Part shown: positions 1 through 64,000 of the stretch, piece by piece | Layout: each line of letters starts with the position of its first letter | How positions within the stretch are numbered: the stretch's first letter is position 1 | From: an uncultured SAR86 cluster bacterium | GTDB taxonomy: Bacteria > Pseudomonadota > Gammaproteobacteria > Magnimaribacterales > D2472 | Direction of reading: 5' to 3' | NCBI GenBank assembly: GCA_902596165.1 | Contig: CACJSU010000007.1 | Location: 1-64,000, forward strand | DNA length: 64,000 bases | The notes under the pieces: generated by a model | Databases searched by the model: none | Seen by the model: only the letters and a program-made list of their open reading frames with translations | What the model was told of the DNA's origin: nothing | Position numbers and translations under genes: made by a program

Positions 1-36
1 ACCCTTTTTAATTACAATTAGAGAGTAAATCACACT

Positions 37-597
37 ATGAAAATATCAACAAGCCAATTTAGAAACGGTCTCAAAATTATAATTAATGATCAACCTTGTT
101 CGATCCTCGAGCATGAGTTTCATAAGCCTGGAAAGGGACAAGCAGTGATGAGAGTAAAATTTAGAAACCTAATAACCGGCAAAGTCATAGATAAAACGTA
201 TAAATCTGGAGAATCTGTAGAAGAAGCGGATGTAATGACGGTTGAGATGAGCTATCTTTATTCAGATGGAGAACAATGGCATTTCATGAATTCTTCTACC
301 TATGAACAAATAGCTATCAATAACGATGTTGTAGGCGATGCAAAGAAATGGATTATTGGTCAGGAAAATTGTGAAGTTGTAATATGGAATGATGAACCAA
401 TTTCAGTTGAAGCTCCTCCGTTCGTTGAATTAAATATTGCTAAATCAGATCCTGGTATTAAAGGAGATACTGTTTCTGGGGCAACAAAACCTGCTGAGCT
501 GGAAACCGGCGTCACCATCCAAGTTCCCCTGTTTGTTGAAGAAGGAGAAAAAATTAAAGTTGACACAAGATCTGGTGAATATTCGGGGCGCGTATAG
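37..597 (+). CDS. efp: Elongation factor P
   Basis: EF-P binds ribosomes stalled on polyproline and stimulates peptide bond formation. The 186-residue length is normal for the family. The N-terminal KOW-like domain carries the modification loop K-P-G-K-G-Q-A, with K33 at the position that is beta-lysylated in E. coli. The C-terminal OB domain ends with the typical VDTRSGEY segment. A purine-rich stretch (agagag) lies upstream of the ATG. It is the first gene of a long + strand run and is followed 3 bases later by argS. The modifying enzymes EpmA and EpmB are not in the window. Identification is by direct sequence recognition and is very secure. Confidence 0.97.
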   Translation: MKISTSQFRNGLKIIINDQPCSILEHEFHKPGKGQAVMRVKFRNLITGKVIDKTYKSGESVEEADVMTVEMSYLYSDGEQWHFMNSSTYEQIAINNDVVGDAKKWIIGQENCEVVIWNDEPISVEAPPFVELNIAKSDPGIKGDTVSGATKPAELETGVTIQVPLFVEEGEKIKVDTRSGEYSGRV

Positions 598-600
598 ACT

Positions 601-2331
601 TTGTATAACCAAATTTTATCTTCGTTAAATGATTTTATTGATAATGAATTATCTCTTCATGCTGATCAAAGAAAAGCATTATTAAGTAAGCATAAACTCA
701 CTCTTGCAGATTCTTTACAAAAGGGCCACTGGACAACAAATCTATGTTTAGTTGCATCTAATCTTGCGAAGAAAAATCCTCGCGACATAGCTTTAGCATT
801 AATACCTAAGCTAGAGAAGCAGTCTGAAATTGCAAAGGTGGAATTAGCGGGTCCTGGTTTTGTAAATATATTTTTAACTCGAGAAGCGTTTTTAAATCAA
901 CTTGATGATGCCCACAAAAATCCAAATTCTTTTACTGATTCCTCTCATGCATCCAATGAAAAAATACAAATAGAATTTGTTTCAGCCAATCCAACTGGTC
1001 CATTGCATGTTGGTCATGGTCGGGGAGCAGCCTACGGAGACGCCATCGGCAGAATCTTAAAACGATTGGGTCATGAGGTATCTAGAGAATATTATGTAAA
1101 CGATGCTGGAAGGCAGATTGATATTCTTGCATGCAGCATTTTTTTAAGAAAATTGGAATGCTTTGATGATGATAATTTTCCTGGCTCTGCATACAAAGGG
1201 TCATATATTTTAGAAATTGCTCAAGGCATAAAAATTGATTCAACTTTGTCGCAAGCTGAAAAAGAGGTTCTAGTGGATGGTCTTCCATCTGATGATGAGG
1301 AAAAAATAGATGTGTTGATTGAACGCATCAAAATTAATTATTCAGATAGTTGGTTATTAATAAGAGAGTATGGCTTGGACTATGTGATTAAATCTATTAA
1401 AAAGGATTTAACTGAATTTAAGGTTATCTTTGATAACTGGTTTTTTGAGTCTTCGCTTGGAGAACTTACAGATAAAAAATCTGAAATTTCTATGGCTCTC
1501 GATCAAGTTAAAAAAGATCATGCCTATGAAAAGAATGGAGCTGTTTGGCTTGAGTCAACTAAATTTGGTGATGACAAAGATCGTGTCATCATCCGCGAAG
1601 ACGGAAGAGGAACCTATTTATCGGCTGATTTGGCTTATCACAGAAATAAATTAGATAGAGGTTTTGACACCATTATTAATGTTTGGGGCTCAGATCATCA
1701 TGGATACATTAAAAGAATCGAAGCAACCATTGAGGCCATGGGCTATAGCAAAAAACAAATGAAAGTTCAGCTTGTTCAATTTGCTAATCTTTTTGAAAAT
1801 GGTTCAAAGGTTAAAATGTCCACCCGAAGTGGAAATTTTTATACGCTCAAACAATTAATTGATGATATAGGTCCAGACGCATCAAGATTTTATTATTTGT
1901 CCAAACAGGCGGATCAGCACCTTGATTTTGATATTGGGGTTGCTAGATCTAATTCTAAAGAGAATCTTTATTATTACGTCCAATATGCACATGCAAGAAT
2001 CTGCTCAGTAGAGAAAAGATATCTTGAATTAGGCGGCTCATTGCCTAACAAATTTAACAATGATGATTTTGATGGTTGCGATGAGCTGCTACAAATGGCT
2101 TTAAATGCACAATTTGTGATTAAGAGCGCAGGAGAAAACTTACAGCCACATCTTATTGTTTATTATCTTAGAGATATTTCACAAAGCTTCCATCAGTTTT
2201 ATAACAACGTAAATATCCTTAATGCACAAGAATCAGAGCAGAACAACATTATTCGATGCCTAATCATTGTAAAATCTGTAATAGCTTCCTCTTTAAAATT
2301 GTTAGGCATTGAGCCTTTAGATAGCATGTAA
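601..2331 (+). CDS. argS: Arginyl-tRNA synthetase
   Basis: Class Ia aminoacyl-tRNA synthetase that charges tRNA-Arg in the cytoplasm. The HIGH-type signature is HVGH at residues 136-139 within SANPTGPLHVGHGRG, and the KMSKS-like loop is KMSTR at 405-409. The C-terminal DALR anticodon-binding region contains the YYVQYAHARI stretch. At 576 residues it has normal family length. The start is TTG at 601, three bases after the efp stop, and no in-frame ATG fits the conserved N-terminus. The tight spacing suggests co-transcription with efp. Confidence 0.97.
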   Translation: MYNQILSSLNDFIDNELSLHADQRKALLSKHKLTLADSLQKGHWTTNLCLVASNLAKKNPRDIALALIPKLEKQSEIAKVELAGPGFVNIFLTREAFLNQLDDAHKNPNSFTDSSHASNEKIQIEFVSANPTGPLHVGHGRGAAYGDAIGRILKRLGHEVSREYYVNDAGRQIDILACSIFLRKLECFDDDNFPGSAYKGSYILEIAQGIKIDSTLSQAEKEVLVDGLPSDDEEKIDVLIERIKINYSDSWLLIREYGLDYVIKSIKKDLTEFKVIFDNWFFESSLGELTDKKSEISMALDQVKKDHAYEKNGAVWLESTKFGDDKDRVIIREDGRGTYLSADLAYHRNKLDRGFDTIINVWGSDHHGYIKRIEATIEAMGYSKKQMKVQLVQFANLFENGSKVKMSTRSGNFYTLKQLIDDIGPDASRFYYLSKQADQHLDFDIGVARSNSKENLYYYVQYAHARICSVEKRYLELGGSLPNKFNNDDFDGCDELLQMALNAQFVIKSAGENLQPHLIVYYLRDISQSFHQFYNNVNILNAQESEQNNIIRCLIIVKSVIASSLKLLGIEPLDSM

Positions 2332-2336
2332 TTGAT

Positions 2337-2873
2337 GTGAAAGATTTTGCTAAAAAACATCCCATAAATAAGTCAAAAACAAAGAGAATTAAGACTTCTT
2401 TGCGGGCAAAAAGAGAGCTCAATCAACCGCTTAAAATAAAACACCTTTTCATAATCGTTGCTATGAGCGCTCTGCTTTTATTTACATCAAATGTAATTCT
2501 GCAAACTGATGTTGTGAATATCAGGGGTAATATCACCAATCCAAAAGTAGAATTCTTGTATCCGATAGAGTTAGCAAAGGATACCGTGCTGATTGAGTTA
2601 GAGGGAATAGTTATTCAAGAAGATTGTGAGTATCTAGTGCAAATCGAATCCTATGGAAAAAGAGTATATGCACAGGAGCAACTCAGCTCTTTGCTTGCTC
2701 TAGGCTTAGAGTCTTATGTTGAAAAAACATTTAGCTCCAAGCAGCCAGATAAACCATTATTCAGGGTTATGTCAGGCCCCTATCTCAATAAATCTGAAGT
2801 AAATAATGCTAGAGAGCTGCTCATGAAAAATGGCAGGCAGCCTCTTATCTATAAAAAATGCACCAAGACATAG
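2337..2873 (+). CDS. SPOR-domain inner-membrane protein (FtsN-like)
   Basis: Small bitopic membrane protein with a basic cytoplasmic N-terminus (residues 1-35), one transmembrane helix at about 36-56 and a periplasmic C-terminal SPOR fold at about 98-178. SPOR domains bind denuded septal peptidoglycan. A SPOR protein directly after argS is common in gammaproteobacteria and is often annotated as FtsN-like, but this one is short and lacks a long linker, so cell-division function is inferred. The start is GTG at 2337. Its 3' end overlaps yggS by 16 bases, implying translational coupling. Confidence 0.8.
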   Translation: MKDFAKKHPINKSKTKRIKTSLRAKRELNQPLKIKHLFIIVAMSALLLFTSNVILQTDVVNIRGNITNPKVEFLYPIELAKDTVLIELEGIVIQEDCEYLVQIESYGKRVYAQEQLSSLLALGLESYVEKTFSSKQPDKPLFRVMSGPYLNKSEVNNARELLMKNGRQPLIYKKCTKT

Positions 2874-3544
2874 CAGATAGACTGATAGAAATTTCTCGCA
2901 AGATTCAAAAAGCTTGTCATCAAGCTCAAAGAGCTGAGAATGAGGTAAGACTGGTTGCAGTTTCCAAATTACAATCTATTGACGTCATTAAAGAGGCTTA
3001 TGCGCTTGGCATAAATAATTTTGGAGAAAATTATGCACAAGAGCTAGCTGAAAAATCATCAGCTTGCCCCAATGATATTGTCTGGCATTTTATAGGCCCC
3101 ATCCAGTCCAATAAGGTAGGCTTGATTGCTAAGCATGCCCAGTGGGTGCACTCCATAGACAGAGAAAAAGTTGCAATGAAGTTAAATAATGTCCTTGAAT
3201 CTGAAGGCAAAAAAATTCACGCATTGATCCAAGTCAATATTGATCATGAAGAGTCTAAGTCAGGAATTTTGCCAGAGGAAACAATTGATTTTGCGAACAA
3301 AGTAATCACCCATTATCCAAACTTAATCCTTGAAGGTTTAATGTTTATGCCTAAGATTAATGCTTCTAAAGAAGCTAAAATAGAAACTATGAGTAAAATA
3401 GTTCACTTACATAAATCTTTATTGTCCGAAATTCCTAGTTGCTCTCACCTGTCTCTAGGAACATCAGGTGACTTTGAGGAGTCGATTCTCAAAGGGTCAA
3501 CAATTTTAAGAATTGGCGAGAGCTTGCTAGGCAAAAGATTATGA
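2858..3544 (+). CDS. yggS: YggS family PLP homeostasis protein
   Basis: Single-domain fold-type III PLP-binding protein that buffers pyridoxal 5'-phosphate and affects amino-acid and keto-acid pools. The PLP lysine is K37 in LVAVSK. Other family signatures are GENYAQE, WHFIGPIQSNK and the C-terminal phosphate-binding LGTSGDFEESI with the following G-S-T-x-L-R-I-G. The 228-residue length is normal. The ATG lies within the end of the SPOR gene, and its stop overlaps the proC start by four bases (ATGA). The yggS-proC-yggT order is widely conserved in gammaproteobacteria. Confidence 0.95.
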   Translation: MHQDIADRLIEISRKIQKACHQAQRAENEVRLVAVSKLQSIDVIKEAYALGINNFGENYAQELAEKSSACPNDIVWHFIGPIQSNKVGLIAKHAQWVHSIDREKVAMKLNNVLESEGKKIHALIQVNIDHEESKSGILPEETIDFANKVITHYPNLILEGLMFMPKINASKEAKIETMSKIVHLHKSLLSEIPSCSHLSLGTSGDFEESILKGSTILRIGESLLGKRL

Positions 3545-4326
3545 AAATTTGTTTTCTAGGGTGCGGCAATATTGCACAAGCAATCATTGATGGATTATTA
3601 AAAAGTGGTATGCAGCCATCTAACATTGCCTGTATTGAAAGAAATGAACATAGAGTGAAATTGCTTAAGTCTCAGAATTTACAAATAATTGAATTAGATA
3701 ATTTAGCATCACTGGGTTTTGATTTAATTCTATTGGCCGTAAAACCCAAGGATGCTTTGAGCGCTGAAGAAAGTATTTTTAAGCATGCACCAAAAGCAAT
3801 CATATTAAGCGTAGTTGCAGGGATTGGTATAGAAAAGTATTCACAGCCCAAATCAATAATACGCGCAATGCCGAACACAGCTTGCGCTTTTGGTAAAGGA
3901 GTAACAGCTATCTATTCCGTGGATCAAAATTCAAAGGCATTCATTTTAGCAAAAAGTCTATTTAAAAAAGTTGGGCATGTGTTAACACTGCAAAATGAAG
4001 AGGAAATGCATAGATTCACTAGCATCATTGGGAGCGGCCAAGCTTTTTTATTTCTAGTGCTTAATACCTATCTTAACGAATTAGAAAAAATATCTTCAAC
4101 CGATCAAGTGGCTACTAAATCAATGTTTCAAGATTTTATTAGCAGCTTGGGTGACTCATTCTCTCAAGACTTAAATTTTGAAAGTCTTATAAATAAGATA
4201 AAATCTCCTGGAGGAACTACTCAGGCCGGTTTAGAATCCCTTGAAAATAATAACCTTGATAAAATTTTACAAGATGCTTTTCAGGCTGCCGAAGATAGAT
4301 CCATTGAGATTAGTAATGAGCAATAA
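3541..4326 (+). CDS. proC: Pyrroline-5-carboxylate reductase
   Basis: Last step of proline synthesis, NAD(P)H-dependent reduction of 1-pyrroline-5-carboxylate. The N-terminal Rossmann motif reads FLGCGNIAQAI (residues 4-14). The NADPH region includes LLAVKP, and the C-terminal dimerisation and active-site helix region has the family signature SPGGTTQAGLE near residue 222. The length of 261 residues is slightly shorter than the usual 265-275. The start overlaps the yggS stop in an ATGA arrangement, so the pair is translationally coupled. Confidence 0.95.
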   Translation: MKICFLGCGNIAQAIIDGLLKSGMQPSNIACIERNEHRVKLLKSQNLQIIELDNLASLGFDLILLAVKPKDALSAEESIFKHAPKAIILSVVAGIGIEKYSQPKSIIRAMPNTACAFGKGVTAIYSVDQNSKAFILAKSLFKKVGHVLTLQNEEEMHRFTSIIGSGQAFLFLVLNTYLNELEKISSTDQVATKSMFQDFISSLGDSFSQDLNFESLINKIKSPGGTTQAGLESLENNNLDKILQDAFQAAEDRSIEISNEQ

Positions 4327-4346
4327 CAGACGATGCTTTAATTAAT

Positions 4347-4862
4347 ATGATTAGTGTAATAGCAATAATTTTGGGCTTTGCAAGCTATGCATTCGTAATC
4401 CTTGCAGTTTTCCGGCTGCTACGAGTTAACTATTTCAATCCAATAGTTAAAATATTTGCGACTTATCTTGAGCCAGTCTCAAAAAGCCTTTTCTTTTTTT
4501 TGCCGCCTCTCTTTGCCGCAATTGCTGTTGCCCTGATGTTTAAATTTAGCTCTTTTTATTTGGCATACTCATCTGGCTATGAAACTCTAACCCTTTTCTA
4601 TATTTCTGTAATTGATGTTTTAAATTCTGGGTTTAGAATTTTATTTTATTGTGTTATTGGTTCAGTGGTCCTTAGTTGGGTGGCTCCCGGAAATAATCAT
4701 CCTTTGTTGCAAATTATTGAAGAAATTTCTGCAGGCATTTTGAGCCCTGTTAGAAAGTTTCTACCTCCCATGGGTGGCTTAGACTTTACTCCCATCATTG
4801 GATTGCTTGTGTTAAATCTTATTAATACCTCGTTGGTACAAATAATCAGCTCTATGGTATGA
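4347..4862 (+). CDS. yggT: YggT family integral membrane protein
   Basis: Four hydrophobic segments at about 2-24, 45-70, 80-110 and 145-168 give two copies of the YGGT repeat. The conserved loops are seen as SWVAPGNNHPLLQ and SPVRKFLPPMGGLDFTPI. The family helps maintain membrane and ion homeostasis, but its mechanism is unclear. It lies 20 bases after proC and its end overlaps metX by four bases, extending the same operon. Length 171 residues is typical for the two-repeat form. Confidence 0.9.
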   Translation: MISVIAIILGFASYAFVILAVFRLLRVNYFNPIVKIFATYLEPVSKSLFFFLPPLFAAIAVALMFKFSSFYLAYSSGYETLTLFYISVIDVLNSGFRILFYCVIGSVVLSWVAPGNNHPLLQIIEEISAGILSPVRKFLPPMGGLDFTPIIGLLVLNLINTSLVQIISSMV

Positions 4863-5959
4863 AAACTGTATCTGAGAAAATATCTTTTAAAGACACTCTA
4901 ACACTGCAATCTGGCGATGTTCTGTCTGGTTTTGAACTAATAACAGAAACCTACGGAGAGCTTAATTCAGATAAAAGTAATGCTGTCTTAGTCTGTCACG
5001 CCTTCTCTGGAAATCATCATGCAGCTGGGATAAAAGATGGAGAAAAAAAGCCAGGTTGGTGGGATGAAATAATTGGAGATGGCAAGACAATTGATACAAA
5101 AAAATATTTTGTTGTTTCACTGAATAATCTTGGCGGCTGTCATGGCTCCTCTGGACCGACTGCCATTGCTGCTGAGTCTGGCCAACCTTATGGCGCAAGT
5201 TTTCCTGAGGTATCTGTAAGTGATTGGGTCGAGTCTCAAAAACTATTGGCTGATCATTTAGGTATTGATTGCTGGGAAATGGTTGCCGGTGGAAGCTTAG
5301 GTGGAATGCAGGCTCTTCAATGGGCAGTATCATATCCTTCTAGAATTAAAAAAGCTGCAATTATTGCAGCCTCCTCAAAAATAAGTACCCAAAATATTGC
5401 ATTAAATGAGGTGGCCAGAGAAATAATTAAAAAGGATGAAAATTTTCATAACGGTTATTACCTCGCTAAAGGTAAATCGCCTCAGAAAGGATTAAAGGCT
5501 GCAAGAATGCTAGGTCATATCACTTATTTATCTGAATCTAATATGAGGAAAAGATTTGGCAGAAAGCTGCAAGATCCAGAAAATAAAATAGATGCAGACG
5601 TAAACTATGAGGTAGAAAATTATCTTCAATACAAGGGTGAGCAATTTGCTAAAACCTTTGATGCGAACAGCTATATTTTGATGACCAAAGCCATGGATAG
5701 CTTTGATCCAGCAAGAGATTTTGATGATGATTTGGTGACATGCCTCGCAAACGCTCAAGCCAAATTACTGATTGTATCTTTTGATTCGGATTGGCTGTTC
5801 CCAAAAGAATATGGATTAGAAATCCAAATGTCTGCCATCAAGGCGGGCATCAATAGCACCTATATAGAGCTTCAGGGCGATTACGGTCATGATAGCTTTC
5901 TCTTTCACTCTGATCGGTATTCTGCCGCGCTAAAAAACTTTTTAAATTCAAATGAATAA
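4859..5959 (+). CDS. metX: Homoserine O-acyltransferase
   Basis: Alpha/beta-hydrolase-fold enzyme that acylates the homoserine hydroxyl (acetyl- or succinyl-CoA donor) in methionine synthesis. The nucleophile elbow is AGGSLGGMQ with S146, and the other triad residues appear to be D311 (SDWLFP) and H344 (GHDSFLF). NNLGGCHGSSGP is the oxyanion region. Acyl donor specificity cannot be decided by eye. The ATG overlaps the yggT stop, and the gene overlaps metW by eight bases, as in the classical metXW pair. No SAM riboswitch is visible upstream because the gene sits inside an operon. Confidence 0.95.
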   Translation: MKTVSEKISFKDTLTLQSGDVLSGFELITETYGELNSDKSNAVLVCHAFSGNHHAAGIKDGEKKPGWWDEIIGDGKTIDTKKYFVVSLNNLGGCHGSSGPTAIAAESGQPYGASFPEVSVSDWVESQKLLADHLGIDCWEMVAGGSLGGMQALQWAVSYPSRIKKAAIIAASSKISTQNIALNEVAREIIKKDENFHNGYYLAKGKSPQKGLKAARMLGHITYLSESNMRKRFGRKLQDPENKIDADVNYEVENYLQYKGEQFAKTFDANSYILMTKAMDSFDPARDFDDDLVTCLANAQAKLLIVSFDSDWLFPKEYGLEIQMSAIKAGINSTYIELQGDYGHDSFLFHSDRYSAALKNFLNSNE

Positions 5960-6539
5960 TCAACTTCAATCAATTGTCCTAGATTGGATACCGAATCAGT
6001 CAATGGTTATAGATTTTGGTTGTGGGGATGGTACTCTTCTTAGAATATTGGCCGAAAAAAAATCTGTAACCGGTTATGGGGTTGAAATTGATGGAGAGAA
6101 AATTAATTCATGTATTGCCAACGGCGTCTCTGTGATCCAACAAGATATTGATGCCGGTATTCAAAACTTCATAGATATGGGCTTTGATGTTGCAATTATG
6201 GCTAGCTCCATTCAGTGTCTAAGAAGACCTAGGAATGCCATGCAAAACATCTTGCAAGTTGCAAATGAGTGCGTGATCACTTTGCCTAATTTTGGAAACT
6301 GGGAACTCAGGCTGGGTTTATTAAAAGGCAAAATGCCTTCCTCAGCTCAACTCCCTGCTAAATGGTATGAAACAAAAAATCTTCATCTTTGTACAATTGC
6401 AGATTTTGAAGACTTATGTGCAGAAGAATCTTTTAACATTAAAAAGAAGGTGTATTTGAATAGTCGAGGCAGTTCTTCGTGGCTAGCTAACACTTTCCCT
6501 AACTTATTTGCTGCTGAGGCAGTTTATCTCATTGGCTGA
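5952..6539 (+). CDS. metW: Methionine biosynthesis protein MetW
   Basis: SAM-dependent methyltransferase-fold partner of MetX. Motif I is VIDFGCGDGTLL at about residues 19-30. The family-typical stretch SSIQCLRRPRNAMQNIL and the aromatic Y-E-T-K-N-L-H region are present. MetW is thought to stimulate MetX rather than carry out a known methylation. 195 residues is the expected length. It overlaps metX by eight bases and rdgB by eight bases. Confidence 0.94.
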   Translation: MNNQLQSIVLDWIPNQSMVIDFGCGDGTLLRILAEKKSVTGYGVEIDGEKINSCIANGVSVIQQDIDAGIQNFIDMGFDVAIMASSIQCLRRPRNAMQNILQVANECVITLPNFGNWELRLGLLKGKMPSSAQLPAKWYETKNLHLCTIADFEDLCAEESFNIKKKVYLNSRGSSSWLANTFPNLFAAEAVYLIG

Positions 6540-7137
6540 CAAACCAACCATTGTTGTTGCAACTAATAATTCAGGCAAATTAAAAGAATTTGCCCTTCTG
6601 CTACCCAACTTTAAAATAATTTCACAAAGCTCGCTAAACATTACACCAGAAGAAGAGCTTGGTGAAACATTCTTTGAAAATAGCCTCCAAAAGGCTCGAG
6701 TAGCAAATAATGCTTCTGGCATGGTATCTTTAGGAGATGATTCAGGCTTGATAATACCAGCCTTAAATAATTTACCAGGATTGCGCTCTGCTAGATATGC
6801 ACATGAGAATGCAACGGACGAAGAAAATAGACAACATCTAAGAAAAGAACTTGAGGCGCTAAATTTAAATCAAACCAAGGCATACTTTGTTTGCGTTTTA
6901 GTTTTGGTACAAGCTTCTACAGACCCCTTCCCTCTGATTACAACAGGGCTGCTTGAGGGCTATGTAAAAACAACAATGCAAGGAGCCAATGGATTTGGTT
7001 ATGACCCTATGTTCTACCCAAAGGATAGCAATTTATCTTTGGGGGAAATGAGTACAGAAGAAAAAGCTTTGCTTAGCCATCGAGGAAAAGCTATCCAAGC
7101 GTTAAAAAGAAAGATTGAAGGGTTTGCTTCTGAATAA
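6532..7137 (+). CDS. rdgB: RdgB/HAM1 non-canonical purine NTP pyrophosphatase
   Basis: Hydrolyses dITP, ITP and XTP to the monophosphates and so keeps deaminated purines out of DNA. The N-terminus IVVATNNSGKLKEF carries the nucleotide-binding lysine. The metal region is LGDDSGL, and later motifs are GFGYDPMFYP and LSHRGKA. I chose TTG at 6532 because the conserved N-terminus begins two codons later. An upstream TTG at 6508 would overlap metW by 32 bases and add residues not usual in the family. The 3' end overlaps hemW. Confidence 0.93.
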   Translation: MADKPTIVVATNNSGKLKEFALLLPNFKIISQSSLNITPEEELGETFFENSLQKARVANNASGMVSLGDDSGLIIPALNNLPGLRSARYAHENATDEENRQHLRKELEALNLNQTKAYFVCVLVLVQASTDPFPLITTGLLEGYVKTTMQGANGFGYDPMFYPKDSNLSLGEMSTEEKALLSHRGKAIQALKRKIEGFASE

Positions 7138-8227
7138 AATACCTCTCAGCCTTTATGTGCATCTACCTTGGTGTAAAATACAATGCCCCTATTGTGATTT
7201 TTCTATTACCACTGAACCTGTAGATGGCAACGATGCTAGGCTAGCAGAAGCAATCATCAAAGACATTAAACATTCCAATGATTTCATAGCTAATAGAAAA
7301 TTTAAAAGTGTTTATTTTGGTGGTGGCACTCCCTCACTTGCTTCAAACCAATCAATCAAACAGATAATAGATTCTATTAAAGATAGGCTTGAGTCCTCTC
7401 AGACTGAAATAACTTTAGAGATGAATCCAAATGATGTTTCTGAAAAAAAAGTAGAAGGATTATTAGGAGCAGGTATTAATCGGATATCACTAGGTATCCA
7501 AAGTTATAGTGATAAAGAATTGCAAGCTTTGGGGCGCAATCATGATCGTAAGTCTGCAATTCAAGCTACCAAAACACTTAAAGACATCAATTCAACCATT
7601 GATTTAATCTATGGCATTGAAAAGCAAACACCTGAGTCGGTTGCTAAAAATTTAAAAATAATTATAGATTCAAATATAAATCACCTGTCTTTGTACCAAT
7701 TAACAATTGAGCCAAACACTATTTTTTATAAAAAAGAACTTTTGCTACCTGGTGAAGATGCGATTGAGAAAATGGAAGTCATAGCAAAAGATCTGCTTGA
7801 AAAAAATGGTTTTGAGCAATATGAGATTTCTTCATGGTCTAAACCAGGATATGAAAGTCAGCATAATTTAAATTACTGGAAGTTTGGAGATTTTTTAGGA
7901 GTCGGACCAGGGTCACACAGCAAAATATCAAATCAGCAAGAAATAATTAGATACAGAAAAATAAAACCCTTAGAAAGTTACATAAAAAATCAAAAATTGG
8001 CTGACTTAAAAACAATTGCAGGCAATGAACTTGATATGGACCTTGCAATGAATCTCCTTAGAATTAAAAATGGTTTGCAACATCAAGACTTAACGATCAA
8101 TCTGCCTGCAAGTTTTTTAAAAAAATATCAAAGAGGTGTTGATGAAGGCTTGCTGTTAAAAGATAAGATTGGAGCTACTGAAAAGGGGTATCAATTCCTC
8201 AATGAGACCATTCAACTATTTTTTTAG
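7115..8227 (+). CDS. hemW: HemW heme chaperone (radical SAM, HemN-like)
   Basis: Radical SAM protein of the HemN/HemW family. With this N-terminal cluster motif (C20, C24, C27 in CKIQCPYC) and without the extra N-terminal cysteine of true coproporphyrinogen dehydrogenase, HemW (heme transfer to respiratory proteins) is the better call. Other signatures are YFGGGTPS, RISLGIQS, YQLTIEPNT and GVGPGSHS. The start is uncertain: TTG at 7115 has purines upstream, and TTG at 7124 is an alternative. It overlaps rdgB by 23 bases and converges on trmB with a 12-base 3' overlap. Confidence 0.92.
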   Translation: MKGLLLNKIPLSLYVHLPWCKIQCPYCDFSITTEPVDGNDARLAEAIIKDIKHSNDFIANRKFKSVYFGGGTPSLASNQSIKQIIDSIKDRLESSQTEITLEMNPNDVSEKKVEGLLGAGINRISLGIQSYSDKELQALGRNHDRKSAIQATKTLKDINSTIDLIYGIEKQTPESVAKNLKIIIDSNINHLSLYQLTIEPNTIFYKKELLLPGEDAIEKMEVIAKDLLEKNGFEQYEISSWSKPGYESQHNLNYWKFGDFLGVGPGSHSKISNQQEIIRYRKIKPLESYIKNQKLADLKTIAGNELDMDLAMNLLRIKNGLQHQDLTINLPASFLKKYQRGVDEGLLLKDKIGATEKGYQFLNETIQLFF

Positions 8228-8872
8228 AACGGTTAATAAAAAAGTATGAATCGATCTGCCCTCATTTATTGCCCGCTGTTGGAAACGAGTGATGGGCATG
8301 CCTTCATTAGAAATTTTCTTGAATAAGAAATTTTCTTTAGATTTTTCTGCCTCTTCCTCAATAGACTCAGCATAATTTTCCCAATCCGTTGAAATATATA
8401 CCGTCCCCTCTTGCCTTAAAACTTTTGCTAAAACTTTTAAAAAGTCATGCTTAATTAGTCTGCGTTTATGATGCCTAGCTTTTGGCCATGGATCTGGGCA
8501 AATAATATAAATTTCATTAAAAATTTCATTTGGAAGTTTTAAAAGCAGCTCGCGAACATCATCATCATAAATTTTTATATTTTTTAGGGAATTCTGAGTA
8601 ATACTATTAAGAAGGCTGCCTATTCCTGACAGATAGACTTCTGATGCAACTACTAGTGCATTCGGGTTTTTGGCTGCTAAGAAAGCTGTGTTTTCTCCAT
8701 TGCCAAATCCTATCTCTAAAATAATTTTTTCAAAGCCCTGCTTTAATTTTAAGAGCTCATCAGCCCCTGATAAATGATGGTGTTCCAAGGATTTTAATGC
8801 GCTTTTTTGGGATGCAGTTATGCGACCAAGTCTTTTTACAAAACTTGTTAGGTAGGGCTTATCTTGATTAAT
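8216..8872 (-). CDS. trmB: tRNA (guanine-N7)-methyltransferase, probable ATT start
   Basis: Methylates G46 of tRNA using SAM. Motif I is LEIGFGNGE-like (LEIGFGNG region), followed by the TrmB-specific PDPWPKARHHKRR and the C-terminal TRFQQRA segment. The first canonical start (TTG, 8788) would remove the conserved TrmB N-terminus, because the in-frame codons upstream read SFVKRLGRITASQKSAL, matching the family segment S-F-V-R-R-x-G-R-L-T-x-x-Q. The upstream frame is open back to the rpoH stop and holds no ATG, GTG or TTG. The best initiator is ATT at 8872, with AAGG about nine bases upstream, giving 218 residues. Enzyme identity is secure and the start is inferred. Confidence 0.9.
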   Translation of the reverse strand: MNQDKPYLTSFVKRLGRITASQKSALKSLEHHHLSGADELLKLKQGFEKIILEIGFGNGENTAFLAAKNPNALVVASEVYLSGIGSLLNSITQNSLKNIKIYDDDVRELLLKLPNEIFNEIYIICPDPWPKARHHKRRLIKHDFLKVLAKVLRQEGTVYISTDWENYAESIEEEAEKSKENFLFKKISNEGMPITRFQQRAINEGRSIHTFLLTVLKK

Positions 8873-8887
8873 AAGGAAATGCCTTAC

Positions 8888-9748
8888 TTAGGCTGCGTTA
8901 GACATGGCGGCTTTGAGTTTTTTCAATGCTCCATTTTCAATTTGCCTAATTCTTTCTGCAGAAACATTGTACTCATCAGCTAAGTCATGAAGGGTTTCTT
9001 TCTCATCTGCAAGATATCTTCTAGCAATAATGTCTTTACTTCTATCATCGAGGCTTGATAAAGCCATGGAGAGCTCTTGTGAATTATGATCAGAGACTTC
9101 TTGGGCCTCAACAAGTATTTCTGGGCTGGATGATTTATCTTCAAGGTATTGAGATGGAGAAAGAATATCACCTTCATCATCACTGCCAGCTGGAGCGTCG
9201 AATGCTGAGTCATGCGAGGTCAGTCGATTTTCCATGTGCAAGACATCTTTTACCTCCACATTGAGGTCTTCAGCTATCTTTTCAGCTTCTTCTTGCGTCA
9301 ACCAATCAAGAGTTTTTTTCTTGCTTCTGAGGTTAAAGAAAAGTTTTCTTTGAGCTTTGGTTGTTGCAATCTTTACCATTCTCCAATTCTTGAGAATGTA
9401 TTCATGAATTTCGGCTTTGATCCAATGCACAGCAAAAGATACAACCTTGACTCCTCTGTTAGGATCAAACCGATCAACAGCCTTCATCAGCCCAACATTA
9501 CCTTCTTGAATAATGTCAGCCAGAGGCAGGCCATAGCCTTGGTATGATCTTGCGATGTGCACCACAAACCTTAAGTGTGATAAAACAAGCTGACGAGCAG
9601 CCTCAAGATCGTTGTTCTCATAAAGCTTTTGCGCTAGTTCTTGTTCTTGTTCAGCAGTCAGGATAGGAATAGCATGGACACAAGACAAATAGGATTCAAT
9701 GTCCTTGCCTGGAGTAGAAAGCGTTATTGTTTGTAAGTCTGTACCCAT
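8888..9748 (-). CDS. rpoH: RNA polymerase sigma factor RpoH (sigma-32)
   Basis: Heat-shock sigma factor. Region 2 contains HLRFVVHIARSYQGYGLPLAD and the -10 recognition helix. The RpoH box QRKLFFNLR at about residues 131-139, diagnostic for sigma-32, follows directly. Region 4 has the HTH segment SAERIRQIENGALKKLK near the C-terminus. 286 residues matches E. coli RpoH. It lies between cysQ and trmB on the same strand; its stop codon is in frame with the trmB extension 15 bases further on. Confidence 0.97.
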   Translation of the reverse strand: MGTDLQTITLSTPGKDIESYLSCVHAIPILTAEQEQELAQKLYENNDLEAARQLVLSHLRFVVHIARSYQGYGLPLADIIQEGNVGLMKAVDRFDPNRGVKVVSFAVHWIKAEIHEYILKNWRMVKIATTKAQRKLFFNLRSKKKTLDWLTQEEAEKIAEDLNVEVKDVLHMENRLTSHDSAFDAPAGSDDEGDILSPSQYLEDKSSSPEILVEAQEVSDHNSQELSMALSSLDDRSKDIIARRYLADEKETLHDLADEYNVSAERIRQIENGALKKLKAAMSNAA

Positions 9749-9770
9749 ATATATGTTTTGTTAATAACTA

Positions 9771-9776
9771 ATTATA
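9771..9776 (-). promoter_or_regulatory. Possible -10 element upstream of rpoH
   Basis: On the - strand a perfect TATAAT lies 23 bases before the rpoH start, inside the short A+T-rich gap after cysQ. I find no good -35 hexamer at 16-18 bases, so this is only a candidate promoter. rpoH may instead be read from cysQ. Confidence 0.3.
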
Positions 9777-9801
9777 ACCCATAGTTATTAAGAACAGATA
9801 A

Positions 9802-10617
9802 TTATAGCAAATTTTTGCTAAAACCACCTATTAAAGACAAAATTGTCCTTTTTTCGTTCAAATTTCTTATTGCTATGAACATAGGGTTTAATATGCTGTC
9901 TTTTTTCCCATATTCAAGAGGTTTATAGCTATCTATCTGAAAAATACCTCCCCCTCTAGATCGAAGCACAGCATCTGCTGCAGCTATATCCCATTCAGAA
10001 GTTGGGCCAAATCGTGGATAAATATCAGCTTTATTATCTGCCAAAGCACAAATTTTAAGAGAACTGCCTTTAGATATAATTTTCAATCTTTTTCCTTTTT
10101 TATCTAAAAAATTTAGAAAAGCAGTATCTACAACCGTTCTATGGCTTCTGCTGCTAACTATCCGAAGAGTTGCTCGTTTTTTAGTGTCAGCCTTTATTTT
10201 CTTACTTTTTTGGTTTGCTATGCCTGACCAAACCTTATCAAAAGCAGGCGCACCGACAACACCCAGCACAGGTTTGCCATTTTGAATAAGCGCAATGTTA
10301 GTTGTGAACTCATCGGATTTATTAACAAACTCTTTAGTTCCATCAATGGGATCAATTATCCAAAACTCTTTTGCTGGCTTATAGTTTTTTTGCTTGAAAC
10401 TCTCCTCTGAAACAACTGGAATATCAGGAAAGTGTTTCTTCAGAAATTTAACGATAACTTTATGAGCATACATATCTGCAGCTGTCACTGGAGATCCATC
10501 TTTTTTTGCTTGAGCGCTAGACCTAGGATTCCTATAAATTTTAAGAATCTCAGGAAATAAACTACGCGTTAATTCCTCTAATTGAGGGATAATAGGTTCT
10601 AAATTTTTAGATAACAT
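9802..10617 (-). CDS. cysQ: 3'(2'),5'-bisphosphate nucleotidase CysQ
   Basis: Inositol-monophosphatase-fold enzyme that removes the 3'-phosphate of PAP, the by-product of sulfate activation and sulfotransfer. Metal-binding motifs are SEES, DPIDGTKEF and WDIAAADAV. I chose the ATG at 10617 (271 residues). A GTG at 10647 extends the frame by ten codons but would overlap the start of the divergent YrfG gene by 23 bases, although a purine-rich stretch precedes it. PAP clearance is relevant because two sulfotransferase genes occur at 50286-51777. Confidence 0.9.
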   Translation of the reverse strand: MLSKNLEPIIPQLEELTRSLFPEILKIYRNPRSSAQAKKDGSPVTAADMYAHKVIVKFLKKHFPDIPVVSEESFKQKNYKPAKEFWIIDPIDGTKEFVNKSDEFTTNIALIQNGKPVLGVVGAPAFDKVWSGIANQKSKKIKADTKKRATLRIVSSRSHRTVVDTAFLNFLDKKGKRLKIISKGSSLKICALADNKADIYPRFGPTSEWDIAAADAVLRSRGGGIFQIDSYKPLEYGKKDSILNPMFIAIRNLNEKRTILSLIGGFSKNLL

Positions 10618-10624
10618 TTTTTTA

Positions 10625-11275
10625 ATGGTAAAGCTTAATTCTACCACTGCAATTCTCTCAGATCTTGACGGAGTTATCTTAGATCTTAGTTACGATATAA
10701 AGTTTTGGGAGTTGTGGCTGCCAGAACATGTAGCAGATCAAACCAATCAAAGCATAGAAAAAACCCAAGCAAAGATTCAAGCAGAAATAGATACACAAAG
10801 AGGAACTCTAAATTTTTATGATTTAAATTATTGGGATGATTTGCTTGATGTTGACTGCATGCAAATTATTAAAGCAAAAGAAGAGAAGTGTTCTTATTTA
10901 GCTGGGTCGCATGAGGCTCTGCAAAAATTATCTGTTTTAAAAAACCCTAAGCACATTCTGACCAATGGAGATCCAAGGGCGCAGGAATATAAAGCTGAAA
11001 TTCAAGATTTTCTAAAATTTTTTGACTCAATCTTTTACAGCATGCATGCCGGTTACCCCAAAGAACAAAAAGAATTCTGGGCTTTGGCAAGGCATAATTT
11101 AAATTTGGATTTTGAAGATGCAATATTTATTGATGATGATTTTAAAGTGGTCACAGCTGCTGTTAAAGCAGGCATCAAACAAGTGATCTGGATCACGCCT
11201 GGCAAAAATAGGATTTTACAAAATGGTATTGAAACATTTCCTAGTCTGAACGACTTAGTTGCTGCAATTACTTGA
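10625..11275 (+). CDS. yrfG: YrfG-type HAD hydrolase (GMP/IMP nucleotidase)
   Basis: HAD-superfamily phosphatase with motif I SDLDGVILDL, motif II LTNGDP, the conserved lysine in GYPKEQ and motif IV FIDDD. Colinear resemblance to E. coli YrfG includes the FWELWLPE segment, L-N-x-Y-x-L-x-Y-W and the C-terminal FPSLNDL. YrfG dephosphorylates GMP and IMP. It diverges from cysQ; in pseudomonads yrfG, nudE and cysQ are neighbours, and here nudE is absent. Its 3' end overlaps the convergent phosphatase gene by 21 bases. Confidence 0.85.
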   Translation: MVKLNSTTAILSDLDGVILDLSYDIKFWELWLPEHVADQTNQSIEKTQAKIQAEIDTQRGTLNFYDLNYWDDLLDVDCMQIIKAKEEKCSYLAGSHEALQKLSVLKNPKHILTNGDPRAQEYKAEIQDFLKFFDSIFYSMHAGYPKEQKEFWALARHNLNLDFEDAIFIDDDFKVVTAAVKAGIKQVIWITPGKNRILQNGIETFPSLNDLVAAIT

Positions 11276-12394
11276 ATCTAGGTTCTCATAATCAAGAGCC
11301 TGCAAAATACGCTCAAAGATTTCCGTGTTATCCATCACCCCACTAAACAGCTCTGAGCCTGGGCCATAAGCATAAATATTTATCGGTGACAGGTCATGAC
11401 TCCCTGTGGTCCATTGCGCTCTAACATTTGAACCCTTCGGGCGCTGTAAAACCAAGCCTCCGGTAGCATGATCCGCGGTTACAAGAATCAAGGTATCTTG
11501 ATTTTCGATAGCAAAGTCTGTTGCAGCCTGGACAGTTGCATCAAAATCAGCAAATTCAACCAGCATGTATTGAGTATTATTATCATGTCCCGCCCAATCG
11601 ATTTGACTACCTTCAGACATTAAAAAAAATCCAGCACAATTTTGAGATTTATTTTCAAGAAAATTCAGGGCAACCTGCGTCATTTCAAGCTGAGTAGGAG
11701 TTCCTAGTCTTCTATCAAATCCGTCTTCAGCAAAAAGGCCTATGACCTGTTGTTTGGAATTGAGTAAATCTTTATCTAACAGTTTCTTGTCATAGATCAT
11801 GAAAGGGGTATCTGCTGATGGTGTGACATTAAAAAATTCTTGGCCACCGCCCAATGCGATATCTATGTCAGAATCTAGTAGCATTTTTGCGATTTCTTTT
11901 TCTTTGTAGCGACTATCAATGTGCGCATAAAAAGCTGCAGGTGTTGCATGAGTAATGGATGAGGTTGCAACCAGACCGGATTTAAAACCTTTTGTACTTA
12001 AAAGCTCGGGAATAGTGGGTAGAAATTTTTTCTCAGCATCAACTGCTAAATATCGATTAATTGTTTTAACTCCAGTAGCCCATGCTGTAGCAGACGCAGC
12101 TGAATCGGTATACAGACTATCTGCAGAATGATTGTAGACAATACCTGTGATAGGAAAGTTTTCAAAAGACAGCCTATGATCGGGGCCACCGGTTGCAAAT
12201 TTTGCTAAAGCAACCTGATTGGGGCCCATGCCATCTCCAATAAACAAAATAACGTTTTTTGCTTTTGATTTTGAGGCTTTTTGAAGAGCTGTGGATGGTT
12301 GTGTGTCAGAGCCAATAGCGACCAGCTCTATATTATCTCCAGACCCGCATGCAAAGAGCAGGCAGGCGCAAAAAATGAGCAAGGGTTTTTTCAT
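11255..12394 (-). CDS. Alkaline phosphatase family lipoprotein
   Basis: Periplasmic phosphomonoesterase of the PhoA superfamily. A lipoprotein signal peptide ends in LLFAC with the lipidated cysteine at residue 16. Motifs are LFIGDGMGPNQ (metal Asp), TDSAASATAW (nucleophile Ser), SQIDWAGHDNN and VTADHATGG (zinc ligands). At 379 residues it is shorter than E. coli PhoA but normal for this bacterial group. It follows the acid-phosphatase-like gene after four bases, so the two probably form an operon. I found no clear Pho box upstream of the pair. Confidence 0.9.
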   Translation of the reverse strand: MKKPLLIFCACLLFACGSGDNIELVAIGSDTQPSTALQKASKSKAKNVILFIGDGMGPNQVALAKFATGGPDHRLSFENFPITGIVYNHSADSLYTDSAASATAWATGVKTINRYLAVDAEKKFLPTIPELLSTKGFKSGLVATSSITHATPAAFYAHIDSRYKEKEIAKMLLDSDIDIALGGGQEFFNVTPSADTPFMIYDKKLLDKDLLNSKQQVIGLFAEDGFDRRLGTPTQLEMTQVALNFLENKSQNCAGFFLMSEGSQIDWAGHDNNTQYMLVEFADFDATVQAATDFAIENQDTLILVTADHATGGLVLQRPKGSNVRAQWTTGSHDLSPINIYAYGPGSELFSGVMDNTEIFERILQALDYENLDSSNCSN

Positions 12395-12398
12395 GATC

Positions 12399-13247
12399 TT
12401 ACCTAATGGGTTCCAATGATTCTATGCGAGTATTATGCACCTCATCAGGGGATAGTGAATAATTAAAATCATAAAGAGCACCTTCCCAATCGCCGTAGGC
12501 AATGTTTTGAAGCATGAACCACTTTTCGCCCCAATAATCTGCATACTCTTCAACAATGGCTTTTCTCTTTTGCGGGCTCAAATTATTATATTTGGCATCT
12601 ACAAAGTCACCCAAATTATCTCCTGCCATCAATAGGACTCTGTATTCTTGAGCCACCAATGCTCTTCTTGAGCCTTTGTCAGAACCCCAATTATTTTCTC
12701 CACGCATTAAAATTGTCTCTTTGGTTTGATCCCAGGGTATGCCGAGCTTAGTAAGATTATTTTGGGTGGCTTCTTTTAATTCAACCACTCGGTTAGTGAT
12801 ATAAAAAATTGTTACGCCTTTTGCAGCGGCATAATTCAGAAAGTCTTTTGCTCCAGGAACCTCGGCAGCAGATGCTTCTTTACCCCAACTGACCCAGCCT
12901 TCAGGATACTTGGTGCCATCAAGAATCATTCGGGCTTCATAAGCAGTGTTGTCTAAAACTGTCTCATCGACATCGACGATGATGGCTGGCTTTTTTCCCT
13001 GAATATCTTGTCCTGGCAAAGCGCTCCAAGATGGATCTGTAAGTGCATTGTCTAAGGCTTGCTTAGCTGATCTAAAAGTTTGCAGACTTCCCGCCAGTCT
13101 TTCGGCTGCCGTCTGTTGGTAAAGAACAGACATGATATTTTGTTCTTTGAGGTCTCTAACATCTTTGTTTGCGTCATCTGCAAAACTCACTTCTGTTGTG
13201 ATCAGAGCATTTAAAAGAAATAAACTTTGCCAGAGACGTGCTTTCAT
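12399..13247 (-). CDS. Exported HAD acid phosphatase, lipoprotein e(P4) type
   Basis: Class B/C-like HAD phosphatase. The catalytic motif is IVDVDETVLDNTAYEARM at about residues 89-106, and FYITNR supplies motif II. Family members release inorganic phosphate or nucleosides from nucleotides in the periplasm. A cleavable signal peptide (about 1-23, ending SFADD) is visible; the lipobox of the H. influenzae e(P4) protein is missing, so it is probably soluble. It is the first gene of a pair with the alkaline phosphatase. Confidence 0.88.
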   Translation of the reverse strand: MKARLWQSLFLLNALITTEVSFADDANKDVRDLKEQNIMSVLYQQTAAERLAGSLQTFRSAKQALDNALTDPSWSALPGQDIQGKKPAIIVDVDETVLDNTAYEARMILDGTKYPEGWVSWGKEASAAEVPGAKDFLNYAAAKGVTIFYITNRVVELKEATQNNLTKLGIPWDQTKETILMRGENNWGSDKGSRRALVAQEYRVLLMAGDNLGDFVDAKYNNLSPQKRKAIVEEYADYWGEKWFMLQNIAYGDWEGALYDFNYSLSPDEVHNTRIESLEPIR

Positions 13248-13292
13248 AGATTCAAGCTATTATAATTTTTTGTTTAGAAACCTATTGTAGCC

Positions 13293-13457
13293 ATGAGCAA
13301 AAAAATAATCACCAAATTAGATGAGTTAGAAAATGGACTTAAAAAACTCAGCACTGAGAGAAAAGTAGTCCTCCCTCATCACAAAACGTTCGAATTAGTC
13401 GATGAGCTAAGAGAGATAGTTCAAAACATCAAAAATGAGGTAGATTCAAATGAGTAA
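13293..13457 (+). CDS. 54-residue coiled-coil-like protein of unknown function
   Basis: Short ORF starting ATG-AGC-AAA at 13293 and ending inside the start of the crotonase gene (eight-base overlap, ATGAGTAA). The charged sequence has heptad-like Leu/Ile spacing (KLDELENGLKKL, VDELREIVQNI), suggesting helices or a small coiled coil. I considered exonuclease VII small subunit because of size and helicity, but the XseB signature (F-E-x-A-L-x-x-L-E-x-I-V) is not there. Overlap with an unambiguous gene and an uninterrupted frame support it being real and coupled to its neighbour. Confidence 0.6.
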   Translation: MSKKIITKLDELENGLKKLSTERKVVLPHHKTFELVDELREIVQNIKNEVDSNE

Positions 13458-14310
13458 ATACACATGTTTTAATGTCAGCGTTAAGGATCACGTGGCTCAT
13501 GTGGTAATGAATCGCCCCGATGAATTTAATTCGATGACTCGATTATTCTGGAAAGAGCTACCAGAAATAGTGAAAGAATTAGATAAGAATGCCGAAGCTA
13601 GAGTTATTTTACTTAAAGGAGAAGGCAAGCACTTTAATGCAGGCATGGATTTAGCAAATTTTGCCCCTGCAGATAAGGACGGCCCAAAAAAAGATCCTGC
13701 TCGAATGCGTGAAACTTTTTATCATGAAGTGCTCGAGCTGCAAGATACCTTTACAGCTTTAGAAGAATGTCGCATGCCAACCATCGCATCCATTCAAGGA
13801 GCATGTGTTGGGGGTGGAATTGATATGGTGGCTGCGTGTGATATCAGGCATTGTTCATCAGATGCTTTTTTTAAAATTGCTGAAGTTGATATTGGGATTG
13901 CAGCTGACGTTGGAACACTCCAAAGATTGCCGACCTTGATGCCTATCGGAGCGGTCAGAGAGCTTGCTTATACCGGTAGAAAATTTCTTCCAGCCGAAGC
14001 ACTAGAATTAGGCTTTATGAATAAGGTTTTTGAGACCAAAGAAGAGCTTGAAAAAGGTTCACTGGAATTAGCAAAAGAAATAGCTTCTAAATCACCTTTG
14101 GTTACTCGAGTAATTAAAAAGCAAATAAACTACGCACGCGATCACAGCGTCAAAGAAGCCCTTGATTACCATGCTGCTTGGAATTCTTCATTAATTAGTG
14201 GGCAAGACATGGAGGCTGCGATGAAAGCTTTTATGGAAAAATCAAAAGCTAATTACGATGACTTAGAGCCAACACATTCATTTTGGGAAAAAGACGGTTT
14301 AGTTCCTTAA
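13450..14310 (+). CDS. Enoyl-CoA hydratase/isomerase, dienoyl-CoA isomerase-like
   Basis: Crotonase-fold protein of 286 residues. Oxyanion-hole segments are GKHFNAGMDL and IQGACVGGGIDM. The stretch AEVDIGIAADVGTLQRLP closely resembles delta(3,5)-delta(2,4)-dienoyl-CoA isomerase (ECH1), including the two acidic catalytic positions (Asp in EVDIG and Asp in AADVG). A role in breakdown of polyunsaturated fatty acids is therefore likely. It is coupled to the 54-residue ORF upstream and converges on yaaA with a 12-base overlap. Confidence 0.87.
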   Translation: MSKYTCFNVSVKDHVAHVVMNRPDEFNSMTRLFWKELPEIVKELDKNAEARVILLKGEGKHFNAGMDLANFAPADKDGPKKDPARMRETFYHEVLELQDTFTALEECRMPTIASIQGACVGGGIDMVAACDIRHCSSDAFFKIAEVDIGIAADVGTLQRLPTLMPIGAVRELAYTGRKFLPAEALELGFMNKVFETKEELEKGSLELAKEIASKSPLVTRVIKKQINYARDHSVKEALDYHAAWNSSLISGQDMEAAMKAFMEKSKANYDDLEPTHSFWEKDGLVP

Positions 14311-15066
14311 AAAAACTGGTTCTGATTCAGTCGAAAGTTTTTTCGAGTATTTGTAACCCTCTGCATCAAAATTCTTTAAGTCCTCAGACTTAGTAACTTT
14401 GTTCTTAATCATCCAGTGGCTCATGAAGCCGCGTGCTTTTTTTGCATAGAAACTAATGAGTTTGTATTCACCATTTTTAAAATCTTTAAAAACAGGAGAG
14501 ACAACTTCGACCTCTTTAGGCAGTGAACCCACCACGGTGAAGTATTCTTTTGATGCGAGGTTAACAATAAGGTTGGACTTATTAGCCTTAAGTTCCTTCA
14601 AGATGTTTTCTTGAACTTTGTTGCCCCAAAACTCATACAAGTTCTTGCCTTTAGAATTCGATAGTTTTGTGCCCATCTCTAATCTGTATGGCTTGATAAC
14701 ATCTAAGGGTCTCAACTCGCCATAAAGGCCAGATAAAATTCGTAAATGTTTTTGCGCAAAAGTAATATCTTTTTTATTGAAAGTATCCGCTTGCAAACCT
14801 TGGTATACATCTCCCTGAAATACAAACAGGGCTGGCTGGCTATCAGCGCTCATTTTTTTAGCAGCCGACCAGCTTTGATAGCGATCAAAATTTAACGTTG
14901 CCAGCTTATCACTGAGCCCCATCAGTGAGGCAATGTCCTTAGGCTCTTTTGTTTTTAGCTCTTTAATTAATATGGCTGAATCAGATAAAAATGCTGGAGC
15001 AGTCGGCTCCACATCAAATTCTTTGGTGTAATCTAGAGTCTTGGCTGGTGATAATAAAACAATCAT
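14299..15066 (-). CDS. yaaA: Peroxide stress protein YaaA (DUF328)
   Basis: Full-length YaaA family protein of 255 residues, beginning MIVLLSPAKTLDYT and containing the family segments LRILSGLYGELRPLD, YRLEMGTKL and SFYAKKARG. In E. coli it lowers free intracellular iron during hydrogen peroxide stress and binds DNA; the biochemical activity is not settled. It diverges from dctQ and converges on the crotonase. Confidence 0.94.
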   Translation of the reverse strand: MIVLLSPAKTLDYTKEFDVEPTAPAFLSDSAILIKELKTKEPKDIASLMGLSDKLATLNFDRYQSWSAAKKMSADSQPALFVFQGDVYQGLQADTFNKKDITFAQKHLRILSGLYGELRPLDVIKPYRLEMGTKLSNSKGKNLYEFWGNKVQENILKELKANKSNLIVNLASKEYFTVVGSLPKEVEVVSPVFKDFKNGEYKLISFYAKKARGFMSHWMIKNKVTKSEDLKNFDAEGYKYSKKLSTESEPVFLRN

Positions 15067-15104
15067 GGTTCTTATTTTAACTAAATCTCTTTAATATACA
15101 TAGC

Positions 15105-15557
15105 ATGAGTGATTACTTGGGACGATTTTTTGCACGCCTGATACCTGTTTTGTTGATATTGGTCATGGTAGTTGTCGTTGGTCGTTATTTTTTTGGGATT
15201 GGAAGAGTGGATATCCAGGAATTGGCTTTGTATATCCATGCCCTTATTTTTCTAGGCTGCGCTGGTTGGGCCTATTCTGCAGATGAACATGTTCGAGTCG
15301 ACATTTTTTATCGCAATGCTTCGCCTATTTATAAAAAAGCAGTTAATACTTTCGGGATAATATTTTTTCTCTTGCCAATGATAGGTGTCTTAGCATATTA
15401 CGCCATAGATTTCGTTTCAGCCTCTTGGTCTGTTCAAGAAATCTCTACTGAGCCAGGCGGTCTAAAAATTGTATACATTCAAAAATCATTTATTTTTTTA
15501 TTTCCGTTCGTTCTAGCCTTAGCAGGAATAAGGGAGCTATATAGATTATGGAAATAA
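15105..15557 (+). CDS. dctQ: TRAP transporter small permease DctQ
   Basis: Four-helix small membrane subunit of a tripartite ATP-independent periplasmic transporter. Hydrophobic segments lie at about 13-33, 43-62, 84-108 and 126-146. The family motif around VRVDIFY follows the second helix. It overlaps dctM by ten bases. The binding-protein gene is not adjacent but lies 3 kb away on the other strand (18662-19759). Confidence 0.9.
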   Translation: MSDYLGRFFARLIPVLLILVMVVVVGRYFFGIGRVDIQELALYIHALIFLGCAGWAYSADEHVRVDIFYRNASPIYKKAVNTFGIIFFLLPMIGVLAYYAIDFVSASWSVQEISTEPGGLKIVYIQKSFIFLFPFVLALAGIRELYRLWK

Positions 15558-16876
15558 TCCCAATTCTTTTAATAGTTCTCATCTGTGCTGCCCTGCTGCT
15601 TGGATATCCAGTTGCATTCACGCTTGCTGGAACTTCAATCTTATTTGCACTGCTTGGTATCGCATTAGATTTTTTTGATCCTAATTTATTTAAAACGCTG
15701 CCCATGCGAATTTTTGGAATCATGAACAATCAAACTCTGCTTGCTGTGCCCCTGTTTGTTTTCATGGGCGTGGTTTTAGAAAGATCGGGTATTGCAGCTA
15801 AGATGTTAAGAGATATGGCGATTGTCTTTAAAAATACCAATTCAGGTTTAAGCATCTCCATTATTATTGTTGGTGCTTTATTAGCAGCTAGCACTGGTAT
15901 TGTCGGAGCAACCGTTGTGACCATGGGTCTTATGTCTCTGCCTGCAATGTTAAAGCAAGGCTACGACAAAGATTTTGCTTCAGGCCTTGTTGCCTCCACT
16001 GGAACATTGGGTCAAATCATTCCACCTTCCATTGCCCTGGTGCTGCTTGGTGATGTTATGTCCAATGCTTATCAAAGAGCACAAAATAATATGGGAGTCT
16101 TTTCGCAAGAAACTGTTTCAGTAGGAGACTTATTTGTTGGCGCAATTATCCCAGGCATGATGATTGTGGCCGGCTATTTAATTTACACCATCATTGTTAA
16201 TAGAAAAAAAGAATTTATGCCCATTGAAGAAATTGAGGGTGAAGCAAACATTTTAAAAACCCTGCTTCCACCTGCAGCTTTAATATTTGTAGTCCTTGGA
16301 TCTATTATTGCTGGGATAGCAACCCCGACTGAAGCTGCAGGTGTTGGAGCTTTTGGAGCTCTTATTATTGCCGGGCTTAATGGCAGTGCAAATCTAGAGC
16401 TGCTAAAGGCAACAAGTTACAAAGCTGCAACTGTAACCACCATGATTTTTAGCATCCTAATTGGCGCTTCAATTTTTTCATTAATTTTTAGAGGTATAGG
16501 TGGAGATCTATTAGTAGATCAGATATTTGAAATGATGCCAGGTGGAAAATACACAGCTCTTTTATTTATTCTGCTGGCCATCTTCCTCTTTGGATTTATC
16601 TTAGACTTTATAGAGATTTGTTATGTGATTATTCCCTTGGTAGCACCGCCACTTTTAATGATGGGCTTTGACCCCGTCTGGCTTGGAATCTTGATGGCGA
16701 TTAACTTACAAACTTCTTTCTTAACTCCACCCTTTGGCTTCTCTTTGTTCTATCTTCGAGGTGTAGCAGATGAAAGCATTAAAACCACTGATATTTACAA
16801 AGGGGTTGTTCCCTTTATTTTGATTCAGCTAGCTGTATTATTGATTGTAATAATTTTTCCATTTTTTATTTTATAA
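15548..16876 (+). CDS. dctM: TRAP transporter large permease DctM
   Basis: Transport subunit with about twelve hydrophobic segments over 442 residues. DctM signatures include STGTLGQIIPPSIALVLLGD, GIATPTEAAGVGAFGAL and, near the C-terminus, INLQTSFLTPPFGFSLFYLRG. It drives sodium-coupled solute uptake together with DctQ and a periplasmic binding protein. Its start lies within the end of dctQ. Confidence 0.95.
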   Translation: MEIIPILLIVLICAALLLGYPVAFTLAGTSILFALLGIALDFFDPNLFKTLPMRIFGIMNNQTLLAVPLFVFMGVVLERSGIAAKMLRDMAIVFKNTNSGLSISIIIVGALLAASTGIVGATVVTMGLMSLPAMLKQGYDKDFASGLVASTGTLGQIIPPSIALVLLGDVMSNAYQRAQNNMGVFSQETVSVGDLFVGAIIPGMMIVAGYLIYTIIVNRKKEFMPIEEIEGEANILKTLLPPAALIFVVLGSIIAGIATPTEAAGVGAFGALIIAGLNGSANLELLKATSYKAATVTTMIFSILIGASIFSLIFRGIGGDLLVDQIFEMMPGGKYTALLFILLAIFLFGFILDFIEICYVIIPLVAPPLLMMGFDPVWLGILMAINLQTSFLTPPFGFSLFYLRGVADESIKTTDIYKGVVPFILIQLAVLLIVIIFPFFIL

Positions 16877-16880
16877 ACCT

Positions 16881-17114
16881 ATGAATTCAAACTCTCTACT
16901 TTTTGCCTTTGGTGCCATTACTTTTCTTGTAACTTTTTCTTGGTTTAAATATGCTGCCATGGAAGTTTTTAAAAGAGAGCTTGATTCTAATTCTCCAAAT
17001 CAAGGGGTTTGGTCAAAGCTATTTAAAGTTTTTTTGGTCGACTGGTTGTTATGTATTGCTGGGGTTCTTGGAACAGGAATTCTATTTGTAACAGTCTTTA
17101 ATATGGCTCACTAA
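16881..17114 (+). CDS. Small membrane protein, unknown
   Basis: 77-residue protein with two predicted membrane segments (about 5-24 and 50-73) separated by a polar stretch ending in [15 protein letters not shown]. It starts four bases after dctM and so is probably co-expressed with the TRAP permease. I do not recognise the family. Its stop overlaps the lipA stop on the opposite strand by four bases. Confidence 0.7.
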
Positions 17115-18073
17115 AGGCCAGCATTGTTTTTTTCTAATGCTCTCTCTGCTCGGTAACTAGAGCGAACCATAGGCCCAGAAACGACTTCCAAAAATCCTTT
17201 GGCTAATCCTATTGCACGATACCGATCAAATTCCTCTGGAGTTACCCATCGCTCTACTGGTAAATGATTTAAGGTTGGTCTGAGGTATTGACCCAACGTT
17301 AAGATATCTACTTTATTAGCAATGAGGTCATCCATGGTCTCTTCTATCTCAGCATCGGTTTCGCCTAAGCCTAATATCAAGCTAGTTTTGGTTAAAACAT
17401 TTGGATTAATTCTTTTTGATTCTGCTAAAACTTCAAGAGTCTGTTCGTACCCTGCTCTTATATCTCTCACCGGATGGGTAAGTCGTTTAACTGTCTCAAC
17501 ATTTTGAGCAAATACTTCCAGCCCACAATTGGCTAAAGTCTCAATAGAAGAAGATAAGCCTTTAAAATCTGGGGTTAAGGCTTCAACTGCAGTATCTGGA
17601 TTAAGCTCTTTGATGGCTTGAACGGTTTGTGCATAATGCTCAGCCCCACCATCTTCTAAATCATCCCTATTAACAGAAGTGAGAACCACATATTTAAGAC
17701 CCATGGTCTTAACGGCTTTGGCAGTATGCATGGGTTCATCTAAATCAAGCCAACCTTTAGGGTTGCCCGTATCAACTGAGCAAAATTTACATGCCCTGGT
17801 ACAGACAGATCCCATTAACATAAAAGTGGCTGTGCCAGCCGACCAGCACTCTGAAATATTTGGGCACATAGCCTCTTCGCAGACAGTGTTAAGGCGTTTG
17901 TCTTGGACTTGTTGTTTGACGGCATTAAAGTTTTTATCAAAAGTTGCTTTTACCCTAATCCACTCAGGTTTCTTCTGATTTGGAACCGATGCATGCTTGT
18001 TGGCTTTCTGACCATTTTTAACAGCTTTGATGCCATCTCGATTAATGATTTTTTGTGTTGGGATAATTTCCAT
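17111..18073 (-). CDS. lipA: Lipoyl synthase
   Basis: Radical SAM enzyme inserting two sulfurs into protein-bound octanoate. The auxiliary cluster cysteines are in [14 protein letters not shown] and the radical SAM cluster in [10 protein letters not shown]. The C-terminal R-S-S-Y-R motif that binds the auxiliary cluster is present (VRSSYRAE). 320 residues is typical. The start overlaps the lipB stop by one base in the operon uvrD-dctP-lipB-lipA. Confidence 0.96.
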
Positions 18074-18678
18074 TAACTAAATAATAATTGCATTTCTTTT
18101 ATTGCGACTGATTCTACATCTTCAAGGGTTACATTTGAATCAAAATGACTAATTTGAGTGACTTCCAGACCTTCATAGCCACAGGGATTGATCAAACTAA
18201 AAGGGGTTAGGTCCATATCAACATTTAAACTGATACCATGATAACTTCGACCCTTCGAAATTCTTAGGCCGATAGAAGCTATTTTTTTATCCCCAACATA
18301 CACACCTGGCGCTCCTTTGACAAAAGAGCTTTCAATGTAGTAATGCTTGAGTATGTTTTGTATTAGGTTTTGTAAATTTTCAACCAGCGCCTTGGGTCCT
18401 AATTTCTTCTGTTTAATATCTAGTAAAAAATAAATGACTAGCTGACCTGGTCCGTGAAAAGTAACCTCGCCACCCCGATCAGTTTGGATGACTGGAATAT
18501 CTCCGGGATTTAGAACATGAGCATTGTCTGCTGCAGTTCCGAGAGTGAAGACTGGTGGATGTTCTAAAAGCCAAATTTGATCTTTGAAAAATTCAGCTTT
18601 TACCAATGAGCGCATTTGCTCATACGTATCTGCATAGGTTTGAGCGCCTAAACTCAGAAACTCAGGAGCTGTCGTCAC
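18073..18678 (-). CDS. lipB: Octanoyl-[ACP]:protein N-octanoyltransferase
   Basis: Transfers octanoate from ACP to lipoate-dependent proteins. Motifs are [10 protein letters not shown], the [15 protein letters not shown] active-site region, the lysine in [13 protein letters not shown] and the cysteine in [11 protein letters not shown]. The frame opens at ATG 18720, but that would overlap dctP by 59 bases. A GTG at 18678 gives 201 residues with the LipB core ([16 protein letters not shown]) intact and a 17-base overlap, so I prefer it. LipA follows immediately. Confidence 0.93.
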
Positions 18679-19759
18679 TGTTGGTGCGCGCCTCAACAAA
18701 AGCGTCTTCGGCAATGGCATGAAAACTTTTTACTTCTGCCATAAAAGTTTTAAAAGAATCATAAACTTTTTTTACATCCGGATCATTGGCAGCAGAAGTC
18801 TCTAAGATCTCATCAGAAATAGCTCGAAATTCATTAATCACATCTTCCGGCAATTCTCTTAATTGCACATCGTGGTTGGTGATTAAATCCTGAAGCGCTC
18901 TGTTGTTTGATGCTGTGTACTCATCCAATAAATCTTGGTTTACTGCCTTGGCTGCTATCGTGACAATTGATTGGAGATGGGGTGGTAAGGAATTCCACGC
19001 ATCTAAATTAATGGTGAATTCCAGCATGGAGCCAGGCTCATGCCAGCCTGGATAATAGTAGTATTTGGCAACTTGTTGAAATCCAAAAGCAAGATCATTG
19101 TAAGGACCGACCCATTCAACCGCATCAATGGTGCCTGTTTGCATGGCGGTGTATAACTCGCCTCCTGGAATATTAACTGGGATGCCGCCGGCTCTTTTGA
19201 AGACTTCACCGCCAAAGCCTGGGAAGCGCATTTTTAATCCCTTGATATCATCGAGTGAATTAATTTCTTTATTAAACCATCCAAACATTTGGGTGCCGGT
19301 ATTGCCTCCAGGCAGAGGCTTCATGTTGAAAGGTTTATATAGCTCTTCCCAAAGCTCCAAACCTCCGCCCCGATTAACCCATGCATTAATTTCATCTGCA
19401 GTAAAACCAAATGGGACACCAGCAAAAAACTGTGCAGCTGGAACTTTGCCTTTCCAGTAATAAGCGCCGCCATGCCCCATTTCTACTGCGCCTGAAGAAA
19501 CCGCATCAAAGACTCCCATGGCAGGAACAAATTCTCCTGCTCCATAAACCGTTACCTTAAGTTGGCCTTGTGTCATTTCTTCAACTAATTTACTAAAACG
19601 TTCTGGAGCCATGCCTAGACCAGGATAATTCTTGGGCCAAGTGGTAACCAATGACCATGAAAAGTTCTGAGCTTTTGCCTTGCCCGCTGTGCTTTTCTCT
19701 GCCTGTCCACATGCCATAAGCAAACTTAAGACCAAACCAATAATTAAAAAATTTTTCAT
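18662..19759 (-). CDS. dctP: TRAP solute-binding lipoprotein, TakP/2-oxoacid type
   Basis: DctP-family periplasmic binding protein, 365 residues, with a lipoprotein signal (lipobox LMAC, Cys17). It resembles the TakP subgroup, which binds 2-oxoacids such as pyruvate or lactate-like acids: signatures are TTWPKNYPGLG, GGNTGTQMFGWF, the conserved arginine stretch LKMRFPGFGGEV and DAVEWVGPYNDLAFG followed by KYYYYPGWHEPG. It is coupled to uvrD (ATGA) and overlaps lipB. The matching DctQM genes are on the opposite strand beyond lipA. Ligand assignment is inferred from subgroup likeness. Confidence 0.9.
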   Translation of the reverse strand: MKNFLIIGLVLSLLMACGQAEKSTAGKAKAQNFSWSLVTTWPKNYPGLGMAPERFSKLVEEMTQGQLKVTVYGAGEFVPAMGVFDAVSSGAVEMGHGGAYYWKGKVPAAQFFAGVPFGFTADEINAWVNRGGGLELWEELYKPFNMKPLPGGNTGTQMFGWFNKEINSLDDIKGLKMRFPGFGGEVFKRAGGIPVNIPGGELYTAMQTGTIDAVEWVGPYNDLAFGFQQVAKYYYYPGWHEPGSMLEFTINLDAWNSLPPHLQSIVTIAAKAVNQDLLDEYTASNNRALQDLITNHDVQLRELPEDVINEFRAISDEILETSAANDPDVKKVYDSFKTFMAEVKSFHAIAEDAFVEARTNSDDSS

Positions 19760-21930
19760 CCTAACATCTCCAATTTAGCAAAGGCTAATACTAACCATTT
19801 GCTACCAGCTTTTTCAAAATTTATTTGAACTCTTGCTGATTCACCTGATCCCTCATAGTTTAAAACGACACCGATCCCAAAGGTAGGGTGAACTACCTTT
19901 TGCCCTAACCCAATGCCCACCTCATCTTTAAAGTCCATGGTCGATTTTTTTGGTTTTCGCACATAAGAAGTGGTCACAGATGCACGCGGTCTAATCTCTT
20001 CGATGAAAACTGCAGGGATTTCTTTTAAAAATCTTGAAGGCGGATTAAAGACATCGGATCCATGTAACCTTCTAGATTCTGCATGGGTTAAATAAAGTTT
20101 CTTCATGGCTCGAGTAATACCGACATAACAGAGCCTTCTTTCTTCTTCTAGTTGGGAGGGAGACTCAATAGACCTACCATGCGGAAACAAAGTTTCCTCT
20201 AAGCCAGTTATAAAAACCAATGGAAATTCTAGGCCTTTAGCTGAATGTAAAGTCATTAATTGAACAGCGTCTTGAAACTCATCGGCTTGGGTATCTCCAG
20301 CATCTAAGGAAACAGTATCTAGAAAGATTTCTGCAATCTCTTTGTGAGATTTTTCTTTTTCAAATGATTGCTCAAAGTTTTTTGCAGAAGTCACGAGCTC
20401 TTCAAGGTTTTCGATTCTTGTTTTACCTTTTTCTCCAGCTTCTTTTTTGTGGTACTGATAAAGACCAGATTTTTGGATAATCAGTTCCATCAAATCTGAC
20501 AGAGGAGTTGTATCAAGGAGTTCTATGCAATGGGTAATCAGCTCTAGATAGGCTCTAAGACCCTGACCAGCTTTGCCACCCATTTTCCCTTCATCAAGAA
20601 GTTTTGCTGCTGCTTTTATATATGACAAGTTATAGGCTTTAGCGGCATCTCTAATTTTTGCCTGAGACTTAACTCCGATCCCCCTGGTTGGATTGGCAAT
20701 AGATCTTTCAAATGCAGGATTGTCATGCGGGTTAAATACTACTTTCAAATAGCTCATGGCATTTTTAATCTCCATTCGTTCATAGAACCTAAGACCACCA
20801 TAAATACGATAAGGAATATTGATTCGCAAAAGTGCCTCTTCCAAGGCTCTGGATTGAGCGTTAGAACGATAAACAATACCCACATCTTGATAAAGCTCGC
20901 CACTGTCCATCCAGTTTTTAATGGTCCCAGCAATAAATCGTGCTTCATCCTGCTCGTTGTATGCTTGGTAAAGAGTTATGGGCTCGCCCTCAAGTGAATC
21001 TGTCCATAGGTTTTTCCCTAAACGATCCTGATTATTGTCTATCAATGCATTAGCCGCACTCAGGATTACACTGGTAGAACGATAGTTTTGCTCCAGTCGA
21101 ATAATTTTGGCTTTTTCGAAGCTTGCCTCAAAAGAGGCAATGTTCTCAACCTTAGCTCCTCGCCAACCATAAATCGACTGGTCATCATCGCCAACAGCAG
21201 TGATAGTCGAAGCCTCAGAGGCTACCTCTTTGAGCCAGTTATATTGAATGGTGTTGGTGTCCTGAAACTCATCTACCAAAACAGCTTTGAATCTGTTATG
21301 AAAAAAATCTTTGACAGTTTTATTGGTCTTAACTAGCTCATAAGCCTTCAGCAATAACTCGGCAAAATCTACTAAGCTATCATTAAGACAAGCTTCTTCA
21401 TAATGCATGTAAATGCCTTTAACCGTTTGAGCATAAAAGTCCCCATTATCATTTACCTTGTCAGCACGAATGCCCTCATCTTTCCAACTGTTAATTTGCC
21501 ATTGCATTTGTTTGGGTGGCCATGCCCCATCATCCAAGCCTGCTTCTTTTACTAAACGCTTGATAATCCTTAGTTGATCATCGCTATCTAAGATGGTGAA
21601 ACCAGAAATAAGATCTGCTTCTTTATAAAATCGTTTAAGGGTTCTGTGTGCTAAACCATGAAAAGTCCCACACCACATATCGCCTGCAGGAGATTGCAGC
21701 AACTCTTGAATTCTTGATTGCATCTCTTGCGCTGCTTTATTCGTAAAAGTTACTGCCATAATAGATGAGGGATTGAGACCCATGGCCTCAACATTCCACG
21801 CAATCCTATGAACCAGCACCCTCGTCTTACCCGAGCCTGCTCCAGCTAGCACTAAAAGACTTTTATCCTCTGAGGTCACCGCTTCTCTCTGAGGTTCATT
21901 TAAATTTTCTAGTATGTGAGAAACATCCAT
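19756..21930 (-). CDS. uvrD: UvrD/Rep-type DNA helicase II
   Basis: SF1A 3'-5' helicase of 724 residues. Walker A is LAGAGSGKTR (about residues 28-37), motif II is VDEFQDTN, motif III GDDDQSIYGWRGA, motif IV EQNYRS, motif V LMTLHSAKGLEF and motif VI CYVGITRAMKKLYLTHA. The C-terminal extension carries the Tudor-like GQKVVHPTFGIGVV, as in UvrD. It acts in nucleotide excision and mismatch repair. Its stop overlaps the dctP start. Confidence 0.95.
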   Translation of the reverse strand: MDVSHILENLNEPQREAVTSEDKSLLVLAGAGSGKTRVLVHRIAWNVEAMGLNPSSIMAVTFTNKAAQEMQSRIQELLQSPAGDMWCGTFHGLAHRTLKRFYKEADLISGFTILDSDDQLRIIKRLVKEAGLDDGAWPPKQMQWQINSWKDEGIRADKVNDNGDFYAQTVKGIYMHYEEACLNDSLVDFAELLLKAYELVKTNKTVKDFFHNRFKAVLVDEFQDTNTIQYNWLKEVASEASTITAVGDDDQSIYGWRGAKVENIASFEASFEKAKIIRLEQNYRSTSVILSAANALIDNNQDRLGKNLWTDSLEGEPITLYQAYNEQDEARFIAGTIKNWMDSGELYQDVGIVYRSNAQSRALEEALLRINIPYRIYGGLRFYERMEIKNAMSYLKVVFNPHDNPAFERSIANPTRGIGVKSQAKIRDAAKAYNLSYIKAAAKLLDEGKMGGKAGQGLRAYLELITHCIELLDTTPLSDLMELIIQKSGLYQYHKKEAGEKGKTRIENLEELVTSAKNFEQSFEKEKSHKEIAEIFLDTVSLDAGDTQADEFQDAVQLMTLHSAKGLEFPLVFITGLEETLFPHGRSIESPSQLEEERRLCYVGITRAMKKLYLTHAESRRLHGSDVFNPPSRFLKEIPAVFIEEIRPRASVTTSYVRKPKKSTMDFKDEVGIGLGQKVVHPTFGIGVVLNYEGSGESARVQINFEKAGSKWLVLAFAKLEMLG

Positions 21931-21972
21931 TAGGGGTTCATTTTTTAATCTAAGAAGCCTATTCTAACCTTT

Positions 21973-22815
21973 ATGCAAACTAAATTATTAAGAGAAATTA
22001 AAATAGCGCTGCCTAACTTGAGAAAATCTGAGGTCAAAGTTGCTGAATTTATATTAAACAAACCAAGTGCAATTATTGAGCTAACTACCGCCCAAGCTTC
22101 GAGCGAAATAGGTGTTAGTGAGCCAACCTTAATAAGATTTTGCAAAGCTGTTAATTTTGATGGCTTTCAAAAATTTAAACTTACTCTTGCTCAGCAACTG
22201 GCAGCAGATGACTACTTTCATTCGTATGAAATCGATCCTGAAGACTCTATTCAAAAGCTGACAGAAAAGGTGTTTGACAGCACCATCAGTGAAATTCTGA
22301 ACGTTAGATCGCAGCTTGATCAAGAAACACTTGAAGAAGCGATTGAAACTTTGGCCAATGCCAAAAGAGTAGAATTTTATGCATTTGGCGGTTCTGCACC
22401 CATAGCTATGGATGCCCAGCATAAATTTTTTAGATTGAAAATTCCATCTTCATGTATTTCTGATCCTCACATTCAATTTATGTCTGCAAACTCTCTCAAT
22501 GACAGAGATGTGGTTGTGGCCATCTCTCAATCTGGCAATACTGCAGCTTTGGTGGAAAGCATTAAAACAGTTAAAAGTTTCGGAGTAATCGTGATTGGCC
22601 TAATGCCATCAAACACACCCTTGTCGAGAATATGTGATATTTCGCTGGATATTGATGTTGGAGAAAATGCCAGATTAACCAGGCCACTAACCTCACGATT
22701 GGCTTATATGGCAATTATTGATGTTTTAGCGGTTGGAGTAGCTCAGCTTAAGCCAGAAGCACAAGATCATTTATTTAATATTGTGACCAGTCAGAATTCT
22801 TTAAAACTAAAGTAG
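21973..22815 (+). CDS. RpiR/HexR family transcriptional regulator
   Basis: N-terminal HTH_6 domain (about 1-77, with EIGVSEPTLIRFCKAVNFDGFQ) plus a C-terminal SIS sugar-phosphate-binding domain (about 110-260, with FYAFGGSAPIAMDAQHKFFR and ISQSGNTAALVE). The closing LTRPLTSRLAYMAIIDVLAVG resembles HexR, which senses KDPG and controls central carbon genes in many gammaproteobacteria. HexR assignment is likely but not certain, as no glycolytic gene is adjacent. It diverges from uvrD and abuts the convergent oxygenase gene without any gap. Confidence 0.85.
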   Translation: MQTKLLREIKIALPNLRKSEVKVAEFILNKPSAIIELTTAQASSEIGVSEPTLIRFCKAVNFDGFQKFKLTLAQQLAADDYFHSYEIDPEDSIQKLTEKVFDSTISEILNVRSQLDQETLEEAIETLANAKRVEFYAFGGSAPIAMDAQHKFFRLKIPSSCISDPHIQFMSANSLNDRDVVVAISQSGNTAALVESIKTVKSFGVIVIGLMPSNTPLSRICDISLDIDVGENARLTRPLTSRLAYMAIIDVLAVGVAQLKPEAQDHLFNIVTSQNSLKLK

Positions 22816-23457
22816 TTAATATCTAAGATTTTCTCTGAACCACAAATTGACCATCCATTTCTCACCCTTAATCACAGGCATTCCTCCATGGAGTGATCTT
22901 GGGTTAATTTTTGGATGAGTGGCGGCATCATTTAGCAAAGTATTATGAAAGACTACGGCGTCTCCTTTTTTAGGTGGAACGTTTACGCCAAGTTCTGGAA
23001 AGCCAGTCTCTCCTCCCTCCTCAACATCATTCAAATATGCAATAACCGTGATCATTCTTTGACCACCTGGTTCCCAATTATTTTTTCCATCTTCTGTTTC
23101 ATAATCAAATGAATCGAAATGCGGCTTGTATTCAGCGCCCTTTTTGTAATAAACAAGCTGATACTGCTCTGCATTTCTAATTGGCATTTGCACCAAGATT
23201 GAAAATCTTTTACTCACCTCGTGTACTATTTCATTAGCATCATGCTCTATCCAGCAATTTTCACTTGTTCTACTTTCATGCTGAATATGCTTGTCAGGAC
23301 TAATGACGGTCGAGGGTTTCAGCTTGCCATCTGAGGCTTGAATAAAAGCATCACATTCGTCATTGCTAAGAAAATTATCTACTACATACAAGATGGGATC
23401 AGCAGCATACATAGTAACGTTATCTGCAATTTTTTTTGGATATACTTGATCTGTCAT
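22816..23457 (-). CDS. 2OG-Fe(II) oxygenase, prolyl 4-hydroxylase-like
   Basis: P4Hc-type dioxygenase, 213 residues. The iron triad is H113 and D115 (PHFDSFDYE) plus H190 (SLHGGMPVI), and K200 in GEKWMVNLW is placed to bind the 2-oxoglutarate carboxylate. The middle section RMITVIAYLNDVEEGGETGFPELG is the characteristic collagen-type P4H core. The family hydroxylates proline in proteins or peptides. It diverges by 35 bases from a GlcNAc-transferase family gene, suggesting a paired modification. No signal peptide is seen, so it acts in the cytoplasm. Confidence 0.87.
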   Translation of the reverse strand: MTDQVYPKKIADNVTMYAADPILYVVDNFLSNDECDAFIQASDGKLKPSTVISPDKHIQHESRTSENCWIEHDANEIVHEVSKRFSILVQMPIRNAEQYQLVYYKKGAEYKPHFDSFDYETEDGKNNWEPGGQRMITVIAYLNDVEEGGETGFPELGVNVPPKKGDAVVFHNTLLNDAATHPKINPRSLHGGMPVIKGEKWMVNLWFRENLRY

Positions 23458-23492
23458 ATGAGATAATTGTAATTTAAAAAAAGTTTTCTATC

Positions 23493-24500
23493 ATGTCGAG
23501 AAAAATTTTTATTTCGGTAGCTTCTTATCAAGATCCATTGCTTCTTGAGACACTGTGCAGTGCCTACGAAAATGCAGAAAATAAAGACCTTCTTGTTTTT
23601 GGTGTTTGTGAGCAAGCAGACAATGGAATTGATGTCCAATCTATAAATTTTAAAGATCAGATTAAATATGAGTTATTAGATCCTGTCATGGCAAAGGGGC
23701 CTTGTTGGGCAAGGGCAAGAATTCAACGCCTGATAACAGATGAAGAATATTTTCTTCAAATTGACTCTCATACTATTTTTGCGAAAAGCTGGGATAGGAT
23801 TTTATTAAATTATCATTCGTGGTTAGAAAAATGCCTTGAAAATAGCTTTGTTATTTCTGGTTACCCTCGAGGGTTTAAACCTAACAAAGAGCTTACGACT
23901 TTTGAATTGAATACAGCTTATAAAGAAACTCTTGGAATAACATTTAGAGAAAAGAGAATGTTTGAGGATGGATACTATTCTATGCAAAAAAGCTTTCCTG
24001 CAAATACCGAGTTACCAGCCAAGGGACTGCTTGTTGCTGGGGGTTTTATTTTTGCTAAAAAAGAATTTACTAGTTTAATTCCTTATGACCCTAAATTCTA
24101 TTTTCATGGTGAAGAATTGAGCCTCGCGCTGAGGCTATATACAAACATGTGGGATGTTGTTCATATACCTAGAATTCCAATATTTCACTTATATACAGAT
24201 GTAAATAATATTCTTAGAAAACTCCATTGGGATCCTGAAGACGAAAAGAATAGAGCAATTAAGTGGAATGAACTTGATCGGCTTAGCAAATCTAGATTGG
24301 GGAATCTAATTAATAATAAATTAGAGCCTCCTTTTGGCTTGGGCTCATTAAGATCTGTTAAAGATTTTGGAATCCTTTCTGGGGTAGACCTACTAAATAG
24401 AAAAATTATTGATGAAGAAGTTGCAACAAATAGTTTCTGCTTTGAAGAAATTCAATCTAAGGTTGAACCATTTCACTCAATTAATTTTGAAAATGCGTAA
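23493..24500 (+). CDS. GT60-like GlcNAc glycosyltransferase
   Basis: 335-residue cytoplasmic protein matching the GlcNAc family (PF11397/GT60) that includes Dictyostelium Skp1 Gnt1, the UDP-GlcNAc:hydroxyproline transferase. Visible signatures are FISVASYQD, GPCWARARIQRL (about 69-80), the metal-site segment QIDSHT with D91 and H93, AGGFIFAKKEF, FHGEEL (206-209) and RLYTNMWDVVHIP. It diverges from the P4H-like oxygenase and is followed by a MazG-like gene. Donor sugar and acceptor are inferred from the family. Confidence 0.82.
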   Translation: MSRKIFISVASYQDPLLLETLCSAYENAENKDLLVFGVCEQADNGIDVQSINFKDQIKYELLDPVMAKGPCWARARIQRLITDEEYFLQIDSHTIFAKSWDRILLNYHSWLEKCLENSFVISGYPRGFKPNKELTTFELNTAYKETLGITFREKRMFEDGYYSMQKSFPANTELPAKGLLVAGGFIFAKKEFTSLIPYDPKFYFHGEELSLALRLYTNMWDVVHIPRIPIFHLYTDVNNILRKLHWDPEDEKNRAIKWNELDRLSKSRLGNLINNKLEPPFGLGSLRSVKDFGILSGVDLLNRKIIDEEVATNSFCFEEIQSKVEPFHSINFENA

Positions 24501-24524
24501 TTAAATAAACTTTTAGGAGAAAAA

Positions 24525-24941
24525 ATGAGCGACGATGTAAAAAAATTTTTAAATAGTTATGGAGATTTTGTTACAAAAGTAACAAGTGAGCCTAGTTTGA
24601 ATCAAAAGAGCTTAGATGCACGTATGAAAGAAATTGACTCTTCATCTCCAATAGAATCTGCAAGACTATTAACAGCTGCTCTTGGATTGGGCAGTGAGAC
24701 TGGTGAGTTTGTGGAAATAGTAAAGAAAATTTTCCTTCAAGGAAAGCCAGCATCAGAAGATAATATTTTTCATATGAAAAGAGAGCTTGGAGATATCATG
24801 TGGTATTGGGCTACAGCTTGTATGGCTTTAAAACTTGATCCCTATGAGGTTATCAAAGAAAACCAAGATAAGCTTGAAGCAAGATATGGAGAAAAGTTCG
24901 AAGTCGATCGAAGTGAGCACAGAAAAGATGGAGACTTATAG
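24525..24941 (+). CDS. MazG-like nucleotide pyrophosphohydrolase
   Basis: All-alpha NTP-PPase fold, 138 residues. The acidic metal motifs are ETGEFVE and, one helix later, ELGDIMWY, matching the E-x-x-E...E-x-x-D pattern. Members cleave NTPs or house-cleaning substrates to monophosphates. A strong Shine-Dalgarno (AGGAGA) sits seven bases upstream. It follows the glycosyltransferase after 24 bases, so co-transcription is likely. The specific substrate is unknown. Confidence 0.85.
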   Translation: MSDDVKKFLNSYGDFVTKVTSEPSLNQKSLDARMKEIDSSSPIESARLLTAALGLGSETGEFVEIVKKIFLQGKPASEDNIFHMKRELGDIMWYWATACMALKLDPYEVIKENQDKLEARYGEKFEVDRSEHRKDGDL

Positions 24942-24980
24942 AATAAAATTAAAAGCTTTCTTTGCTAAAGTTATCTTGGT

Positions 24981-25955
24981 CTAATAAGTAGATTTTTGGT
25001 TTAAATCTTTTACAGCCTCTTTAAATTCTGAGGTTAATTGACTTACTAAAGTTTGAACAGATGGTGAGTCTTTAATTGAACCTATGCCTTGACCAGAGCC
25101 CCAGATATCCTTCCATGCTTTTGCATCTGTATTGCCTCCAGATCCAAAGTTCATAGATGATTTGTCTGCCTCAGGGAGATTGTTGGGATCTAATCCAGCA
25201 TTTTCTACAGAACCTTTTAAATAGTTACCATGAACGCCGGTGAACAAAGAGGAATACACGATGTCATCAGCAGCACTATCAATCAGCATATCTTTATATC
25301 CTTGATCAGCATTGGCTTCTTCGGTAGCAATAAACCGAGTACCAAGGTATGCAAGATCAGCCCCTAAAGCAAGACTTGATGCAACTGCGCTTCCAGTGCT
25401 TATGGAACCCGAAAGGATAATCGTTCCATCAAAAAATTCTCTTACTTCTCTTACAAGGGCAAAGGGTGAAAGAGTACCAGCATGACCGCCAGCTCCAGCA
25501 CAGACCAAAATCAAACCATCAACGCCCTGTTCAGCAGCTTTTTTTGCATGCCTAACACTAATAACATCATGATAAACAAGTCCACCATAAGAATGGGCGG
25601 CTGTGACAATCTCTTCAGGCGGTCTGAGGGAGGTAATAATAATCGGCACCTCATGCTTTACACAGAGCTCCATATCACCCATCAATCTATCATTGGATGC
25701 ATGACAAATTTGATTAACAGCATAAGGCGCGATTGGTAAATCTGGATTCTCAGCTTTTGCTTGAGCCAATTCTTTTTTAATTCTGATCAGCCATTCCTCA
25801 AGTACGTGTTGAGGTCGTGCATTCAATGCAGGAAATGAGCCTACAATTCCTGCCTTACATTGAGCAATAACTAATTCTGGTCCTGAAACTAGAAAAAGTG
25901 GCGAACCAATAACTGGAATTGCTAAATTATCTTGTAAAATTTTAGGAAGTGGCAT
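24981..25955 (-). CDS. Nitronate monooxygenase family flavoprotein
   Basis: NMO/2-nitropropane dioxygenase family, FMN-dependent TIM barrel, 324 residues. The signature CAGAGGHAGTLSPFAL carries the catalytic histidine, and LSGSISTGSAVASSLALGADLAYLGTRFIATEE is the FMN phosphate region. The N-terminus IPVIGSPLFLVSGPELV is typical. Proteins of this type oxidise alkyl nitronates, though physiological substrates are often unknown. It converges on the MazG-like gene with a 39-base gap. Confidence 0.9.
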   Translation of the reverse strand: MPLPKILQDNLAIPVIGSPLFLVSGPELVIAQCKAGIVGSFPALNARPQHVLEEWLIRIKKELAQAKAENPDLPIAPYAVNQICHASNDRLMGDMELCVKHEVPIIITSLRPPEEIVTAAHSYGGLVYHDVISVRHAKKAAEQGVDGLILVCAGAGGHAGTLSPFALVREVREFFDGTIILSGSISTGSAVASSLALGADLAYLGTRFIATEEANADQGYKDMLIDSAADDIVYSSLFTGVHGNYLKGSVENAGLDPNNLPEADKSSMNFGSGGNTDAKAWKDIWGSGQGIGSIKDSPSVQTLVSQLTSEFKEAVKDLNQKSTY

Positions 25956-26023
25956 GCTAATCCTTTTTAGAAAAAAAGCTAGTTTAACTTAAGCCTTGAC
26001 GTTATTAAATAGCAGTTGAAGAA

Positions 26024-26746
26024 TTAAAAAAACTCATCTGCAACCCAGCTAATCGACCAGTTATGTCCCAGTCGATTCCCTTTATAAGTATCTGGAAGAA
26101 CAGTAACTAAACTGCCCTTGATATTGATTTGCTGAGGGTCTTCTAATAGATCTTTGAATGCGCTATCAAGTTGATGTTGGGTCCGCCATTCAAAAAGTGA
26201 TGAGTTTTTTGGAAGCATTGTAATGGGTTCATAGCCACATATCTTTGTAAGCATTGGCATTCCCAATAAAGGAGAAGCAACAACATGAACCTCTATTGGA
26301 GTATCGGCATTCCAATGTTTTAAAACATTGGCAACCAATATTCCTCCATAACTATGGCCCATTAATGTTACTTTTTTATAAGAACTATTTTGACTTAATA
26401 GATTATTAATCTCACTAGCTAACTCTTCTGCAGAGCTTTGAAAACATCCATTATCAGGCCATCGATAAAAGTGCATATGCTTCTGCTTTGTATCAATTGT
26501 CTTAATGGGATATATCCATTCATAGCCCTCACTGCTTCCTCCATGGACGGCAATAAAAACTTCCTGAGCCTCATCTTCACTTAGCTCCAATGCATTCAAG
26601 CCAAAAGGTAAATCAATTAGCCTCTTTCCCAATGTTTTAACAGAAATTTCATCACTCAAATCATTGAGCTGAATAGGAGGCTGAGGAGCATTGTTACAAC
26701 CAGTTAAAAAGAAAGTAGCAGCTAGGATATAAAAAATTTGTTTCAT
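26024..26746 (-). CDS. Alpha/beta-hydrolase lipoprotein
   Basis: 240-residue exported protein with a lipoprotein signal (LTGC, Cys17). The nucleophile elbow is LMGHSYGGILV at about residues 128-138, and FIAVHGGSSEGYEW forms the oxyanion-hole loop. The C-terminal NRLGHNWSISWV would supply the catalytic histidine. No closer family is recognised. It is the downstream partner of a GNAT gene (three-base gap) in a - strand series with an M20 peptidase. Confidence 0.75.
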   Translation of the reverse strand: MKQIFYILAATFFLTGCNNAPQPPIQLNDLSDEISVKTLGKRLIDLPFGLNALELSEDEAQEVFIAVHGGSSEGYEWIYPIKTIDTKQKHMHFYRWPDNGCFQSSAEELASEINNLLSQNSSYKKVTLMGHSYGGILVANVLKHWNADTPIEVHVVASPLLGMPMLTKICGYEPITMLPKNSSLFEWRTQHQLDSAFKDLLEDPQQINIKGSLVTVLPDTYKGNRLGHNWSISWVADEFF

Positions 26747-26749
26747 AGA

Positions 26750-27250
26750 TTATTTAATAAAATAAGCAACGCTATGATCATCAAAGTCTTTAGCGCCAAT
26801 TCGATCAAAGCCCATCTTCTCATGAAAATTTAATGAGGGCTGATTAACGGGTTGAGTGTTAACCTCTAATGCTATTGGCAAATTTTCATTGCTGGCATGA
26901 GTAAAAATGTCTTCATATATAGCTTTTCCCAAGCCTGCTCTTCTGTGTCGCTCATCAATTGCCACTCTATCCACATATAAAAACTTTTTCAGCCTTTTAG
27001 AAAAGAATTTATAATTTTCAGACCCATAAGCAGAGCCTTCTCGCATGCAAATTATAAATCCAACAATCTCATAATTGCACAAAACTAATAAATTGTATGA
27101 ACTAAACTCGATCAATTGTTTTAAGTGCTGCATGGATTCGAGCGAACCAACCTCTGGAGTATTGGCCTGATTCAAATCATAAATTGATTGGAGCCGAGCT
27201 TCATTTTTATTACTCTTAGGAAAGCTTAGCAGTTTGTATTTTGAATTCAT
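26750..27250 (-). CDS. GNAT family N-acetyltransferase
   Basis: 166-residue GNAT domain. Motif A is VDRVAIDERHRRAGLGKAIYEDI (about 99-121), with the R/Q-x-x-G-x-G/A acetyl-CoA loop as RRAGLG. The C-terminal FHEKMGFDRIG is the usual motif B helix. Substrate is unknown. It sits between an M20 peptidase and an alpha/beta-hydrolase lipoprotein, with gaps of eight and three bases. Confidence 0.85.
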   Translation of the reverse strand: MNSKYKLLSFPKSNKNEARLQSIYDLNQANTPEVGSLESMQHLKQLIEFSSYNLLVLCNYEIVGFIICMREGSAYGSENYKFFSKRLKKFLYVDRVAIDERHRRAGLGKAIYEDIFTHASNENLPIALEVNTQPVNQPSLNFHEKMGFDRIGAKDFDDHSVAYFIK

Positions 27251-27258
27251 ATGAAGCT

Positions 27259-28716
27259 CTAGTTGCTGGAGCCATCTCTTATAATTTCAACGTATGTTTT
27301 AATGCCTGAAATAAAGCTATCGACTTCTATGCTTTCGTTGGTTCCGTGAATGCCAGTCATATCCTCTGGAACGATAAAAAACGGATTAAATCTAAAAGAA
27401 TTATCTGCAATTTTTGAGTAGTGTCGAGTATCGGATGCCGCAATCATTAGGCCTGGAACTGAAACAATCTCACCATAAACTTTTTCTAAGGCAGAAGAGA
27501 CTATTTTAAATCCGGGAGAATCCCAAGATGATATTTCAGACGCCTCCCTACCTCCTAAAAATCTAACCTCTACGTCATTTGATCCAACAACTCTCCTAAC
27601 ATGATTAGTTACACTTTCTGTCGTATCTCTGGGATGAAGCCTAAAATTAATTAGGGCTGTTGCTTCGATTGGAAGAACATTGCTTTTTACGCTCCCATTT
27701 AACATGGTTGGAGCTGTTGTTGTTCTAATCATTGCATTAATTACCGGTGTTGATGATAGTTGTGAATCTAGAGTCCTTCCAAATAACCATCTATTAGCAA
27801 AAAGAAAACGATACCCAAATGGCATATGTTTGCTGACTTCATTAAACATAGCAGCACTAAGCCCTTCTAAGCTTCCAGGCAATGGTTCGTTTTCAAGTTT
27901 AACAAGAGCTTCAGCAAGAATTGTGACCGCAGTTTTTTTTGGTGGCGTGGAGGAGTGCCCTCCTTTAGCCTTTGCAATAATCATAAGGTTGGCACTACCT
28001 TTTTCAGCAACATTAATAGGCGCAATAAATTTATCTATCCCAGGAAAGAAGCCTTTATTAACGAATGAGCCCTCACCGAGAGACCATAAAAGCTGAACTC
28101 CTTCTTGTCTAAGTTTTTCTGTAATCAAAGCTGCGCCTCCACCGCCAACCTCCTCATCATGACCGAAGCTAAAATATATTGTTCTCTTAGGTTGAAAATT
28201 ACTTTTAATTAAGTAAGTAGCGGCCTCCATTAAACCAATGACTCCGCTTTTGTCATCAAGCGCGCCTCGACCCCAGATTCTATCGTTAGAAATTACTCCA
28301 GCAAATGGATTTTCTTGCCAAAGATTTTCAGTACCAGGAATTATAGGCACGACATCATGATGGCCTTCAAATAAAATTGGGGCCAACGTTGAATCGCTTC
28401 CTCGCCATTTAAAGAGTAATGAATGCTCAAGCTGTTCAACCTTCATGACTTGATGAAACTCTGGATAGGTTTCTGCAGCCCATTTTATAAAATTATTAAA
28501 CTCCTCATAGGGAAACATTCCTTCATCTTGATAAGAGATCGTCTTAAATCTTATTGATGCAGCTAAGTTTTGACTCGCTTGAACTTCATCAATTGAAATT
28601 TCTTCCCCTACAATAATTCCAGTAATGGAAGGTGTATGAGTAAAAGTTCTATATAACGCTGTTGAGAGCAAAATAAAAAGAATAAAGAGGGCCGAAAGGA
28701 AGATTTTTTTCAACAT
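27259..28716 (-). CDS. M20 family metallopeptidase, PM20D1/carboxypeptidase S-like
   Basis: 485 residues with an N-terminal membrane anchor (about 3-22) and an external M20 catalytic domain. Metal ligands and catalytic residues are seen in FEGHHDVVPI, WGRGALDDKSG and FGHDEEVGGGG, with the dimerisation-lid segment KAKGGHSSTPP. The architecture matches the carboxypeptidase S/PM20D1 branch, which acts on N-acyl amino acids or dipeptides. The neighbouring acyltransferase and hydrolase make lipid-amide turnover possible, which is inference. Confidence 0.88.
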   Translation of the reverse strand: MLKKIFLSALFILFILLSTALYRTFTHTPSITGIIVGEEISIDEVQASQNLAASIRFKTISYQDEGMFPYEEFNNFIKWAAETYPEFHQVMKVEQLEHSLLFKWRGSDSTLAPILFEGHHDVVPIIPGTENLWQENPFAGVISNDRIWGRGALDDKSGVIGLMEAATYLIKSNFQPKRTIYFSFGHDEEVGGGGAALITEKLRQEGVQLLWSLGEGSFVNKGFFPGIDKFIAPINVAEKGSANLMIIAKAKGGHSSTPPKKTAVTILAEALVKLENEPLPGSLEGLSAAMFNEVSKHMPFGYRFLFANRWLFGRTLDSQLSSTPVINAMIRTTTAPTMLNGSVKSNVLPIEATALINFRLHPRDTTESVTNHVRRVVGSNDVEVRFLGGREASEISSWDSPGFKIVSSALEKVYGEIVSVPGLMIAASDTRHYSKIADNSFRFNPFFIVPEDMTGIHGTNESIEVDSFISGIKTYVEIIRDGSSN

Positions 28717-28746
28717 TTATTATCCAAATAAAAGATTGTTAGATGA

Positions 28747-29337
28747 CTATGACATTTCAGGGCGCTTCCCTGAAAAATTAGAAAAGTATTCTTGAATGAA
28801 TTTTAAATCCTTCTCAACATCTCCTGACGGACTAAAAAAATCTCCAAGTTCAACAGTTTTATTTGAGAAATCAATTCCTGCCATCATTATTCTGCTGTTC
28901 GTTTCATTAGCAATTCTTAAAAACCCAGATTTAAGCCTCTCAACTTTTTTTCTGGTACCTTCAGGTGCAATAGCAATGATGAAACCTTTATATTTCTCAG
29001 TGACATTGTAAATTTCATTTTTTAAAGCTTCTGGATTCGCTCTATTAACTGGAATCCCTCCCATTTTTCTTAATAACCTACGAAACCCTTTTTTAAAAAT
29101 AGAGTGCTTACCTACCCAGTGAATATGAACATCGAGACTTAGGATCAGTGACATAGCGAGAACAAAATCCCAGTTTGAGGTATGAGGACCAGCAATTAGC
29201 ACAACACGCTCATCTTTTGGTAAATGACCTGTTGTTTTCCAGCCTGTGATCTTCATTAAAAATTTACCCAACCATCTCAGCGGTCTAGGCCTATATGCAC
29301 GCAAATGCTCTGGAATGAATATTTTGTATTTGCTCAT
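28747..29337 (-). CDS. PlsC-like acyltransferase
   Basis: 196-residue LPLAT-domain protein. The catalytic H-x4-D is H52...D57 in GPHTSNWD, and the phosphate-binding motif is PEGTRKK at about 124-130. The GGIPVNR block between them is also typical. The domain arrangement is that of small bacterial 1-acylglycerol-3-phosphate acyltransferase homologues whose acceptor is often unknown. No clear transmembrane helix is present, only the amphipathic N-terminal stretch around 18-35. Confidence 0.85.
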   Translation of the reverse strand: MSKYKIFIPEHLRAYRPRPLRWLGKFLMKITGWKTTGHLPKDERVVLIAGPHTSNWDFVLAMSLILSLDVHIHWVGKHSIFKKGFRRLLRKMGGIPVNRANPEALKNEIYNVTEKYKGFIIAIAPEGTRKKVERLKSGFLRIANETNSRIMMAGIDFSNKTVELGDFFSPSGDVEKDLKFIQEYFSNFSGKRPEMS

Positions 29338-29370
29338 TGGGAGTAGTCTATATGCTTTTAGTATCTAGTT

Positions 29371-30075
29371 CTATTTTTTGAGGCCTGCTAGATTTTCATA
29401 CTTATCTATCGCATCTGCAATTTTTTGTCTTACATCGTCTTGAGCAGTTTTTTTGGTGTTTGCATAAAACGGATGCGGAAGTGTTGCTAGCTCTTTCGCC
29501 TTTTCCATAACCCTTTGCATAAATTGATCCTCAGAAACAACCTCATCAATATAACCGACTTCAATAGACTCCTGAACTGAATAAGCATCTGAATGATAGA
29601 CGGCTGGGTAAAAATATTTTTTATTTACTCTAGCTTTAATAATTTCCATAATTTGCGTTGGAATATCCATATTATTTCTTACTTCATTTGCCTGACAAAC
29701 ATATTTACCATCAATGGCGATACGATAGTCTGCAGAGCAAGTTACAAATAGCCCAAGGGCAATTGAATGCCCGGAAACAGCTGCAACAATTGGCCTGTCA
29801 AACGAAAACAATTCTAAAAGCAGGCAATATCCTAACTGAACCATTTTAGTAATTTTTTCCATATCGCCTGTTGCCAATGTTTTAAGATCAAATCCACCTG
29901 AAAATAGCCCCTCTCTTCCAGTTATAACGAGTGCTCCTGAGTCTCTTGGTACCTTTGTCAAAAGTTCATTTACTTGAGATAGCATGTCATATGAAAAAGC
30001 ATTTGCTTTCCCGTCATCAAGCTTAATTATTGAAATATCATTTTCTTTGGATAGGGTTGCAATTGAATCTGCCAT
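29371..30075 (-). CDS. Enoyl-CoA hydratase/isomerase family protein
   Basis: Crotonase fold, 234 residues. Oxyanion-hole segments are GREGLFSGGFDLKTL and AVSGHSIALGLFVTCSADYRIA. The two glutamates of classical hydratases are not evident in the second segment, so another crotonase reaction (isomerase or hydrolase) is possible. It is a second, unrelated crotonase compared with the ECH1-like gene at 13450. On the - strand it follows a small multidrug resistance gene by 17 bases. Confidence 0.85.
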   Translation of the reverse strand: MADSIATLSKENDISIIKLDDGKANAFSYDMLSQVNELLTKVPRDSGALVITGREGLFSGGFDLKTLATGDMEKITKMVQLGYCLLLELFSFDRPIVAAVSGHSIALGLFVTCSADYRIAIDGKYVCQANEVRNNMDIPTQIMEIIKARVNKKYFYPAVYHSDAYSVQESIEVGYIDEVVSEDQFMQRVMEKAKELATLPHPFYANTKKTAQDDVRQKIADAIDKYENLAGLKK

Positions 30076-30092
30076 TTTGTCCTTAATACTGG

Positions 30093-30416
30093 TTAATGAG
30101 TTGAATATATATTAACAAGAATTACTCCATTTACTATTAAGAACAGTCCTAAGATAGCTTGCCAGCTTAACCCTTGCCCATAAATGAAATAAGACAAAAC
30201 TGCAATTGATAATACTCCCAAGCCACTCCAACAAGCATAAACAATCGCAAGAGGTATAGCTCTTAAAGCAAGTGTTAAGAAATAGAATGAAGCAAAATAA
30301 CAAATGCTCATAATGAAAGTGGGTAACTTTTCAGAGAATTCCTTTGTAAGAGGAAGCATTAAAGTGCCTGCAACTTCAAAAATAATTGCGCCTAATAAAG
30401 ATAAATATGCTGACAT
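30093..30416 (-). CDS. SMR family small multidrug efflux protein
   Basis: 107 residues, four transmembrane helices. The membrane-embedded glutamate is E14 in IIFEVAGT, and the signature RAIPLAIVYACWSGLGV covers helix 3. The family exports quaternary cations, guanidinium or polyamines by proton antiport. Subtype (Qac/EmrE versus Gdx) cannot be set reliably by eye, although Y-A-C-W-S-G is EmrE-like. It lies four bases after the next upstream membrane gene. Confidence 0.9.
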   Translation of the reverse strand: MSAYLSLLGAIIFEVAGTLMLPLTKEFSEKLPTFIMSICYFASFYFLTLALRAIPLAIVYACWSGLGVLSIAVLSYFIYGQGLSWQAILGLFLIVNGVILVNIYSTH

Positions 30417-30419
30417 AAA

Positions 30420-30722
30420 TTAATTTATTTTTTTAAGCAACCAAAAACCGAGCCAAGTACTAACAATCGCTTTAAATGTTTGAGAGATAATTAGTGGCAA
30501 TGAAAAAATGAAATTCAGCCAAACATTCCAAAGCCATGAATAAAACCAATCTACTATTGGAAGCAATAATGTGAAATAGTTTTTAATAAATTCAATGTTG
30601 GATAATGTTAGAACCTCATAATCAGATGAAAGCACAACTTTTATACCCCATAAAACAACAATAATTTGGATAGGTGTTGTAGCAATGCAAAAGTATGCAA
30701 TAATTTTAAGAAACGTATTCAT
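30420..30722 (-). CDS. Membrane protein of unknown function
   Basis: 100-residue hydrophobic protein with segments at about 5-27, 45-75 and 78-96. I do not recognise a family. ATG start at 30722. It ends three bases before the SMR gene on the same strand, consistent with an operon. The start is 50 bases from that of the divergent secreted protein. Confidence 0.65.
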   Translation of the reverse strand: MNTFLKIIAYFCIATTPIQIIVVLWGIKVVLSSDYEVLTLSNIEFIKNYFTLLLPIVDWFYSWLWNVWLNFIFSLPLIISQTFKAIVSTWLGFWLLKKIN

Positions 30723-30772
30723 GGCGAACTTAGTCTATGAATAACTATAGTTTGTTTACAGGAGAAATAAAA

Positions 30773-31363
30773 ATGTATAAAAAATTTACCTTACTTTCGC
30801 TGTTCATGTTTTCTGTCTCAATAGCTGCATATGAGCCTTATGGGCCTCATACCTCAGACAAATGGCAAATATGGGCTTATTCCAGCGCTGCGCCTTCTTT
30901 TATTGGCGATAATGCTTCAATCATAGGCGCAAGTGGAAAAGTTATAAGAGAGGGCAGCAATGGCTGGACTTGTCAATCCGGAAATCCAAGACCTTATCCT
31001 GAAAAAGGCTGGAAAAATCCTCATGAGGCTATGGCAGTATGTCATGACGATGAGGGCATGAAATGGATGATGGCATATATGCAAGGCAAAAAACCTGAGA
31101 TGGAACGGGATAGTTTCATGTGGATGCTTAATGGAGATATGGGAGAAGATAATACCAAAGCTGGGGTCTTAAATAAGGAGGATTCCGCTCCAGGTGAATG
31201 GATTGAATCTGGACCTCACCTAATGCTCATGCCAAAAGATCCAGCTACCATCGAAAAATTTCCTACAGATTTTATGAGCGGTGCGCCCTATGTAATGTTT
31301 GCAGGAACAGATTATGCTCATTTGATGATACCTACAGAAGGTTATTACAAGTACACCAAATAA
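30773..31363 (+). CDS. Secreted protein of unknown function
   Basis: 196 residues with a clear signal peptide (MYKKFTLLSLFMFSVSIAA, cleavage after residue 19 or 20). The mature part is rich in Trp, Met and Gly, with two cysteines and segments such as SDKWQIWAYSSAAPSFIGD and GAPYVMFAGTDYAHLMIP. I chose the ATG at 30773 because GGAGAAATAAAA directly precedes it; an ATG 36 bases upstream has no ribosome site and would mask the signal peptide. The family is unrecognised. It is the only + strand gene in a long - strand stretch. Confidence 0.75.
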   Translation: MYKKFTLLSLFMFSVSIAAYEPYGPHTSDKWQIWAYSSAAPSFIGDNASIIGASGKVIREGSNGWTCQSGNPRPYPEKGWKNPHEAMAVCHDDEGMKWMMAYMQGKKPEMERDSFMWMLNGDMGEDNTKAGVLNKEDSAPGEWIESGPHLMLMPKDPATIEKFPTDFMSGAPYVMFAGTDYAHLMIPTEGYYKYTK

Positions 31364-31430
31364 AAATGAAAGAAGGTTGGTATCCTTTATGAATGGTGAA
31401 TGGATAGCTAAGTGTGGTTAATTTTTATAT

Positions 31431-31455
31431 AAGCCCTATTAAATAGATAGGGCTT
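31431..31455. terminator. Stem-loop between convergent genes, likely bidirectional terminator
   Basis: Perfect nine-base-pair inverted repeat AAGCCCTAT / ATAGGGCTT with a seven-base loop, lying 67 bases after the secreted-protein stop and directly abutting the pssA stop codon on the other strand. The T-runs on either side are weak, so termination efficiency is uncertain. Confidence 0.6.
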
Positions 31456-32181
31456 CTACTTAGAGCCGCTTTGCCAAGCCATTATAGAAAAGGGAATGGT
31501 AAGCAAATAAATCAATGCTAGAACATTGATGGTGATCCAAAGAAAATTGATCATGCTTAACGCAATGATAGAAAATAAAACCAAAAATACTAATTTTGAT
31601 TGGATGAGTACTCCCTTTCGTTTTATTGAAAAAGTTGGAATTCTGCTTACAAGCAGACCACTTATTAAAATAATATAGCCAGCTACAAAATTAAGATTGT
31701 CATAAGCCCAGTTGTAACCCATAAATGAATGGGTTAATGGCAACATGATTAAAATTGCTCCAATGGGGGTTGGGATGCCACTAAAAAAGTGCTCTGGCTC
31801 TCCATCAGCAGTCTTGGATTTCTCTAATCTCACATTGTATAAGGCTAGCCTTAAACAAGAAAATATTATGAAAGCCAAAGCAGCAAATGCGCCAATCCCG
31901 TGATCTTGATTAAAAATAGACATGTAAATCAACAAACCAGGCGCAATGCCAAAACTTAAGAAATCTGATAATGAATCTAACTGAGCCCCAAGATCGGATT
32001 CACTTTGAAGGTGCCTTGCTAGCATCCCATCCAACACATCGCATACTCCAGCAAGCAGAATACAAACGATGGCTAAATTAAAATCTAATTCGATGGCAAA
32101 TCTAATTGAACTCAAACCAAAACTGAGGCCAGTCAATGTAATAACATTTGGAAGAAGAACTTTAAAATCTAATTTTTTCAT
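31456..32181 (-). CDS. pssA: CDP-diacylglycerol--serine O-phosphatidyltransferase
   Basis: Integral membrane CDP-alcohol phosphotransferase, 241 residues, several membrane helices. The signature D-G-x2-A-R-x8-G-x3-D-x3-D is fully present as DGMLARHLQSESDLG then AQLDSLSD. The protein is of the PssA type found next to short phosphatidylserine decarboxylases, not the peripheral E. coli enzyme. It follows psd after three bases, so the two steps to phosphatidylethanolamine are encoded together. Confidence 0.94.
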   Translation of the reverse strand: MKKLDFKVLLPNVITLTGLSFGLSSIRFAIELDFNLAIVCILLAGVCDVLDGMLARHLQSESDLGAQLDSLSDFLSFGIAPGLLIYMSIFNQDHGIGAFAALAFIIFSCLRLALYNVRLEKSKTADGEPEHFFSGIPTPIGAILIMLPLTHSFMGYNWAYDNLNFVAGYIILISGLLVSRIPTFSIKRKGVLIQSKLVFLVLFSIIALSMINFLWITINVLALIYLLTIPFSIMAWQSGSK

Positions 32182-32184
32182 TTG

Positions 32185-32844
32185 TTATCTTAGGGCTGCC
32201 AAAATTGATTCTCCTGCAACGACCTTGTCTCCGACCTTACATTTTTCTATTGCATCCAATGGCATATATATATCCACTCTTGAACCAAATCTTATTAATC
32301 CGAATCTTTCTCCTTGAAGGAGTCTATGATTTGGAGAGATAAAGCTTAAAATTCTTCTAGCAATCAAGCCTGCTATTTGGACAACAACAATCAGGGTTCC
32401 GTTTTCTGTTTTTATTACCAAGCTATTTCTCTCGTTTTTATCACTGGCTTTATCAAGACTTGCATTAAAGAATTGGCCCGTTTTGTAAATAATATGTTGT
32501 GCGTCTCCTTGAACAGGACTTCTATTCACATGAACATTAAATACATTCATAAAAACACAAATGCGTTTCATTTTTTCTTCTTTAAGTGGGGTCTCCTGCG
32601 GGGGATAAGCCTCGTCTATTAAGCACACCTTGCCATCCGCTGAGCTAATAATTAAATTAGGGTCTTTGGGTGTATCTCTCTTAGGATCTCTAAAAAACCA
32701 AAGAATAAAGAAAGTTAGAAGAAAGCCAAGTGTGGATGCAATCTGCGAAACAAATGTGAGAATTATTGAAAGCGATATAGAGATTGCTGCAAACTTGAAG
32801 CCCTCTGGATGAATATAGGATCGTCTTTTTTCTAAATGATTCAT
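32185..32844 (-). CDS. psd: Phosphatidylserine decarboxylase, short form
   Basis: Pyruvoyl enzyme converting phosphatidylserine to phosphatidylethanolamine. The self-cleavage site is R-F-G-S in GLIRFGSRVDIYMP, and Ser188 becomes the pyruvoyl group (numbering from the ATG at 32844). NVHVNRSPVQG is a conserved active-site histidine region. An N-terminal hydrophobic segment (about 20-52) anchors the protein. At 219 residues it belongs to the short group with pssA. A TTG three codons upstream (32853) is a less likely start. Confidence 0.92.
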   Translation of the reverse strand: MNHLEKRRSYIHPEGFKFAAISISLSIILTFVSQIASTLGFLLTFFILWFFRDPKRDTPKDPNLIISSADGKVCLIDEAYPPQETPLKEEKMKRICVFMNVFNVHVNRSPVQGDAQHIIYKTGQFFNASLDKASDKNERNSLVIKTENGTLIVVVQIAGLIARRILSFISPNHRLLQGERFGLIRFGSRVDIYMPLDAIEKCKVGDKVVAGESILAALR

Positions 32845-32904
32845 TTTTATCAAAGAAATAGTCCGGCATTTTATGCCATAAAAAATATTTTTAAAAATTT
32901 ATTA

Positions 32905-34218
32905 CTAATTAAAACCTAGGATTTGACTGTATAAAATTAGTATTGCCATAGAGATTTGTAAAATCAAAGTGACCCACAACATAATTTTTGTTGTTGATTT
33001 GGGCCGCAAGCCTTCGCTTAATTTACCTGTTAAATACAATGCACCTATATTAATAATTGGAAGCCCCAGCGCCGCCCAAATACCTGCAATCAACAAAAGA
33101 GTAATTGGGTTAGGAAGTAAAAAATAGGCAATGGCTGAGAACAATGGAATGACAAATGCAACAATTTTAATTAAACGTGTTCTTGTGTTTTCTTTTTCAA
33201 CCACCAAACCCATTGAGATTAAATAGTCTGAAATTGTTCTGGTGAATGCTGCTGTTCCAGATAGCAAAGTTGAGAACAGAACAAAAAAAGCCAGGGGAAT
33301 AAAAAACCATTTTGCCCAAGTTCCCAAAATTGAGGTAAACATATTTAAGAGAGTTTGAATAATATCTCCGTCAGGGGGTGGATAAAGCCCCAAGGTATGT
33401 AAGACAGCTGCGCCTAAAAGAAAAAACGGAAGAGTGCCTATGGTTACAAAAAAGACTGTTGCCCAAACATCTGTTTGCATTACTTTAATCCAAGCTTTAA
33501 CTTCATCTTGATCGCCATTATGTTTGGCATAACCTTTTTCTAAGCACCAATAGGTGTATGCCATAATTTCTCCATAACTTATTCCAGTAAAACCAAAAAC
33601 CGCAAGAGCTAAAGCTGCATGCTCAAATGGAAATGAAAATGTTAGGCCTCCTATAATTTGTGAGCCTGAAATTGCATAAGGTGTTGATTGCATTGAAATA
33701 GCAATAATTAAAGTTACCACTGAAAAAAAGAAAACCATCCCAAGAAGAATCTTTTCCAGTGTGTGATAGGTTCCAAGATATAGAATAAACCAAGTTATGA
33801 AGCATGCTGTTGCAACCCATATTTCAGTACTCAGTATTGGGATCATTAAGTTTCCTGCTTCTGCAACTGCTCCTGCAAGACCACCCATGCCTGCAACGGA
33901 TGGAATCACGCCAATGAACATAAACCAAACCAACCACGATGCTTTCTTGCCATTAAGGTTTGATTTTGGCCCAGGCATATCTGAAAACGATTCTAGAAAA
34001 GTCTGATTGGTTGTTATGACATAACGACTAATCTCCGCTTGAATGAGCGGTTTGCTCCAAAGGCTTAACAATAGCCACCATAACAAAGCAAAACCAGTCG
34101 CTGCTCCTAACAATGGTGACAGGGCTATTGAGCCACTTCCAACAATACTGCCAGTTACAATAATGCTTGGTCCAATAAATTTTATACGCTGAATAAATGA
34201 AGCAGGCGCCTTAGTCAT
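32905..34218 (-). CDS. Nramp-related transporter lacking the DPGN motif
   Basis: Eleven or so membrane helices over 437 residues with overall resemblance to Nramp divalent metal transporters. The first helix reads GPSIIVTGSIVGSGSI (residues 16-31), where true Mn/Fe Nramps have D-P-G-N, and the helix 6 M-P-H motif is replaced by GFTGISYGE. These are the metal-coordinating positions, so transition-metal transport is doubtful. Related Nramp-like families transport other substrates such as magnesium. Overlaps the upstream methyltransferase gene by eight bases. Confidence 0.78.
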   Translation of the reverse strand: MTKAPASFIQRIKFIGPSIIVTGSIVGSGSIALSPLLGAATGFALLWWLLLSLWSKPLIQAEISRYVITTNQTFLESFSDMPGPKSNLNGKKASWLVWFMFIGVIPSVAGMGGLAGAVAEAGNLMIPILSTEIWVATACFITWFILYLGTYHTLEKILLGMVFFFSVVTLIIAISMQSTPYAISGSQIIGGLTFSFPFEHAALALAVFGFTGISYGEIMAYTYWCLEKGYAKHNGDQDEVKAWIKVMQTDVWATVFFVTIGTLPFFLLGAAVLHTLGLYPPPDGDIIQTLLNMFTSILGTWAKWFFIPLAFFVLFSTLLSGTAAFTRTISDYLISMGLVVEKENTRTRLIKIVAFVIPLFSAIAYFLLPNPITLLLIAGIWAALGLPIINIGALYLTGKLSEGLRPKSTTKIMLWVTLILQISMAILILYSQILGFN

Positions 34219-34849
34219 AGTTTTTTTGCAGGAGTACTACATCCTTAGATTTTATTTCACATTTCCAGTTCCTCTGAGAGGCTATCACCTCAAAGGTATT
34301 TTCACAATAAAAAGTCACATGGGTTGGGTCTCTTCGATAGTGCCAATTCTCAAACATCTCATCTGATGTTAAAAAAGAAGTCATCACGCCCAGCCAGCCT
34401 CCTGGTTTTAGTATGTCGTTGAGAGTATTAAACTCTTTAAATGGATCATGAAAATGCTCTGCCGTTTCTGTACAAGTTATAAAATCATATTGTTCTGAGA
34501 GCACATTCTTATTGGGATAAAAAAATGGGTCATACAAAGAAACCTTAAAACCTTCTTTAGTTAATATATCTGCTAACGCTGGCCCTGTACCACAGCCAAA
34601 ATCTAATCCATGAGCACCAAGCGATAATTTTTCTTTAAGTGGATCAGAGAGTTTTGATAAAAACGCTCGATATTCTTTATCTTGAATATCATTGTTATGC
34701 TCTAAGTATCGCAGCTCTTCTTCTGCAGTATCGATGAAATAAGATTTATCTAAATGCTTGCCTCCACAAAAATTGCAACTCCAATATTTTTTTCTATCTA
34801 GAGTTTCAAAACTTGAGACAGCATTAGACCTGCAGATATTACAGATCAT
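34211..34849 (-). CDS. Class I SAM methyltransferase with N-terminal zinc ribbon
   Basis: 212 residues. Four cysteines in C-N-I-C at 3-6 and C-N-F-C at about 25-28 form a probable zinc knuckle. The methyltransferase core has motif I GLDFGCGTGPALAD and the acidic ending of strand 2 (SLYDPFF). TETAEHFHDPFKEF and LKPGGWLGVMTS are typical of methyltransferase family 11/23. The substrate is unknown. It lies two bases after an SRPBCC gene and overlaps the Nramp-like gene. Confidence 0.82.
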   Translation of the reverse strand: MICNICRSNAVSSFETLDRKKYWSCNFCGGKHLDKSYFIDTAEEELRYLEHNNDIQDKEYRAFLSKLSDPLKEKLSLGAHGLDFGCGTGPALADILTKEGFKVSLYDPFFYPNKNVLSEQYDFITCTETAEHFHDPFKEFNTLNDILKPGGWLGVMTSFLTSDEMFENWHYRRDPTHVTFYCENTFEVIASQRNWKCEIKSKDVVLLQKNYD

Positions 34850-34851
34850 TT

Positions 34852-35235
34852 TTAAATAATTTTTTGAATGCCTTCAATCGATGCAAGCATTCCTTGATGA
34901 ATGCCATCAGCAAAAATATCTGGAGAGATTTCAGTAGTCCAGCTCAGCATACACTCTTGATCATTTATAGATGCTATTTGCATAGTAGCTAAATGATGTT
35001 CAACGGGTGCAGGAGTATGTATAGCAGAATACTGAAGTATCATGTTTGAATGGTCTTGTTTCAAAATTTTTTCGGTAATCTGCCCCATCCCTTTCATTTC
35101 GAAATGTCTACAGTCACCTTCTAATGTAATCTCCTCAATCGTAGGAACCCAATCACATCTTCCGATATCAGAAAGGATGGACCAAAGCTCCCCTGCAGAA
35201 CAATTAAACCTAATATCTTCTTTAAGCGTTTTCAT
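34852..35235 (-). CDS. SRPBCC/polyketide-cyclase-like protein
   Basis: 127-residue START-like hydrophobic ligand-binding domain: the opening IRFNCSAGELWSILSDIGRCDWVPTI and the alternating strands are typical of the polyketide cyclase/dehydrase family. No catalytic residues can be assigned. The gene is two bases upstream of the zinc-ribbon methyltransferase, suggesting joint function. Confidence 0.75.
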   Translation of the reverse strand: MKTLKEDIRFNCSAGELWSILSDIGRCDWVPTIEEITLEGDCRHFEMKGMGQITEKILKQDHSNMILQYSAIHTPAPVEHHLATMQIASINDQECMLSWTTEISPDIFADGIHQGMLASIEGIQKII

Positions 35236-35299
35236 TTTTTTATGAAATTAATGCTCTTTAAATTTTCATCCAATAAAAATTTAATTCTACAGTAAAGCT

Positions 35300-35758
35300 T
35301 CAAGATTTCGCGCCTTGTTCGGCTTGAAACATCACCTCAATTGGTATTTCAAAAGCGCCGCGTTTTAAATGCCATACCCGTGAAACAGCATCAACATTTA
35401 AATCGCCATAGTAATGAGGAAATGAGCCGCTTCTATTACCGGTAGGAATGGGGGCCTCAAATTTTATTCGGTCATGGGTCTGCGAATGATCAACTTGCAG
35501 CAGTACGACTGATTCTTCTTTTGCAAAATACAAAGACAAGGTTGCATTAAGTTGAGCTGCTGTAGAAAGATGAATAAAACCATCTTTTATATCCAGTTCA
35601 GTAATTATCACTCCTAAAGCCTGAGCTTTATCCCACTCATTCAGGGTAAGCACTTTATAAATTTGATTATCCAAATTAAACTCCTTGGTCGAACTCATCA
35701 CATTCTCAGATAATGCAGACATAGAGAACATTAATAAGTATGTTAATAGCTTTTTCAT
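35300..35758 (-). CDS. DUF952 family exported protein
   Basis: 152 residues with a signal peptide (about 1-22). The mature part matches DUF952: YKVLTLNEWDKAQ, DGFIHLSTAAQL and FPHYYGDLNVDAV. The fold is related to ADP-ribosyltransferase/RES-like domains, but function is unproven and most members are cytoplasmic, so the export signal is slightly unusual. Confidence 0.82.
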   Translation of the reverse strand: MKKLLTYLLMFSMSALSENVMSSTKEFNLDNQIYKVLTLNEWDKAQALGVIITELDIKDGFIHLSTAAQLNATLSLYFAKEESVVLLQVDHSQTHDRIKFEAPIPTGNRSGSFPHYYGDLNVDAVSRVWHLKRGAFEIPIEVMFQAEQGAKS

Positions 35759-35768
35759 TTCAAAAACC

Positions 35769-35987
35769 TTAGTCGGGCACCCTCCAAATAGAGTAAAGCT
35801 TTAAAGAGCCATACAAAGCCCAAACCACAACAAAACCCCACCATATAGCAAAAAACCAATCATTTTTATTGGTTCCGTTCCAATCAAGCCATTCAAAGAT
35901 AAATGCCTCAACAAATAAATCAAATGACAAAAGCAAAAAAAATCCAAAAACCCACAAAAGAAAGAAATTTGAGGGCTTCATAGGCAT
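35769..35987 (-). CDS. Small two-helix membrane protein, unknown
   Basis: 72 residues, two hydrophobic segments (about 8-28 and 43-64) rich in Trp and Phe. Not recognised. It lies between the DUF952 gene and an isoprenylcysteine methyltransferase-like gene, with ten- and eleven-base gaps on the same strand. Confidence 0.6.
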   Translation of the reverse strand: MPMKPSNFFLLWVFGFFLLLSFDLFVEAFIFEWLDWNGTNKNDWFFAIWWGFVVVWALYGSLKLYSIWRVPD

Positions 35988-35998
35988 CTATTACCGGA

Positions 35999-36445
35999 CT
36001 AAATCCACCTTCTGGTTGATTTAATATATTTTTCAAAGTCATGAGAAAAAAGATCTTTCATCGCTCTCTCTTCAGGAATAATTTGAAACTTTGTTATGTA
36101 TGCGCAAAATAAAGCGACCAGAAAAATGCCGCCTAAAAGATTAAAAGATACAGATATTGAGCTTAATATAAATGCCATACCAAGATACATTGGATTTCGT
36201 GTATATTTGAAAATCCCATCTGTAACTAACTTTGTTGCTTGATCAGGGCTCAAGGGATTGACGGTTGTATTATCTTTTCTAAATAATCGAACAGCAGATA
36301 TTAAAATAAAAAAACCCAGCAAAAGTAGAAAAATTCCAAGATAAGATGAATGCAGAATTTCAACCACAGGAAGCATTTCTCTAGAAAAATAGATTGCTAA
36401 ACCAAATATCAAGGTAACTATAGGTGGTGGAATTTTTGTTTCCAT
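35999..36445 (-). CDS. Isoprenylcysteine carboxyl methyltransferase (ICMT)-like protein
   Basis: 148-residue membrane protein of the ICMT/PEMT superfamily. The SAM-binding signature is visible as YTRNPMYLGMAFIL (about 81-94), and the C-terminal EERAMKDLF contains the E-E-x-x family motif. Bacterial homologues methylate lipids or unknown small substrates. There is no hint of protein prenylation nearby. Confidence 0.83.
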   Translation of the reverse strand: METKIPPPIVTLIFGLAIYFSREMLPVVEILHSSYLGIFLLLLGFFILISAVRLFRKDNTTVNPLSPDQATKLVTDGIFKYTRNPMYLGMAFILSSISVSFNLLGGIFLVALFCAYITKFQIIPEERAMKDLFSHDFEKYIKSTRRWI

Positions 36446-36446
36446 T

Positions 36447-36962
36447 TTACTTAACCCTCCTCACCCTTAAACTGGTTTTCTTTCCTTCGACCTTCATGAC
36501 ATAGCCGCTCATAAAACCCTCAGAAATGGAAACTGTTTGCCCTTTACTTACTGGGGCTCGATCATAGAAATCCTTTACGCTTCGCCAGGTTTGGTTATTG
36601 TCTAGATTTATATAAATCTTGTAGTTGCCACGTTTACTTACATTAACTATTTTTGCTGTGATAGAAAAATCTTCTTTTGGTTTTTCTAAACCATAATCCT
36701 TTTCCTTTTGTTCATCGATTTTTATAGCTTCTTGTTTTTTGGTAATAATTAATGCTTCTTGCATTGATTTTTTTTCTTTAAAAATGGAATCGTAACAGCC
36801 AAGTCTTTCAGCTGGATCAATTTTATCTAGACACTGTTGTATGTCTGAGTTGTAAGAAAAAGCAGGCACACTTAAAATAAATAAGCCAATAAAAACGACG
36901 GGCTTAAATTTAAATGATCCACGCTGAATTTTTTTTAATATTAATTTTTTAAGATTTTTCAT
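36447..36962 (-). CDS. Exported protein of unknown function with C-terminal beta domain
   Basis: 171 residues: basic N-terminus, hydrophobic signal segment (about 22-36, ending PAFSYN), then a Cys-containing segment IQQCLDKIDPAERLGCYD resembling a pattern common in secreted proteobacterial proteins, and a C-terminal beta-rich domain (VNVSKRGNYKIYINLDNNQTW...). I cannot name the family. It ends one base before the ICMT-like gene start. Confidence 0.65.
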   Translation of the reverse strand: MKNLKKLILKKIQRGSFKFKPVVFIGLFILSVPAFSYNSDIQQCLDKIDPAERLGCYDSIFKEKKSMQEALIITKKQEAIKIDEQKEKDYGLEKPKEDFSITAKIVNVSKRGNYKIYINLDNNQTWRSVKDFYDRAPVSKGQTVSISEGFMSGYVMKVEGKKTSLRVRRVK

Positions 36963-37022
36963 AGTTTTAAAAATATAACCCTACAACATGAGAAGTCAAA
37001 AAGTTTTTTGTGGTCAGATCCC

Positions 37023-37883
37023 CTAGACTTTATTTTTTATATGGGTGCTGGGTGGCTCAAAAAATACATTTAACCTCTCGCCAAAATTATTCTTATTCTT
37101 AATATCGTCAATCATGGATGCCCAAGCCATAAAAGTTATCTTTGTCGGATTATAAGTATTTACATTGTTGACCAAGCCAAACTTCACAGGCTCTTCTTCA
37201 GGCTCAAAGGTTCCAAACATTCTGTCCCAAATTATTAAGAGATTTCCATAATTCTTATCTATGTATTGCTTGTTAGAGCCATGATGCACTCGATGATGAG
37301 AAGGGGTGTTAAAAACCCACTCGACAAAGCCAAGCTTACCAACAATTTGCGTATGACCAACTATTCCCCATAAAGTGCTCATAACTCCAGCTACTGCAAT
37401 GATTGTTGGATCAAATCCAATGAGTGGAAGCACAATAAAAAATGGTATTTTAGAAATGGGGCCAAACCATGCTTGCCTAAAAGAAACTGCAAAATTCATT
37501 TCTTCACTTGAATGATGGCTAAGATGAATTGCCCAGAGAAACCTAACCCTATGTGACATTCTATGGTAAATATAAAAAACAAAATCAATCATGATGAAGG
37601 TTAAAACCCACATCGCCCACAAAGGCAAAATACTTGCAAGATCAAAAGCCTTAAATTGATATAGATAGAAATGAAAAGCTAAGATCAGCCCTTTAATAGA
37701 AAAAGCTACAATAATATTTCCAGCAAGCAAACCAATGGTGCAAAGAGTGTCTTCTTTCTTGTAGTATTTGTTATTTTGCCAGTTTGAGATTAAAAGCTCG
37801 GCAAAAATCATCGCCATCACAATTGGCACCCCAATTGCGTAAACCTCATTTACAGTCAGATCAGTCAAAATATTACCTTCCAA
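37023..37883 (-). CDS. Sterol desaturase/fatty acid hydroxylase family protein
   Basis: 286-residue membrane di-iron enzyme. Three histidine clusters are present: HRMSH (about 107-111), HLSHHSS (120-126) and HRVHHGSN (196-203), with four or five membrane segments. The family hydroxylates or desaturates lipids; the substrate is not deducible. The frame begins with TTG at 37883 without an obvious ribosome site, so the true start may be slightly downstream. Confidence 0.86.
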   Translation of the reverse strand: MEGNILTDLTVNEVYAIGVPIVMAMIFAELLISNWQNNKYYKKEDTLCTIGLLAGNIIVAFSIKGLILAFHFYLYQFKAFDLASILPLWAMWVLTFIMIDFVFYIYHRMSHRVRFLWAIHLSHHSSEEMNFAVSFRQAWFGPISKIPFFIVLPLIGFDPTIIAVAGVMSTLWGIVGHTQIVGKLGFVEWVFNTPSHHRVHHGSNKQYIDKNYGNLLIIWDRMFGTFEPEEEPVKFGLVNNVNTYNPTKITFMAWASMIDDIKNKNNFGERLNVFFEPPSTHIKNKV

Positions 37884-37935
37884 AAGATAGGGTAATATGA
37901 TTTAGATCATTTAGCACATTTTTAACAATCAGATT

Positions 37936-38994
37936 TTAGGCAGTGTCTCCATAATCCTGCATATGCTTTGCTGTTCTTTCGTTTGTGCCATACATAAAGT
38001 GATTTTCCATTTTCTCTCTATATTTACTTGCTGGGACAGTTAGCCCAACAGCTTCTGCTACTTCTCTTTGATGCATGGGGGTAGCTCCGCAACAAACACC
38101 GAGCAGCCTAATGCCTATACTGTGGACTTCTTTAAAGAATTCGCGCATCTCATATCTATTACAATATAGCGGATCTAAGGCAGTGGGGAATGTTCTCCCA
38201 TGTGGTGCATGGCAAGTACAACCATTATTATCGGGTAAATTGAAAAAAGTTGGATGCTCTTCAGTTGTTCTGAATGGAAGTGGCAAAGCAGCCATATGGC
38301 AGCTTATAGCCTCTCTTATTTCTTTTAAATAAGGAAGCATGGTCTGCGGCCCTCTAAAACAGTTCATTCCAACGACGTCGGCACCCCTTTGCTCAAGCTC
38401 CTTACATGTATCAACTATTGAAACCCCATCGCGCATAATATTTTCTCCCATCGGAGCAATATTTATGACCGAAGGCAGTCCAGACTTTTGAATAATTTCA
38501 AGTGCTTTATATGCTTCTTCGGCATAATAAAAAGTTTCTCCCATAATTAAATCAGCTCCTTCATCTACAGCCCATTCAACCATTTCATTAAACATGCGCT
38601 CCACTTCAAGCTGAGAGTCCTTGTTGCCCTCTTCCCAAATATTAGAATTTGAAATATTGCCGGACATTAAATTGGGCTCTCCTCCACCAATAGGATTATC
38701 GGCAACTTTTTTTGCAATTTTAAGAGCAGCTCTATTGAGTGGCTCCAGAAGCTCCTCCTTACCAATAACTCTCATTTTTTCTCTATGTCCGTTATAGGTA
38801 AAAGCCTGAACGATGTCAGATCCAGCATGTTGAAAATCCTTATGAAGATTCTCTAAAGCCTCTGGGTGCTCCAATGCAACCATGGGCACAAACTCGCCCG
38901 AAGCCAAATAGCCTCTTTTTTCTACCTCAAATAAAAAGCCCTCAGCGCAAATTACTGGGCCCTCATCTAATCTTTCAAGTAATTGTCTTTTCAT
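37936..38994 (-). CDS. Betaine-homocysteine methyltransferase-like enzyme
   Basis: 352-residue homocysteine S-methyltransferase barrel. Zinc ligands are the cysteine in GMNCFRGP and the C-terminal pair in LLGVCCGATP. The N-terminal EGFLFEVEKRGYL and QAFTYNGHREKM resemble BHMT. It would use betaine or a related methyl donor to make methionine. I chose ATG 38994 because GAGG lies ten bases upstream; the open frame extends to a TTG at 39009. The 5' leader contains a SAM-II/SAM-V-like riboswitch candidate and a second hairpin, supporting a methionine-cycle role. Confidence 0.88.
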   Translation of the reverse strand: MKRQLLERLDEGPVICAEGFLFEVEKRGYLASGEFVPMVALEHPEALENLHKDFQHAGSDIVQAFTYNGHREKMRVIGKEELLEPLNRAALKIAKKVADNPIGGGEPNLMSGNISNSNIWEEGNKDSQLEVERMFNEMVEWAVDEGADLIMGETFYYAEEAYKALEIIQKSGLPSVINIAPMGENIMRDGVSIVDTCKELEQRGADVVGMNCFRGPQTMLPYLKEIREAISCHMAALPLPFRTTEEHPTFFNLPDNNGCTCHAPHGRTFPTALDPLYCNRYEMREFFKEVHSIGIRLLGVCCGATPMHQREVAEAVGLTVPASKYREKMENHFMYGTNERTAKHMQDYGDTA

Positions 38995-39014
38995 ATTTAT
39001 ATACCTCAAATTAA

Positions 39015-39048
39015 CCCAGTAACACCTGCGTATAGAGCAGCTGTTGGG
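39015..39048 (-). promoter_or_regulatory. Hairpin in the leader, possible riboswitch expression platform
   Basis: Imperfect hairpin in the transcript between aptamer and start codon: outer stem CCCA/TGGG, inner stem ACAGCUGC against GCAGGUGU with one G-G mismatch, loop of seven. UUAAUUU and the ribosome site GAGG follow directly. It could terminate transcription or mask initiation. Confidence 0.5.
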
Positions 39049-39075
39049 CTTTTAGTTAAATCCTGGGAAAAAATT

Positions 39076-39127
39076 CCGTTTTAGCACTTTCTTTAAAAAT
39101 CGCGGCAATAGGATCAAATCACGATTA
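39076..39127 (-). promoter_or_regulatory. SAM-II/SAM-V-like riboswitch aptamer
   Basis: Read on the - strand, a stem AATCGTG / CGCGATT encloses a loop containing GATTTGATCC and TATTGC, followed by a TTTAAA segment and then GTGCTAAAACGG. These blocks match the SAM-II core order (P1 stem, G-A-U-U-U...C-C...A-U-U-G-C loop, U-A-A-A, G-C-U-A-A-A...G-G), in which the terminal G-G pairs back to the loop C-C to make an H-type pseudoknot. It lies about 80 bases before a homocysteine methyltransferase gene, the expected target of SAM control. Recognised by eye, not by covariance search. Confidence 0.72.
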
Positions 39128-39172
39128 AATTCATTTTAATACATGGTAATTATTTTGCAATTACTATTTAAA

Positions 39173-40441
39173 CTAACTCAGATCGTCTCTAGGCTTAAAT
39201 TCCAGCACGGTAGCATTAATACAGTATCTTGGCATTCCGTTAGGGCCGTCTGGAAACACATGCCCCAAATGAATATCTGAGGTAACAGATCTTATTTCTG
39301 TCCTTCGCAATCCATAGCTATTATCAGGCTTTGTATAAACAGAACCCTTGATTGGAGCCGTAAATGACAGCCATCCCGTATTGGAATTAAACCTGTCTTT
39401 GGTATCGAATAATGGAGCACCACTTAATTTATCAACAAAAATACCATCGGGGGTATTTTTAAAAATTTCATACTCTTTGCAAAATCTTGCATCTGTTCCC
39501 TGCTGAAAGGCAACTTTGTAAGCTTCTGAATCTCTGAGCTTAAAGTAGCCAAGAGCTTCATAAAATTCTTTAGGGCTAAGGTACCCCTGATAACCAAAAG
39601 ATTCTTTTCCATTTTCCAAAAATAAAATAGTTGGAGTCGCCCATGTGGGAGATTTAATCTCTAAGCCCTGAAGTTGGTTAGCTAGCCTAAACACTAAGGG
39701 AATATCGCCATAATAGTTCTTAACAACATCTGATCTAAATTTGTCACAATAGGGGCAATAGCCTTCTGCTTCAATCACGATCATATGCTTTCCTGAAAGC
39801 AAGTCTGAATTATCAAGAATTTCAATAGTTTCTTTTTTTACAAACTTAACCCCCGTTGAATGATCTGGGCAATACCCATTTGGATTTTTTGCTATATAGT
39901 CTTGATGATATTTTTCTGCTTTGTAAAACTTTCTAATTGGCTTTACTGAGGTTGCAATGGAGCCATAACCTGCTGCTGACAAAAGCTCTTGAAAGGTTTT
40001 AAGAACCCTATCAATTACTTTCTTTTGCTCTGCAGTTGAATACAAAATGATAGATCTATACTGGGTACCAATATCATTTCCCTGTCGATTTAGCTGAGTG
40101 GGATCATGAGACTCAAAATAATGCATTAAAAGCTGTTCAGTAGAAATAATATTCTTGTTATAAGTTACCTCAACTACCTCTGCATGATTGTTATCATTAA
40201 ATTTATTTTTAAGTTTTGTAATTTCCCTATAAGTTGCTCGAACGCCTTTTCCGTCGGCATAACCAGAAACAGCATCAATAACCCCAGGCAAAGATTCATA
40301 ACCCTTTTCTGCTCCCCAAAAACAACCTGAGCCTAAAACGATTTTTTCTGAATGAACGGTAGCATCAATGGTAGAAGCAGACAGTAAGCCCCAAAAGAAT
40401 GGAGAGATCAGTATGTATAAAAAGAGTATTGATTTTTTCAT
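39173..40441 (-). CDS. msrAB: Exported MsrA-thioredoxin-MsrB methionine sulfoxide reductase fusion
   Basis: 422 residues, signal peptide at about 1-23, then three domains. MsrA (about 33-195) has its catalytic cysteine in GSGCFWG (C40). A thioredoxin-like domain (about 205-305) has C229-P-Y-C232. MsrB (about 315-415) has catalytic C407 in RYCIN and the GHVFPDGP signature. MsrA reduces S- and MsrB R-methionine sulfoxide, and the central domain could recycle them. The order differs from Neisseria PilB (thioredoxin-MsrA-MsrB). ATG at 40441 follows an in-frame TTG. Confidence 0.9.
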   Translation of the reverse strand: MKKSILFLYILISPFFWGLLSASTIDATVHSEKIVLGSGCFWGAEKGYESLPGVIDAVSGYADGKGVRATYREITKLKNKFNDNNHAEVVEVTYNKNIISTEQLLMHYFESHDPTQLNRQGNDIGTQYRSIILYSTAEQKKVIDRVLKTFQELLSAAGYGSIATSVKPIRKFYKAEKYHQDYIAKNPNGYCPDHSTGVKFVKKETIEILDNSDLLSGKHMIVIEAEGYCPYCDKFRSDVVKNYYGDIPLVFRLANQLQGLEIKSPTWATPTILFLENGKESFGYQGYLSPKEFYEALGYFKLRDSEAYKVAFQQGTDARFCKEYEIFKNTPDGIFVDKLSGAPLFDTKDRFNSNTGWLSFTAPIKGSVYTKPDNSYGLRRTEIRSVTSDIHLGHVFPDGPNGMPRYCINATVLEFKPRDDLS

Positions 40442-40456
40442 CAAGCAAACATTTTA

Positions 40457-40819
40457 TCAAATAAAGTTGATAGCCATATCAAATAAAGCAACGATTGATA
40501 AAGCCCAAACAAAACTTCTTAAGGGTTGAGCTTGATGTCCAGATTCGTTTGCAGGCTTTAAATTAAAACCGGAAATATAAACTGCTGCAAAAATTACTCG
40601 TAGAAGCAGCCAGAAAAATGCAGAAACATCATTAACCTGAACATCGAAGATAATTGAAAGAATGGCTAGTGCTAAAAATACTGGTAGCGACTCTTTTAAA
40701 TTTTCTGTTGCACGCCTTGACCTTTGAAACATCTCCTTTGTCATTATTCCTTTAAGAGTTACCGGAAGAAATAGTTGCAGAAAATATAAGAGCAAGGAGT
40801 ATAAAATTATTTCGATCAT
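40457..40819 (-). CDS. MAPEG family membrane protein
   Basis: 120 residues with four hydrophobic segments. The order of segments, FQRSRRATENLKESLPVFLAL after helix 1 and the closing LRSFVWALS match MAPEG-type proteins (membrane-associated eicosanoid/glutathione enzymes). Bacterial members are mostly uncharacterised. It lies 15 bases before msrAB on the same strand. Confidence 0.8.
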   Translation of the reverse strand: MIEIILYSLLLYFLQLFLPVTLKGIMTKEMFQRSRRATENLKESLPVFLALAILSIIFDVQVNDVSAFFWLLLRVIFAAVYISGFNLKPANESGHQAQPLRSFVWALSIVALFDMAINFI

Positions 40820-40890
40820 AGCTTTTAATTTAGGTTAATAGAGTTATCAAAATGTTTCATAAGTGGATCAAAAATAAAAAAATATTGCGT

Positions 40891-41733
40891 TTAATCGAGG
40901 TGCTGAATAAGAAGCGTAGGGACATTTTGGGTATGCGATTTTACTGTAGCAACCAAAGTTTTTTCCTTCACTCCTTTTTGAATTGGTGTTACTTCAACTC
41001 CTTCATCTAAAAGTCGTTGATGAGCTTTTTCTATATCTTTTACATCCCAAGCCAGGCCCCAAATCTTATCGCTGGGCGGCAAACTATCTTCTTGCTCTAT
41101 AACTTCTATGGTGGTTTTATTCAGTCTAAAAAAGAGCATCCTTTTTTGCCAATGCTCAATAACTTTATCAAGGGCGAGACGAATGTTAAAAATGTCTTGA
41201 TAGATTTCTATGAAGCCATCTGCGTCATTGGTATTAATTACAACATGGTCTAATTTGTGAGGAGATGATGACTCTATGCTTTCGGGCTGAGGAAGATTTC
41301 CCTCAGTGTGCTCGATGACAAAAGAAAAGATGCCTCTGGTGAGCTCGGGGGGAAGGAACAAATTTTTCCATTTTCTTACCTGCTGATCAGAAGAATTTAT
41401 ACCCTCCCCATCAGAAGGATCTCCCATGAGGAACTTCCTTTCTTGAAGAGAGCTATGAACGCTAGCAATATCCTCTGTAGCAAAGACCATGCCAATTAGA
41501 CCTTCACCAGTTGTATCTAAGTAATAATTTACAAGGTCAGCACCTAAACCTTCACTGGTAGGAGCCAGCAACTCAAAATAAGTATTTTGGAAATTGAACA
41601 AGGAGTTGCTTGTGCCTAATTCTTTGTGTGTGCCACTCCAAACAGGTGCCATACCAAATAATTTTTGATAATTATTTTCAGCCTCCTGCAAGTCTTTAAC
41701 CGCAACGATAAGGTGATCTAATTGGTTAAACAT
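40891..41733 (-). CDS. VOC/glyoxalase-like domain protein
   Basis: 280 residues, two VOC modules: N-terminal FNQLDHLIVAVKDLQEAENNYQKLFG and second-half HKLDHVVINTNDADGFIEIYQDIF, each with the first metal-ligand histidine. The glyoxalase-like domain 3 (PF13468) fits. The reaction is unknown. Precedes a methyltransferase gene's stop by nine bases on the same strand. Confidence 0.8.
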   Translation of the reverse strand: MFNQLDHLIVAVKDLQEAENNYQKLFGMAPVWSGTHKELGTSNSLFNFQNTYFELLAPTSEGLGADLVNYYLDTTGEGLIGMVFATEDIASVHSSLQERKFLMGDPSDGEGINSSDQQVRKWKNLFLPPELTRGIFSFVIEHTEGNLPQPESIESSSPHKLDHVVINTNDADGFIEIYQDIFNIRLALDKVIEHWQKRMLFFRLNKTTIEVIEQEDSLPPSDKIWGLAWDVKDIEKAHQRLLDEGVEVTPIQKGVKEKTLVATVKSHTQNVPTLLIQHLD

Positions 41734-41742
41734 TTTATGTAA

Positions 41743-42390
41743 CTATTTTTTTCCAGTTAAAACCAAGGTTCCCGCCCAGTCCTTGGATTGATTGGCTCGC
41801 CAGCTTTTAATATGATTAAAACCTGCTTGCATAAAAAAATTGACCCATTCTGTCTCTTTAAACATTTGCATTCTGGTGCCTACTTTTTCTTCCCAGGAAT
41901 GGGAATCACTATTTTCATGGTACAAATCTATGCCGACGATTAGTCTTCCTCCCTCGTTTAGCCAAGAGTTAGCTATTTTTTTTAATATCGCAGCTGGGTT
42001 TTCTAGATAGTAGAGCACTTCCATCGAGTGAATGAGGTCATACCTTTGGGTAGGTTCGTGCTCATCAATATTGGCAAGAATATACTCCTCGCCGCCTCCT
42101 AGCTTTCTTGCTTTAGAAATCATTTGAGGGGCCCCATCAATACCATGGGCATAACTACAGGTTGATTTTTCAGCTATCTTTCTTACCACCCAACCATTAC
42201 CACAGCCCAAGTCTAAAAATGAAAAATTTTTATTAAGATGTTCTCTTTCCTTAATTGCAAAATCGAGCATTTCACTGACTGCTGCTGCATGGCCTTTTTC
42301 CATGCCAATGTCTTTACCTTGTTCTGCCCAGGTTCCAAAAACATCTACTGCTTTTTGCATTCTTTGATTAAAAGCTTTTTTGGTAGCCAA
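41743..42390 (-). CDS. Class I SAM methyltransferase
   Basis: About 215 residues. Motif I is FLDLGCGNGWVVRKI (about 60-74), then GIDGAPQMI and DLIHSMEVLYYLENP, typical of methyltransferase domain 25. The N-terminal WAEQGKDIGMEKGHAAAV is characteristic of a subgroup seen widely in bacteria; substrate unknown. The frame opens at TTG 42390 (23-base overlap with the upstream barrel gene); an ATG at 42360 is an alternative start. Confidence 0.83.
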   Translation of the reverse strand: MATKKAFNQRMQKAVDVFGTWAEQGKDIGMEKGHAAAVSEMLDFAIKEREHLNKNFSFLDLGCGNGWVVRKIAEKSTCSYAHGIDGAPQMISKARKLGGGEEYILANIDEHEPTQRYDLIHSMEVLYYLENPAAILKKIANSWLNEGGRLIVGIDLYHENSDSHSWEEKVGTRMQMFKETEWVNFFMQAGFNHIKSWRANQSKDWAGTLVLTGKK

Positions 42391-43453
42391 TGATGACTTG
42401 ATAATCTGTTTTCATTTGAAGATTATTCTTATTTTGATTAACAGGTTTTAGTATTTCAATGCCAATGCTGTCATTCCCGCTGAAAAAGATATCTAAATTA
42501 ATATTCATACCTAGACCGACAAATATTTCTGTGCCTCCATAGTTGTTAGGATTTGCTGTTTGAACAGGCGCCATGATTAATGGGTTTCTTCCAGACAAGG
42601 CGTCTTGATCGACAAACTTTAACCTGGAAGAAACAGAAACCTGTTTTGAAAATGGATACTGTATCCATGAATTAAACTCGGTTTGATCTCCAAAAGACCA
42701 ACCAGACTCTGATACAACCATCTTTCTTTTTAGTTGGGTGCCCCAAGTGATATCTTCATTAAGTTTCCTGGTGTTAGTTAGGCCAAAGATTAGGCTGGAT
42801 GAGCCATCCCCAGGCTGCATAGCATAGGGCATGATCATGCTCATCTTCTTGCCCATTGGAGTCAATACTTGCGCCATTGAGTCATCGCTGCCGATAGATT
42901 TTTTAAATGAAATCTCTCCATGCCATTTTGAATTCTTGATTTGGCTGATATGAAACAATGTACTCAAAGAAATATCTGAAAGATCGCTTGAAGACGTATT
43001 AAATTGGCCCACCAACCCTCTACCCATCATTGGAGAGTACGAATTAAGCTGCATATCTCTAGACACATATGTTGCCATCGCCATAAATGTTAAATTGTTT
43101 GATGGGGCATACATGACATCAATCATTGTCATTTTCATGTCCATGTTCTGGGGAACCACAGAGAGGTTTGCTGGCATGTTGCCTAGTGGATTAGGCATCT
43201 CTAAAATCTTTGAATTGCTTATGTTTTTTCCATCAAAGATATTGCCATGCATCTTCATCAATCCCTGCTTAATGGAGAACATAAATCCGCTGTGATGCAT
43301 GCTTCCCATAATCCCAATTGGAGCTAATGTGTGGCTCATAGAATGATGTTTTGAGTTCATTTTTTTCATTTTGGAATGATCATGCATTGGCTCTCCGTCT
43401 TCCGCAAAAAGACCAATTGAAATGCAAGCCAATGATATTAAAAGAAGCTTCAT
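42368..43453 (-). CDS. Met/His-rich outer-membrane barrel-like protein
   Basis: 361 residues with a signal peptide (about 1-17). The first 50 mature residues are packed with Met and His (HDHSKMKKMNSKHHSMSH), as in copper-handling proteins. The rest is beta-rich with alternating hydrophobics and a terminal Phe, as in outer-membrane barrels. No enzyme motif. The next genes downstream are a PepSY and a MerC protein, supporting a metal-related role, possibly copper. Family not identified with confidence. Confidence 0.65.
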   Translation of the reverse strand: MKLLLISLACISIGLFAEDGEPMHDHSKMKKMNSKHHSMSHTLAPIGIMGSMHHSGFMFSIKQGLMKMHGNIFDGKNISNSKILEMPNPLGNMPANLSVVPQNMDMKMTMIDVMYAPSNNLTFMAMATYVSRDMQLNSYSPMMGRGLVGQFNTSSSDLSDISLSTLFHISQIKNSKWHGEISFKKSIGSDDSMAQVLTPMGKKMSMIMPYAMQPGDGSSSLIFGLTNTRKLNEDITWGTQLKRKMVVSESGWSFGDQTEFNSWIQYPFSKQVSVSSRLKFVDQDALSGRNPLIMAPVQTANPNNYGGTEIFVGLGMNINLDIFFSGNDSIGIEILKPVNQNKNNLQMKTDYQVIIGYQKSF

Positions 43454-43992
43454 GATTTTTTGAAAAATAGTATCACGCCTGAAATAGAAGTAAATAAAGC
43501 AATAAATGAAAAAATTTTTAACAGCAAATTATCAATATTATCTCTATCTACCCAATCCATAATATGCAGACCCCACATCAAATCCCAGATTCTCCACTGA
43601 GCAGATCTTATGGCAACGATTTCGCCAGTAAATGGATCTTGATAAACATTGATTTCTTTGCCCTCATTGGAAAGGGAAACAGCTTTATACAAAGGTAATT
43701 TTCGTCCTCGATATTCTGAACCACGTTTTGACTCTTCAACAATCTCTATGGTTTGTGGCTGAAGGGTTGTTTCTTCTTCTATGATCTGCATTGCAGATTC
43801 AAAATCTAGCTTTTCTAATTTTGGGTTATTAGCTATTGATACATCTGTTTTAACAACACGATATTGCTCACCGCGCACATTTTCTATTTTATTGAAAGAA
43901 AAATAGATGCCCGAGACAGTCCATAAAAGGAGCTGAACTGCTATGAGAAGACTGATGTATCTATGAAATTTTCTTAAGGTAATTTTTGTCAT
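43450..43992 (-). CDS. PepSY-domain membrane protein
   Basis: 180 residues with membrane helices at about 12-31 and 156-178 and one PepSY-like domain between (external, with EEETTLQPQTIEIVEES and VYQDPFTGEIVAIRSAQWRIWDLMWGLHIMDW). Short PepSY-TM proteins often sit with metal transport or reductase genes. It overlaps the barrel gene by four bases and the MerC gene by one, so the three are coupled. Confidence 0.82.
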   Translation of the reverse strand: MTKITLRKFHRYISLLIAVQLLLWTVSGIYFSFNKIENVRGEQYRVVKTDVSIANNPKLEKLDFESAMQIIEEETTLQPQTIEIVEESKRGSEYRGRKLPLYKAVSLSNEGKEINVYQDPFTGEIVAIRSAQWRIWDLMWGLHIMDWVDRDNIDNLLLKIFSFIALFTSISGVILFFKKS

Positions 43993-44423
43993 TAATCATG
44001 ACATTCGCAAGCAAGTTCTTTGCAGGCTTTATAGTTTTTGTAGTGTGCAAAGGCAACTGTAATCGAACCCAACAAAGTTAGTGACTTCTCAGCAAACTCT
44101 CCAAGCACACCCTCTCCAAAAAAAACTGCAAAGATAAGGATCCACAAACCTGAAGTGCCTATATAAAAATATGAAAGAATCCTGTGGTTTCTGTAACCAG
44201 TGATCAAAGCATACAGACTCACCGGTAGCACTATTATTAGGAATACTTTGTGGATCAGCTCGTTATCTATCGACAGAGCAAAAAAACCGGAAGTTAAAAT
44301 TAAAAATGAAGGCATTAAAAGGCAATGAATCATGCATGCCATTGATAATGTAATTGATGCCTTGTCTGCGTTTACTTGTGTATTCATATCGTTTGAGGAG
44401 TTGATTCTATTGAACAAATTCAT
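43992..44423 (-). CDS. MerC-domain membrane protein
   Basis: 143 residues, four hydrophobic segments. The MerC signature is the cysteine pair in SMACMIHCLLMP (about 30-36) within helix 1, and the C-terminal CKELACECH adds three cysteines and a histidine. MerC proteins move mercury or other soft metals; chromosomal forms without mer genes probably handle another metal. It is the first gene of the coupled MerC-PepSY-barrel set. Confidence 0.85.
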   Translation of the reverse strand: MNLFNRINSSNDMNTQVNADKASITLSMACMIHCLLMPSFLILTSGFFALSIDNELIHKVFLIIVLPVSLYALITGYRNHRILSYFYIGTSGLWILIFAVFFGEGVLGEFAEKSLTLLGSITVAFAHYKNYKACKELACECHD

Positions 44424-44468
44424 TTACTGCAACCATTAAACCATAGTCGTCAAGTGGTATCTTTGTTT

Positions 44469-45266
44469 CTACCAACTATCCCTTAATTTACGCAGACCAA
44501 TAAAGGTTTTTTGGTTATCTAGGCTTGCCACATCCAGATCAAGGCTTGATGCAAGCCCTTCCCGAACTTGATTTTCATTAAGTCTAAAAAAAACATTAAT
44601 TTGGCGCTCTAGACCAATATCACTAACAAAACTTTCTGCATCCAAGCCATTTTTAAATTTATCTCGCAGAGAAAGTGCAGTCTTATTATCAGGCTCACGA
44701 TCAAGAGTAAACTCTATATTGTTCTCAATGTAATCGTGGCCTGGGAAAATCCGAACATCATCAGCAAGTGGAAAAATATGATCCTCAAAAGTCTTGTGGA
44801 GAATTTTAGGCTCGCCACCAAAATCACACCTACCTACTCCTGCATTAAAAAGTGTGTCTCCACAAAATAATGCGGGTTGCTCATCTGAATTACCAGGATA
44901 ATATAAACAGATATGACTCATCGTATGGCCGGGTGTGTCCAATACTTTTAAAATAAAGTCGCCACACTGCAACTCATCTCCAGCATTCAAGCCCCTGTTT
45001 ACGTTGGGTATCGCATCCATTGCATCTTGATGAGAAACCAGTTCAGCACCCGTCGCAGCAATCACTGGACCATTACCACCAATATGATCATGATGGTGAT
45101 GAGTGTTAGCCACTATTGTTATCTTCCATCCCATTGCATTTGCCGTCTCAAGACATAAGGCATGATCCAATGGATCTATGGCTATTGCCTCAGATGTGTT
45201 TTCACATGCCATTAGGTACATATAATTTTTAAGGTCGTTTCGGATAGGTATTTGCTTTATTAGCAT
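44469..45266 (-). CDS. gloB: Hydroxyacylglutathione hydrolase (glyoxalase II)
   Basis: Metallo-beta-lactamase-fold enzyme hydrolysing S-lactoylglutathione to lactate and glutathione. The binuclear metal motif is THHHHDHIGGN at about 55-65, with GHTMSHICLY, CGDTLFNAGVGRCDFGG and FPGHDY. 265 residues is standard. The gene's 5' region holds a tiny cysteine-rich ORF ending in a stem-loop, 61 bases before the gloB start, which might make expression depend on cysteine supply. Confidence 0.95.
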   Translation of the reverse strand: MLIKQIPIRNDLKNYMYLMACENTSEAIAIDPLDHALCLETANAMGWKITIVANTHHHHDHIGGNGPVIAATGAELVSHQDAMDAIPNVNRGLNAGDELQCGDFILKVLDTPGHTMSHICLYYPGNSDEQPALFCGDTLFNAGVGRCDFGGEPKILHKTFEDHIFPLADDVRIFPGHDYIENNIEFTLDREPDNKTALSLRDKFKNGLDAESFVSDIGLERQINVFFRLNENQVREGLASSLDLDVASLDNQKTFIGLRKLRDSW

Positions 45267-45326
45267 TTTATTTTTGATATAGAGGTGCTCAGACCATTAA
45301 AAAGAACTTATAAAAGAAAGACTTTA

Positions 45327-45348
45327 ATTGTTGCTTATGAGCAACAAT
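45327..45348 (-). promoter_or_regulatory. Stem-loop at the end of the Cys-rich ORF (possible attenuator)
   Basis: Perfect nine-base-pair arms ATTGTTGCT / AGCAACAAT with a four-base loop. On the - strand the 5' arm covers the last Cys codons and the stop codon lies at the loop/3' arm junction; T-rich TAAAGTCTTTCTTTT follows. This fits a rho-independent-like or attenuating hairpin, although the T-run is interrupted. Confidence 0.55.
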
Positions 45349-45379
45349 CGCAGTTACAACAGCTACAGCAATCACACAT
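45335..45379 (-). CDS. 14-residue cysteine-rich leader-type peptide
   Basis: An ATG-to-TAA frame encodes MCDCCSCCNCDCCS, eight cysteines in fourteen residues. It is read toward gloB and its last codons form the 5' arm of a perfect hairpin. Two readings are possible: a leader peptide whose translation senses charged tRNA-Cys, or a metallothionein-like metal-binding micropeptide. I see no good ribosome site, so translation is uncertain, but the run of Cys codons framed by start and stop is unlikely to be accidental. Confidence 0.5.
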   Translation of the reverse strand: MCDCCSCCNCDCCS

Positions 45380-45454
45380 ACGCTTAATATAAACTAAATT
45401 AACAATTATTTCATTTCTTGCTAATTATCAATCTAAAAATTCTTTTATTTTTTT

Positions 45455-45509
45455 TAAAATGTAACCTTTACTTCCCATAATAATAATGATAAGTTTACGT
45501 TACATTTTA
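45455..45509 (+). promoter_or_regulatory. Promoter/operator with 11-bp inverted repeat
   Basis: TAAAATGTAAC (45455-45465) and its exact complement GTTACATTTTA (45499-45509) flank a 33-base A+T-rich centre containing TAATAAT-like -10 candidates. The right half ends just before the AAGGAG ribosome site of the first gene in an operon that encodes its own Xre-type regulator (46837-47049). An autoregulatory operator is therefore likely, though the halves could also pair in RNA. Confidence 0.55.
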
Positions 45510-45523
45510 GCAAGGAGAAAATA

Positions 45524-45742
45524 ATGAAACACTCTTCAAACGAAAAGGGAAATTTAATGATGTATGTAGGCCTTGGGTTTGGTCTGTTTGGCGTTGTTTT
45601 ATATGATCCGTTAGGATTGTTATTTCAAGGCACAGGATTAATGGTTATCGGGCTAGGTCTAATTTGCATGTATGTAGGTTATAAGCATTCAAGTGAAGTT
45701 GAGGCGGTTAACAAAGCCGTTGAAAACTTCGAAAAAAGATAG
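45524..45742 (+). CDS. Small membrane protein, tail motif AVxxFEK (1)
   Basis: 72 residues: two membrane segments (about 12-32 and 36-56) and a short charged tail ending NKAVENFEKR. A strong ribosome site (AAGGAG) precedes the ATG. Similar tails end the next two proteins, marking a set of related small membrane proteins. Function unknown; it is the first gene of an operon with an Xre regulator. Confidence 0.75.
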   Translation: MKHSSNEKGNLMMYVGLGFGLFGVVLYDPLGLLFQGTGLMVIGLGLICMYVGYKHSSEVEAVNKAVENFEKR

Positions 45743-45751
45743 GAGAACATC

Positions 45752-46147
45752 ATGGGTCCAGAAACAATAGTGCCTGTATTGGGGATAATGACCGGAATAA
45801 TAATACCTGTATCAGTTTTTATTTGGCTGTATTTTGAAAGCAAGGATAAAAATAAAACAATATTAGAGATATCTAAAAATATTGATGATCCTTCAAAGAT
45901 GCAAGACTTAATTGGCATGCTTGATGAAAGAAAGAAAGAGCCAATTGATTATAGAAGAACTGGTGTGGTTACCCTTTTTACTGGCGTGGGTCTTTTTCTT
46001 TTTGGTGTCTTCTTTTTAGGAGAAATCTTAATGGGGGTTGGAGCATTAGTAACTGCCATCGGCATTGGGCAAATTATTGCTGGCTATCTTTATCCCAATA
46101 CAAGTGAAGAAATAAATCAGGCTGTAGATGCGTTTGAAAAGAAATAA
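45752..46147 (+). CDS. DUF6249-like membrane protein, tail motif AVxxFEK (2)
   Basis: 131 residues: an N-terminal helix (about 8-28), a cytoplasmic linker (29-70, charged, with SKMQDLIGMLDERKKE), two more helices (71-114) and the tail NQAVDAFEKK. The layout resembles DUF6249-type proteins. It starts nine bases after the previous gene with AGGAGA upstream. Function unknown. Confidence 0.72.
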   Translation: MGPETIVPVLGIMTGIIIPVSVFIWLYFESKDKNKTILEISKNIDDPSKMQDLIGMLDERKKEPIDYRRTGVVTLFTGVGLFLFGVFFLGEILMGVGALVTAIGIGQIIAGYLYPNTSEEINQAVDAFEKK

Positions 46148-46157
46148 TAGAGTAAGG

Positions 46158-46400
46158 ATGAATAAATTTACAGTAAAGAATTGGGCTGAAATTTCACAGG
46201 GCCTCGGCGTAGGGATTGGGTTTATCAACTTTTATGTACTTTATTACTCATGGCACATTTCTTGGGGAATAAGCTTTGCTATTGCCTTTGGACTAGGCTA
46301 CCTAGCTAGTGTTTTTTTTGAGCATTATGTAGGCGATAAACTTGAGAATACAGAGGCCAAGGAGCTCTCTGATGCTGTTGAAGAATTTGAGGAGAAATAA
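46158..46400 (+). CDS. Small membrane protein, tail motif AVxxFEE (3)
   Basis: 80 residues, two hydrophobic segments (about 17-36 and 40-58) and the tail ELSDAVEEFEEK. I chose ATG 46158 because GTAAGG directly precedes it; the frame is open ten codons further upstream inside the previous gene. Third member of the tandem set sharing a C-terminal motif. Confidence 0.72.
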   Translation: MNKFTVKNWAEISQGLGVGIGFINFYVLYYSWHISWGISFAIAFGLGYLASVFFEHYVGDKLENTEAKELSDAVEEFEEK

Positions 46401-46844
46401 ATGACCTTTTTCAAACGTTTTTTAGTGCTTTTTATATGTGGCGCTGTTCAAGTTTTTTTTGCAACCTACCTGTTGCTTGAATTGCTTGGCTTTGGTTTGG
46501 CTTGGCACCTCATGAATCATGACATGATGTTTATTCCTGGCATTTTGGTTTTCTTGGGATCTGGGTACTTAACATTTTCTTACTACTTTCTAAGTGACGA
46601 ACAATCTAATAATGCTTTGTATGATGAATTTAATGCGCTTAGATATTACAAACTTGCTACAGCGGGGTATGTAATCAATGGGATTGGTATTTTTGTTCTA
46701 TACTCTATGCAGGATTGGTCTAATTGGAGCTTTGCACTGGCCAATAATATGATTTATCAAATCGCAGCTTTTGCATGGCTAATTTTTGGGGTGCTTTTAG
46801 TTTGGTTTGCTCTTGGTGATTTAAGAGAATCACGAAATGGGTAA
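46401..46844 (+). CDS. Four-helix membrane protein of unknown function
   Basis: 147 residues, four membrane segments (about 5-28, 40-62, 85-104 and 112-138). It starts one base after the preceding stop and overlaps the regulator gene by eight bases, so it is coupled to both. No known family recognised; it lacks the AVxxFEK tail. Confidence 0.7.
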   Translation: MTFFKRFLVLFICGAVQVFFATYLLLELLGFGLAWHLMNHDMMFIPGILVFLGSGYLTFSYYFLSDEQSNNALYDEFNALRYYKLATAGYVINGIGIFVLYSMQDWSNWSFALANNMIYQIAAFAWLIFGVLLVWFALGDLRESRNG

Positions 46845-47049
46845 GAGCCACGAAAAACTTTTAAATAATTTAGAGGACCTGCGAAAATCTTCTGGCTTAA
46901 CGCAACAAGAACTGTCTGAAAGCGCTGAGGTTTCTAGAAAAAGCATTAATGCCATTGAGAATGGCATCTACGTTCCTTCCACAGTGCTGGCATTAAAGAT
47001 AGCTAAAACTCTTGATTGCACTGTTGAGGAACTGTTTAAACTGCCTTAA
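46837..47049 (+). CDS. Xre/Cro-CI type HTH regulator
   Basis: 70-residue single-domain HTH_3 protein: LEDLRKSSGLTQQELSESAEVSRKSINAIENGIYVPSTVLALKIAKTL is a complete five-helix fold, closing with VEELFKLP. Such short regulators often accompany small membrane protein operons and control them. The inverted repeat at 45455-45509 is the natural candidate operator. Confidence 0.88.
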   Translation: MGKSHEKLLNNLEDLRKSSGLTQQELSESAEVSRKSINAIENGIYVPSTVLALKIAKTLDCTVEELFKLP

Positions 47050-47054
47050 AACAC

Positions 47055-47117
47055 ATGATTAAGCTTATGACAATAATGAGTTTTATTTTTGCTGTGATCG
47101 GAATGTTCGCCTTTTAA
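47055..47117 (+). CDS. Possible 20-residue hydrophobic micropeptide
   Basis: Frame MIKLMTIMSFIFAVIGMFAF, almost entirely a membrane helix, beginning five bases after the regulator stop. No ribosome site is clear. Reported because it is placed as a further operon member, with low confidence that it is translated. Confidence 0.3.
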   Translation: MIKLMTIMSFIFAVIGMFAF

Positions 47118-47166
47118 TATAGAGATTTGAAGACTTGTAATTCAATGATAGGTATCGTGAAAATAT

Positions 47167-47247
47167 ATGAAAAGAAATAGTAATTTTATGCTGTGGTTTA
47201 TTGTAATATTTACTATGTTTATGTATTGGTGGTTCCTCAATCAATGA
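47167..47247 (+). CDS. 26-residue membrane micropeptide
   Basis: Frame beginning MKRNSNFMLWFIVIF and ending WWFLNQ: a short basic N-terminus then one hydrophobic helix. Its stop overlaps the next start as ATGA, the same coupling seen at other junctions here, which supports translation. Family unknown. Confidence 0.5.
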   Translation: MKRNSNFMLWFIVIFTMFMYWWFLNQ

Positions 47248-47405
47248 AAGATAGCAAAGAGAATTTAAGATCTAATAAAGGTGAGTGGATTGGCGTTAGC
47301 GTAGCAATTGGCGCTGCGGTTTTTATTATAACAAATGAGCCTGTTTGGATAGCATTGGGTGTTGCAATTGGCGCAGCCTTTGAGTGGGTAAAACGAAAAA
47401 AATAA
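47244..47405 (+). CDS. 53-residue membrane protein, glycine-rich helices
   Basis: Polar N-terminus (KDSKENLRSNKGEW) followed by two short hydrophobic stretches, IGVSVAIGAAVFIITN and VWIALGVAIGAAFEW, with Gly/Ala repeats and a basic KRKK end. This shape is common among small bacterial membrane proteins without a known role. The start is set by ATGA overlap with the micropeptide. Confidence 0.65.
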   Translation: MKDSKENLRSNKGEWIGVSVAIGAAVFIITNEPVWIALGVAIGAAFEWVKRKK

Positions 47406-47419
47406 GCTTATTTAAAGCC

Positions 47420-47956
47420 ATGAGGGAATTTAAAAATCTTATAGTTCTTGGACCTTTAATATACGCACTGCATCATTTTGAAGAACACATACTTTTTAAT
47501 TTTAGGGAGTGGCGGCTTGCCTATTTTCCAGATAATAATCCCCTTCCAACAGAAGAGGTTCTGGTAAGGCTGATAGCGCTTCTTTTAATATTTGTCTTTG
47601 TCCACTTAATCAAAAATAACAGAGGCAGTGCCCATATAGTTTTGTTTTTTTTGATGACCACTCAGGTCGTGAATGCCTTTTTTCATATTTTCTATAGTGT
47701 TTATTTCTACGACTTTAGTCCTGGAGCCATAACGGCAGCCATACTCTACCTGCCTATTAATTTTTTAATCATTAAAGCTGCCTATCATGAGGGATATTTA
47801 AGAGGCTACATAGAATTATTTTTGCTTTTTGTGGGAGGCGTCATTACATTTGCTTTGTTTGAGCTAATCGGCCCTGAGGTGATTGCCTTTAGTGTTTTGC
47901 TCACGCCACTTTATTATGTGCTGATCAATCGGGCTGAATCTGCGAGTAACAATTAA
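47420..47956 (+). CDS. HXXEE domain membrane protein
   Basis: About 178 residues, five membrane segments. The HXXEE signature is LHHFEEH near the N-terminus, followed by the PLPTEE region. The family is membrane-bound and uncharacterised, with conserved H and E suggesting a metal site. I chose ATG 47420; a GTG at 47384 would overlap the previous gene. It converges on the methyltransferase with an 11-base gap. Confidence 0.8.
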   Translation: MREFKNLIVLGPLIYALHHFEEHILFNFREWRLAYFPDNNPLPTEEVLVRLIALLLIFVFVHLIKNNRGSAHIVLFFLMTTQVVNAFFHIFYSVYFYDFSPGAITAAILYLPINFLIIKAAYHEGYLRGYIELFLLFVGGVITFALFELIGPEVIAFSVLLTPLYYVLINRAESASNN

Positions 47957-47967
47957 TATTGTTCATC

Positions 47968-48861
47968 TTATAATTTTTCAACAACTCTTTTAATCTCTTT
48001 TATGTGATCAATTGTTGTTCTGCAGCATCCACCAATTACGGATGCCCCACTATTAATCCAATCCATTACAAAATCCTTGTAGTCAACAGGAGTAATAGGT
48101 TGATGATTGTGATAATGCCATTCATCCGAATCGCTCACAAACCCCTCTAGCTTGTTTTTTTTGTAGATTGAAGAGTTGGCGTATATCCCAAAGCTTTTTT
48201 CTTTTTTTAGTTTTTCAATTGCCATGCTTGCTGTATCTGCATGAACGCAATTGACCAATTGGCAATCAACATCCAATTTAAGGCCCTCACTAATTGCAAG
48301 ATCTAACAGCTCAGTGCTTGGCAACCTATTAAGCTTGTTGCTTCTGGTTGTCCAGCTTAGCCACACTGTATCAGAAAATTTTTTTGCTGTGGATGCGGCA
48401 ATAATACCCTCATAAATTGATGCCATGGTCTCACAAATAATGACATCCACTTCACCTCTATAAACTTCGCCCAATGTCTCATAGAACTTTCTTAATTTTT
48501 TTTCATTTGGGCTCAAATCTGGTCTGAAAGTTACGTGAATTGGAGGATAACATCCAGCTATCTTGGTTTGTGTCCCAGTTTTAATTACTGCTTCTTTGCA
48601 TAATTCTAGCGATCGCTTTGCTAAATCTTCATACGGGGGTGCTGATGGCTCACGTTTTAACAATTCAGGAGTAGCTTGATAGTTTGATGTAGTAATAACA
48701 TCTGCACCGGCTTCTATATTATCAATATGAATTTGTTTAATAACTTCTGGATTATGTATTAAGGAATAAGCTGACCAAATAGAGGTTTTGAAGCTGGGGA
48801 GATACTCGCCACGGTTTTCAAGTTCTGTGCCAAGCGCTGAATCTAATATTAAAGGTTTCAT
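47968..48861 (-). CDS. mmuM: Homocysteine S-methyltransferase
   Basis: 297-residue homocysteine methyltransferase barrel beginning MKPLILDSALGTELENRG. Zinc ligands are the cysteine in QLVNCVH and the pair in IGGCCRTT. GADVITTSNYQA is typical of the MmuM/YagD group, which uses S-methylmethionine or SAM as methyl donor. ATG 48861 has GAGAG upstream; the open frame continues 19 codons into the DoxX gene. No SAM riboswitch is visible here, unlike the BHMT-like paralogue. Confidence 0.87.
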   Translation of the reverse strand: MKPLILDSALGTELENRGEYLPSFKTSIWSAYSLIHNPEVIKQIHIDNIEAGADVITTSNYQATPELLKREPSAPPYEDLAKRSLELCKEAVIKTGTQTKIAGCYPPIHVTFRPDLSPNEKKLRKFYETLGEVYRGEVDVIICETMASIYEGIIAASTAKKFSDTVWLSWTTRSNKLNRLPSTELLDLAISEGLKLDVDCQLVNCVHADTASMAIEKLKKEKSFGIYANSSIYKKNKLEGFVSDSDEWHYHNHQPITPVDYKDFVMDWINSGASVIGGCCRTTIDHIKEIKRVVEKL

Positions 48862-48871
48862 TTGTTGTCTC

Positions 48872-49270
48872 TCAGGAGTTATTAAAGAGCCTCCATTGAC
48901 TAATATTATGGCTTGCACTTAATACAAGCAACCCGGCAAAAATCCCTAGGTTTTTAACAAAATTTTGCATTTCTCTACCAGCATCTGTGTTGGGGTATTC
49001 GTTCCAAAAATCATGCATTCCGAAGTTTATTAATATGGTTAAAGCTGCAAGGATTATTGCCGGTTCCTTGATGCGATATCCAGTGATGAGCATCAACCCT
49101 AGCGCTATCTGCAATACAATGGTTATTGGCAACAGAATGTTTACAAGAGGCACATTGTGAAGAGTCATATATTCAAGCATAAAATCATAGCGTGGAATTT
49201 TTGTAATTCCAGGATATAAAAAATATAAGCCAAGCAATATTCTTCCAGTTGTAATTAAAAATTTTTCCAT
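48872..49270 (-). CDS. DoxX family membrane protein
   Basis: 132 residues, four helices. The opening GRILLGLYFLYPGITKI and the LQIALGLMLITGYRIKEPA segment match DoxX/DoxD-like quinone-linked membrane proteins. Precise role unknown. Ten bases separate it from the methyltransferase and it follows the GFA gene by ten bases, a possible three-gene transcript. Confidence 0.83.
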   Translation of the reverse strand: MEKFLITTGRILLGLYFLYPGITKIPRYDFMLEYMTLHNVPLVNILLPITIVLQIALGLMLITGYRIKEPAIILAALTILINFGMHDFWNEYPNTDAGREMQNFVKNLGIFAGLLVLSASHNISQWRLFNNS

Positions 49271-49280
49271 TGGTTTTCCT

Positions 49281-49646
49281 TTATTTTTCTACCCAATCAA
49301 GCATATCTTCAACATAGATATCACCTTTTGGCTCAAATTCTTGTGGTTCATCTAAACTGCAAATGGTGATATAAATATTTTTTTGATCTTCATCAAGAAC
49401 ACAAACCAAGGGAGTCCCGCAATCTTGGCAAAAATATCTTGCTCCATGGGAAGAGGAGATTAGTTTTTTGGGATCACCTTTTATGTATTTAAAACAAGGT
49501 CTTGGAATAGCCATCCAAGAAACAAAAGCAGCTCCCGAAATACTCCTGCACATGGAACAATGGCAATTTGCAGAAGGGTAATTGTTGGGCTCAAAACTAT
49601 AGCGAACTGAGCCACAAAAACATCCGCCCTCTATTACATTATCCAC
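49281..49646 (-). CDS. GFA/CENP-V family zinc protein
   Basis: 121 residues with the GFA zinc motifs: C9 and C11 in GGCFCGSVRY, NCHCSMCR at about 33-40 and FCQDCG at about 73-78. Members were named for glutathione-dependent formaldehyde activation, but function is mostly unknown. The start is GTG 49646, which lies inside the arm of palindromic repeat A, placing this gene directly after the repeat. Confidence 0.87.
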   Translation of the reverse strand: MDNVIEGGCFCGSVRYSFEPNNYPSANCHCSMCRSISGAAFVSWMAIPRPCFKYIKGDPKKLISSSHGARYFCQDCGTPLVCVLDEDQKNIYITICSLDEPQEFEPKGDIYVEDMLDWVEK

Positions 49647-49688
49647 TGTTTTATTTTACTCCACCTGACAGAGTGTTTTTAAACAGTG
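49644..49688. repeat. glmS-tail palindromic repeat, copy A
   Basis: Imperfect palindrome: left arm CACTGTTTTATTTTACTC, right arm GAGTGTTTTTAAACAGTG, nine-base centre CACCTGACA. The arm ends CACTGTTT/AAACAGTG and the ACTCCAC block are shared with copies C and D and with the glmS 3' end. The right-hand boundary gives the GTG start of the GFA gene on the - strand. Leftmost copy found. Confidence 0.75.
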
Positions 49689-49698
49689 ACTTAGTATT

Positions 49699-49893
49699 TT
49701 ATCCATAATTATCTGAAAAATATTGTTCTCTCTCTTCCTTATTCATACCAACAGTATCGTTCATAAAATTATTTCTGTCTTCTCTAGATTTGAAGACCCA
49801 TATGCAAACAGTATCCTGTGAATGATAGATTGCTTTTAGTTCATCATCTATTTCGCAGATTTCTTTTGGGATTTCTGTCTTGATGCAAATCAC
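49699..49893 (-). CDS. Small protein of unknown function
   Basis: 64 residues, GTG start with AAGGA 11 bases upstream. Soluble, acidic, with a closing NKEEREQYFSDNYG. No family recognised. It lies between repeats A and B together with the 95-residue membrane protein gene, so both would belong to one cassette. Confidence 0.5.
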   Translation of the reverse strand: MICIKTEIPKEICEIDDELKAIYHSQDTVCIWVFKSREDRNNFMNDTVGMNKEEREQYFSDNYG

Positions 49894-49914
49894 GATTTTG
49901 AATGTCCTTTTATA

Positions 49915-50202
49915 TTAAGTTATCAGCTTAGGTATTATTCCTAGTTGAGCAAGAATACCAAAGATGATTAACAATATAATGCTGCTGATTATTTTAAGAT
50001 TCCTCTTTTCAATCCATTCAAATAAGTTATCTATAAATTTTCTTATCCGTTTATCAGCTATATCCATCCATTTAATAGCTTTTCTTGTCCATGAGTCAGT
50101 CATGTCAATTAATAATAAAGAGAAGGCTGCGATAATGAGCCACACTAAACCATTAAGAGTCATGTCTATAATCCAACCGACTGCTATCCAGTTAATTTCC
50201 AT
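49915..50202 (-). CDS. Membrane protein of unknown function
   Basis: 95 residues, hydrophobic segments at about 7-30 and 73-91 separated by a charged amphipathic stretch (RKAIKWMDIADKRIRKFIDNL). No family recognised. ATG 50202 lies 11 bases from repeat B. Same orientation as glmS and all other genes of the array. Confidence 0.6.
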   Translation of the reverse strand: MEINWIAVGWIIDMTLNGLVWLIIAAFSLLLIDMTDSWTRKAIKWMDIADKRIRKFIDNLFEWIEKRNLKIISSIILLIIFGILAQLGIIPKLIT

Positions 50203-50213
50203 TATGATCTATC

Positions 50214-50268
50214 CCACTGTCACTGATTAAGTTTAAACATTGATTTCTTAGCACTCGATATTGTTTTC
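50214..50268. repeat. Repeat copy B with remnant of a cassette gene
   Basis: 55 bases that match 52737-52791 at 52 positions. The match covers the right half of the palindrome (TTTAAACATTGATTT here) and then the last codons of the 66-residue cassette gene, including its stop. So copy B carries a broken 3' end of a second copy of that gene, directly next to the G+C-rich sulfotransferase insert. Confidence 0.85.
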
Positions 50269-50285
50269 GTCGTGTCGTGATCATG

Positions 50286-50984
50286 CTAACGCTCGTAACC
50301 CATTGCATCGAACTCAATCCTGCAGTTCTTATATATTTGGTCCTTTGCTTTCTGCGACAACAGCTCGGATGCAGGCCTTCTGTTAGTTCGGAATTTGTGT
50401 TTGGTTTGTGGATAGTGCGCGACAATATCAAATTCAAGCCTGTCGCCGAGGGTCGTGAGGTCTTCCTGCATATTGTCAAAATTGACAATGAAATCGACAA
50501 TAGGTTTTTCACCGTCTGAATAGGTTGGGTAAGTGACGTAATACTTCTTCTTCAGAACACGCTCAAGCTCCTTGTCAAAACTCCAGTTCTTTTTTCCGCG
50601 CGCCTGATAATAGATATGTGATACAACCTTTTCGTAGGGATGCCTTTCGATCGAAAAAGTGAAGTAATCATCGTAAGTTTTTTTGCCGACGTACTCGCGA
50701 ATCGCAACAGCCGGCATATGATTGAAAAACTTGCCACGGCGTCTGGCGCGTAAAAATTTCATCTTGCGTGCCTTTATCATATCGCGATATCGCTGCTCTC
50801 CAAGACCACCGTAGTTCTGAGGTAACGTGCCGCCCATGTCCAGCCTGACGAGTTCGTCTTCAAATGATATCGGAGTGATGATGTCATCGGGACCACAGAC
50901 TTGGCTCAGACCAACCTCCATGCTTGTGCCCGAGGTTTTACGGGTCTTTACGAAAATAAACTTCTTTGCATGGCTAACAATCAT
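50286..50984 (-). CDS. Sulfotransferase family protein
   Basis: 232 residues. The opening KKFIFVKTRKTSGTSMEVGL is the PAPS 5'-phosphosulfate-binding loop of the sulfotransferase-2 type, and the later FTFSIERHPYEKVVSHIYY is the 3'-phosphate-binding segment (R-x-P-x-x-R-like). It transfers sulfate from PAPS to an unknown sugar or surface acceptor. ATG 50984 overlaps the preceding sulfotransferase by 11 bases. Base and codon usage are richer in G+C than elsewhere in the window. Confidence 0.83.
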   Translation of the reverse strand: MIVSHAKKFIFVKTRKTSGTSMEVGLSQVCGPDDIITPISFEDELVRLDMGGTLPQNYGGLGEQRYRDMIKARKMKFLRARRRGKFFNHMPAVAIREYVGKKTYDDYFTFSIERHPYEKVVSHIYYQARGKKNWSFDKELERVLKKKYYVTYPTYSDGEKPIVDFIVNFDNMQEDLTTLGDRLEFDIVAHYPQTKHKFRTNRRPASELLSQKAKDQIYKNCRIEFDAMGYER

Positions 50985-51777
50985 TGGTTGCCCTGCTGAT
51001 TCGACTAAGTCCTTTCTTGCGCCGATAGATAGCTATTTTTCTCGAAGCATCAATGGGTTGCGAAATTCTCTGCCAAAAATATTTTTTCTCCGGATACCAA
51101 CTGTTAGATTTATCCGGTAAAATGCCGTCCAGAACAACTTCCCAATCCGGCGATGATTCGTATCCACAACCGACCAGATCTGGTGTCATTGTGCCGTGGA
51201 TTGCCTGCTGTTGAACGATGCGACCGAGATGTTTTCGCCAGACACCGACACTGGTCGGTCCAATAGGACGGACGCCACGCATTGCAACCTTTGACTTTTC
51301 AGACACTTGCGCCTGTTCATGGTACTCAGAAAATTTGTGTTGTTTCTCAAGCCATGGAAATTTTGCAGTGATTTGGCTTTGTGTGGCGTCAGGGTTATTT
51401 ACAAAATCCTCGTACCGGATATTGAGAAAGCGATCGTGGCCGAACAATGGGCGTGCACAGGCATGCAATTCACGCCAAAGCCTAATGTTCGAGTAGTACA
51501 TATCCTCGCTCTTACCGTGCCGGCTAACGATGACATCACGTGGATCGCGCGTTACGTAAATGACATAGAGATTAGGATCGTCGATGACTCCTGGCATGTA
51601 TAACGTATCTTTGGGTCGTTTCGTGATAACCACATCGTTGTTTTTTGCGGTTACGAGGTGAAAGCGAATCTCATGGTCATAATGCTTGTTTGTCCGAAAA
51701 CAGGTGACCATCGCCTCGTGCAAGAGAGTAGTACCGGATCGCGGCGAGCAGGCAACAATGTGAATGTGCTTAAACAG
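50974..51777 (-). CDS. Sulfotransferase with probable CTG start
   Basis: 267 residues if started at CTG 51777. The PAPS 5'-phosphosulfate loop ACSPRSGTTLL (about residues 9-19) lies upstream of the first canonical start (TTG 51723), so that start would remove the active site. The frame is closed by TGA at 51783-51781. CTG at 51777 has GGGAG seven bases upstream and gives MFKHIHIVACSPRSGTT. The 3'-phosphate motif is VTRDPRDVIVSRHG. It may alternatively be a gene that recently lost its ATG. Confidence 0.78.
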   Translation of the reverse strand: MFKHIHIVACSPRSGTTLLHEAMVTCFRTNKHYDHEIRFHLVTAKNNDVVITKRPKDTLYMPGVIDDPNLYVIYVTRDPRDVIVSRHGKSEDMYYSNIRLWRELHACARPLFGHDRFLNIRYEDFVNNPDATQSQITAKFPWLEKQHKFSEYHEQAQVSEKSKVAMRGVRPIGPTSVGVWRKHLGRIVQQQAIHGTMTPDLVGCGYESSPDWEVVLDGILPDKSNSWYPEKKYFWQRISQPIDASRKIAIYRRKKGLSRISRATNDC

Positions 51778-51966
51778 ACGTCAACTCCCTAGTGCGCCGT
51801 CGAGGGCCGAATACTTCTTTTGTATATCCGTAATTCTTAATATCGGTACTCCTTCATGTCATACGGATCAGAGGTATAGAAACCTAGCAAAATCATTCGA
51901 CTGTTATGGAGTTGTTTAAGTTTCGTATTGGGGGATTTTCCAGTAGATATAACCCTTTGAGCTCTA

Positions 51967-52332
51967 TCATATTCCCAGCCCAGCAAGCAATGCAGTAATA
52001 CCCATTAGAAAAGCACCTGGCATTCTTAATAAAGCTCTATGTCTTCCCAAACCAAGAAAAATAAATAAAAGTGAGCCTAAAAGGTTAATCCCAATTACCG
52101 GATATGCAGCTATAGCAAATTCTGGGTTATAGGCTATATAAATTAAAGTTAAAGCACTTATAAAAAGAAAGATGGTGAACACGTGCCAAGAAACAATGCT
52201 TAACGATTTTGTTAATGCCTCCATATCGCTATCATTTACATTGCTAATATAAATTTTTCCCCCGATGAACCCATGAAACAACATTCCCGCTAAAGAAAGG
52301 AAAGCCGCAATCATCAGAAGCCAATAATCCAT
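51967..52332 (-). CDS. Four-helix membrane protein of unknown function
   Basis: 121 residues, four hydrophobic segments, with HGFIGGKIYI and LGRHRALLRMPGAF loops that recall small bacterial membrane families but no secure match. I chose ATG 52332; the frame opens at TTG 52347. It lies just after repeat C, at normal A+T-rich composition, and before the G+C-rich insert. The 183-base gap downstream (51784-51966) holds no gene or repeat that I can see. Confidence 0.62.
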   Translation of the reverse strand: MDYWLLMIAAFLSLAGMLFHGFIGGKIYISNVNDSDMEALTKSLSIVSWHVFTIFLFISALTLIYIAYNPEFAIAAYPVIGINLLGSLLFIFLGLGRHRALLRMPGAFLMGITALLAGLGI

Positions 52333-52351
52333 TTTACTTTTTATCAATACG

Positions 52352-52398
52352 AATCATAAACTACTCTACCGTCACTGAGTGTTTTTAAACAGTGATTT
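52352..52398. repeat. glmS-tail palindromic repeat, copy C
   Basis: Right arm GTTTTTAAACAGTGATTT is well kept; the left arm is worn (AATCATAAACTACTC). The centre CTACTCTACCGTCACTGAGT resembles the reverse complement of the last glmS codons. It separates the 121-residue and 98-residue membrane protein genes. Confidence 0.75.
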
Positions 52399-52412
52399 GA
52401 TTCTAACATTTT

Positions 52413-52709
52413 TCAATTTGCTAATGCTTCTGACCATAACAAAAGGTAGATGCCTGGAACTAGAATTAATGTCACAAGCAAATACACCCTCTTGCCAATG
52501 TTCTTTTTAAAATACTCTGAAATTTGACTAAGCAATAATGATAAGGGTATTACTATTGCTGCCATCATTATCATGCCTGTAAATTGCCATCCTGATTGAT
52601 GGTTTTCAGAATAATTAACTGCGTACCATTCAACGATAGACCCACAAACTATAATCAAAATTAATGTAGAGAAAATAAGTGCTTTGTAAGAGAGGTTGAG
52701 ATTAGTCAT
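52413..52709 (-). CDS. Three-helix membrane protein of unknown function
   Basis: 98 residues with hydrophobic segments at about 9-30, 40-62 and 74-94. No recognised family. It is flanked closely by repeats C and D: ATG 52709 lies six bases beyond copy D, and the stop is 14 bases before copy C, so repeat-gene-repeat spacing is minimal. Confidence 0.62.
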   Translation of the reverse strand: MTNLNLSYKALIFSTLILIIVCGSIVEWYAVNYSENHQSGWQFTGMIMMAAIVIPLSLLLSQISEYFKKNIGKRVYLLVTLILVPGIYLLLWSEALAN

Positions 52710-52715
52710 GCGTGA

Positions 52716-52769
52716 AAATCACTGTTTAAGACTACTCCACAGTCACTGATTGAGTTTAAACAGTGATTT
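52716..52769. repeat. glmS-tail palindromic repeat, copy D (best preserved)
   Basis: Perfect 14-base arms AAATCACTGTTTAA and TTAAACAGTGATTT enclose a 26-base centre that itself contains ACTC/GAGT and CAGT/ACTG pairs, so the whole unit can fold into one long hairpin. The left 34 bases (52716-52749) match the glmS 3' end and flank (52984-53017) at 28 positions. It immediately follows the stop of the 66-residue gene. Confidence 0.85.
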
Positions 52770-52770
52770 C

Positions 52771-52971
52771 TTAGCACTCGATATTGTTTTCATCCAGTAT
52801 CTTTTTTACAGATTCTGGGATTGTTTTATTATTTTCTAAATAATAATCTTTGAGTATGCATGCTTGATCGGGATCAATTCCCAAAGAGTAGTAATTATTA
52901 GTCTCGGTTTCAGTGGTAAAAGAGCAAGAGGTTGCTATAAACCCAAACACTAATATTGCTGTGTACTTCAT
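52771..52971 (-). CDS. Small exported protein, probable lipoprotein
   Basis: 66 residues with a signal peptide ending ATSC (lipobox-like, Cys16), then a short hydrophilic tail ending in a Cys. First gene after glmS on the same strand, with AAGGAG just upstream of the ATG. The final codons are repeated at 50243-50268, showing that a second copy once existed. Function unknown. Confidence 0.62.
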   Translation of the reverse strand: MKYTAILVFGFIATSCSFTTETETNNYYSLGIDPDQACILKDYYLENNKTIPESVKKILDENNIEC

Positions 52972-52983
52972 AATGGTCTCCTT

Positions 52984-53017
52984 AAATCGCTGTTTAAACT
53001 TACTCCACCGTGACTGA
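52984..53017. repeat. glmS 3' end and flank, parent sequence of the repeats
   Basis: Covers the last codons of glmS (Ser-Val-Thr-Val-Glu-stop) and the following AGTTTAAACAGCGATTT on the - strand. Copies A-D resemble this segment. In many bacteria the conserved glmS tail is the TnsD-recognised attachment site of Tn7-like elements. Confidence 0.8.
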
Positions 53018-54826
53018 CTTAGCTAGGTTCCTGGGTTGATCTAAATCAGTTCCACGTTGACATGCAACTTGATAGGCAAGGATTTGAAGTGGGATGGTAT
53101 AAATAATGGGTGCAAGCAACTCGCTGCACTCTGGCATTTGAATATAAACCCCTCTTTCAAGATTGATTTTAGAATTGGGCCCGCCAAAGACATAAAGCGT
53201 TCCGCCTCTGGCTTTTACCTCTTCAAGATTAGAGACCAGTTTTTCGGTTAGAGTATTTTCAGGTGATAGGGCGACCACTGGGATTTGATCATCTACCAAG
53301 GCCAATGGTCCGTGTTTTAGCTCGCCTGCTGGATATGCTTCAGCATGGATGTATGAAATTTCTTTAAGCTTTAATGCGCCCTCTTGCACGATTGGGAAAA
53401 ACATTCCTCGACCTAAAAATAACGCATTGTGCTTATCAGCAATGTTGGGAACTATGCCCGAGATCTTATCAGACAGCTTTAATGTTTGATTAATGATTTC
53501 AGGCAAGGATCTTAATTCGTTGACAAGATTTTTTCTTACCCCTTTATCTCCATCTAGGCTTTTTGCTATCGACATGGCAAGCAACATAAGCCCTGCAAGT
53601 TGAGTAGTGAATGCTTTGGTTGAAGCAACGCCTATCTCTGGACCGGCATTGGTGAATAAAACATGTTCGGATTCTCTGGCCAGCGAACTGGTTGGTACAT
53701 TACAAATTGATAGAGTGCTCAAATAATCTTTTTCTTGTGCATACCTTAATGCAGCTAAGGTGTCTGCCGTTTCACCTGATTGCGAGATGGTTACAAACAA
53801 TGTGCCCTCTTCTACAAGCGGGTCACGGTATCTATACTCACTAGCAAAATCTACATAACAGGGAATTTTTGCTATTTTTTCAAACCAAAATCTTCCCACC
53901 TTCCCTGCATGCAGGCTCGTTCCACAGGCAACAAACTGAATCCTTTTAATTTTACTAAAAACCTCAGATGAGCCTAGGCCAAATATATTATCTAAAACAT
54001 CGTCTTCTCCAAACTTTCCGTTGATGGTATTTGCGACTGCTTCAGGTTGCTCATGTATTTCTTTTTCCATAAAGTGAGAATACTCACCCTTGGTAACGGC
54101 GTTAACTGCTATATCTATTTCAGTTATGTCTCTTGTCACAGGAGAATTCTTACCATCAAACACTTGATAGTGTTGTTTTGAGACTTCAGCAACATCGCCA
54201 TCTTCAAGAAAAACAAACTCATTGGTGAGCTGAGAAAGGGCCAAGGGGTCAGAAGCAGCAAAATTTTCTTCCAAACCAACCCCAATTAAAAGCGGGCTTT
54301 TATTTCTTGAAATAATGAGCCTGCTTTTGTCATTGATATGAATGGCTGCTATAGCATAAGCCCCGTCTAGCTCTTTGACTGCACCATGCATGGCAAGAAG
54401 TAGATCGCCCGAGGACTGAAAATGTTGGTGAAGTAGATGAGCTATGACCTCCGAGTCAGTCTCTGATTGGAAGGTATAACCAGATTTGGTTAGTTTTTCG
54501 GTTAACTCAAGGTAATTCTCTATGATTCCATTGTGGACAATGTGAACATCTCCGCTGGATGCATGCGGGTGTGCATTTTGTTCTGAGGGCTGGCCATGTG
54601 TAGCCCAGCGAGTATGGGCAATGCCAAGTTTACTTTTTGGGCGCTGCTCAATCATTCCTTCTTCAAGCAAGCTAACTTTGCCTAAAGTTCTTAGGTTGAA
54701 AATACTGTCTTTTTGATGGAGGGCTATCCCAGCTGAATCATAGCCGCGATACTCCATTTTATGAAGGCCTTGGACCAATAGCTTGCCAACGTTGCGAGAT
54801 GATGCCGCTCCTATAATTCCACACAT
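53000..54826 (-). CDS. glmS: Glutamine--fructose-6-phosphate aminotransferase
   Basis: Makes glucosamine-6-phosphate, first step to UDP-GlcNAc. The N-terminal glutaminase begins MCGIIGA with nucleophile Cys2. Two SIS domains follow (FVACGTSLHAGKV, SQSGETADT, and LGRGMFFPIVQEGALKLKE). The C-terminus DQPRNLAKSVTVE is the conserved tail. 608 residues is normal. It starts one base after glmU on the same strand, so both enzymes of the pathway are co-transcribed. No glmS ribozyme is visible, as expected for this group. Confidence 0.97.
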   Translation of the reverse strand: MCGIIGAASSRNVGKLLVQGLHKMEYRGYDSAGIALHQKDSIFNLRTLGKVSLLEEGMIEQRPKSKLGIAHTRWATHGQPSEQNAHPHASSGDVHIVHNGIIENYLELTEKLTKSGYTFQSETDSEVIAHLLHQHFQSSGDLLLAMHGAVKELDGAYAIAAIHINDKSRLIISRNKSPLLIGVGLEENFAASDPLALSQLTNEFVFLEDGDVAEVSKQHYQVFDGKNSPVTRDITEIDIAVNAVTKGEYSHFMEKEIHEQPEAVANTINGKFGEDDVLDNIFGLGSSEVFSKIKRIQFVACGTSLHAGKVGRFWFEKIAKIPCYVDFASEYRYRDPLVEEGTLFVTISQSGETADTLAALRYAQEKDYLSTLSICNVPTSSLARESEHVLFTNAGPEIGVASTKAFTTQLAGLMLLAMSIAKSLDGDKGVRKNLVNELRSLPEIINQTLKLSDKISGIVPNIADKHNALFLGRGMFFPIVQEGALKLKEISYIHAEAYPAGELKHGPLALVDDQIPVVALSPENTLTEKLVSNLEEVKARGGTLYVFGGPNSKINLERGVYIQMPECSELLAPIIYTIPLQILAYQVACQRGTDLDQPRNLAKSVTVE

Positions 54827-54827
54827 A

Positions 54828-56180
54828 TTATTTTTTGTTTTTTGCCCAGTCTTCTTTGGTCGCCTGCTTGCCTCGAGCTACAGCAAGAGCTTCGTCGGGA
54901 ACATCCTTGGTGATTACAGAACCAGCCCCTACGTATGCACCTTTACCTATCTCTACTGGCGCTACCAATGAAGAATTTGTTCCAATGAAGCTCTCTTCAC
55001 CAATGGTTGTTTTATGTTTGTTGGTACCATCGTAATTGCAGGTAATAGTTCCAGCGCCAATGTTTGCTCTCTCACCAATATCAGCATCGCCTAGATAGGC
55101 AAGATGATTAGCTTTTGCGCCATCACCAAGTTTTGTTTTTTTGGTCTCAACAAAGTTGCCAACTTTAGCGTTGTTTCCAATTTCTGAGCCCTCTCTAAGA
55201 CGGGCATAAGGACCTATGTTGCAATTAGAGCCTACTGTTGCAGATGAGAGGTGGCTGAAAGAATCAATAGTAGAGTTGTCTCCAATAGAAACGTCTTGTA
55301 AAACAACATTTGATTTAATAGTAACGTTATCTCCTAAAGTGACCTTGCCTTCAAAAATTACATTAACGTCTACAGAGCAATCTTTACCAGCCTCAACTTC
55401 ACCCCGAACATCAATGCGAGTTGCATCCAGGATAGTAATCCCTTGTTCTAATAATTTTTCAGCACCCATTTTTCTTAAAATTGACTCTAACTCATGTAAT
55501 TCATGTTTATTGTTCGCCCCCACAACTTCGGCGGGGTTAACTTGAATATAATTTATTTTAACCCCTTTTGCAGAAAGTATCTCTACCAAGTCAGTAAGAT
55601 AGTACTCATTGGCAGCATTTTGGTTATTGATTTCATCTAAAGCAGGTTTTAAAAGGCTGCCATCGACTAATAAAATGCCTGTAAAGACCTCTTGAATTTT
55701 TCTTTCTTCTTTAGATGCATCCTTTTGTTCAATAATTCTTAGGGCTAGGTTTTCTTCATTGGTAATTATTCTGCCATAGCCAGTTGGGTCATTTAACCTC
55801 ATGGATAAAAGTGTGCACTCTTGCTTAGAACTAATAAGTGCCTCTATGGTCTCATTGCTGATTAAAGGAACGTCGCCATATAAAACTAAAACCTTTTCAT
55901 TTTCTTTTATCAAATGAGAGGCGGTTTTAACCGCATGTGCGGTTCCTAGTTGTTCATTTTGATCTACTGTTTGAATGTTTGGATCTATGCTGGTTATGTG
56001 TTTTTTTAGTAGGTCTTTTTGATGTCCCACAACGACGGTTACATCTTTGCTATTTGTTTTAGCGGTTTTGATAACGTGAGAGATTAAGGAATGGCCGCCA
56101 AGTGGCTGCATCACTTTTGGCAAATTGGTGTTCATTCGAGTTCCTTTGCCAGCTGCAAGGATAATAGTATGAATATTCAA
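54828..56180 (-). CDS. glmU: Bifunctional GlcNAc-1-P uridyltransferase/acetyltransferase
   Basis: N-terminal pyrophosphorylase with LAAGKGTRM (residues 8-16) and a C-terminal left-handed beta-helix acetyltransferase with hexapeptide repeats, including NHLAYLGDADIG and TITCNYDG. 450 residues is normal. The start is TTG 56180; no ATG fits the conserved N-terminus. Follows the ATP synthase operon after 32 bases, an order conserved in gammaproteobacteria. Confidence 0.96.
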   Translation of the reverse strand: MNIHTIILAAGKGTRMNTNLPKVMQPLGGHSLISHVIKTAKTNSKDVTVVVGHQKDLLKKHITSIDPNIQTVDQNEQLGTAHAVKTASHLIKENEKVLVLYGDVPLISNETIEALISSKQECTLLSMRLNDPTGYGRIITNEENLALRIIEQKDASKEERKIQEVFTGILLVDGSLLKPALDEINNQNAANEYYLTDLVEILSAKGVKINYIQVNPAEVVGANNKHELHELESILRKMGAEKLLEQGITILDATRIDVRGEVEAGKDCSVDVNVIFEGKVTLGDNVTIKSNVVLQDVSIGDNSTIDSFSHLSSATVGSNCNIGPYARLREGSEIGNNAKVGNFVETKKTKLGDGAKANHLAYLGDADIGERANIGAGTITCNYDGTNKHKTTIGEESFIGTNSSLVAPVEIGKGAYVGAGSVITKDVPDEALAVARGKQATKEDWAKNKK

Positions 56181-56212
56181 CGTAATAACGAATTAAGTTT
56201 GATACAAGTACC

Positions 56213-56626
56213 TTACTTGTTTTTTCTTAATTTTTGAATGGTTTTAATTCTTGCGGCTGCTTCAGCAAGTTGCGCTGCTGCTTTGGTGTAATCTAATTCT
56301 GACTCTTTATCATGCATATTTTTTTCTGCAAGTTCTTGAGCTTTGATAGCCTCGGCCTCATCCATTGATTCTGCGCGTTCAGCTCTGTCGGATAAAAAAG
56401 TAACTAAGTCAGGCTGTATTTCAATGAACCCGCCCGAGCAAAAAAAGGTTTTTTCATCATCACCGTTTTGAACTCTTACTGGTCCTGGAGCAAGGCCAGT
56501 TAGAAGAGGTGTATGGCCTGGAGCAATGCCTATTTCACCAAGAGATCCGGTAGCAAAAACCATAGTACCTTCGCCAGAATAAATTTCTTCACTTGATGAA
56601 ACTATGCTGACTTTAATGGTGGACAT
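56213..56626 (-). CDS. atpC: ATP synthase F1 epsilon subunit
   Basis: 137 residues. N-terminal beta-sandwich with GEIGIAPGHTPLLTGL and a C-terminal two-helix domain containing the RAERAESMDEAEA and AAQLAEAAARIKTIQKL helices, which can inhibit ATP hydrolysis. Last gene of the atp operon. A short perfect hairpin overlaps its stop codon but lacks a T-run in this direction. Confidence 0.95.
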   Translation of the reverse strand: MSTIKVSIVSSSEEIYSGEGTMVFATGSLGEIGIAPGHTPLLTGLAPGPVRVQNGDDEKTFFCSGGFIEIQPDLVTFLSDRAERAESMDEAEAIKAQELAEKNMHDKESELDYTKAAAQLAEAAARIKTIQKLRKNK

Positions 56627-56629
56627 GAA

Positions 56630-58901
<2,272 letters not shown>

Positions 58902-58911
58902 TAGTTATAAA

Positions 58912-60456
58912 TTAAAATGTTTGAGTTTTTTTAAATTGTTCAACAACCTCAGTGAATTGTTTTTCGATATCATCGTTCCAGTCACCTGTTTCATTAATGC
59001 TTTTTTCAAGGTCAGCTTTTTCAGATGTGAAGTAGCTGTGCAACGCCTCTTCAAAACTACCTATTTTTTCAACCTCAACATCATCCATATAACCCCTGTC
59101 AGCGGCAAAGATGCTAAGCGACTGTTGAGCCACGCTCATCGGTGAATATTGTTTTTGTTTGATGAGCTCTGTGATTCTAATGCCTCTAGCTAACTGAGCT
59201 TTAGTAGCATCATCTAAGTCTGATGCAAATTGAGAGAAAGCAGCTAACTCTCTATACTGAGCAAGTGCGGTTCTTACCCCGCCACTAAGTTTTTTCATGA
59301 TCTTGGTTTGAGCAGCGCCACCCACCCTAGAAACAGAAATACCTGGGTTAATAGCAGGCCTGATACCTGAATTAAATAAATCAGTCTCTAGGAAAATTTG
59401 GCCATCAGTAATTGAAATAACATTTGTAGGAACGAAAGCTGATACATCGCCAGCTTGTGTTTCAATAATTGGAAGCGCGGTTAAAGACCCCGTTTTGCCT
59501 TTTACCTTTCCGTTTGTAACTTTTTCTACGTAGTCTGCGTTTACTCTCGCAGCTCTTTCTAATAGTCTTGAATGAAGATAAAACACATCGCCTGGATATG
59601 CTTCTCTTCCTGGGGGTCTTTTTAAAAGTAGAGAAACTTGTCTGTATGCAACCGCTTGTTTGGAAAGATCATCATACACAATCAGGGCGTCTTCTCCTTT
59701 GTCTCTAAAGTATTCGCCCATTGAGCATCCTGAGTATGCAGACAGATATTGCATTGGAGCTGGATCAGACGCTGAGGCAGAGACAATAATTGTGTGTTCC
59801 AGAGCTCCATGCTCCTCAAGTTTTTTAACAACATTTACTACAGTTGATTGTTTTTGTCCTATCGCAACATAGATACACTTAATGCCTGTGCCTTTTTGGT
59901 TGATGATTGCATCAACCGCAACAGCAGTCTTGCCTGTTTGCCTGTCGCCAATAATAAGCTCTCTTTGACCTCGGCCAATTGGAACCATCGCATCAACAGC
60001 CTTGAGACCAATCTGTACGGGTTGATCAACAGACTGTCTGGCAATAACTCCTGGAGCCACAACTTCAACTGGCGCGGTTGACTCTGTTTTAATTTCACCC
60101 TTGCCATCAATTGGATTTCCCAGAGCATCCACAACCCTTCCCAATAACTCCTCGCCAACAGGCACTTCTAAGATTTTTCCAGTACAAACAGCTTTTTGGC
60201 CCTCAATTAAGCCTAGGTAGTCACCAAGAACCACAGCGCCCACAGAATCTTGTTCGAGATTTAGAGCTAGTCCAAGAACCCCATTTTCAAACTCAATCAA
60301 TTCACCATACATAACATCGCCCATGCCATGAATTCGGACAATCCCGTCTGAAACGCTTACGATAATACCTTCGTTTTTTCTTTCCGCTGAAAGATCAAGG
60401 CCTGAAATTTTTTCCTTTAATACACTGGAAATTTCTGATGGATTTAATTGGCTCAT
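58912..60456 (-). CDS. atpA: ATP synthase F1 alpha subunit
   Basis: 514 residues. Walker A is GDRQTGKT, and the conserved SVGRVGGAAQ-like segment is [15 protein letters not shown] with the arginine finger inside it. [22 protein letters not shown] is a strongly conserved block. Normal length. Confidence 0.97.
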
Positions 60457-60465
60457 TTTTTCACC

Positions 60466-61002
60466 TTAAAAATTTAATTGGTTGACTAATTTTTTGACCT
60501 TTCCTCTAATGGATAGATCCAGAGTTTCATCTCCGATTTTGATAGATAGACCGCCCATGATTGACGGATCTTCTAGAAATTCTATTTTGGAACCCTCTCC
60601 ATGTTCTGCGAGGAGCTTTTCGATGATAGTGTTTTTATTATCTTCGGAGGGTTGGTTTGCAACATTAACAACTATTGAGCTGGTTTTGTTGTGTTGCTCT
60701 AATAATTCTTGATAGCTGGTGTTAATTGCTTCAATAAGGTTGAGTCTTTTATTATCTGCGAGAAGTTCTAACATCTTATTGGCAAGGTTGCCTACTTCAC
60801 CATCTGCCAAACCTATAATAATTTGAGCAATTTTTTCTTTTGAGAGCTCCGGATCTTCAATTAGTTTGGAAACCTCTTGTGTTTGAGAGACCACTGATAA
60901 TAAAGCTAGGTCCTGTGCAACCGCTTCATGAGTACCAGCATCCAGAGCCGCAGAAAAGATAGCTTTTGCGTATGGTCTTGCAAGTGGAGACAACTCAATC
61001 AT
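60466..61002 (-). CDS. atpH: ATP synthase delta subunit
   Basis: 178 residues, OSCP-type peripheral stalk protein. The N-terminal LARPYAKAIFSAAL and the C-terminal EDPSIMGGLSIKIGDETLDLSIRGKVKKL are the usual signatures. It links F1 alpha to the b stalk. Confidence 0.95.
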   Translation of the reverse strand: MIELSPLARPYAKAIFSAALDAGTHEAVAQDLALLSVVSQTQEVSKLIEDPELSKEKIAQIIIGLADGEVGNLANKMLELLADNKRLNLIEAINTSYQELLEQHNKTSSIVVNVANQPSEDNKNTIIEKLLAEHGEGSKIEFLEDPSIMGGLSIKIGDETLDLSIRGKVKKLVNQLNF

Positions 61003-61005
61003 TTA

Positions 61006-61476
61006 CTATAACTCTGAGGCTGCTTTCTTAAGCAGTTCTTGGTGTTTCTCTGGGCTAATTTCATCACCCAGTATTTTTTCAGAAGTATCGATGATGAGTT
61101 CTGACATTTTTTGCCTTAGCTCTTCTTTGGCTTTATTAACATCGTTTTCAATTGTTTTAGATGCTGAGGACAAAATCTTTTCAGCCTCAACCTCTGCTTT
61201 TTCTGTTGCATCATTAACGATTTGAGAAGCCCTAGAGTTGGCTTTTTCTAGTATTTCAGCGGCCTCTGCTTTTGCTTTATTCATCTCTTGATCAAAAGCA
61301 AGCTGCGCCTCTTCTAAGGAATCATCTGCTTTTTTTGCCGCCTCTAAACCATCTGCTATACGCTTTTCTCTCTCTTCCATTATCGCGATGATTGGAGGCC
61401 ACACGTACTTCCAGCAAATTGCTACAAAAATAACAAATGCTAAAGTTTGGCCCAAGAGTGTTGCGTTAATATTCAT
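61006..61476 (-). CDS. atpF: ATP synthase F0 b subunit
   Basis: 156 residues: an N-terminal membrane helix (about 5-25) and a long charged helix that dimerises as the peripheral stalk. [13 protein letters not shown] after the helix is the family signature. One copy only, as in E. coli. Confidence 0.95.
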
Positions 61477-61483
61477 TGTTTAT

Positions 61484-61720
<237 letters not shown>

Positions 61721-61735
61721 CTAAAAATTAAAGAC

Positions 61736-62894
<1,159 letters not shown>

Positions 62895-62948
62895 CAGGTT
62901 ATTTTTAAGTATATTAATTTTGATTTAAGTATGTTTTTTTAGGGGCTG

Positions 62949-62977
62949 ATTATAAAAATTTATAGTCTGAAGGACAA
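62949..62977 (-). promoter_or_regulatory. Sigma-70-type promoter of the atp operon
   Basis: On the - strand TTGTCC (-35) and TATAAT (-10, perfect) are separated by exactly 17 bases. The expected start of transcription lies about 45-50 bases before atpI. This is the clearest promoter in the window. Confidence 0.7.
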
Positions 62978-62979
62978 GC

Positions 62980-63822
62980 TTAATTTTTCTTTAATTTTAA
63001 TAATTTACTGATAATAGACTCTCTTTCATCCTTTGATGAATAGGAGATAGATATTTTTCCTCGTGAGGCAGATTGCTGATCGATCTGGGTTTTATGACCA
63101 ATGGTTTCTGAAAGCTCTTCTTCTACATTTAATAAGTCTCTATTCTTGGGTTTTGTTTTGTTTTTTGTTGTTTTGGGTTTGTTTGAAGAGGCGGCATCTT
63201 TTACTGTCATGCCCAAAGAAACTATTTTTTTTGCAAGCTCTTCTGCTTCTTTGGGTTCCATGGATGCGAGAATTTTGGCGTGGCCTTTTTCCAAGTCACC
63301 GGAATACAAAAGATCTATTACAGAGGTTGGGAGGTTTAGAAGTCTCATGGAGTTAGCAACCGAGCTTCTAGCTTTACCTGTAACTTCAGCAATTTTGTCT
63401 TGTGTTAAGGAAAACTCTCTTTTTAGTCGGTCATAACCCCTGGCTTCTTCAATAGGGTTAAGGTCCTCCCGTTGCAGATTTTCAATAAGCGCAAGCTCTA
63501 AAGATAGTTGATCTTCAGCTGAATCAACCATACATGGAGCTTTTGTTAGGCCAGCCTGCTGTGCAGCTCTCAATCGTCTTTCACCAGCAATTAATTCATA
63601 GCCTCCTGCCCCTGTTTCTCTTACAAGGATGGGTGATAAAATCCCGTGTTTTGCAATGGATTGTGAGAGTTCGTTTATTTTTTGCTCATCAAACGATTGT
63701 CTTGGTTGAAAGCGGTTGGGTTTGATTTGGTTTAACTCAATCTCCTTTATAGATTGTGTGTTTGGGGTGGCAACATCTCCAAGGAGTGCATCTAGGCCTG
63801 TGTTAAGTATTTTATCTGCCAC
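62980..63822 (-). CDS. parB: Chromosome partitioning protein ParB
   Basis: 280 residues. N-terminal GLDALLGD, CTPase/spreading motifs RFQPRQSFDEQKI and GERRLRAAQQAG, and the central HTH (LTQDKIAEVTGKARSSVANSMRLL) that binds parS. I chose GTG 63822 because AGGAG lies eight bases upstream; a TTG at 63828 is too close to it. Overlaps parA. No canonical parS palindrome was seen in the window. Confidence 0.95.
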   Translation of the reverse strand: MADKILNTGLDALLGDVATPNTQSIKEIELNQIKPNRFQPRQSFDEQKINELSQSIAKHGILSPILVRETGAGGYELIAGERRLRAAQQAGLTKAPCMVDSAEDQLSLELALIENLQREDLNPIEEARGYDRLKREFSLTQDKIAEVTGKARSSVANSMRLLNLPTSVIDLLYSGDLEKGHAKILASMEPKEAEELAKKIVSLGMTVKDAASSNKPKTTKNKTKPKNRDLLNVEEELSETIGHKTQIDQQSASRGKISISYSSKDERESIISKLLKLKKN

Positions 63823-64000
63823 TTTCAATTCTCCTAATAAGCTCGCCAGCTAGAGCCAAATATGCTTTAGCGCCAAAAGATGACGGCATATATTGTATTG
63901 CTGAGGTTCCATGACTCGGCGCTTCTGCTAATTTAACATTTCTTGGTATTAGGGTGTTAAAAACCAGGGCTGGAAAGTGTTTTTCTAGTTCTTCAGAAAC
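63812..64000 (-). CDS. parA: Chromosome partitioning ATPase ParA (3' end only)
   Basis: Last 62 codons of a gene running off the window's right edge. The peptide contains FNTLIPRNVKLAEAPSHGTSAIQY and FGAKAYLALAGELIRRIE, diagnostic for the C-terminus of Soj/ParA. It overlaps parB by 11 bases. Missing sequence: the Walker A and most of the ATPase domain. Confidence 0.93.
   Translation of the reverse strand, partial: VSEELEKHFPALVFNTLIPRNVKLAEAPSHGTSAIQYMPSSFGAKAYLALAGELIRRIESGR

Follow-up and report, generated by a model that had tools for sequence, protein, structure and literature searches.

The leader of a betaine-homocysteine methyltransferase gene (bhmT) from an uncultured SAR86 bacterium carries a conserved element that, as judged from comparative sequence analysis, is very probably a SAM-sensing riboswitch of the SAM-II type, and that most likely represents a SAR86-specific SAM-II subtype falling below the Rfam cut-off. 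It was studied within the window, the whole 64,000-nt stretch of contig CACJSU010000007.1 that was analysed. Beyond the single case described in an earlier, sequence-only reading of the window, we identified a lineage-wide family with more kinds of targets and a conserved 3′ extension. The parts of the window leader and its neighboring genes are arranged as follows:

39133..39160, minus strand: promoter-like hexamers TTGCAA-16-TAAAAT, ending 6 nt 5′ of the aptamer
39056..39130, minus strand: probable SAM-II-type riboswitch element, aptamer plus conserved 3′ extension (Rfam SAM_alpha, own model R1, alignment A2)
39121..39126, minus strand: P1 5′ strand AATCGT (P1 covariation)
39104..39120, minus strand: presumed SAM-binding loop GATTTGATCCTATTGCC, near-invariant in alignments A2 and A3 and fitting the SAM_alpha consensus
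39098..39103, minus strand: P1 3′ strand GCGATT (A2 alignment, P1 covariation)
39074..39085, minus strand: GCTAAAACGGAA, comprising P2 strand GCTAAA and P2a strand GGA; GCTAAAA is invariant in A2
39066..39069, minus strand: TTCC, which can pair with GGAA (hairpin B of the alternative fold; minimum-energy leader fold)
39056..39064, minus strand: AGGATTTAA, complementary at 8 of 9 positions to loop TTTGATCCT (helix A; pairing comparison, folding)
39015..39048, minus strand: second hairpin, between element and ribosome site (sequence, folding, leader comparison)
39003..39007, minus strand: ribosome site GAGGT, 8 nt before the ATG at 38994
37936..38994, minus strand: BHMT, 352 aa, homocysteine S-methyltransferase family (PF02574, solved-structure matches)
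37023..37883, minus strand: next gene 3′ of bhmT, fatty-acid-hydroxylase type (a relative in genome G006, locus L181, matches PF04116)

The window aptamer consists of a P1 stem, a GAUUUGAUCCUAUUGC loop, a GCUAAA strand and a short P2a, with an A-rich joint between P1 and GCTAAAACGGAA. All SAM-II core blocks listed in the sequence-only reading are present on the minus strand, namely the stem AATCGTG/CGCGATT, the GATTTGATCCTATTGC loop, the TTTAAA joint and GTGCTAAAACGG, although the extent given there (39010-39127) had to be corrected, the conserved element running from 39130 to 39056. The second hairpin that it placed before the ribosome site is likewise found in the window (39048-39015), but only some leader groups have one, as it is present in longer leaders and absent from short ones. 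The window has a single copy of the loop 14-mer TTTGATCCTATTGC, and chance would yield 0.12 matches when one mismatch is allowed. No terminator-like site was seen in the window leader. The gene upstream of the element (39173-40444, minus strand) presumably encodes an MsrA-MsrB methionine sulfoxide reductase fusion, and bhmT is possibly co-transcribed with the hydroxylase-type gene that follows it.

Rfam SAM_alpha (RF00521) matches positions 39060-39135 of the minus strand with 28.0 bits (E 3.5e-4 for the 801 bases searched; E 1.5e-4 for the same match over the whole genome), which is 8 bits short of the gathering cut-off of 36 bits, and a default Rfam scan at gathering thresholds lists nothing in the window. 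The model of SAM-II with long loops (RF01726) reaches 22.4 bits (E 0.11) in the window and 34 bits at best in 16 loci of relatives, both below its cut-off of 44. At relaxed thresholds SAM_alpha is listed for 14 of 16 relatives' loci with 24.8-31.8 bits, all below 36, and none of the 20 SAR86 loci tested reaches an Rfam gathering score. For comparison, we took loci, mostly of SAR11, that the bhmT search had also returned: SAM_V reaches its cut-off in 14 of 20; a relaxed search of 16 such loci finds SAM_V in 14, of which 13 pass, and SAM_alpha below threshold in five (24-35.4 bits). Measured SAM binding is reported for the bhmT pair of P. ubique (PMC5069961). Because the SAM-II halves of SAR11-type bhmT leaders are also sub-threshold where listed and the P. 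ubique pair is reported to bind SAM, a low score is a weak argument against function, and the cut-off is better regarded as a search filter than as a biochemical definition. Two further SAM_alpha matches, one at window positions 25510-25580 (18.6 bits) and one at another locus (L003, 22.6 bits), lack the core blocks and were rejected.

The covariance search suggested by the sequence-only reading, which had left SAM-II and SAM-V side by side, thus sustains the former at E 3.5e-4, albeit below the gathering score, and not the latter. A SAM-V riboswitch would be a natural candidate in that SAM-V precedes bhmT in SAR11 and has its binding core in common with SAM-II (PMC2704228, PMC6061858); however, SAM_V (RF01826) has no match in the window up to E 10, and the ribosome site (39007-39003) lies about 67 nt past the P2a GGA (39077-39075) rather than inside the pseudoknot strand, which renders this assignment extremely improbable.

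Conservation among relatives supports a SAM-II-type element. The loop and GCTAAA blocks, whose loss in relatives would have spoken against the earlier proposal, are kept in all 26 SAR86 bhmT leaders (the window, L009-L032 and L080), and the conserved GAUUUGA and UUGC loop and the GCUAAA strand of SAM-II are present. In alignment A2, GCTAAAA is invariant in 29 of 29 rows, and P2a and P2 GC/GC are complementary in 98.9% and 98.3% of cells, respectively, but hardly vary, so that they offer no covariation by which to judge these pairings. The covariation in related leaders that had been proposed as a check is found in P1: double changes occur at four of five pairs in an 88-match alignment (33 cells, whereas shuffles give 4.1 and slid controls no more than 8), a count that leans upward since this alignment was fitted to P1, and in A2, made with MAFFT, 12 double-change cells are found versus 2.9 in shuffles, all at one pair.

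A covariance model (R1) was built from 29 elements (28 bhmT leaders and L002, a second element of the window's genome) and scores the window, itself one of the 29 training rows, at 95.3 bits. At an E-value limit of 0.01, R1 matches 86 places, which are distributed over 68 of the 203 genomes searched in the order. In 369 genomes across the class it matches, beyond the window's own, a single genome (G492, 36.6 bits); this only R1 match outside the order (L206) has a SAM-II-like core, and its host genome, from the same class, measures 2.1 Mb. A core-pattern scan of viral contigs found nothing. Three shorter elements (L190, L192 and L193; 28-32 bits), in which the joint is very short and the loop reads GGCCC, precede genes for glycine/serine-rich lipoprotein-like proteins, 13-14 nt from the start codon, and perhaps form a further subtype.

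Very high primary-sequence conservation and steady spacing to promoter-like hexamers would also be expected of a conserved DNA or protein-binding element, such as a promoter, attenuator or transcription-factor site, with no RNA sensor involved. In the window alone the hexamer search is not significant (one found versus a shuffle mean of 1.2); among the 26 SAR86 bhmT leaders, and without a shuffle control, the best hexamer pair scores at least 9 of 12 in 24, and 5-6 nt separate the second hexamer from P1 in 21. The double changes in P1, the significant match to a SAM-II covariance model, and the orientation of the element toward the downstream gene in 84 of the 85 places with an open frame found make a purely DNA-level element very improbable.

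The BHMT assignment of the sequence-only reading holds: the window protein matches PF02574 with 123.9 bits, and its best solved matches are chains of Betaine--homocysteine S-methyltransferase 1 (E 1.2e-44); the BHMT is of the human type. Its suggestion of a gammaproteobacterial host is likewise borne out by the nearest named genomes, which are SAR86 gammaproteobacteria. The closest BHMT genes are found in SAR86 (81-96% identical in named records and 97% in one further genome), followed by those of SAR11 (73-78%). A search for metE found it in one of 60 relatives; the window's genome, 87% complete, yielded none. Two bhmT copies (L104 and L106, in G057 and G009, respectively) show internal stops or split matches, suggesting gene decay, and that of G057 keeps the riboswitch element. 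In G006 (L181), a shortened element with GCTAAAA and no GGAA stands directly before a fatty-acid hydroxylase gene (PF04116) and resembles what a deletion of bhmT would leave behind, a related hydroxylase following bhmT in the window. Upstream of the SAR11-like bhmT of another gammaproteobacterium, Francisella sp. SYW-9 (L038), we noted a SAR11-like SAM-II core (GCGCTGATTTA...TTGCGAGCGC...GCTAAAGCGA) that Rfam does not list at E 0.5.

Target genes were assigned for 85 of the 86 R1 places (the second bhmT place of G049 was left out), using Pfam and NCBIfam for representatives of the main classes and BLAST grouping for other members. Methionine-synthesis genes are next in 40 places: bhmT in 28 (one of which, in G057, has stops in frame), metH in six, homocysteine S-methyltransferase in five, and metY in one. 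An AlkB-like protein of the FA_desaturase family, which matches solved alkane 1-monooxygenases (E 9.5e-30), is next in 13 places corresponding to 10 genes, and three of these genes (L149, L157 and L160, in G042, G028 and G035) are preceded by tandem elements about 110 nt apart. TonB-dependent receptors of two groups are next in 17 places and the glycine/serine-rich lipoprotein-like protein in seven. The remaining eight targets include two thioredoxin-like proteins, one kind of small protein in two places, a carbonic anhydrase, a fatty-acid hydroxylase and an open reading frame that we take to be OmpW-like. One place counted among the 85 (L195, 26.8 bits) was taken as a probable false positive; it precedes an open reading frame that presumably encodes a 3-dehydroquinate synthase.

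The second element in the window's genome (L002/L205; G000:C12:4000-4072, minus strand) lies 226 nt before a TonB receptor gene. About 130 nt from it, on the opposite strand, starts a gene that we assume to encode a BCCT betaine/choline transporter. Related TonB receptor genes differ in their elements, that of G025 (L196) having a canonical-looking SAM-II close by and that of G000 (L205) the SAR86 variant 226 nt off.

Many targets are not obvious SAM-pathway genes, which counts against a SAM sensor, and an element of the same SAM-II shape that now prefers another ligand (SAH, methionine or some other metabolite) would explain the TonB receptor and AlkB-like oxygenase targets, given that 45 of 85 are not plainly methionine genes. 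Nevertheless, methionine genes form the largest target class, and the binding-core bases are near-invariant in A2 and A3. In the SAM-V/SAM-II fold, SAM is contacted by a third-strand U, a P2 U-A pair, a bulged U and an A (PMC6061858); the counterparts of these bases, with the strands matched by us, are among the near-invariant ones, and a change of ligand appears improbable. The SAM-II reading is further sustained by the significant though sub-threshold covariance match, the conserved core, the covarying P1, and the repeated occurrence of the element upstream of bhmT, metH, homocysteine methyltransferase and metY genes.

The majority of copies have a 3′ extension (UUCCnnAGGAUUUAA) in common: beyond GGAA, UUCC comes after a short spacer, and AGGAUUUAA a few bases later. 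The latter is complementary to loop UUUGAUCCU at 8 of 9 positions, one being a G-U pair, while GGAA, which shares bases with the P2a strand, is the complement of UUCC. Exactly the AGGAUUUAA/UUUGAUCCU pair occurs in 25 of the 66 elements compared, a set without L174, in which the motif was unmatched, and without 18 elements that are weak or lack the extension. Most copies in the larger TonB-receptor group are without the extension, a GGAA..UUCC-like hairpin persists in the absence of AGGAUUUAA in several TonB-receptor copies, and the hairpin of one metH leader (L173) has two pairs only.

The unconstrained minimum fold predicted for the window leader (-27.7 kcal/mol) contains both alternative helices and loses P1. 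Over 64 distinct elements, pairing between the loop core and the extension has a mean probability of 0.33 versus 0.08 with shuffled extensions, and 28 of the 64 beat at least 19 of 20 shuffles. Helix A exceeds a probability of 0.5 in 19 elements, hairpin B in 51, and P1 in 25. No covariation of helix A was found in A2; a single compensatory pair, C-G to U-A, occurs in one sequence (L159). A fold swap between a SAM-bound and an alternative state is suggested by these predictions as a possibility that we regard with some reservation.

When the leaders were folded in two states, the SAM state made the ribosome site less accessible in 30 of 53 leaders and more accessible in five, although this comparison is biased as one state ties up the extension. 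The figures are 16 and three in the first 33 leaders, a set without leaders above 130 nt, without elements that are weak or lack the extension, and without L151 and L161, whose alternative helix or P1 was too short, and 14 and two in 20 leaders longer than 130 nt, five extension-less TonB-receptor ones included. In the window, predicted openness falls from 0.70 to 0.51 in the SAM state. When the alternative fold was not forced, accessibility was lower in eight and higher in five of 38 leaders. A shuffled-extension control of 51 leaders did not single out the real extension (mean 0.30 versus 0.36): nine leaders fall in the best tenth and three in the worst, the median is 0.41, and the window, at 0.95, does worse than most shuffles. 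Occlusion of the ribosome site by the extension as an anti-Shine-Dalgarno sequence is weakly supported by this modelling.

According to PMC6061858, most SAM-II switches control transcription, and the metY element (L189), with a canonical-looking SAM-II layout at 34 bits, is followed by a terminator-like stem and a T run, as would be expected if the switch acted on transcription through termination or Rho. For the SAR86 element this is unlikely: no terminator-like site follows in the window leader, the extension has no T run, and about 10-25 nt separate its end from the start codon in the shortest leaders. The lack of a visible terminator favors translation over transcription, and, together with the nearness of the extension to the start codon in the shortest leaders, makes repression at translation the likeliest mode, and the SAM switch probably acts in this way.

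We propose a SAM OFF switch in which plentiful S-adenosylmethionine would lower bhmT expression. Transcription may start just 5′ of P1, and SAM would stabilize P1, P2 and P2a, the last formed by loop UCC with GGA. Without SAM, AGGAUUUAA would pair with loop UUUGAUCCU and UUCC with GGAA, refolding the aptamer; the two states would be mutually exclusive because the extension pairs with the loop and with the pseudoknot strand. The SAM state would cut translation; the likeliest cause is that the freed extension or an altered geometry hampers the ribosome site. We tentatively extend this to a SAR86 subtype with a fold-swap platform and an order-wide SAM regulon that covers methionine genes, TonB uptake, an AlkB-like monooxygenase and tandem elements. 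If this is true, the aptamer is actively unfolded without SAM, and uptake and oxidation of organic sulfur or methyl sources might feed the methionine supply.

One RNA that recurs through SAR86 marks out a candidate SAM regulon and offers testable functions for TonB receptors and AlkB-like enzymes of unknown substrate, and an entire lineage of SAM-II-type RNAs is concealed by the Rfam cut-off. A 2025 proposal holds that only SAR11 couples glycine betaine demethylation to methionine synthesis by BHMT alone (PMC12478193); SAR86, with a human-type BHMT and mostly without metE, is a second candidate for such coupling.

A survey of about 200 proteobacterial genomes places SAM_alpha only in Rhizobiales and Rhodobacterales (PMC4239095), and another study, in a side remark, describes SAM-II as most common in Alpha-, Beta- and Gammaproteobacteria (PMC2704228); given the latter remark, SAM-II in Gammaproteobacteria is not itself new. 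The word "riboswitch" is absent from the main text of a SAR86 genome study (PMC11582366), and the one paper found to mention both SAR86 and SAM-II names SAR86 only in its references. We found no account of the SAR86 element in the literature, and supplements, e.g., Additional File 1 of PMC2864571, may hold such sequences.

Compared with known systems, the element resembles SAM-II (RF00521) in P1, the GAUUUGA...UUGC loop, the GCUAAA strand, the short P2a and the methionine targets, but differs in its SAR86 host outside Alphaproteobacteria, the extra 3′ extension and the TonB-receptor and AlkB-like targets. It shares its core and marine setting with SAM-II with long loops (RF01726), a type listed for Bacteroidetes and marine sequences (PMC2864571), whereas gaps are needed to align the window loop with the long-loop model. 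The SAM-II riboswitch of S. meliloti metA reportedly controls translation at a distance (PMC9373788) and is similar in its presumed translational action and in a start codon far from the aptamer; however, the metA riboswitch itself holds the required GAGG, and the SAR86 ribosome site is separate and near the start codon. The SAR11 bhmT leader is a SAM-II/SAM-V tandem (PMC2704228, PMC5069961, PMC11508383) with a related target gene, the same presumed ligand and the SAM-II core first, whereas the SAR86 leader has neither the SAM-V half nor a terminator and carries the extension instead. The SAR86 tandems, in turn, consist of one element occurring twice ahead of AlkB-like genes, unlike the SAM-II/SAM-V pair of SAR11, and the closely related bhmT genes of SAR11 and SAR86 thus appear to be served by differently built SAM sensors.

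Follow-up and report, generated by a model that had tools for sequence, protein, structure and literature searches.

A conserved eight-cysteine micro-gene of SAR86 bacteria and its candidate role in metal or thiol binding

A 14-codon open reading frame (sORF) from an uncultured SAR86 bacterium is best read as a leaderless micro-gene whose product would be a trans-acting, metallothionein-like Cys micropeptide that binds metals or thiols. We give this reading a probability of about one half; its main rival is a leader that senses cysteine or metal. The sORF lies in a window of 64,000 nucleotides, the whole stretch of DNA that was analyzed, and the closest named relatives of the window are SAR86 single-cell genomes. 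SAR86 is one of the abundant surface-ocean bacterial groups. The gene, at 14 codons, is shorter than gene finders usually accept and is easily overlooked; SAR86 has kept it with invariant Cys spacing. Should its peptide prove to bind metals, it would rank as a minimal chelator encoded by a gene and offer a way into metal handling in oligotrophs that are mostly uncultured. Phages also carry it, which points to a function of use to them during infection. If the sORF is a leader instead, leaderless cysteine-rich regulation would be extended to Gammaproteobacteria.

The sORF and its conservation

The sORF, identified as an ORF and through its conservation, is located on the minus strand, which the earlier note left unnamed, at 45335-45379, stop codon included. 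As the earlier note described, it runs for 14 codons from an ATG (45379-45377) to a TAA (45337-45335). It encodes MCDCCSCCNCDCCS, a peptide with eight Cys that make up more than half of its residues.

Relatives were initially collected as close orthologs of the downstream gloB-like gene, found by protein homology alone and without use of the ORF. A close ortholog is found in 17 genomes of the genus, counting that of the window, and 14 of them keep all eight Cys upstream of gloB. Among these 14, Cys codons change at their third bases, and replacements are confined to spacer residues and the tail. G005, G012, and G014, also of the window's genus, have gloB and lack both the ORF and the hairpin stem that spans its stop codon. 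The earlier note had named such a loss as grounds for abandoning its proposal of a gloB regulator; it is seen in 3 of the 17 genomes, and the Cys codons are nonetheless constrained.

The first Cys-spacing pattern led to the homologs MCDCCKCCECSCCTK and MCDCCKCCECSCCSK in another family of the order. The general pattern MCxCCxCCxCxCC is found in 71 of 203 SAR86-order genomes and 10 of 22 genera, nearly always as one copy per genome, and the spacing is common to three SAR86 families. Many of the genomes are incomplete, so the absence counts are soft. The reversed control pattern has 0 matches in the same 203 genomes. Outside SAR86, the pattern was absent from scans of 398 genomes of the phylum (Pseudomonadota) and 369 of the class, and from a further phylum scan with another center (0/369, largely the same genomes).

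Across 55 distinct SAR86 loci, the Cys codons show TGT/TGC swaps only, and the codons for the x positions vary. The family peptides have 13-19 residues, composed of M-C-x-C-C-x-C-C-x-C-x-C-C and a short tail that usually ends in Lys. The fixed 13-residue core has no aromatic residues, and its spacers are hydrophilic and vary freely. Cys residues stand singly or in pairs with one residue between them along the whole peptide, and there is no contiguous run of Cys codons.

The search pattern itself fixes the spacing, so its invariance was tested by mismatch and relaxed-gap scans; only exact or near-exact spacing can be searched efficiently. Allowing two mismatches adds only four places in SAR86: a truncation in G147 by a premature stop at the last Cys, a Cys to Tyr change in G050, the N-terminal variant MTNCDCCSCCECACCPK in G028, which keeps the spacing, and one repeat tract. 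A variable-gap scan of 49 SAR86 genomes that lack the exact pattern gave chance matches only, judging by the examples read. Alternative Cys spacings in SAR86 were thus set aside as chance, such as one antisense to a dnaN-like gene. A Cys-rich match in G040 was also rejected; it lies inside a long open frame and is not a short ORF.

At the level of sequence, these comparisons confirm the sORF as a real, selected coding sequence whose Cys codons are under strong constraint. With only 14 codons, the frame could in principle be open by accident, either as a chance ORF or as part of a non-coding element (an sRNA or a terminator, for instance). This is hardly credible, being contradicted by the codon-position pattern, the occurrence in SAR86 against no control matches, the fixed promoter distance, and the phage copies. 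The sORF is the SAR86 form of a conserved micro-gene family. No description of this Cys-peptide family was found in the open-access literature.

Promoter and leaderless start

Upstream of the sORF, a -10 box (TATATT, minus strand, 45386-45391) ends 6 nt 5' of the ATG. A TATAAT-like hexamer with at least five of six positions matching stands exactly 6 nt before the ATG in 51 of the 55 distinct SAR86 loci, and the G028 variant retains this distance. The same geometry occurs at 17 of 311 other ORFs in those loci (5.5%). Position frequencies show the TATAAT-like box together with a TTAGTT-like extension and no strong -35 element. With the box 6 nt before the ATG, the transcription start site is expected at the ATG itself, and the mRNA is therefore probably leaderless. 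The sORF would be transcribed from this TATAAT-type promoter, translated as a leaderless mRNA, and would usually be the first cistron of a transcript that runs into whatever genes follow. As a mark of a wider regulon, the combination of GTTTATANT, 6 nt, and ATG was rejected; it occurs about one to two times per genome, near the level of the reversed control, and defines no regulon.

The earlier note compared the sORF to the Cys-rich regulators of mycobacteria, and the resemblance holds. Leaderless short ORFs have been described in mycobacteria (Shell 2015, PMC4633059). Polycysteine leaderless sORFs are attenuators there and precede genes such as cysA2 (Canestrari 2020, cited in PMC9031893 and PMC9094748). 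Like the SAR86 sORF, these are short, leaderless, rich in Cys codons, and usually the first cistron of an operon. In the mycobacterial sORFs, the Cys codons adjoin one another or gather at the end, in contrast to the fixed, interrupted spacing along the whole SAR86 peptide. The neighbors of the SAR86 sORF also vary, and phages carry the peptide behind a Shine-Dalgarno site.

From this precedent (PMC9031893, PMC9094748, and PMC4633059), the sORF may be a cysteine-responsive leader. A shortage of cysteine or charged tRNA-Cys would slow ribosomes at the Cys codons, and the operon behind would then be transcribed (e.g., through Rho polarity) or translated differently, the hairpin being an accessory of the window's genus. 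A Cys-dense, leaderless, promoter-proximal sORF is what such a leader would look like. The exact Cys spacing over three families and phages is harder to reconcile with it, as codon counting needs none. We consider a cysteine-responsive leader possible but unlikely, and the downstream genes and the hairpin, described below, bear on it as well.

Downstream and neighboring genes

All four genes that follow the sORF in the window are on the minus strand. The first, at 44469-45266, encodes a gloB-like hydroxyacylglutathione hydrolase with Lactamase_B and HAGH_C domains, scoring 179.7 bits against TIGR03413, under the cut-off of 200.8. The earlier note had correctly placed the ORF and stem upstream of gloB; the distances to the gloB ATG (45266) are 68 nt from the stop codon and 60 nt from the stem. 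It is followed by genes for a MerC-family membrane protein (43992-44423; PF03203, 90.7 bits), a recurrent neighbor of the sORF, and a PepSY_TM protein (43450-43992; PF03929); in another SAR86 family, a PepSY_TM gene follows the sORF immediately or almost so. The fourth, at 42368-43453, encodes a Met/His-rich protein with a signal-like N terminus and no Pfam or NCBIfam match, whose homologs adjoin the sORF in other genera (cluster C4). It is probably an outer-membrane, metal-related protein, as we infer from its composition and N terminus, and possibly a copper-related one. In another SAR86 family, a homologous pair of PepSY_TM and Met/His-rich genes lies directly or nearly directly behind the micro-gene.

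The gene next downstream, compared over 45 contexts, comes from 24 families and begins 12 to 267 nt away. Recognized first genes include those for MerC, PepSY_TM, the Met/His-rich protein, an alpha/beta hydrolase, gloB, and a beta-helix protein, among others. By family or sequence, most are not involved in sulfur metabolism. The sORF directly precedes gloB only in the window's genus; in G139 and G056, gloB lies 2.2-2.4 kb downstream. In nine other genera, the sORF stands before many other gene families. In G077 and G072, the gene behind it is convergent, at 60 and 35 nt. This array of unrelated first genes differs from the cysteine and sulfur operons headed by the mycobacterial sORFs and argues against a cysteine-responsive leader, as does a convergent gene behind two copies. 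In 43 of the 45 loci, the next gene is co-directional, as for a leader; the baseline is 90% (p = 0.17), and co-directionality was therefore dropped as evidence for one.

Of 202 genomes, 164 have MerC, nearly all of them as a single copy. For at least 33 of 74 sORF sites, MerC is on the same strand and no more than 6.5 kb away, compared to about 1% expected, although the sites are not independent, since genus-mates have contexts in common. MerC is downstream at 27 of these 33 sites and upstream at 6. The scoring leaves out 15 of the 74 sites, and at four of these MerC lies 2.3-2.8 kb downstream. At 26 of the 74 sites it is distant or on another contig, so the metal link is not universal. Together, the MerC, PepSY_TM, and Met/His-rich neighbors suggest a role in metals, with copper the first candidate. 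The micropeptide with MerC and PepSY genes nearby had been the second choice of the earlier note, and it fits the comparative data better than a gloB attenuator.

A cyclase-like gene (cluster C24) lies in reverse orientation beside or near the micro-gene in L232, L234, and L237, an arrangement suggestive of a gene-exchange hotspot.

The hairpin at the stop codon

The perfect stem of nine base pairs reported for the end of the ORF is present. It has a 4-nt loop and spans the stop codon; the 5' arm, ATTGTTGCT, is made of the last sORF codons (45348-45340), and the 3' arm, AGCAACAAT, takes in the final base of the TAA (45335-45327). The T-rich stretch said to follow it, TAAAGTCTTTCTTTT, is weak. 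The whole leader folds no better than its shuffles (z 0.03), and an Rfam search of the region gave no real match. In the window's genus, 90.9% of stem cells are paired, with one two-sided (compensatory) change and several G-U changes. Folding around the stop codon has a mean z of -1.74 in this genus and -0.61, near background, elsewhere. A T tract of at least five within 60 nt occurs at 4 of 12 loci in the genus and 19 of 43 elsewhere. A terminator-like hairpin with a U tract is thus not conserved; the stem is restricted to the window's genus and is a local feature of it. Of the conservation sought by the earlier note, the Cys codons bear it out and the hairpin does so only within this genus.

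The earlier note had favored a cysteine-sensing attenuator dedicated to gloB, in which the stem at the stop codon would be a terminator/antiterminator switch set by the position of the ribosome. The perfect stem over the last codons, 60 nt before gloB, and its pairing within the genus are in keeping with such a switch. The proposal does not survive comparison as a general mechanism, as it is contradicted by the distribution: in three genomes of the genus gloB stands without ORF or stem, other genera have other genes in this position, two copies are followed by convergent genes, and the stem is missing outside the genus. Scarce T tracts and unremarkable leader folding weaken it even in the genus, and we regard it as very improbable. 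A role in cis may be exerted by another route, through ribosome stalling and Rho polarity. The single compensatory change lends something to a cysteine-responsive leader; the confinement of conserved RNA structure to one genus counts against it.

A putative metal- or thiol-binding peptide

Metallothioneins, such as the bacterial SmtA and MymT types and the short fungal copper metallothioneins, are Cys-dense proteins with repeated C-C and C-x-C motifs and hydrophilic spacers. The SAR86 peptide, with eight Cys in 13-19 residues, C-C and C-x-C spacing, and an aromatic-free core, resembles them. It is far shorter; the likeness lies in the Cys pattern, and metal binding is putative. The doubled peptide had no match among sequences with solved structures, although such a query is too short and compositionally biased for this to weigh either way.

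The released peptide would most likely act in trans. Its eight thiols at fixed spacing may serve as ligands for soft metals such as copper, zinc, or mercury, in the manner of a minimal metallothionein; alternatively, the peptide could buffer reactive sulfur or electrophiles. Several observations argue against a micropeptide. Its length is extreme for a peptide that is presumed to be stable in the cytosol. The sORF is placed and oriented like a leader, though co-directionality does not significantly exceed the baseline, and the mycobacterial polycysteine sORFs are attenuators. Some pairing constraint in the genus stem would be needless for a pure peptide gene, and MerC is not always near. A dual role as leader and trans-acting peptide is possible; peTrpL is a leader peptide with known trans activity (PMC7298713).

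A nascent chain of 14 residues is still inside the ribosome tunnel, which weighs against a further reading, in which the sORF is a metal-sensing leader and metal capture by the Cys peptide shifts ribosome behavior and thereby operon expression. The model for it is CruR (DUF2946), a copper-responsive uORF with a CXXC motif and a C-terminal RAPP arrest motif, which heads operons that can include PepSY_TM genes (PMC9426467). Like CruR, the SAR86 sORF is a small Cys-bearing ORF at an operon head where PepSY_TM can follow, and the MerC and Met/His-rich neighbors suit a metal sensor. Unlike CruR, the SAR86 peptides have 13-19 residues and no RAPP; the motif is in no SAR86 or phage peptide, and the downstream gene is variable and sometimes absent. 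A CruR-like leader is therefore decidedly unlikely. The PepSY_TM protein CrpH sits in a copper operon, and a copper-linked PepSY_TM subfamily is described in the same paper (PMC13038864). CrpH is a related precedent for the micropeptide locus, the place of the window's PepSY_TM protein in that subfamily being only putative.

Phage copies

The exact pattern occurs in 24 viral-contig stretches, several of which are near-identical copies of one locus. In 23 of them the peptide is MC[STKR]CCKCC[NS]C[TND]CC, with an optional Glu. The phage copies are preceded by Shine-Dalgarno sites, and the gene that follows varies. In four viral contigs with genes listed, the peptide lies within a run of phage-type genes. 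The relatives of the phage contigs are T4-like, namely HTVC008M and Melnitz, with PHROG matches. The stretches read of the named relatives HTVC008M, Melnitz-2, and AG-345-L05 have no copy. Among the matches listed, a relaxed-gap viral scan gave exact-spacing peptides; the rest was noise, antisense or in repeats, and had no Shine-Dalgarno sites. Homology between the phage and SAR86 peptides is not provable at such a length; if they converged on the same spacing, this would be equally telling about function. In phage contig L190 (3577-4359), the Cys peptide is directly before genes for NifU_N (NifU-like) and Fe-S_biosyn (IscA-like) iron-sulfur assembly proteins.

The fixed thiol array with free spacers, the independence from the downstream gene, and the phage copies with their own ribosome sites together argue for selection on the peptide itself as the gene's product. 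A more specific picture is offered tentatively, at rather less than even odds. These eight-Cys peptides of 13-19 residues would work in trans, either as gene-encoded metallothioneins of extremely small size or as persulfide or electrophile carriers, encoded without leaders in much of SAR86 and carried by marine T4-like phages, with at least one copy before iron-sulfur assembly genes.

Other features of the window

On the other side of the sORF, an inverted repeat, AAAATGTAAC...GTTACATTTT, lies at 45455-45516 in the divergent region upstream of a small membrane protein gene at 45524. It may be an operator of the HTH protein encoded at 46837-47049. Genes for a DUF6249 protein and a small HTH regulator span 45752-47049, and in several further genera (L216, L238, L239, L240, and L248) their homologs lie close to the micro-gene. 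Farther away, a gene at 47968-48918 is homocysteine S-methyltransferase-like by family match, and a second such gene, recognized by eye, is at 37936-39009. Between the two lies a methionine sulfoxide reductase-like fusion (39173-40444), also recognized by eye.

Follow-up and report, generated by a model that had tools for sequence, protein, structure and literature searches.

Small gene cassettes at the 3' end of glmS in SAR86 and other marine bacteria: an apparent integron-style system of gene exchange

In a SAR86 genome the gene glmS is followed by a row of small genes, between which its own end recurs in further copies, and this raises the question of how such genes arrive at this place and how they leave it. 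In 2013 SAR86 was characterised as a ubiquitous inhabitant of ocean surface water that resists cultivation (PMC3569297). The window, a stretch of 64,000 nucleotides of this genome, contains at their places the four repeats A to D that had been described in an earlier note, and between D and the glmS stop region 28 of 34 positions agree, the same figure as in that note. A fifth downstream site had been overlooked (Table 1).

The array behind glmS

The common core of the repeats is the coding tail of glmS itself. Extra copies of the last glmS codons (TCNGTNACNGTNGARTRR, encoding SVTVE-stop) stand between small genes behind glmS in 54 of the 59 loci of the order, the window included, and the glmS arrays are larger in extent than the earlier note had supposed.

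Table 1. Features of the cassette array in the window (positions within the window).
Feature	Positions	Strand	Description
glmS	53000-54826	-	608 aa, C-terminal end NLAKSVTVE-stop; host gene of the attachment site
Core site, glmS copy	53000-53017	-	TCAGTCACGGTGGAGTAA; crossover dinucleotide AC at core positions 6-7
Cassette 1	52743-53010	-	268 bp from crossover to crossover; arms matched at 16/17; also in genomes G002 and G008
66-aa gene	52771-52971	-	inside cassette 1; without Pfam match
Core site D	52732-52749	-	TCAGTGACTGTGGAGTAG
Cassette 2	52372-52742	-	371 bp; arms matched at 15/17
98-aa gene	52413-52709	-	in cassette 2; membrane type (by eye)
Core site C	52361-52378	-	TCAGTGACGGTAGAGTAG
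Cassette 3	51904-52371	-	468 bp; arms matched at 15/17
126-aa gene	51967-52347	-	in cassette 3
Further core site	51893-51910	-	TCCATAACAGTCGAATGA; absent from the earlier list
Cassette 4	50220-51903	-	1,684 bp; arms unmatched (6/17)
Two sulfotransferase-like genes	50974-51723 and 50286-50984	-	in cassette 4
Core site B	50209-50226	-	TCAGTGACAGTGGGATAG
95-aa gene	49915-50202	-	membrane type (by eye); in 26 loci, frequently near the distal end of the array
64-aa gene	49699-49893	-	recurs in 13 loci, in several of which it is cargo of a cassette
Core site A	49656-49672	-	TCTGTCAGGTGGAGTAA; one-base deletion
GFA-family gene	49281-49646	-	past A; the GFA family is array cargo at other loci

For the comparison 60 of 98 glmS loci were taken, of which L045 and L051 were too short for use. 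Cassettes were called with a gapless core pattern that allowed at most two substitutions, together with length limits, which were 120-3,500 bases for the arm statistics (283 cassettes) and for the empty-site test (180 cassettes); sites like A and a 5.2-kb cassette of genome G066 are left out by this procedure, and some of the called cassettes may consist of two. With at most two mismatches, 156 additional cores were found behind glmS on the glmS strand and 9 on the opposite strand. Exact core matches in 18 whole genomes are all at the glmS locus (48/48), and D as a query against its own whole genome gave matches confined to this locus. A class-wide sample contained a core match in 233/274 genomes, mostly as a single copy. 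An Rfam search of positions 48000-55000 of the window gave zero matches. We propose that an inserted cassette supplies glmS with a new, still functional 3' end, which would explain that the core copies vary mainly at silent codon positions; the core letters are additionally constrained by the GlmS codons.

Gene content at the glmS tail differs among near relatives, and two cassettes have swapped order between the window and the near relative G002. Cassette 3 is also present in G002, at another position, and in G047, while cassette 4 has a corresponding empty site in G002. The left end of cassette 4 is truncated and its right end is fused to a tail of the cassette 1 type. The right portion of B is similar to the right end of the cassette with the 66-aa gene, so that B appears to be what is left of that cassette after a fusion, rather than a separate copy of D. 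A gap-free empty site in another genome was found for 17/180 cassettes, compared to 0/180 in five shifted controls. Cassettes are common to different families and named phyla; near-identical ones occur in distant genomes (99.7% over 1,409 bp between two families), and one cassette matches a Chloroflexi record at 86%. Many of the compared genomes are MAGs or SAGs, so that some of the cross-taxon cases could be assembly errors. As judged from the sequences, the comparison shows precise gain and loss of cassettes at the glmS end and at cassette-borne copies of that end, and the array occurs in SAR86 and in some unrelated marine bacteria. The proposal of the earlier note that cassettes have been added at the glmS tail is thus borne out by variable content, swapped order, precise empty sites and cores that are found only at glmS.

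Most cassettes contain one or two genes, and cassettes with good arms have a median length of about 0.5 kb. The orientation of the cargo is mostly uniform (239/291 frames). Defence genes, including restriction genes, and many unknown proteins make up the cargo; the 60 proteins scanned were hand-picked among 121 representatives of at least 100 aa, with large ones favoured, and their make-up does not represent frequency.

Inverted arms and the crossover point

Many cassettes have inverted end arms of 17 nt, which are variable in sequence, with the left arm matched to the right arm. The arms match at 12/17 positions or more in 140/283 cassettes, compared to a mean of 26.6 and a maximum of 38 in 200 shuffles; in the other 143 cassettes the match is below 12/17, and in some of these the left arm is deleted. 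Within cassettes 83/171 arm pairs reach at least 12/17, whereas three shuffles gave 6, 11 and 14 of 171, and across array junctions 11/117 pairs do so. The palindromic character seen in the earlier note is therefore above chance, as the two ends of a cassette tend to be inverted copies over 17 nt, but it does not extend to a hairpin at every junction. An attC-like hairpin at each array junction was rejected, because the junction arms are mostly unpaired; D forms its hairpin because two cassettes of the same arm type adjoin there.

Identity at arm positions 5-15 is 0.59-0.69 over all 283 cassettes, and all four Watson-Crick pair types occur at 10 of these 11 positions in 131 joined ends, which were selected for good arms. 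Among cassettes with good arms the right arm is altered at 39/65 positions at which the left arm is changed versus 53/859 at which it is unchanged, near-identical cassettes being counted more than once, so that the pairs are not independent. Without selection the respective values are 253/685 and 485/1900, and strong co-change of left and right arm is confined to the set chosen for its good arms. G-T and A-C mismatches in the arms are about equal (50 and 69, p 0.10) and speak neither for nor against a folded strand. The many different arm sequences are hard to reconcile with one sequence-specific integrase.

Linkage mapping with 379 sites placed the crossover at one AC dinucleotide, core positions 6-7, which is the dyad centre of the arms and falls within the Thr codon of SVTVE-stop; a zone of 6-8 bases, based on an earlier linkage with 239 sites, was given up. 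Core position 5 is linked to the upstream cassette (0.73, interval 0.60-0.85, background 0.28) and position 8 to the downstream cassette (0.62, 0.50-0.74, background 0.33), each being near background toward the cassette on the opposite side; the values are group means with intervals from resampling 38 and 44 groups, and near-identical cassettes are counted repeatedly. Position 17 has a slight upstream-side excess as well (0.61, 0.50-0.73, background 0.48). The core is symmetric at three of its ten position pairs; the pairs of positions 3 with 10 and 4 with 9 are asymmetric. Letters 8 and 11 at both flanks of a cassette agree only at chance (0.34 versus 0.36 and 0.41 versus 0.37, 87 cassettes). 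No target duplication of more than two bases was detectable in this flank comparison, and thus longer duplications and a casposase-like capture were ruled out; a two-base AC duplication is still compatible. Taken together, the precise empty sites, the matched arms, the AC crossover and the failure to detect a longer duplication point to conservative site-specific recombination.

The mobilising enzyme and the rival explanations

Which enzyme might act at this site? The serine recombinase domain PF00239 was found in 1/18 genomes of the SAR86 order and in 0/18 genomes behind the named loci, which are mostly not titled SAR86. The sole serine integrase is not at glmS and is probably a tRNA element, because its terminal residues read, as we take it, like a translated tRNA tail. 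The window's own genome has two Phage_integrase matches, which have the size of Xer proteins and are on other contigs, and one or two matches of Xer size are present in all 60 genomes of the order that were searched. Extra Phage_integrase matches occur in 9/60 genomes (one below the cut-off), none of them beside glmS by coordinates, and the extra tyrosine recombinases of the order sit in other islands. PF02371 (DEDD transposase, IS110-type) and PF01797 (Y1 transposase, IS200/IS605 or REP-associated) were each found in 0/18 genomes, and two core-plus-arm patterns with which a viral form was sought gave 0 matches each against viral contigs. A protein of about 100 aa at cassette ends, with a PF07508-type helix-turn-helix, matches integrase or Recombinase-domain profiles. 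It is present in 13/118 relatives; 12 of the 13 matches are on the glmS contig at most 12 kb from glmS, 8 of these at most 50 bases, while a different contig carries the thirteenth (G061). As a candidate for the enzyme this protein lacks a catalytic domain and a start codon that is consistent among its copies, and no relatives of it were found in phages, plasmids or viral contigs. No mobilising enzyme was identified with PF00239, Phage_integrase, PF02371, PF01797, TniQ or the cargo scans. The cassette evidence supports on the whole the earlier view of an enzyme encoded elsewhere, while the enzyme itself is something that we infer, because none was identified.

We consider it likely that the cassettes are gained and lost at the glmS end by way of a circle and a site-specific recombinase. 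The mobile form would be a circle, the joined ends of which form a dyad-symmetric site of 54 bp (arm, core, arm), and the recombinase would recombine this site with glmS. With less certainty, it may be of the serine type, act in trans and not be resident in most carriers; the serine type is suggested by the two-base centre of the site and by its half-sites, whose layout resembles a serine-integrase attP. A tentative, though quite possible, extension is a widespread, integrase-free cassette network across phyla of marine bacteria that docks at the conserved SVTVE end of glmS. Its paired, interchangeable arm codes would be read by recombinases of one serine-type (or new-type) family that passing elements bring along, and streamlined plankton would share a pool of single genes, among them genes for restriction and other kinds of defence.

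The arms vary widely and yet tend to remain complementary, which would also fit an integron-like, structure-guided exchange, in which folded single strands or cruciform arms expose the core, a tyrosine recombinase, possibly the host XerC/XerD, exchanges a single strand, and replication resolves the product. Such an exchange would likewise yield a point-like crossover, and the Xer-size matches in all 60 genomes agree with it. However, the crossover lies in the centre of the palindrome, unlike in attC or dif, a wobble bias toward one strand is absent, and the dif-like sites located in SAR86 are canonical (1-2 mismatches in 8/9 genomes) and do not resemble the core, so that XerC/XerD at a dif-like site was rejected; we regard this explanation as unlikely. 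Still less probable is a DDE-type transposon family with terminal inverted repeats of about 27 bp, a two-base AC target duplication and a transposase in trans, aimed at the glmS tail. The cassette ends are inverted repeats and a two-base duplication would equally produce the linkage switch, but there would be no reason for the right end to keep mimicking the glmS codons TCNGTN, and no transposase was found in the 60 hand-picked cargo proteins (among the top 25 of 43 families listed); TniQ was found in 0/18 genomes, a weak argument as the control genomes gave no match either.

Precise excision is favoured where direct repeats flank inverted repeats, and at the sulfotransferase cassette some left ends look like deletions at microhomology. 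RecA-independent slippage or homologous exchange at short direct repeats, aided by the inverted arms, would nevertheless leave the insertion in unrelated hosts and the sharp crossover at AC unexplained; the linkage strongly disfavours it as the driver of gain and loss, and we think it very unlikely. Ordinary terminators, REP-like repeats or a fixed gene order, suggested by the short and partly palindromic repeats, are hardly credible and can be regarded as refuted: the fixed content in relatives and the genome-wide scatter that the earlier note had named as refuting its proposal were not seen, as content is variable, D is unmatched elsewhere in its own genome, and the exact cores of 18 genomes are all at glmS.

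Relation to known systems and meaning

The locus looks like an integron-style gene-exchange system behind glmS in marine bacteria. Like integrons, it has cassettes of small genes that are lined up mostly in the same direction at a fixed site, with defence and unknown cargo and with changing order. It differs in that no resident integrase (intI) was found beside the array, that the cassettes are received at the coding end of a housekeeping gene, and that the palindrome is made by both ends of a cassette, with the crossover in its centre. The attC site has R boxes and a crossover between G and TT, and the attC likeness suggested for D did not hold when the place of the crossover and the make-up of the palindrome were compared. 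Tn7-like elements also use the conserved glmS end (attTn7), and Tn7 inserts downstream of the glmS stop with a five-base target duplication, whereas no duplication of more than two bases was found for the cassettes, and their crossover is inside the coding end. Tn7-like transposition was rejected on this evidence, and the description as unlike Tn7 holds for these two features; for TniQ, which belongs to the Tn7-like gene set (TnsABCD/TniQ), the 18 genomes and the control genomes alike gave no match.

Closest in plan are SCC at rlmH, where tandem elements occur, and additive islands at tRNA tails. The excerpt of the SCC account describes insertion in the last codons of rlmH with imperfect 18-bp direct repeats, a serine recombinase with a central dinucleotide, pseudo-SCC elements that lack the recombinase, and restriction-modification cargo (PMC10581047). 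Both systems integrate at the 3' end of a conserved gene, which here is glmS, and have imperfect direct repeats that restore it. However, SCC elements are much larger and as a rule carry ccr, whereas the glmS cassettes are mostly 0.2-2 kb, yielded no recombinase, and occur in marine Gram-negatives and others. The flexible additive island at tRNA-Lys of Ca. Methylopumilus is described with a recurring last 20 bp of the conserved gene and variable content (PMC10872708); these recurring copies and the variable content resemble the glmS array, whereas the target is a tRNA, and the excerpt describes no arms, crossover point or cross-phylum sharing of cassettes. Tycheposons, according to the same excerpt, have a tRNA target and a tyrosine recombinase (PMC10872708), in contrast to glmS as a target and no recombinase in the scanned cargo proteins or beside glmS. 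The attP of the Listeria phage A118 type is described as pseudo-palindromic, with 25-bp half-sites, a central dinucleotide and an outer motif at half-site positions 16-24 (PMC3783163). Similarly, the cassettes have dyad-symmetric half-sites around the exchange dinucleotide (arms in about half of the cassettes, the inner core being symmetric at 3/10 pairs), and their arm pairing is strongest at positions 16-26; the differences are that the arm sequence changes between cassettes and that no integrase gene was found with them. IS110-type and IS200/IS605 or REP elements are set apart by the 0/18 results for their transposases.

The strong conservation of the glmS end could also make the site usable as a portable integration address. 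A defined site provides an exact substrate for hunting the missing recombinase, and a mapped crossover base would let gene exchange be read straight from metagenomes. The cassette port at glmS thereby bears on how the small genomes of SAR86 acquire single genes.

Core sites behind glmS

The element common to the repeats behind glmS is the DNA for the GlmS C-terminus Ser-Val-Thr-Val-Glu-stop, TCNGTNACNGTNGARTRR, in which the first T is numbered as core position 0. All four repeats A to D that the earlier note had placed between the small genes are present at the coordinates claimed, and the stated match between D and the glmS stop region, 28 of 34 positions, is correct, but the set was incomplete, since a further core had been overlooked. 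When D was used as a query against the whole 1.45 Mb assembly, matches were found at the glmS locus only.

Core copies and other features of the window and related genomes
Feature	Location	Remark
Core, glmS copy	53000-53017	
Core D	52732-52749	
Core C	52361-52378	
Additional core	51893-51910	absent from the earlier note
Core B	50209-50226	
Core A	49656-49672	one base deleted
Sulfotransferase gene pair	50286-51723	
Row of small genes beyond the array	45524-46400	+ strand, opposite to the array
PF07508-type frame, about 100 aa	L038, L044, L048, L050, L053, L065, L079, L197 and others	loci of relatives
Canonical dif-like site	G000 C15:20611-20636	SAR86; also in other genomes

A glmS gene was present in 98 of 120 relatives of the order, and the DNA 3' of it was taken from 60 of these. 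These loci contain 156 additional cores (at most two substitutions) on the glmS strand and nine on the opposite strand. With the window counted, at least one additional core lies within 8 kb of glmS in 54 of 59 sufficiently long sequences. For the family of the window the proportion is 43 of 44, and for the three other families it is 8 of 11, 2 of 2, and 1 of 2. Exact core matches in 18 whole genomes number 48, all of them at the glmS locus and on its strand; in the one genome without an exact match, glmS extends to the contig end. Across the class, the core pattern was found in 233 of 274 sampled genomes, mostly as a single copy and in some genomes twice. G123, a genome of another family outside the order, has three exact matches, compared to one in most genomes, and could be another array carrier.

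Cassette arms and the crossover point

The 17 bases after a core resemble the reverse complement of the 17 bases ending three bases before the next core. At this register the mean match of these arms is 10.1 of 17 (171 cassettes), compared to 6.2-6.6 in three shuffles and 6.9 across array junctions. At least 12 matches occur in 140 of 283 distinct cassettes, while 200 shuffles gave a mean of 26.6 and a maximum of 38. About half of the cassettes are without good arms, in part because the left end of the sulfotransferase cassette is cut. At arm positions 5-15 the identity is 0.59-0.69 over all 283 cassettes; the 87-95% Watson-Crick pairing among 131 distinct joined ends is partly a product of their selection for at least 12 matches. 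The selection does not account for the presence of all four pair types at 10 of these 11 positions. The arms also change together: in 84 homologous cassette pairs with good arms, the right arm had changed at 39 of 65 positions changed on the left, versus 53 of 859 unchanged ones, and the contrast is weaker without this selection (253/685 versus 485/1900). The same cargo was found with quite different matched arms. G-T and A-C mismatches are about equally frequent, and therefore there is no sign of one folded strand as substrate.

The crossover was located by comparing sites that share the upstream cassette and differ in the downstream one, and the converse (379 sites, group means). Core position 5 tracks the upstream cassette (0.73, background 0.28) and not the downstream one (0.33), while positions 8 (0.62, background 0.33) and 11 (0.79, background 0.38) track the downstream and not the upstream cassette (0.34 and 0.37). 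Position 17 also follows the downstream cassette (0.76), with a slight upstream excess (0.61 versus a background of 0.48). The switch between positions 5 and 8 therefore places the exchange at the nearly invariant AC of positions 6-7. The arms, one ending at -4 and the other beginning at 17, are centered between positions 6 and 7, and thus two different measurements concur to the base. The core itself is symmetric about this center at -2/15, 0/13, and 1/12 (90-95% of 239 sites) and asymmetric at 3/10 and 4/9, with its letters also under GlmS coding constraint. The letters at positions 8 and 11 agree between the two sides of a cassette only at chance level, and thus the ACNGTNGA stretch is not duplicated; this comparison would not reveal a duplication of AC by itself. 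Taken together, these results are best explained by conservative site-specific recombination of a putative circle with glmS.

Movement of cassettes and their cargo

The content behind glmS varies among relatives, as the earlier note had expected of a cassette system. In G002, the closest relative by GlmS (97%), cassettes 3 and 4 of the window are in reversed order, while the DNA on either side is collinear (about 94%). For 17 of 180 cassettes, the sequence made by fusing the two flanks at the crossover exists ungapped in another genome, as an empty site; each of five controls with a shifted right flank gave 0 of 180. Fifteen of the 17 adjoin glmS, and the 1,684-bp sulfotransferase cassette of the window is among them, its site being empty in G002 (97.2% over 500 bp). 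Cassettes are also common to different families, in which GlmS is 48-65% identical to that of the window: G005 and G088 contain a whole cassette that is 99.7% identical over 1,409 bp, and several other cross-family pairs are 97-99% identical. The sulfotransferase cassette occurs at ten loci, and the point of truncation at its left end differs among several hosts, as though the cassette had been trimmed once in place; at least two cuts can be read as made through short stretches of homology to the core. The two sulfotransferase genes are nearly the same in different species: the window and G002 are 98% identical over 1.5 kb of them, with flanks at about 94%.

Within arrays, 239 of 291 open frames are co-oriented with glmS. 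Among cargo proteins picked by hand for scanning, named defense-type cargo includes a 5.2 kb type I restriction-modification cassette (G066), C5 and N6/N4 methylases, SRA-HNH and other HNH nucleases, and an MvaI/BcnI-type nuclease; GFA, sulfotransferase, and many nameless small proteins were also found. The small genes in the row beyond the array have similar C-termini (AVENFEKR, AVDAFEKK, AVEEFEEK), and homologs recur behind arrays in other genomes.

A search for the core-plus-arm pattern in a named genome collection, with about 0.06 chance matches expected by our own estimate, returned 70 stretches, of which 42 are titled SAR86 (counted by eye). The others include two Chloroflexi, Pelagibacteraceae (AG-319-F05), Nitrospina, Rhodospirillaceae, Halieaceae, Porticoccaceae, Luminiphilus, OM182, Woeseiaceae, and Pseudohongiella. 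On the two Chloroflexi contigs and the Pelagibacteraceae contig, a GlmS of their own (38-40% identical to that of the window) is followed by cassettes whose arms match at 8 and 12, 15, and 13 of 17 positions, and a SAR86-order genome contains a cassette 86% identical to that of Chloroflexi SP321. For records with a GlmS identity of 46-57% the title is the main evidence of taxon, because two SAR86-order families fall at 48-54%. Some differently titled records look like SAR86 sequence, namely Verrucomicrobia TMED44 (a 526-base stretch), Gammaproteobacteria MED709 and AG-447-O13 (69-75%), and the Woeseia record L175 (62-84%).

Recombinases and known systems

The earlier note had proposed a mobilizing enzyme encoded elsewhere; no such enzyme was identified. 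In 60 genomes of the order, which contain one or two Xer-size Phage_integrase matches each, with further matches in nine, none of these matches adjoins glmS by coordinates. PF00239 was found in only one of 18 genomes of the order and in none of 18 genomes behind the named loci, the majority of which bear titles other than SAR86, and DEDD and Y1 transposases in 0 of 18 genomes each. A recombinase, if required, is supplied from outside or was missed by these models. A canonical dif-like site, ACTTCGCATAATATATATTATGTTAA, is present in SAR86. The 525-aa serine integrase of G036 (L134/L227), a genome of the order, ends in residues that we take to read like a translated tRNA tail, which suggests that it belongs to a tRNA-targeted element. 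Additional large tyrosine recombinases of the order lie in other islands (L125 to L129), several with runs of small genes having signal-like starts; L125, L127, and L128 also encode proteins of about 430-465 aa that by eye appear to be related. A frame with a helix-turn-helix of the PF07508 type (serine recombinase DNA-binding) lies at cassette ends beside the core in 13 of 118 relatives; it reads inward and has no consistent start codon.

The array operates like an integron array, but neither defining feature, an intI gene beside the array or a crossover at an attC R-box, was found. A Tn7-like element was rejected on both duplication and insertion site, in line with the difference from Tn7 already seen in the earlier note. 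The closest anatomical match found is the attP of serine integrases, described as pseudo-palindromic, with 25-bp half-sites, exchange at a central dinucleotide, and an outer, zinc-ribbon motif at half-site positions 16-24 (PMC3783163); counted likewise, arm pairing of the cassettes is strongest at positions 16-26. The general plan is shared with SCC at rlmH, which is reported to show 18-bp imperfect repeats, a central dinucleotide, pseudo-SCC without recombinase, and restriction cargo (PMC10581047), although the glmS cassettes lack ccr and are tens of times smaller. In searches of open-license papers, preprints excluded, no description of glmS cassettes in SAR86 came up, which is weak evidence of absence. 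The nearest precedent for the form of the array is the additive island of Ca. Methylopumilus, which is marked by repeats of the tRNA-Lys tail (PMC10872708).
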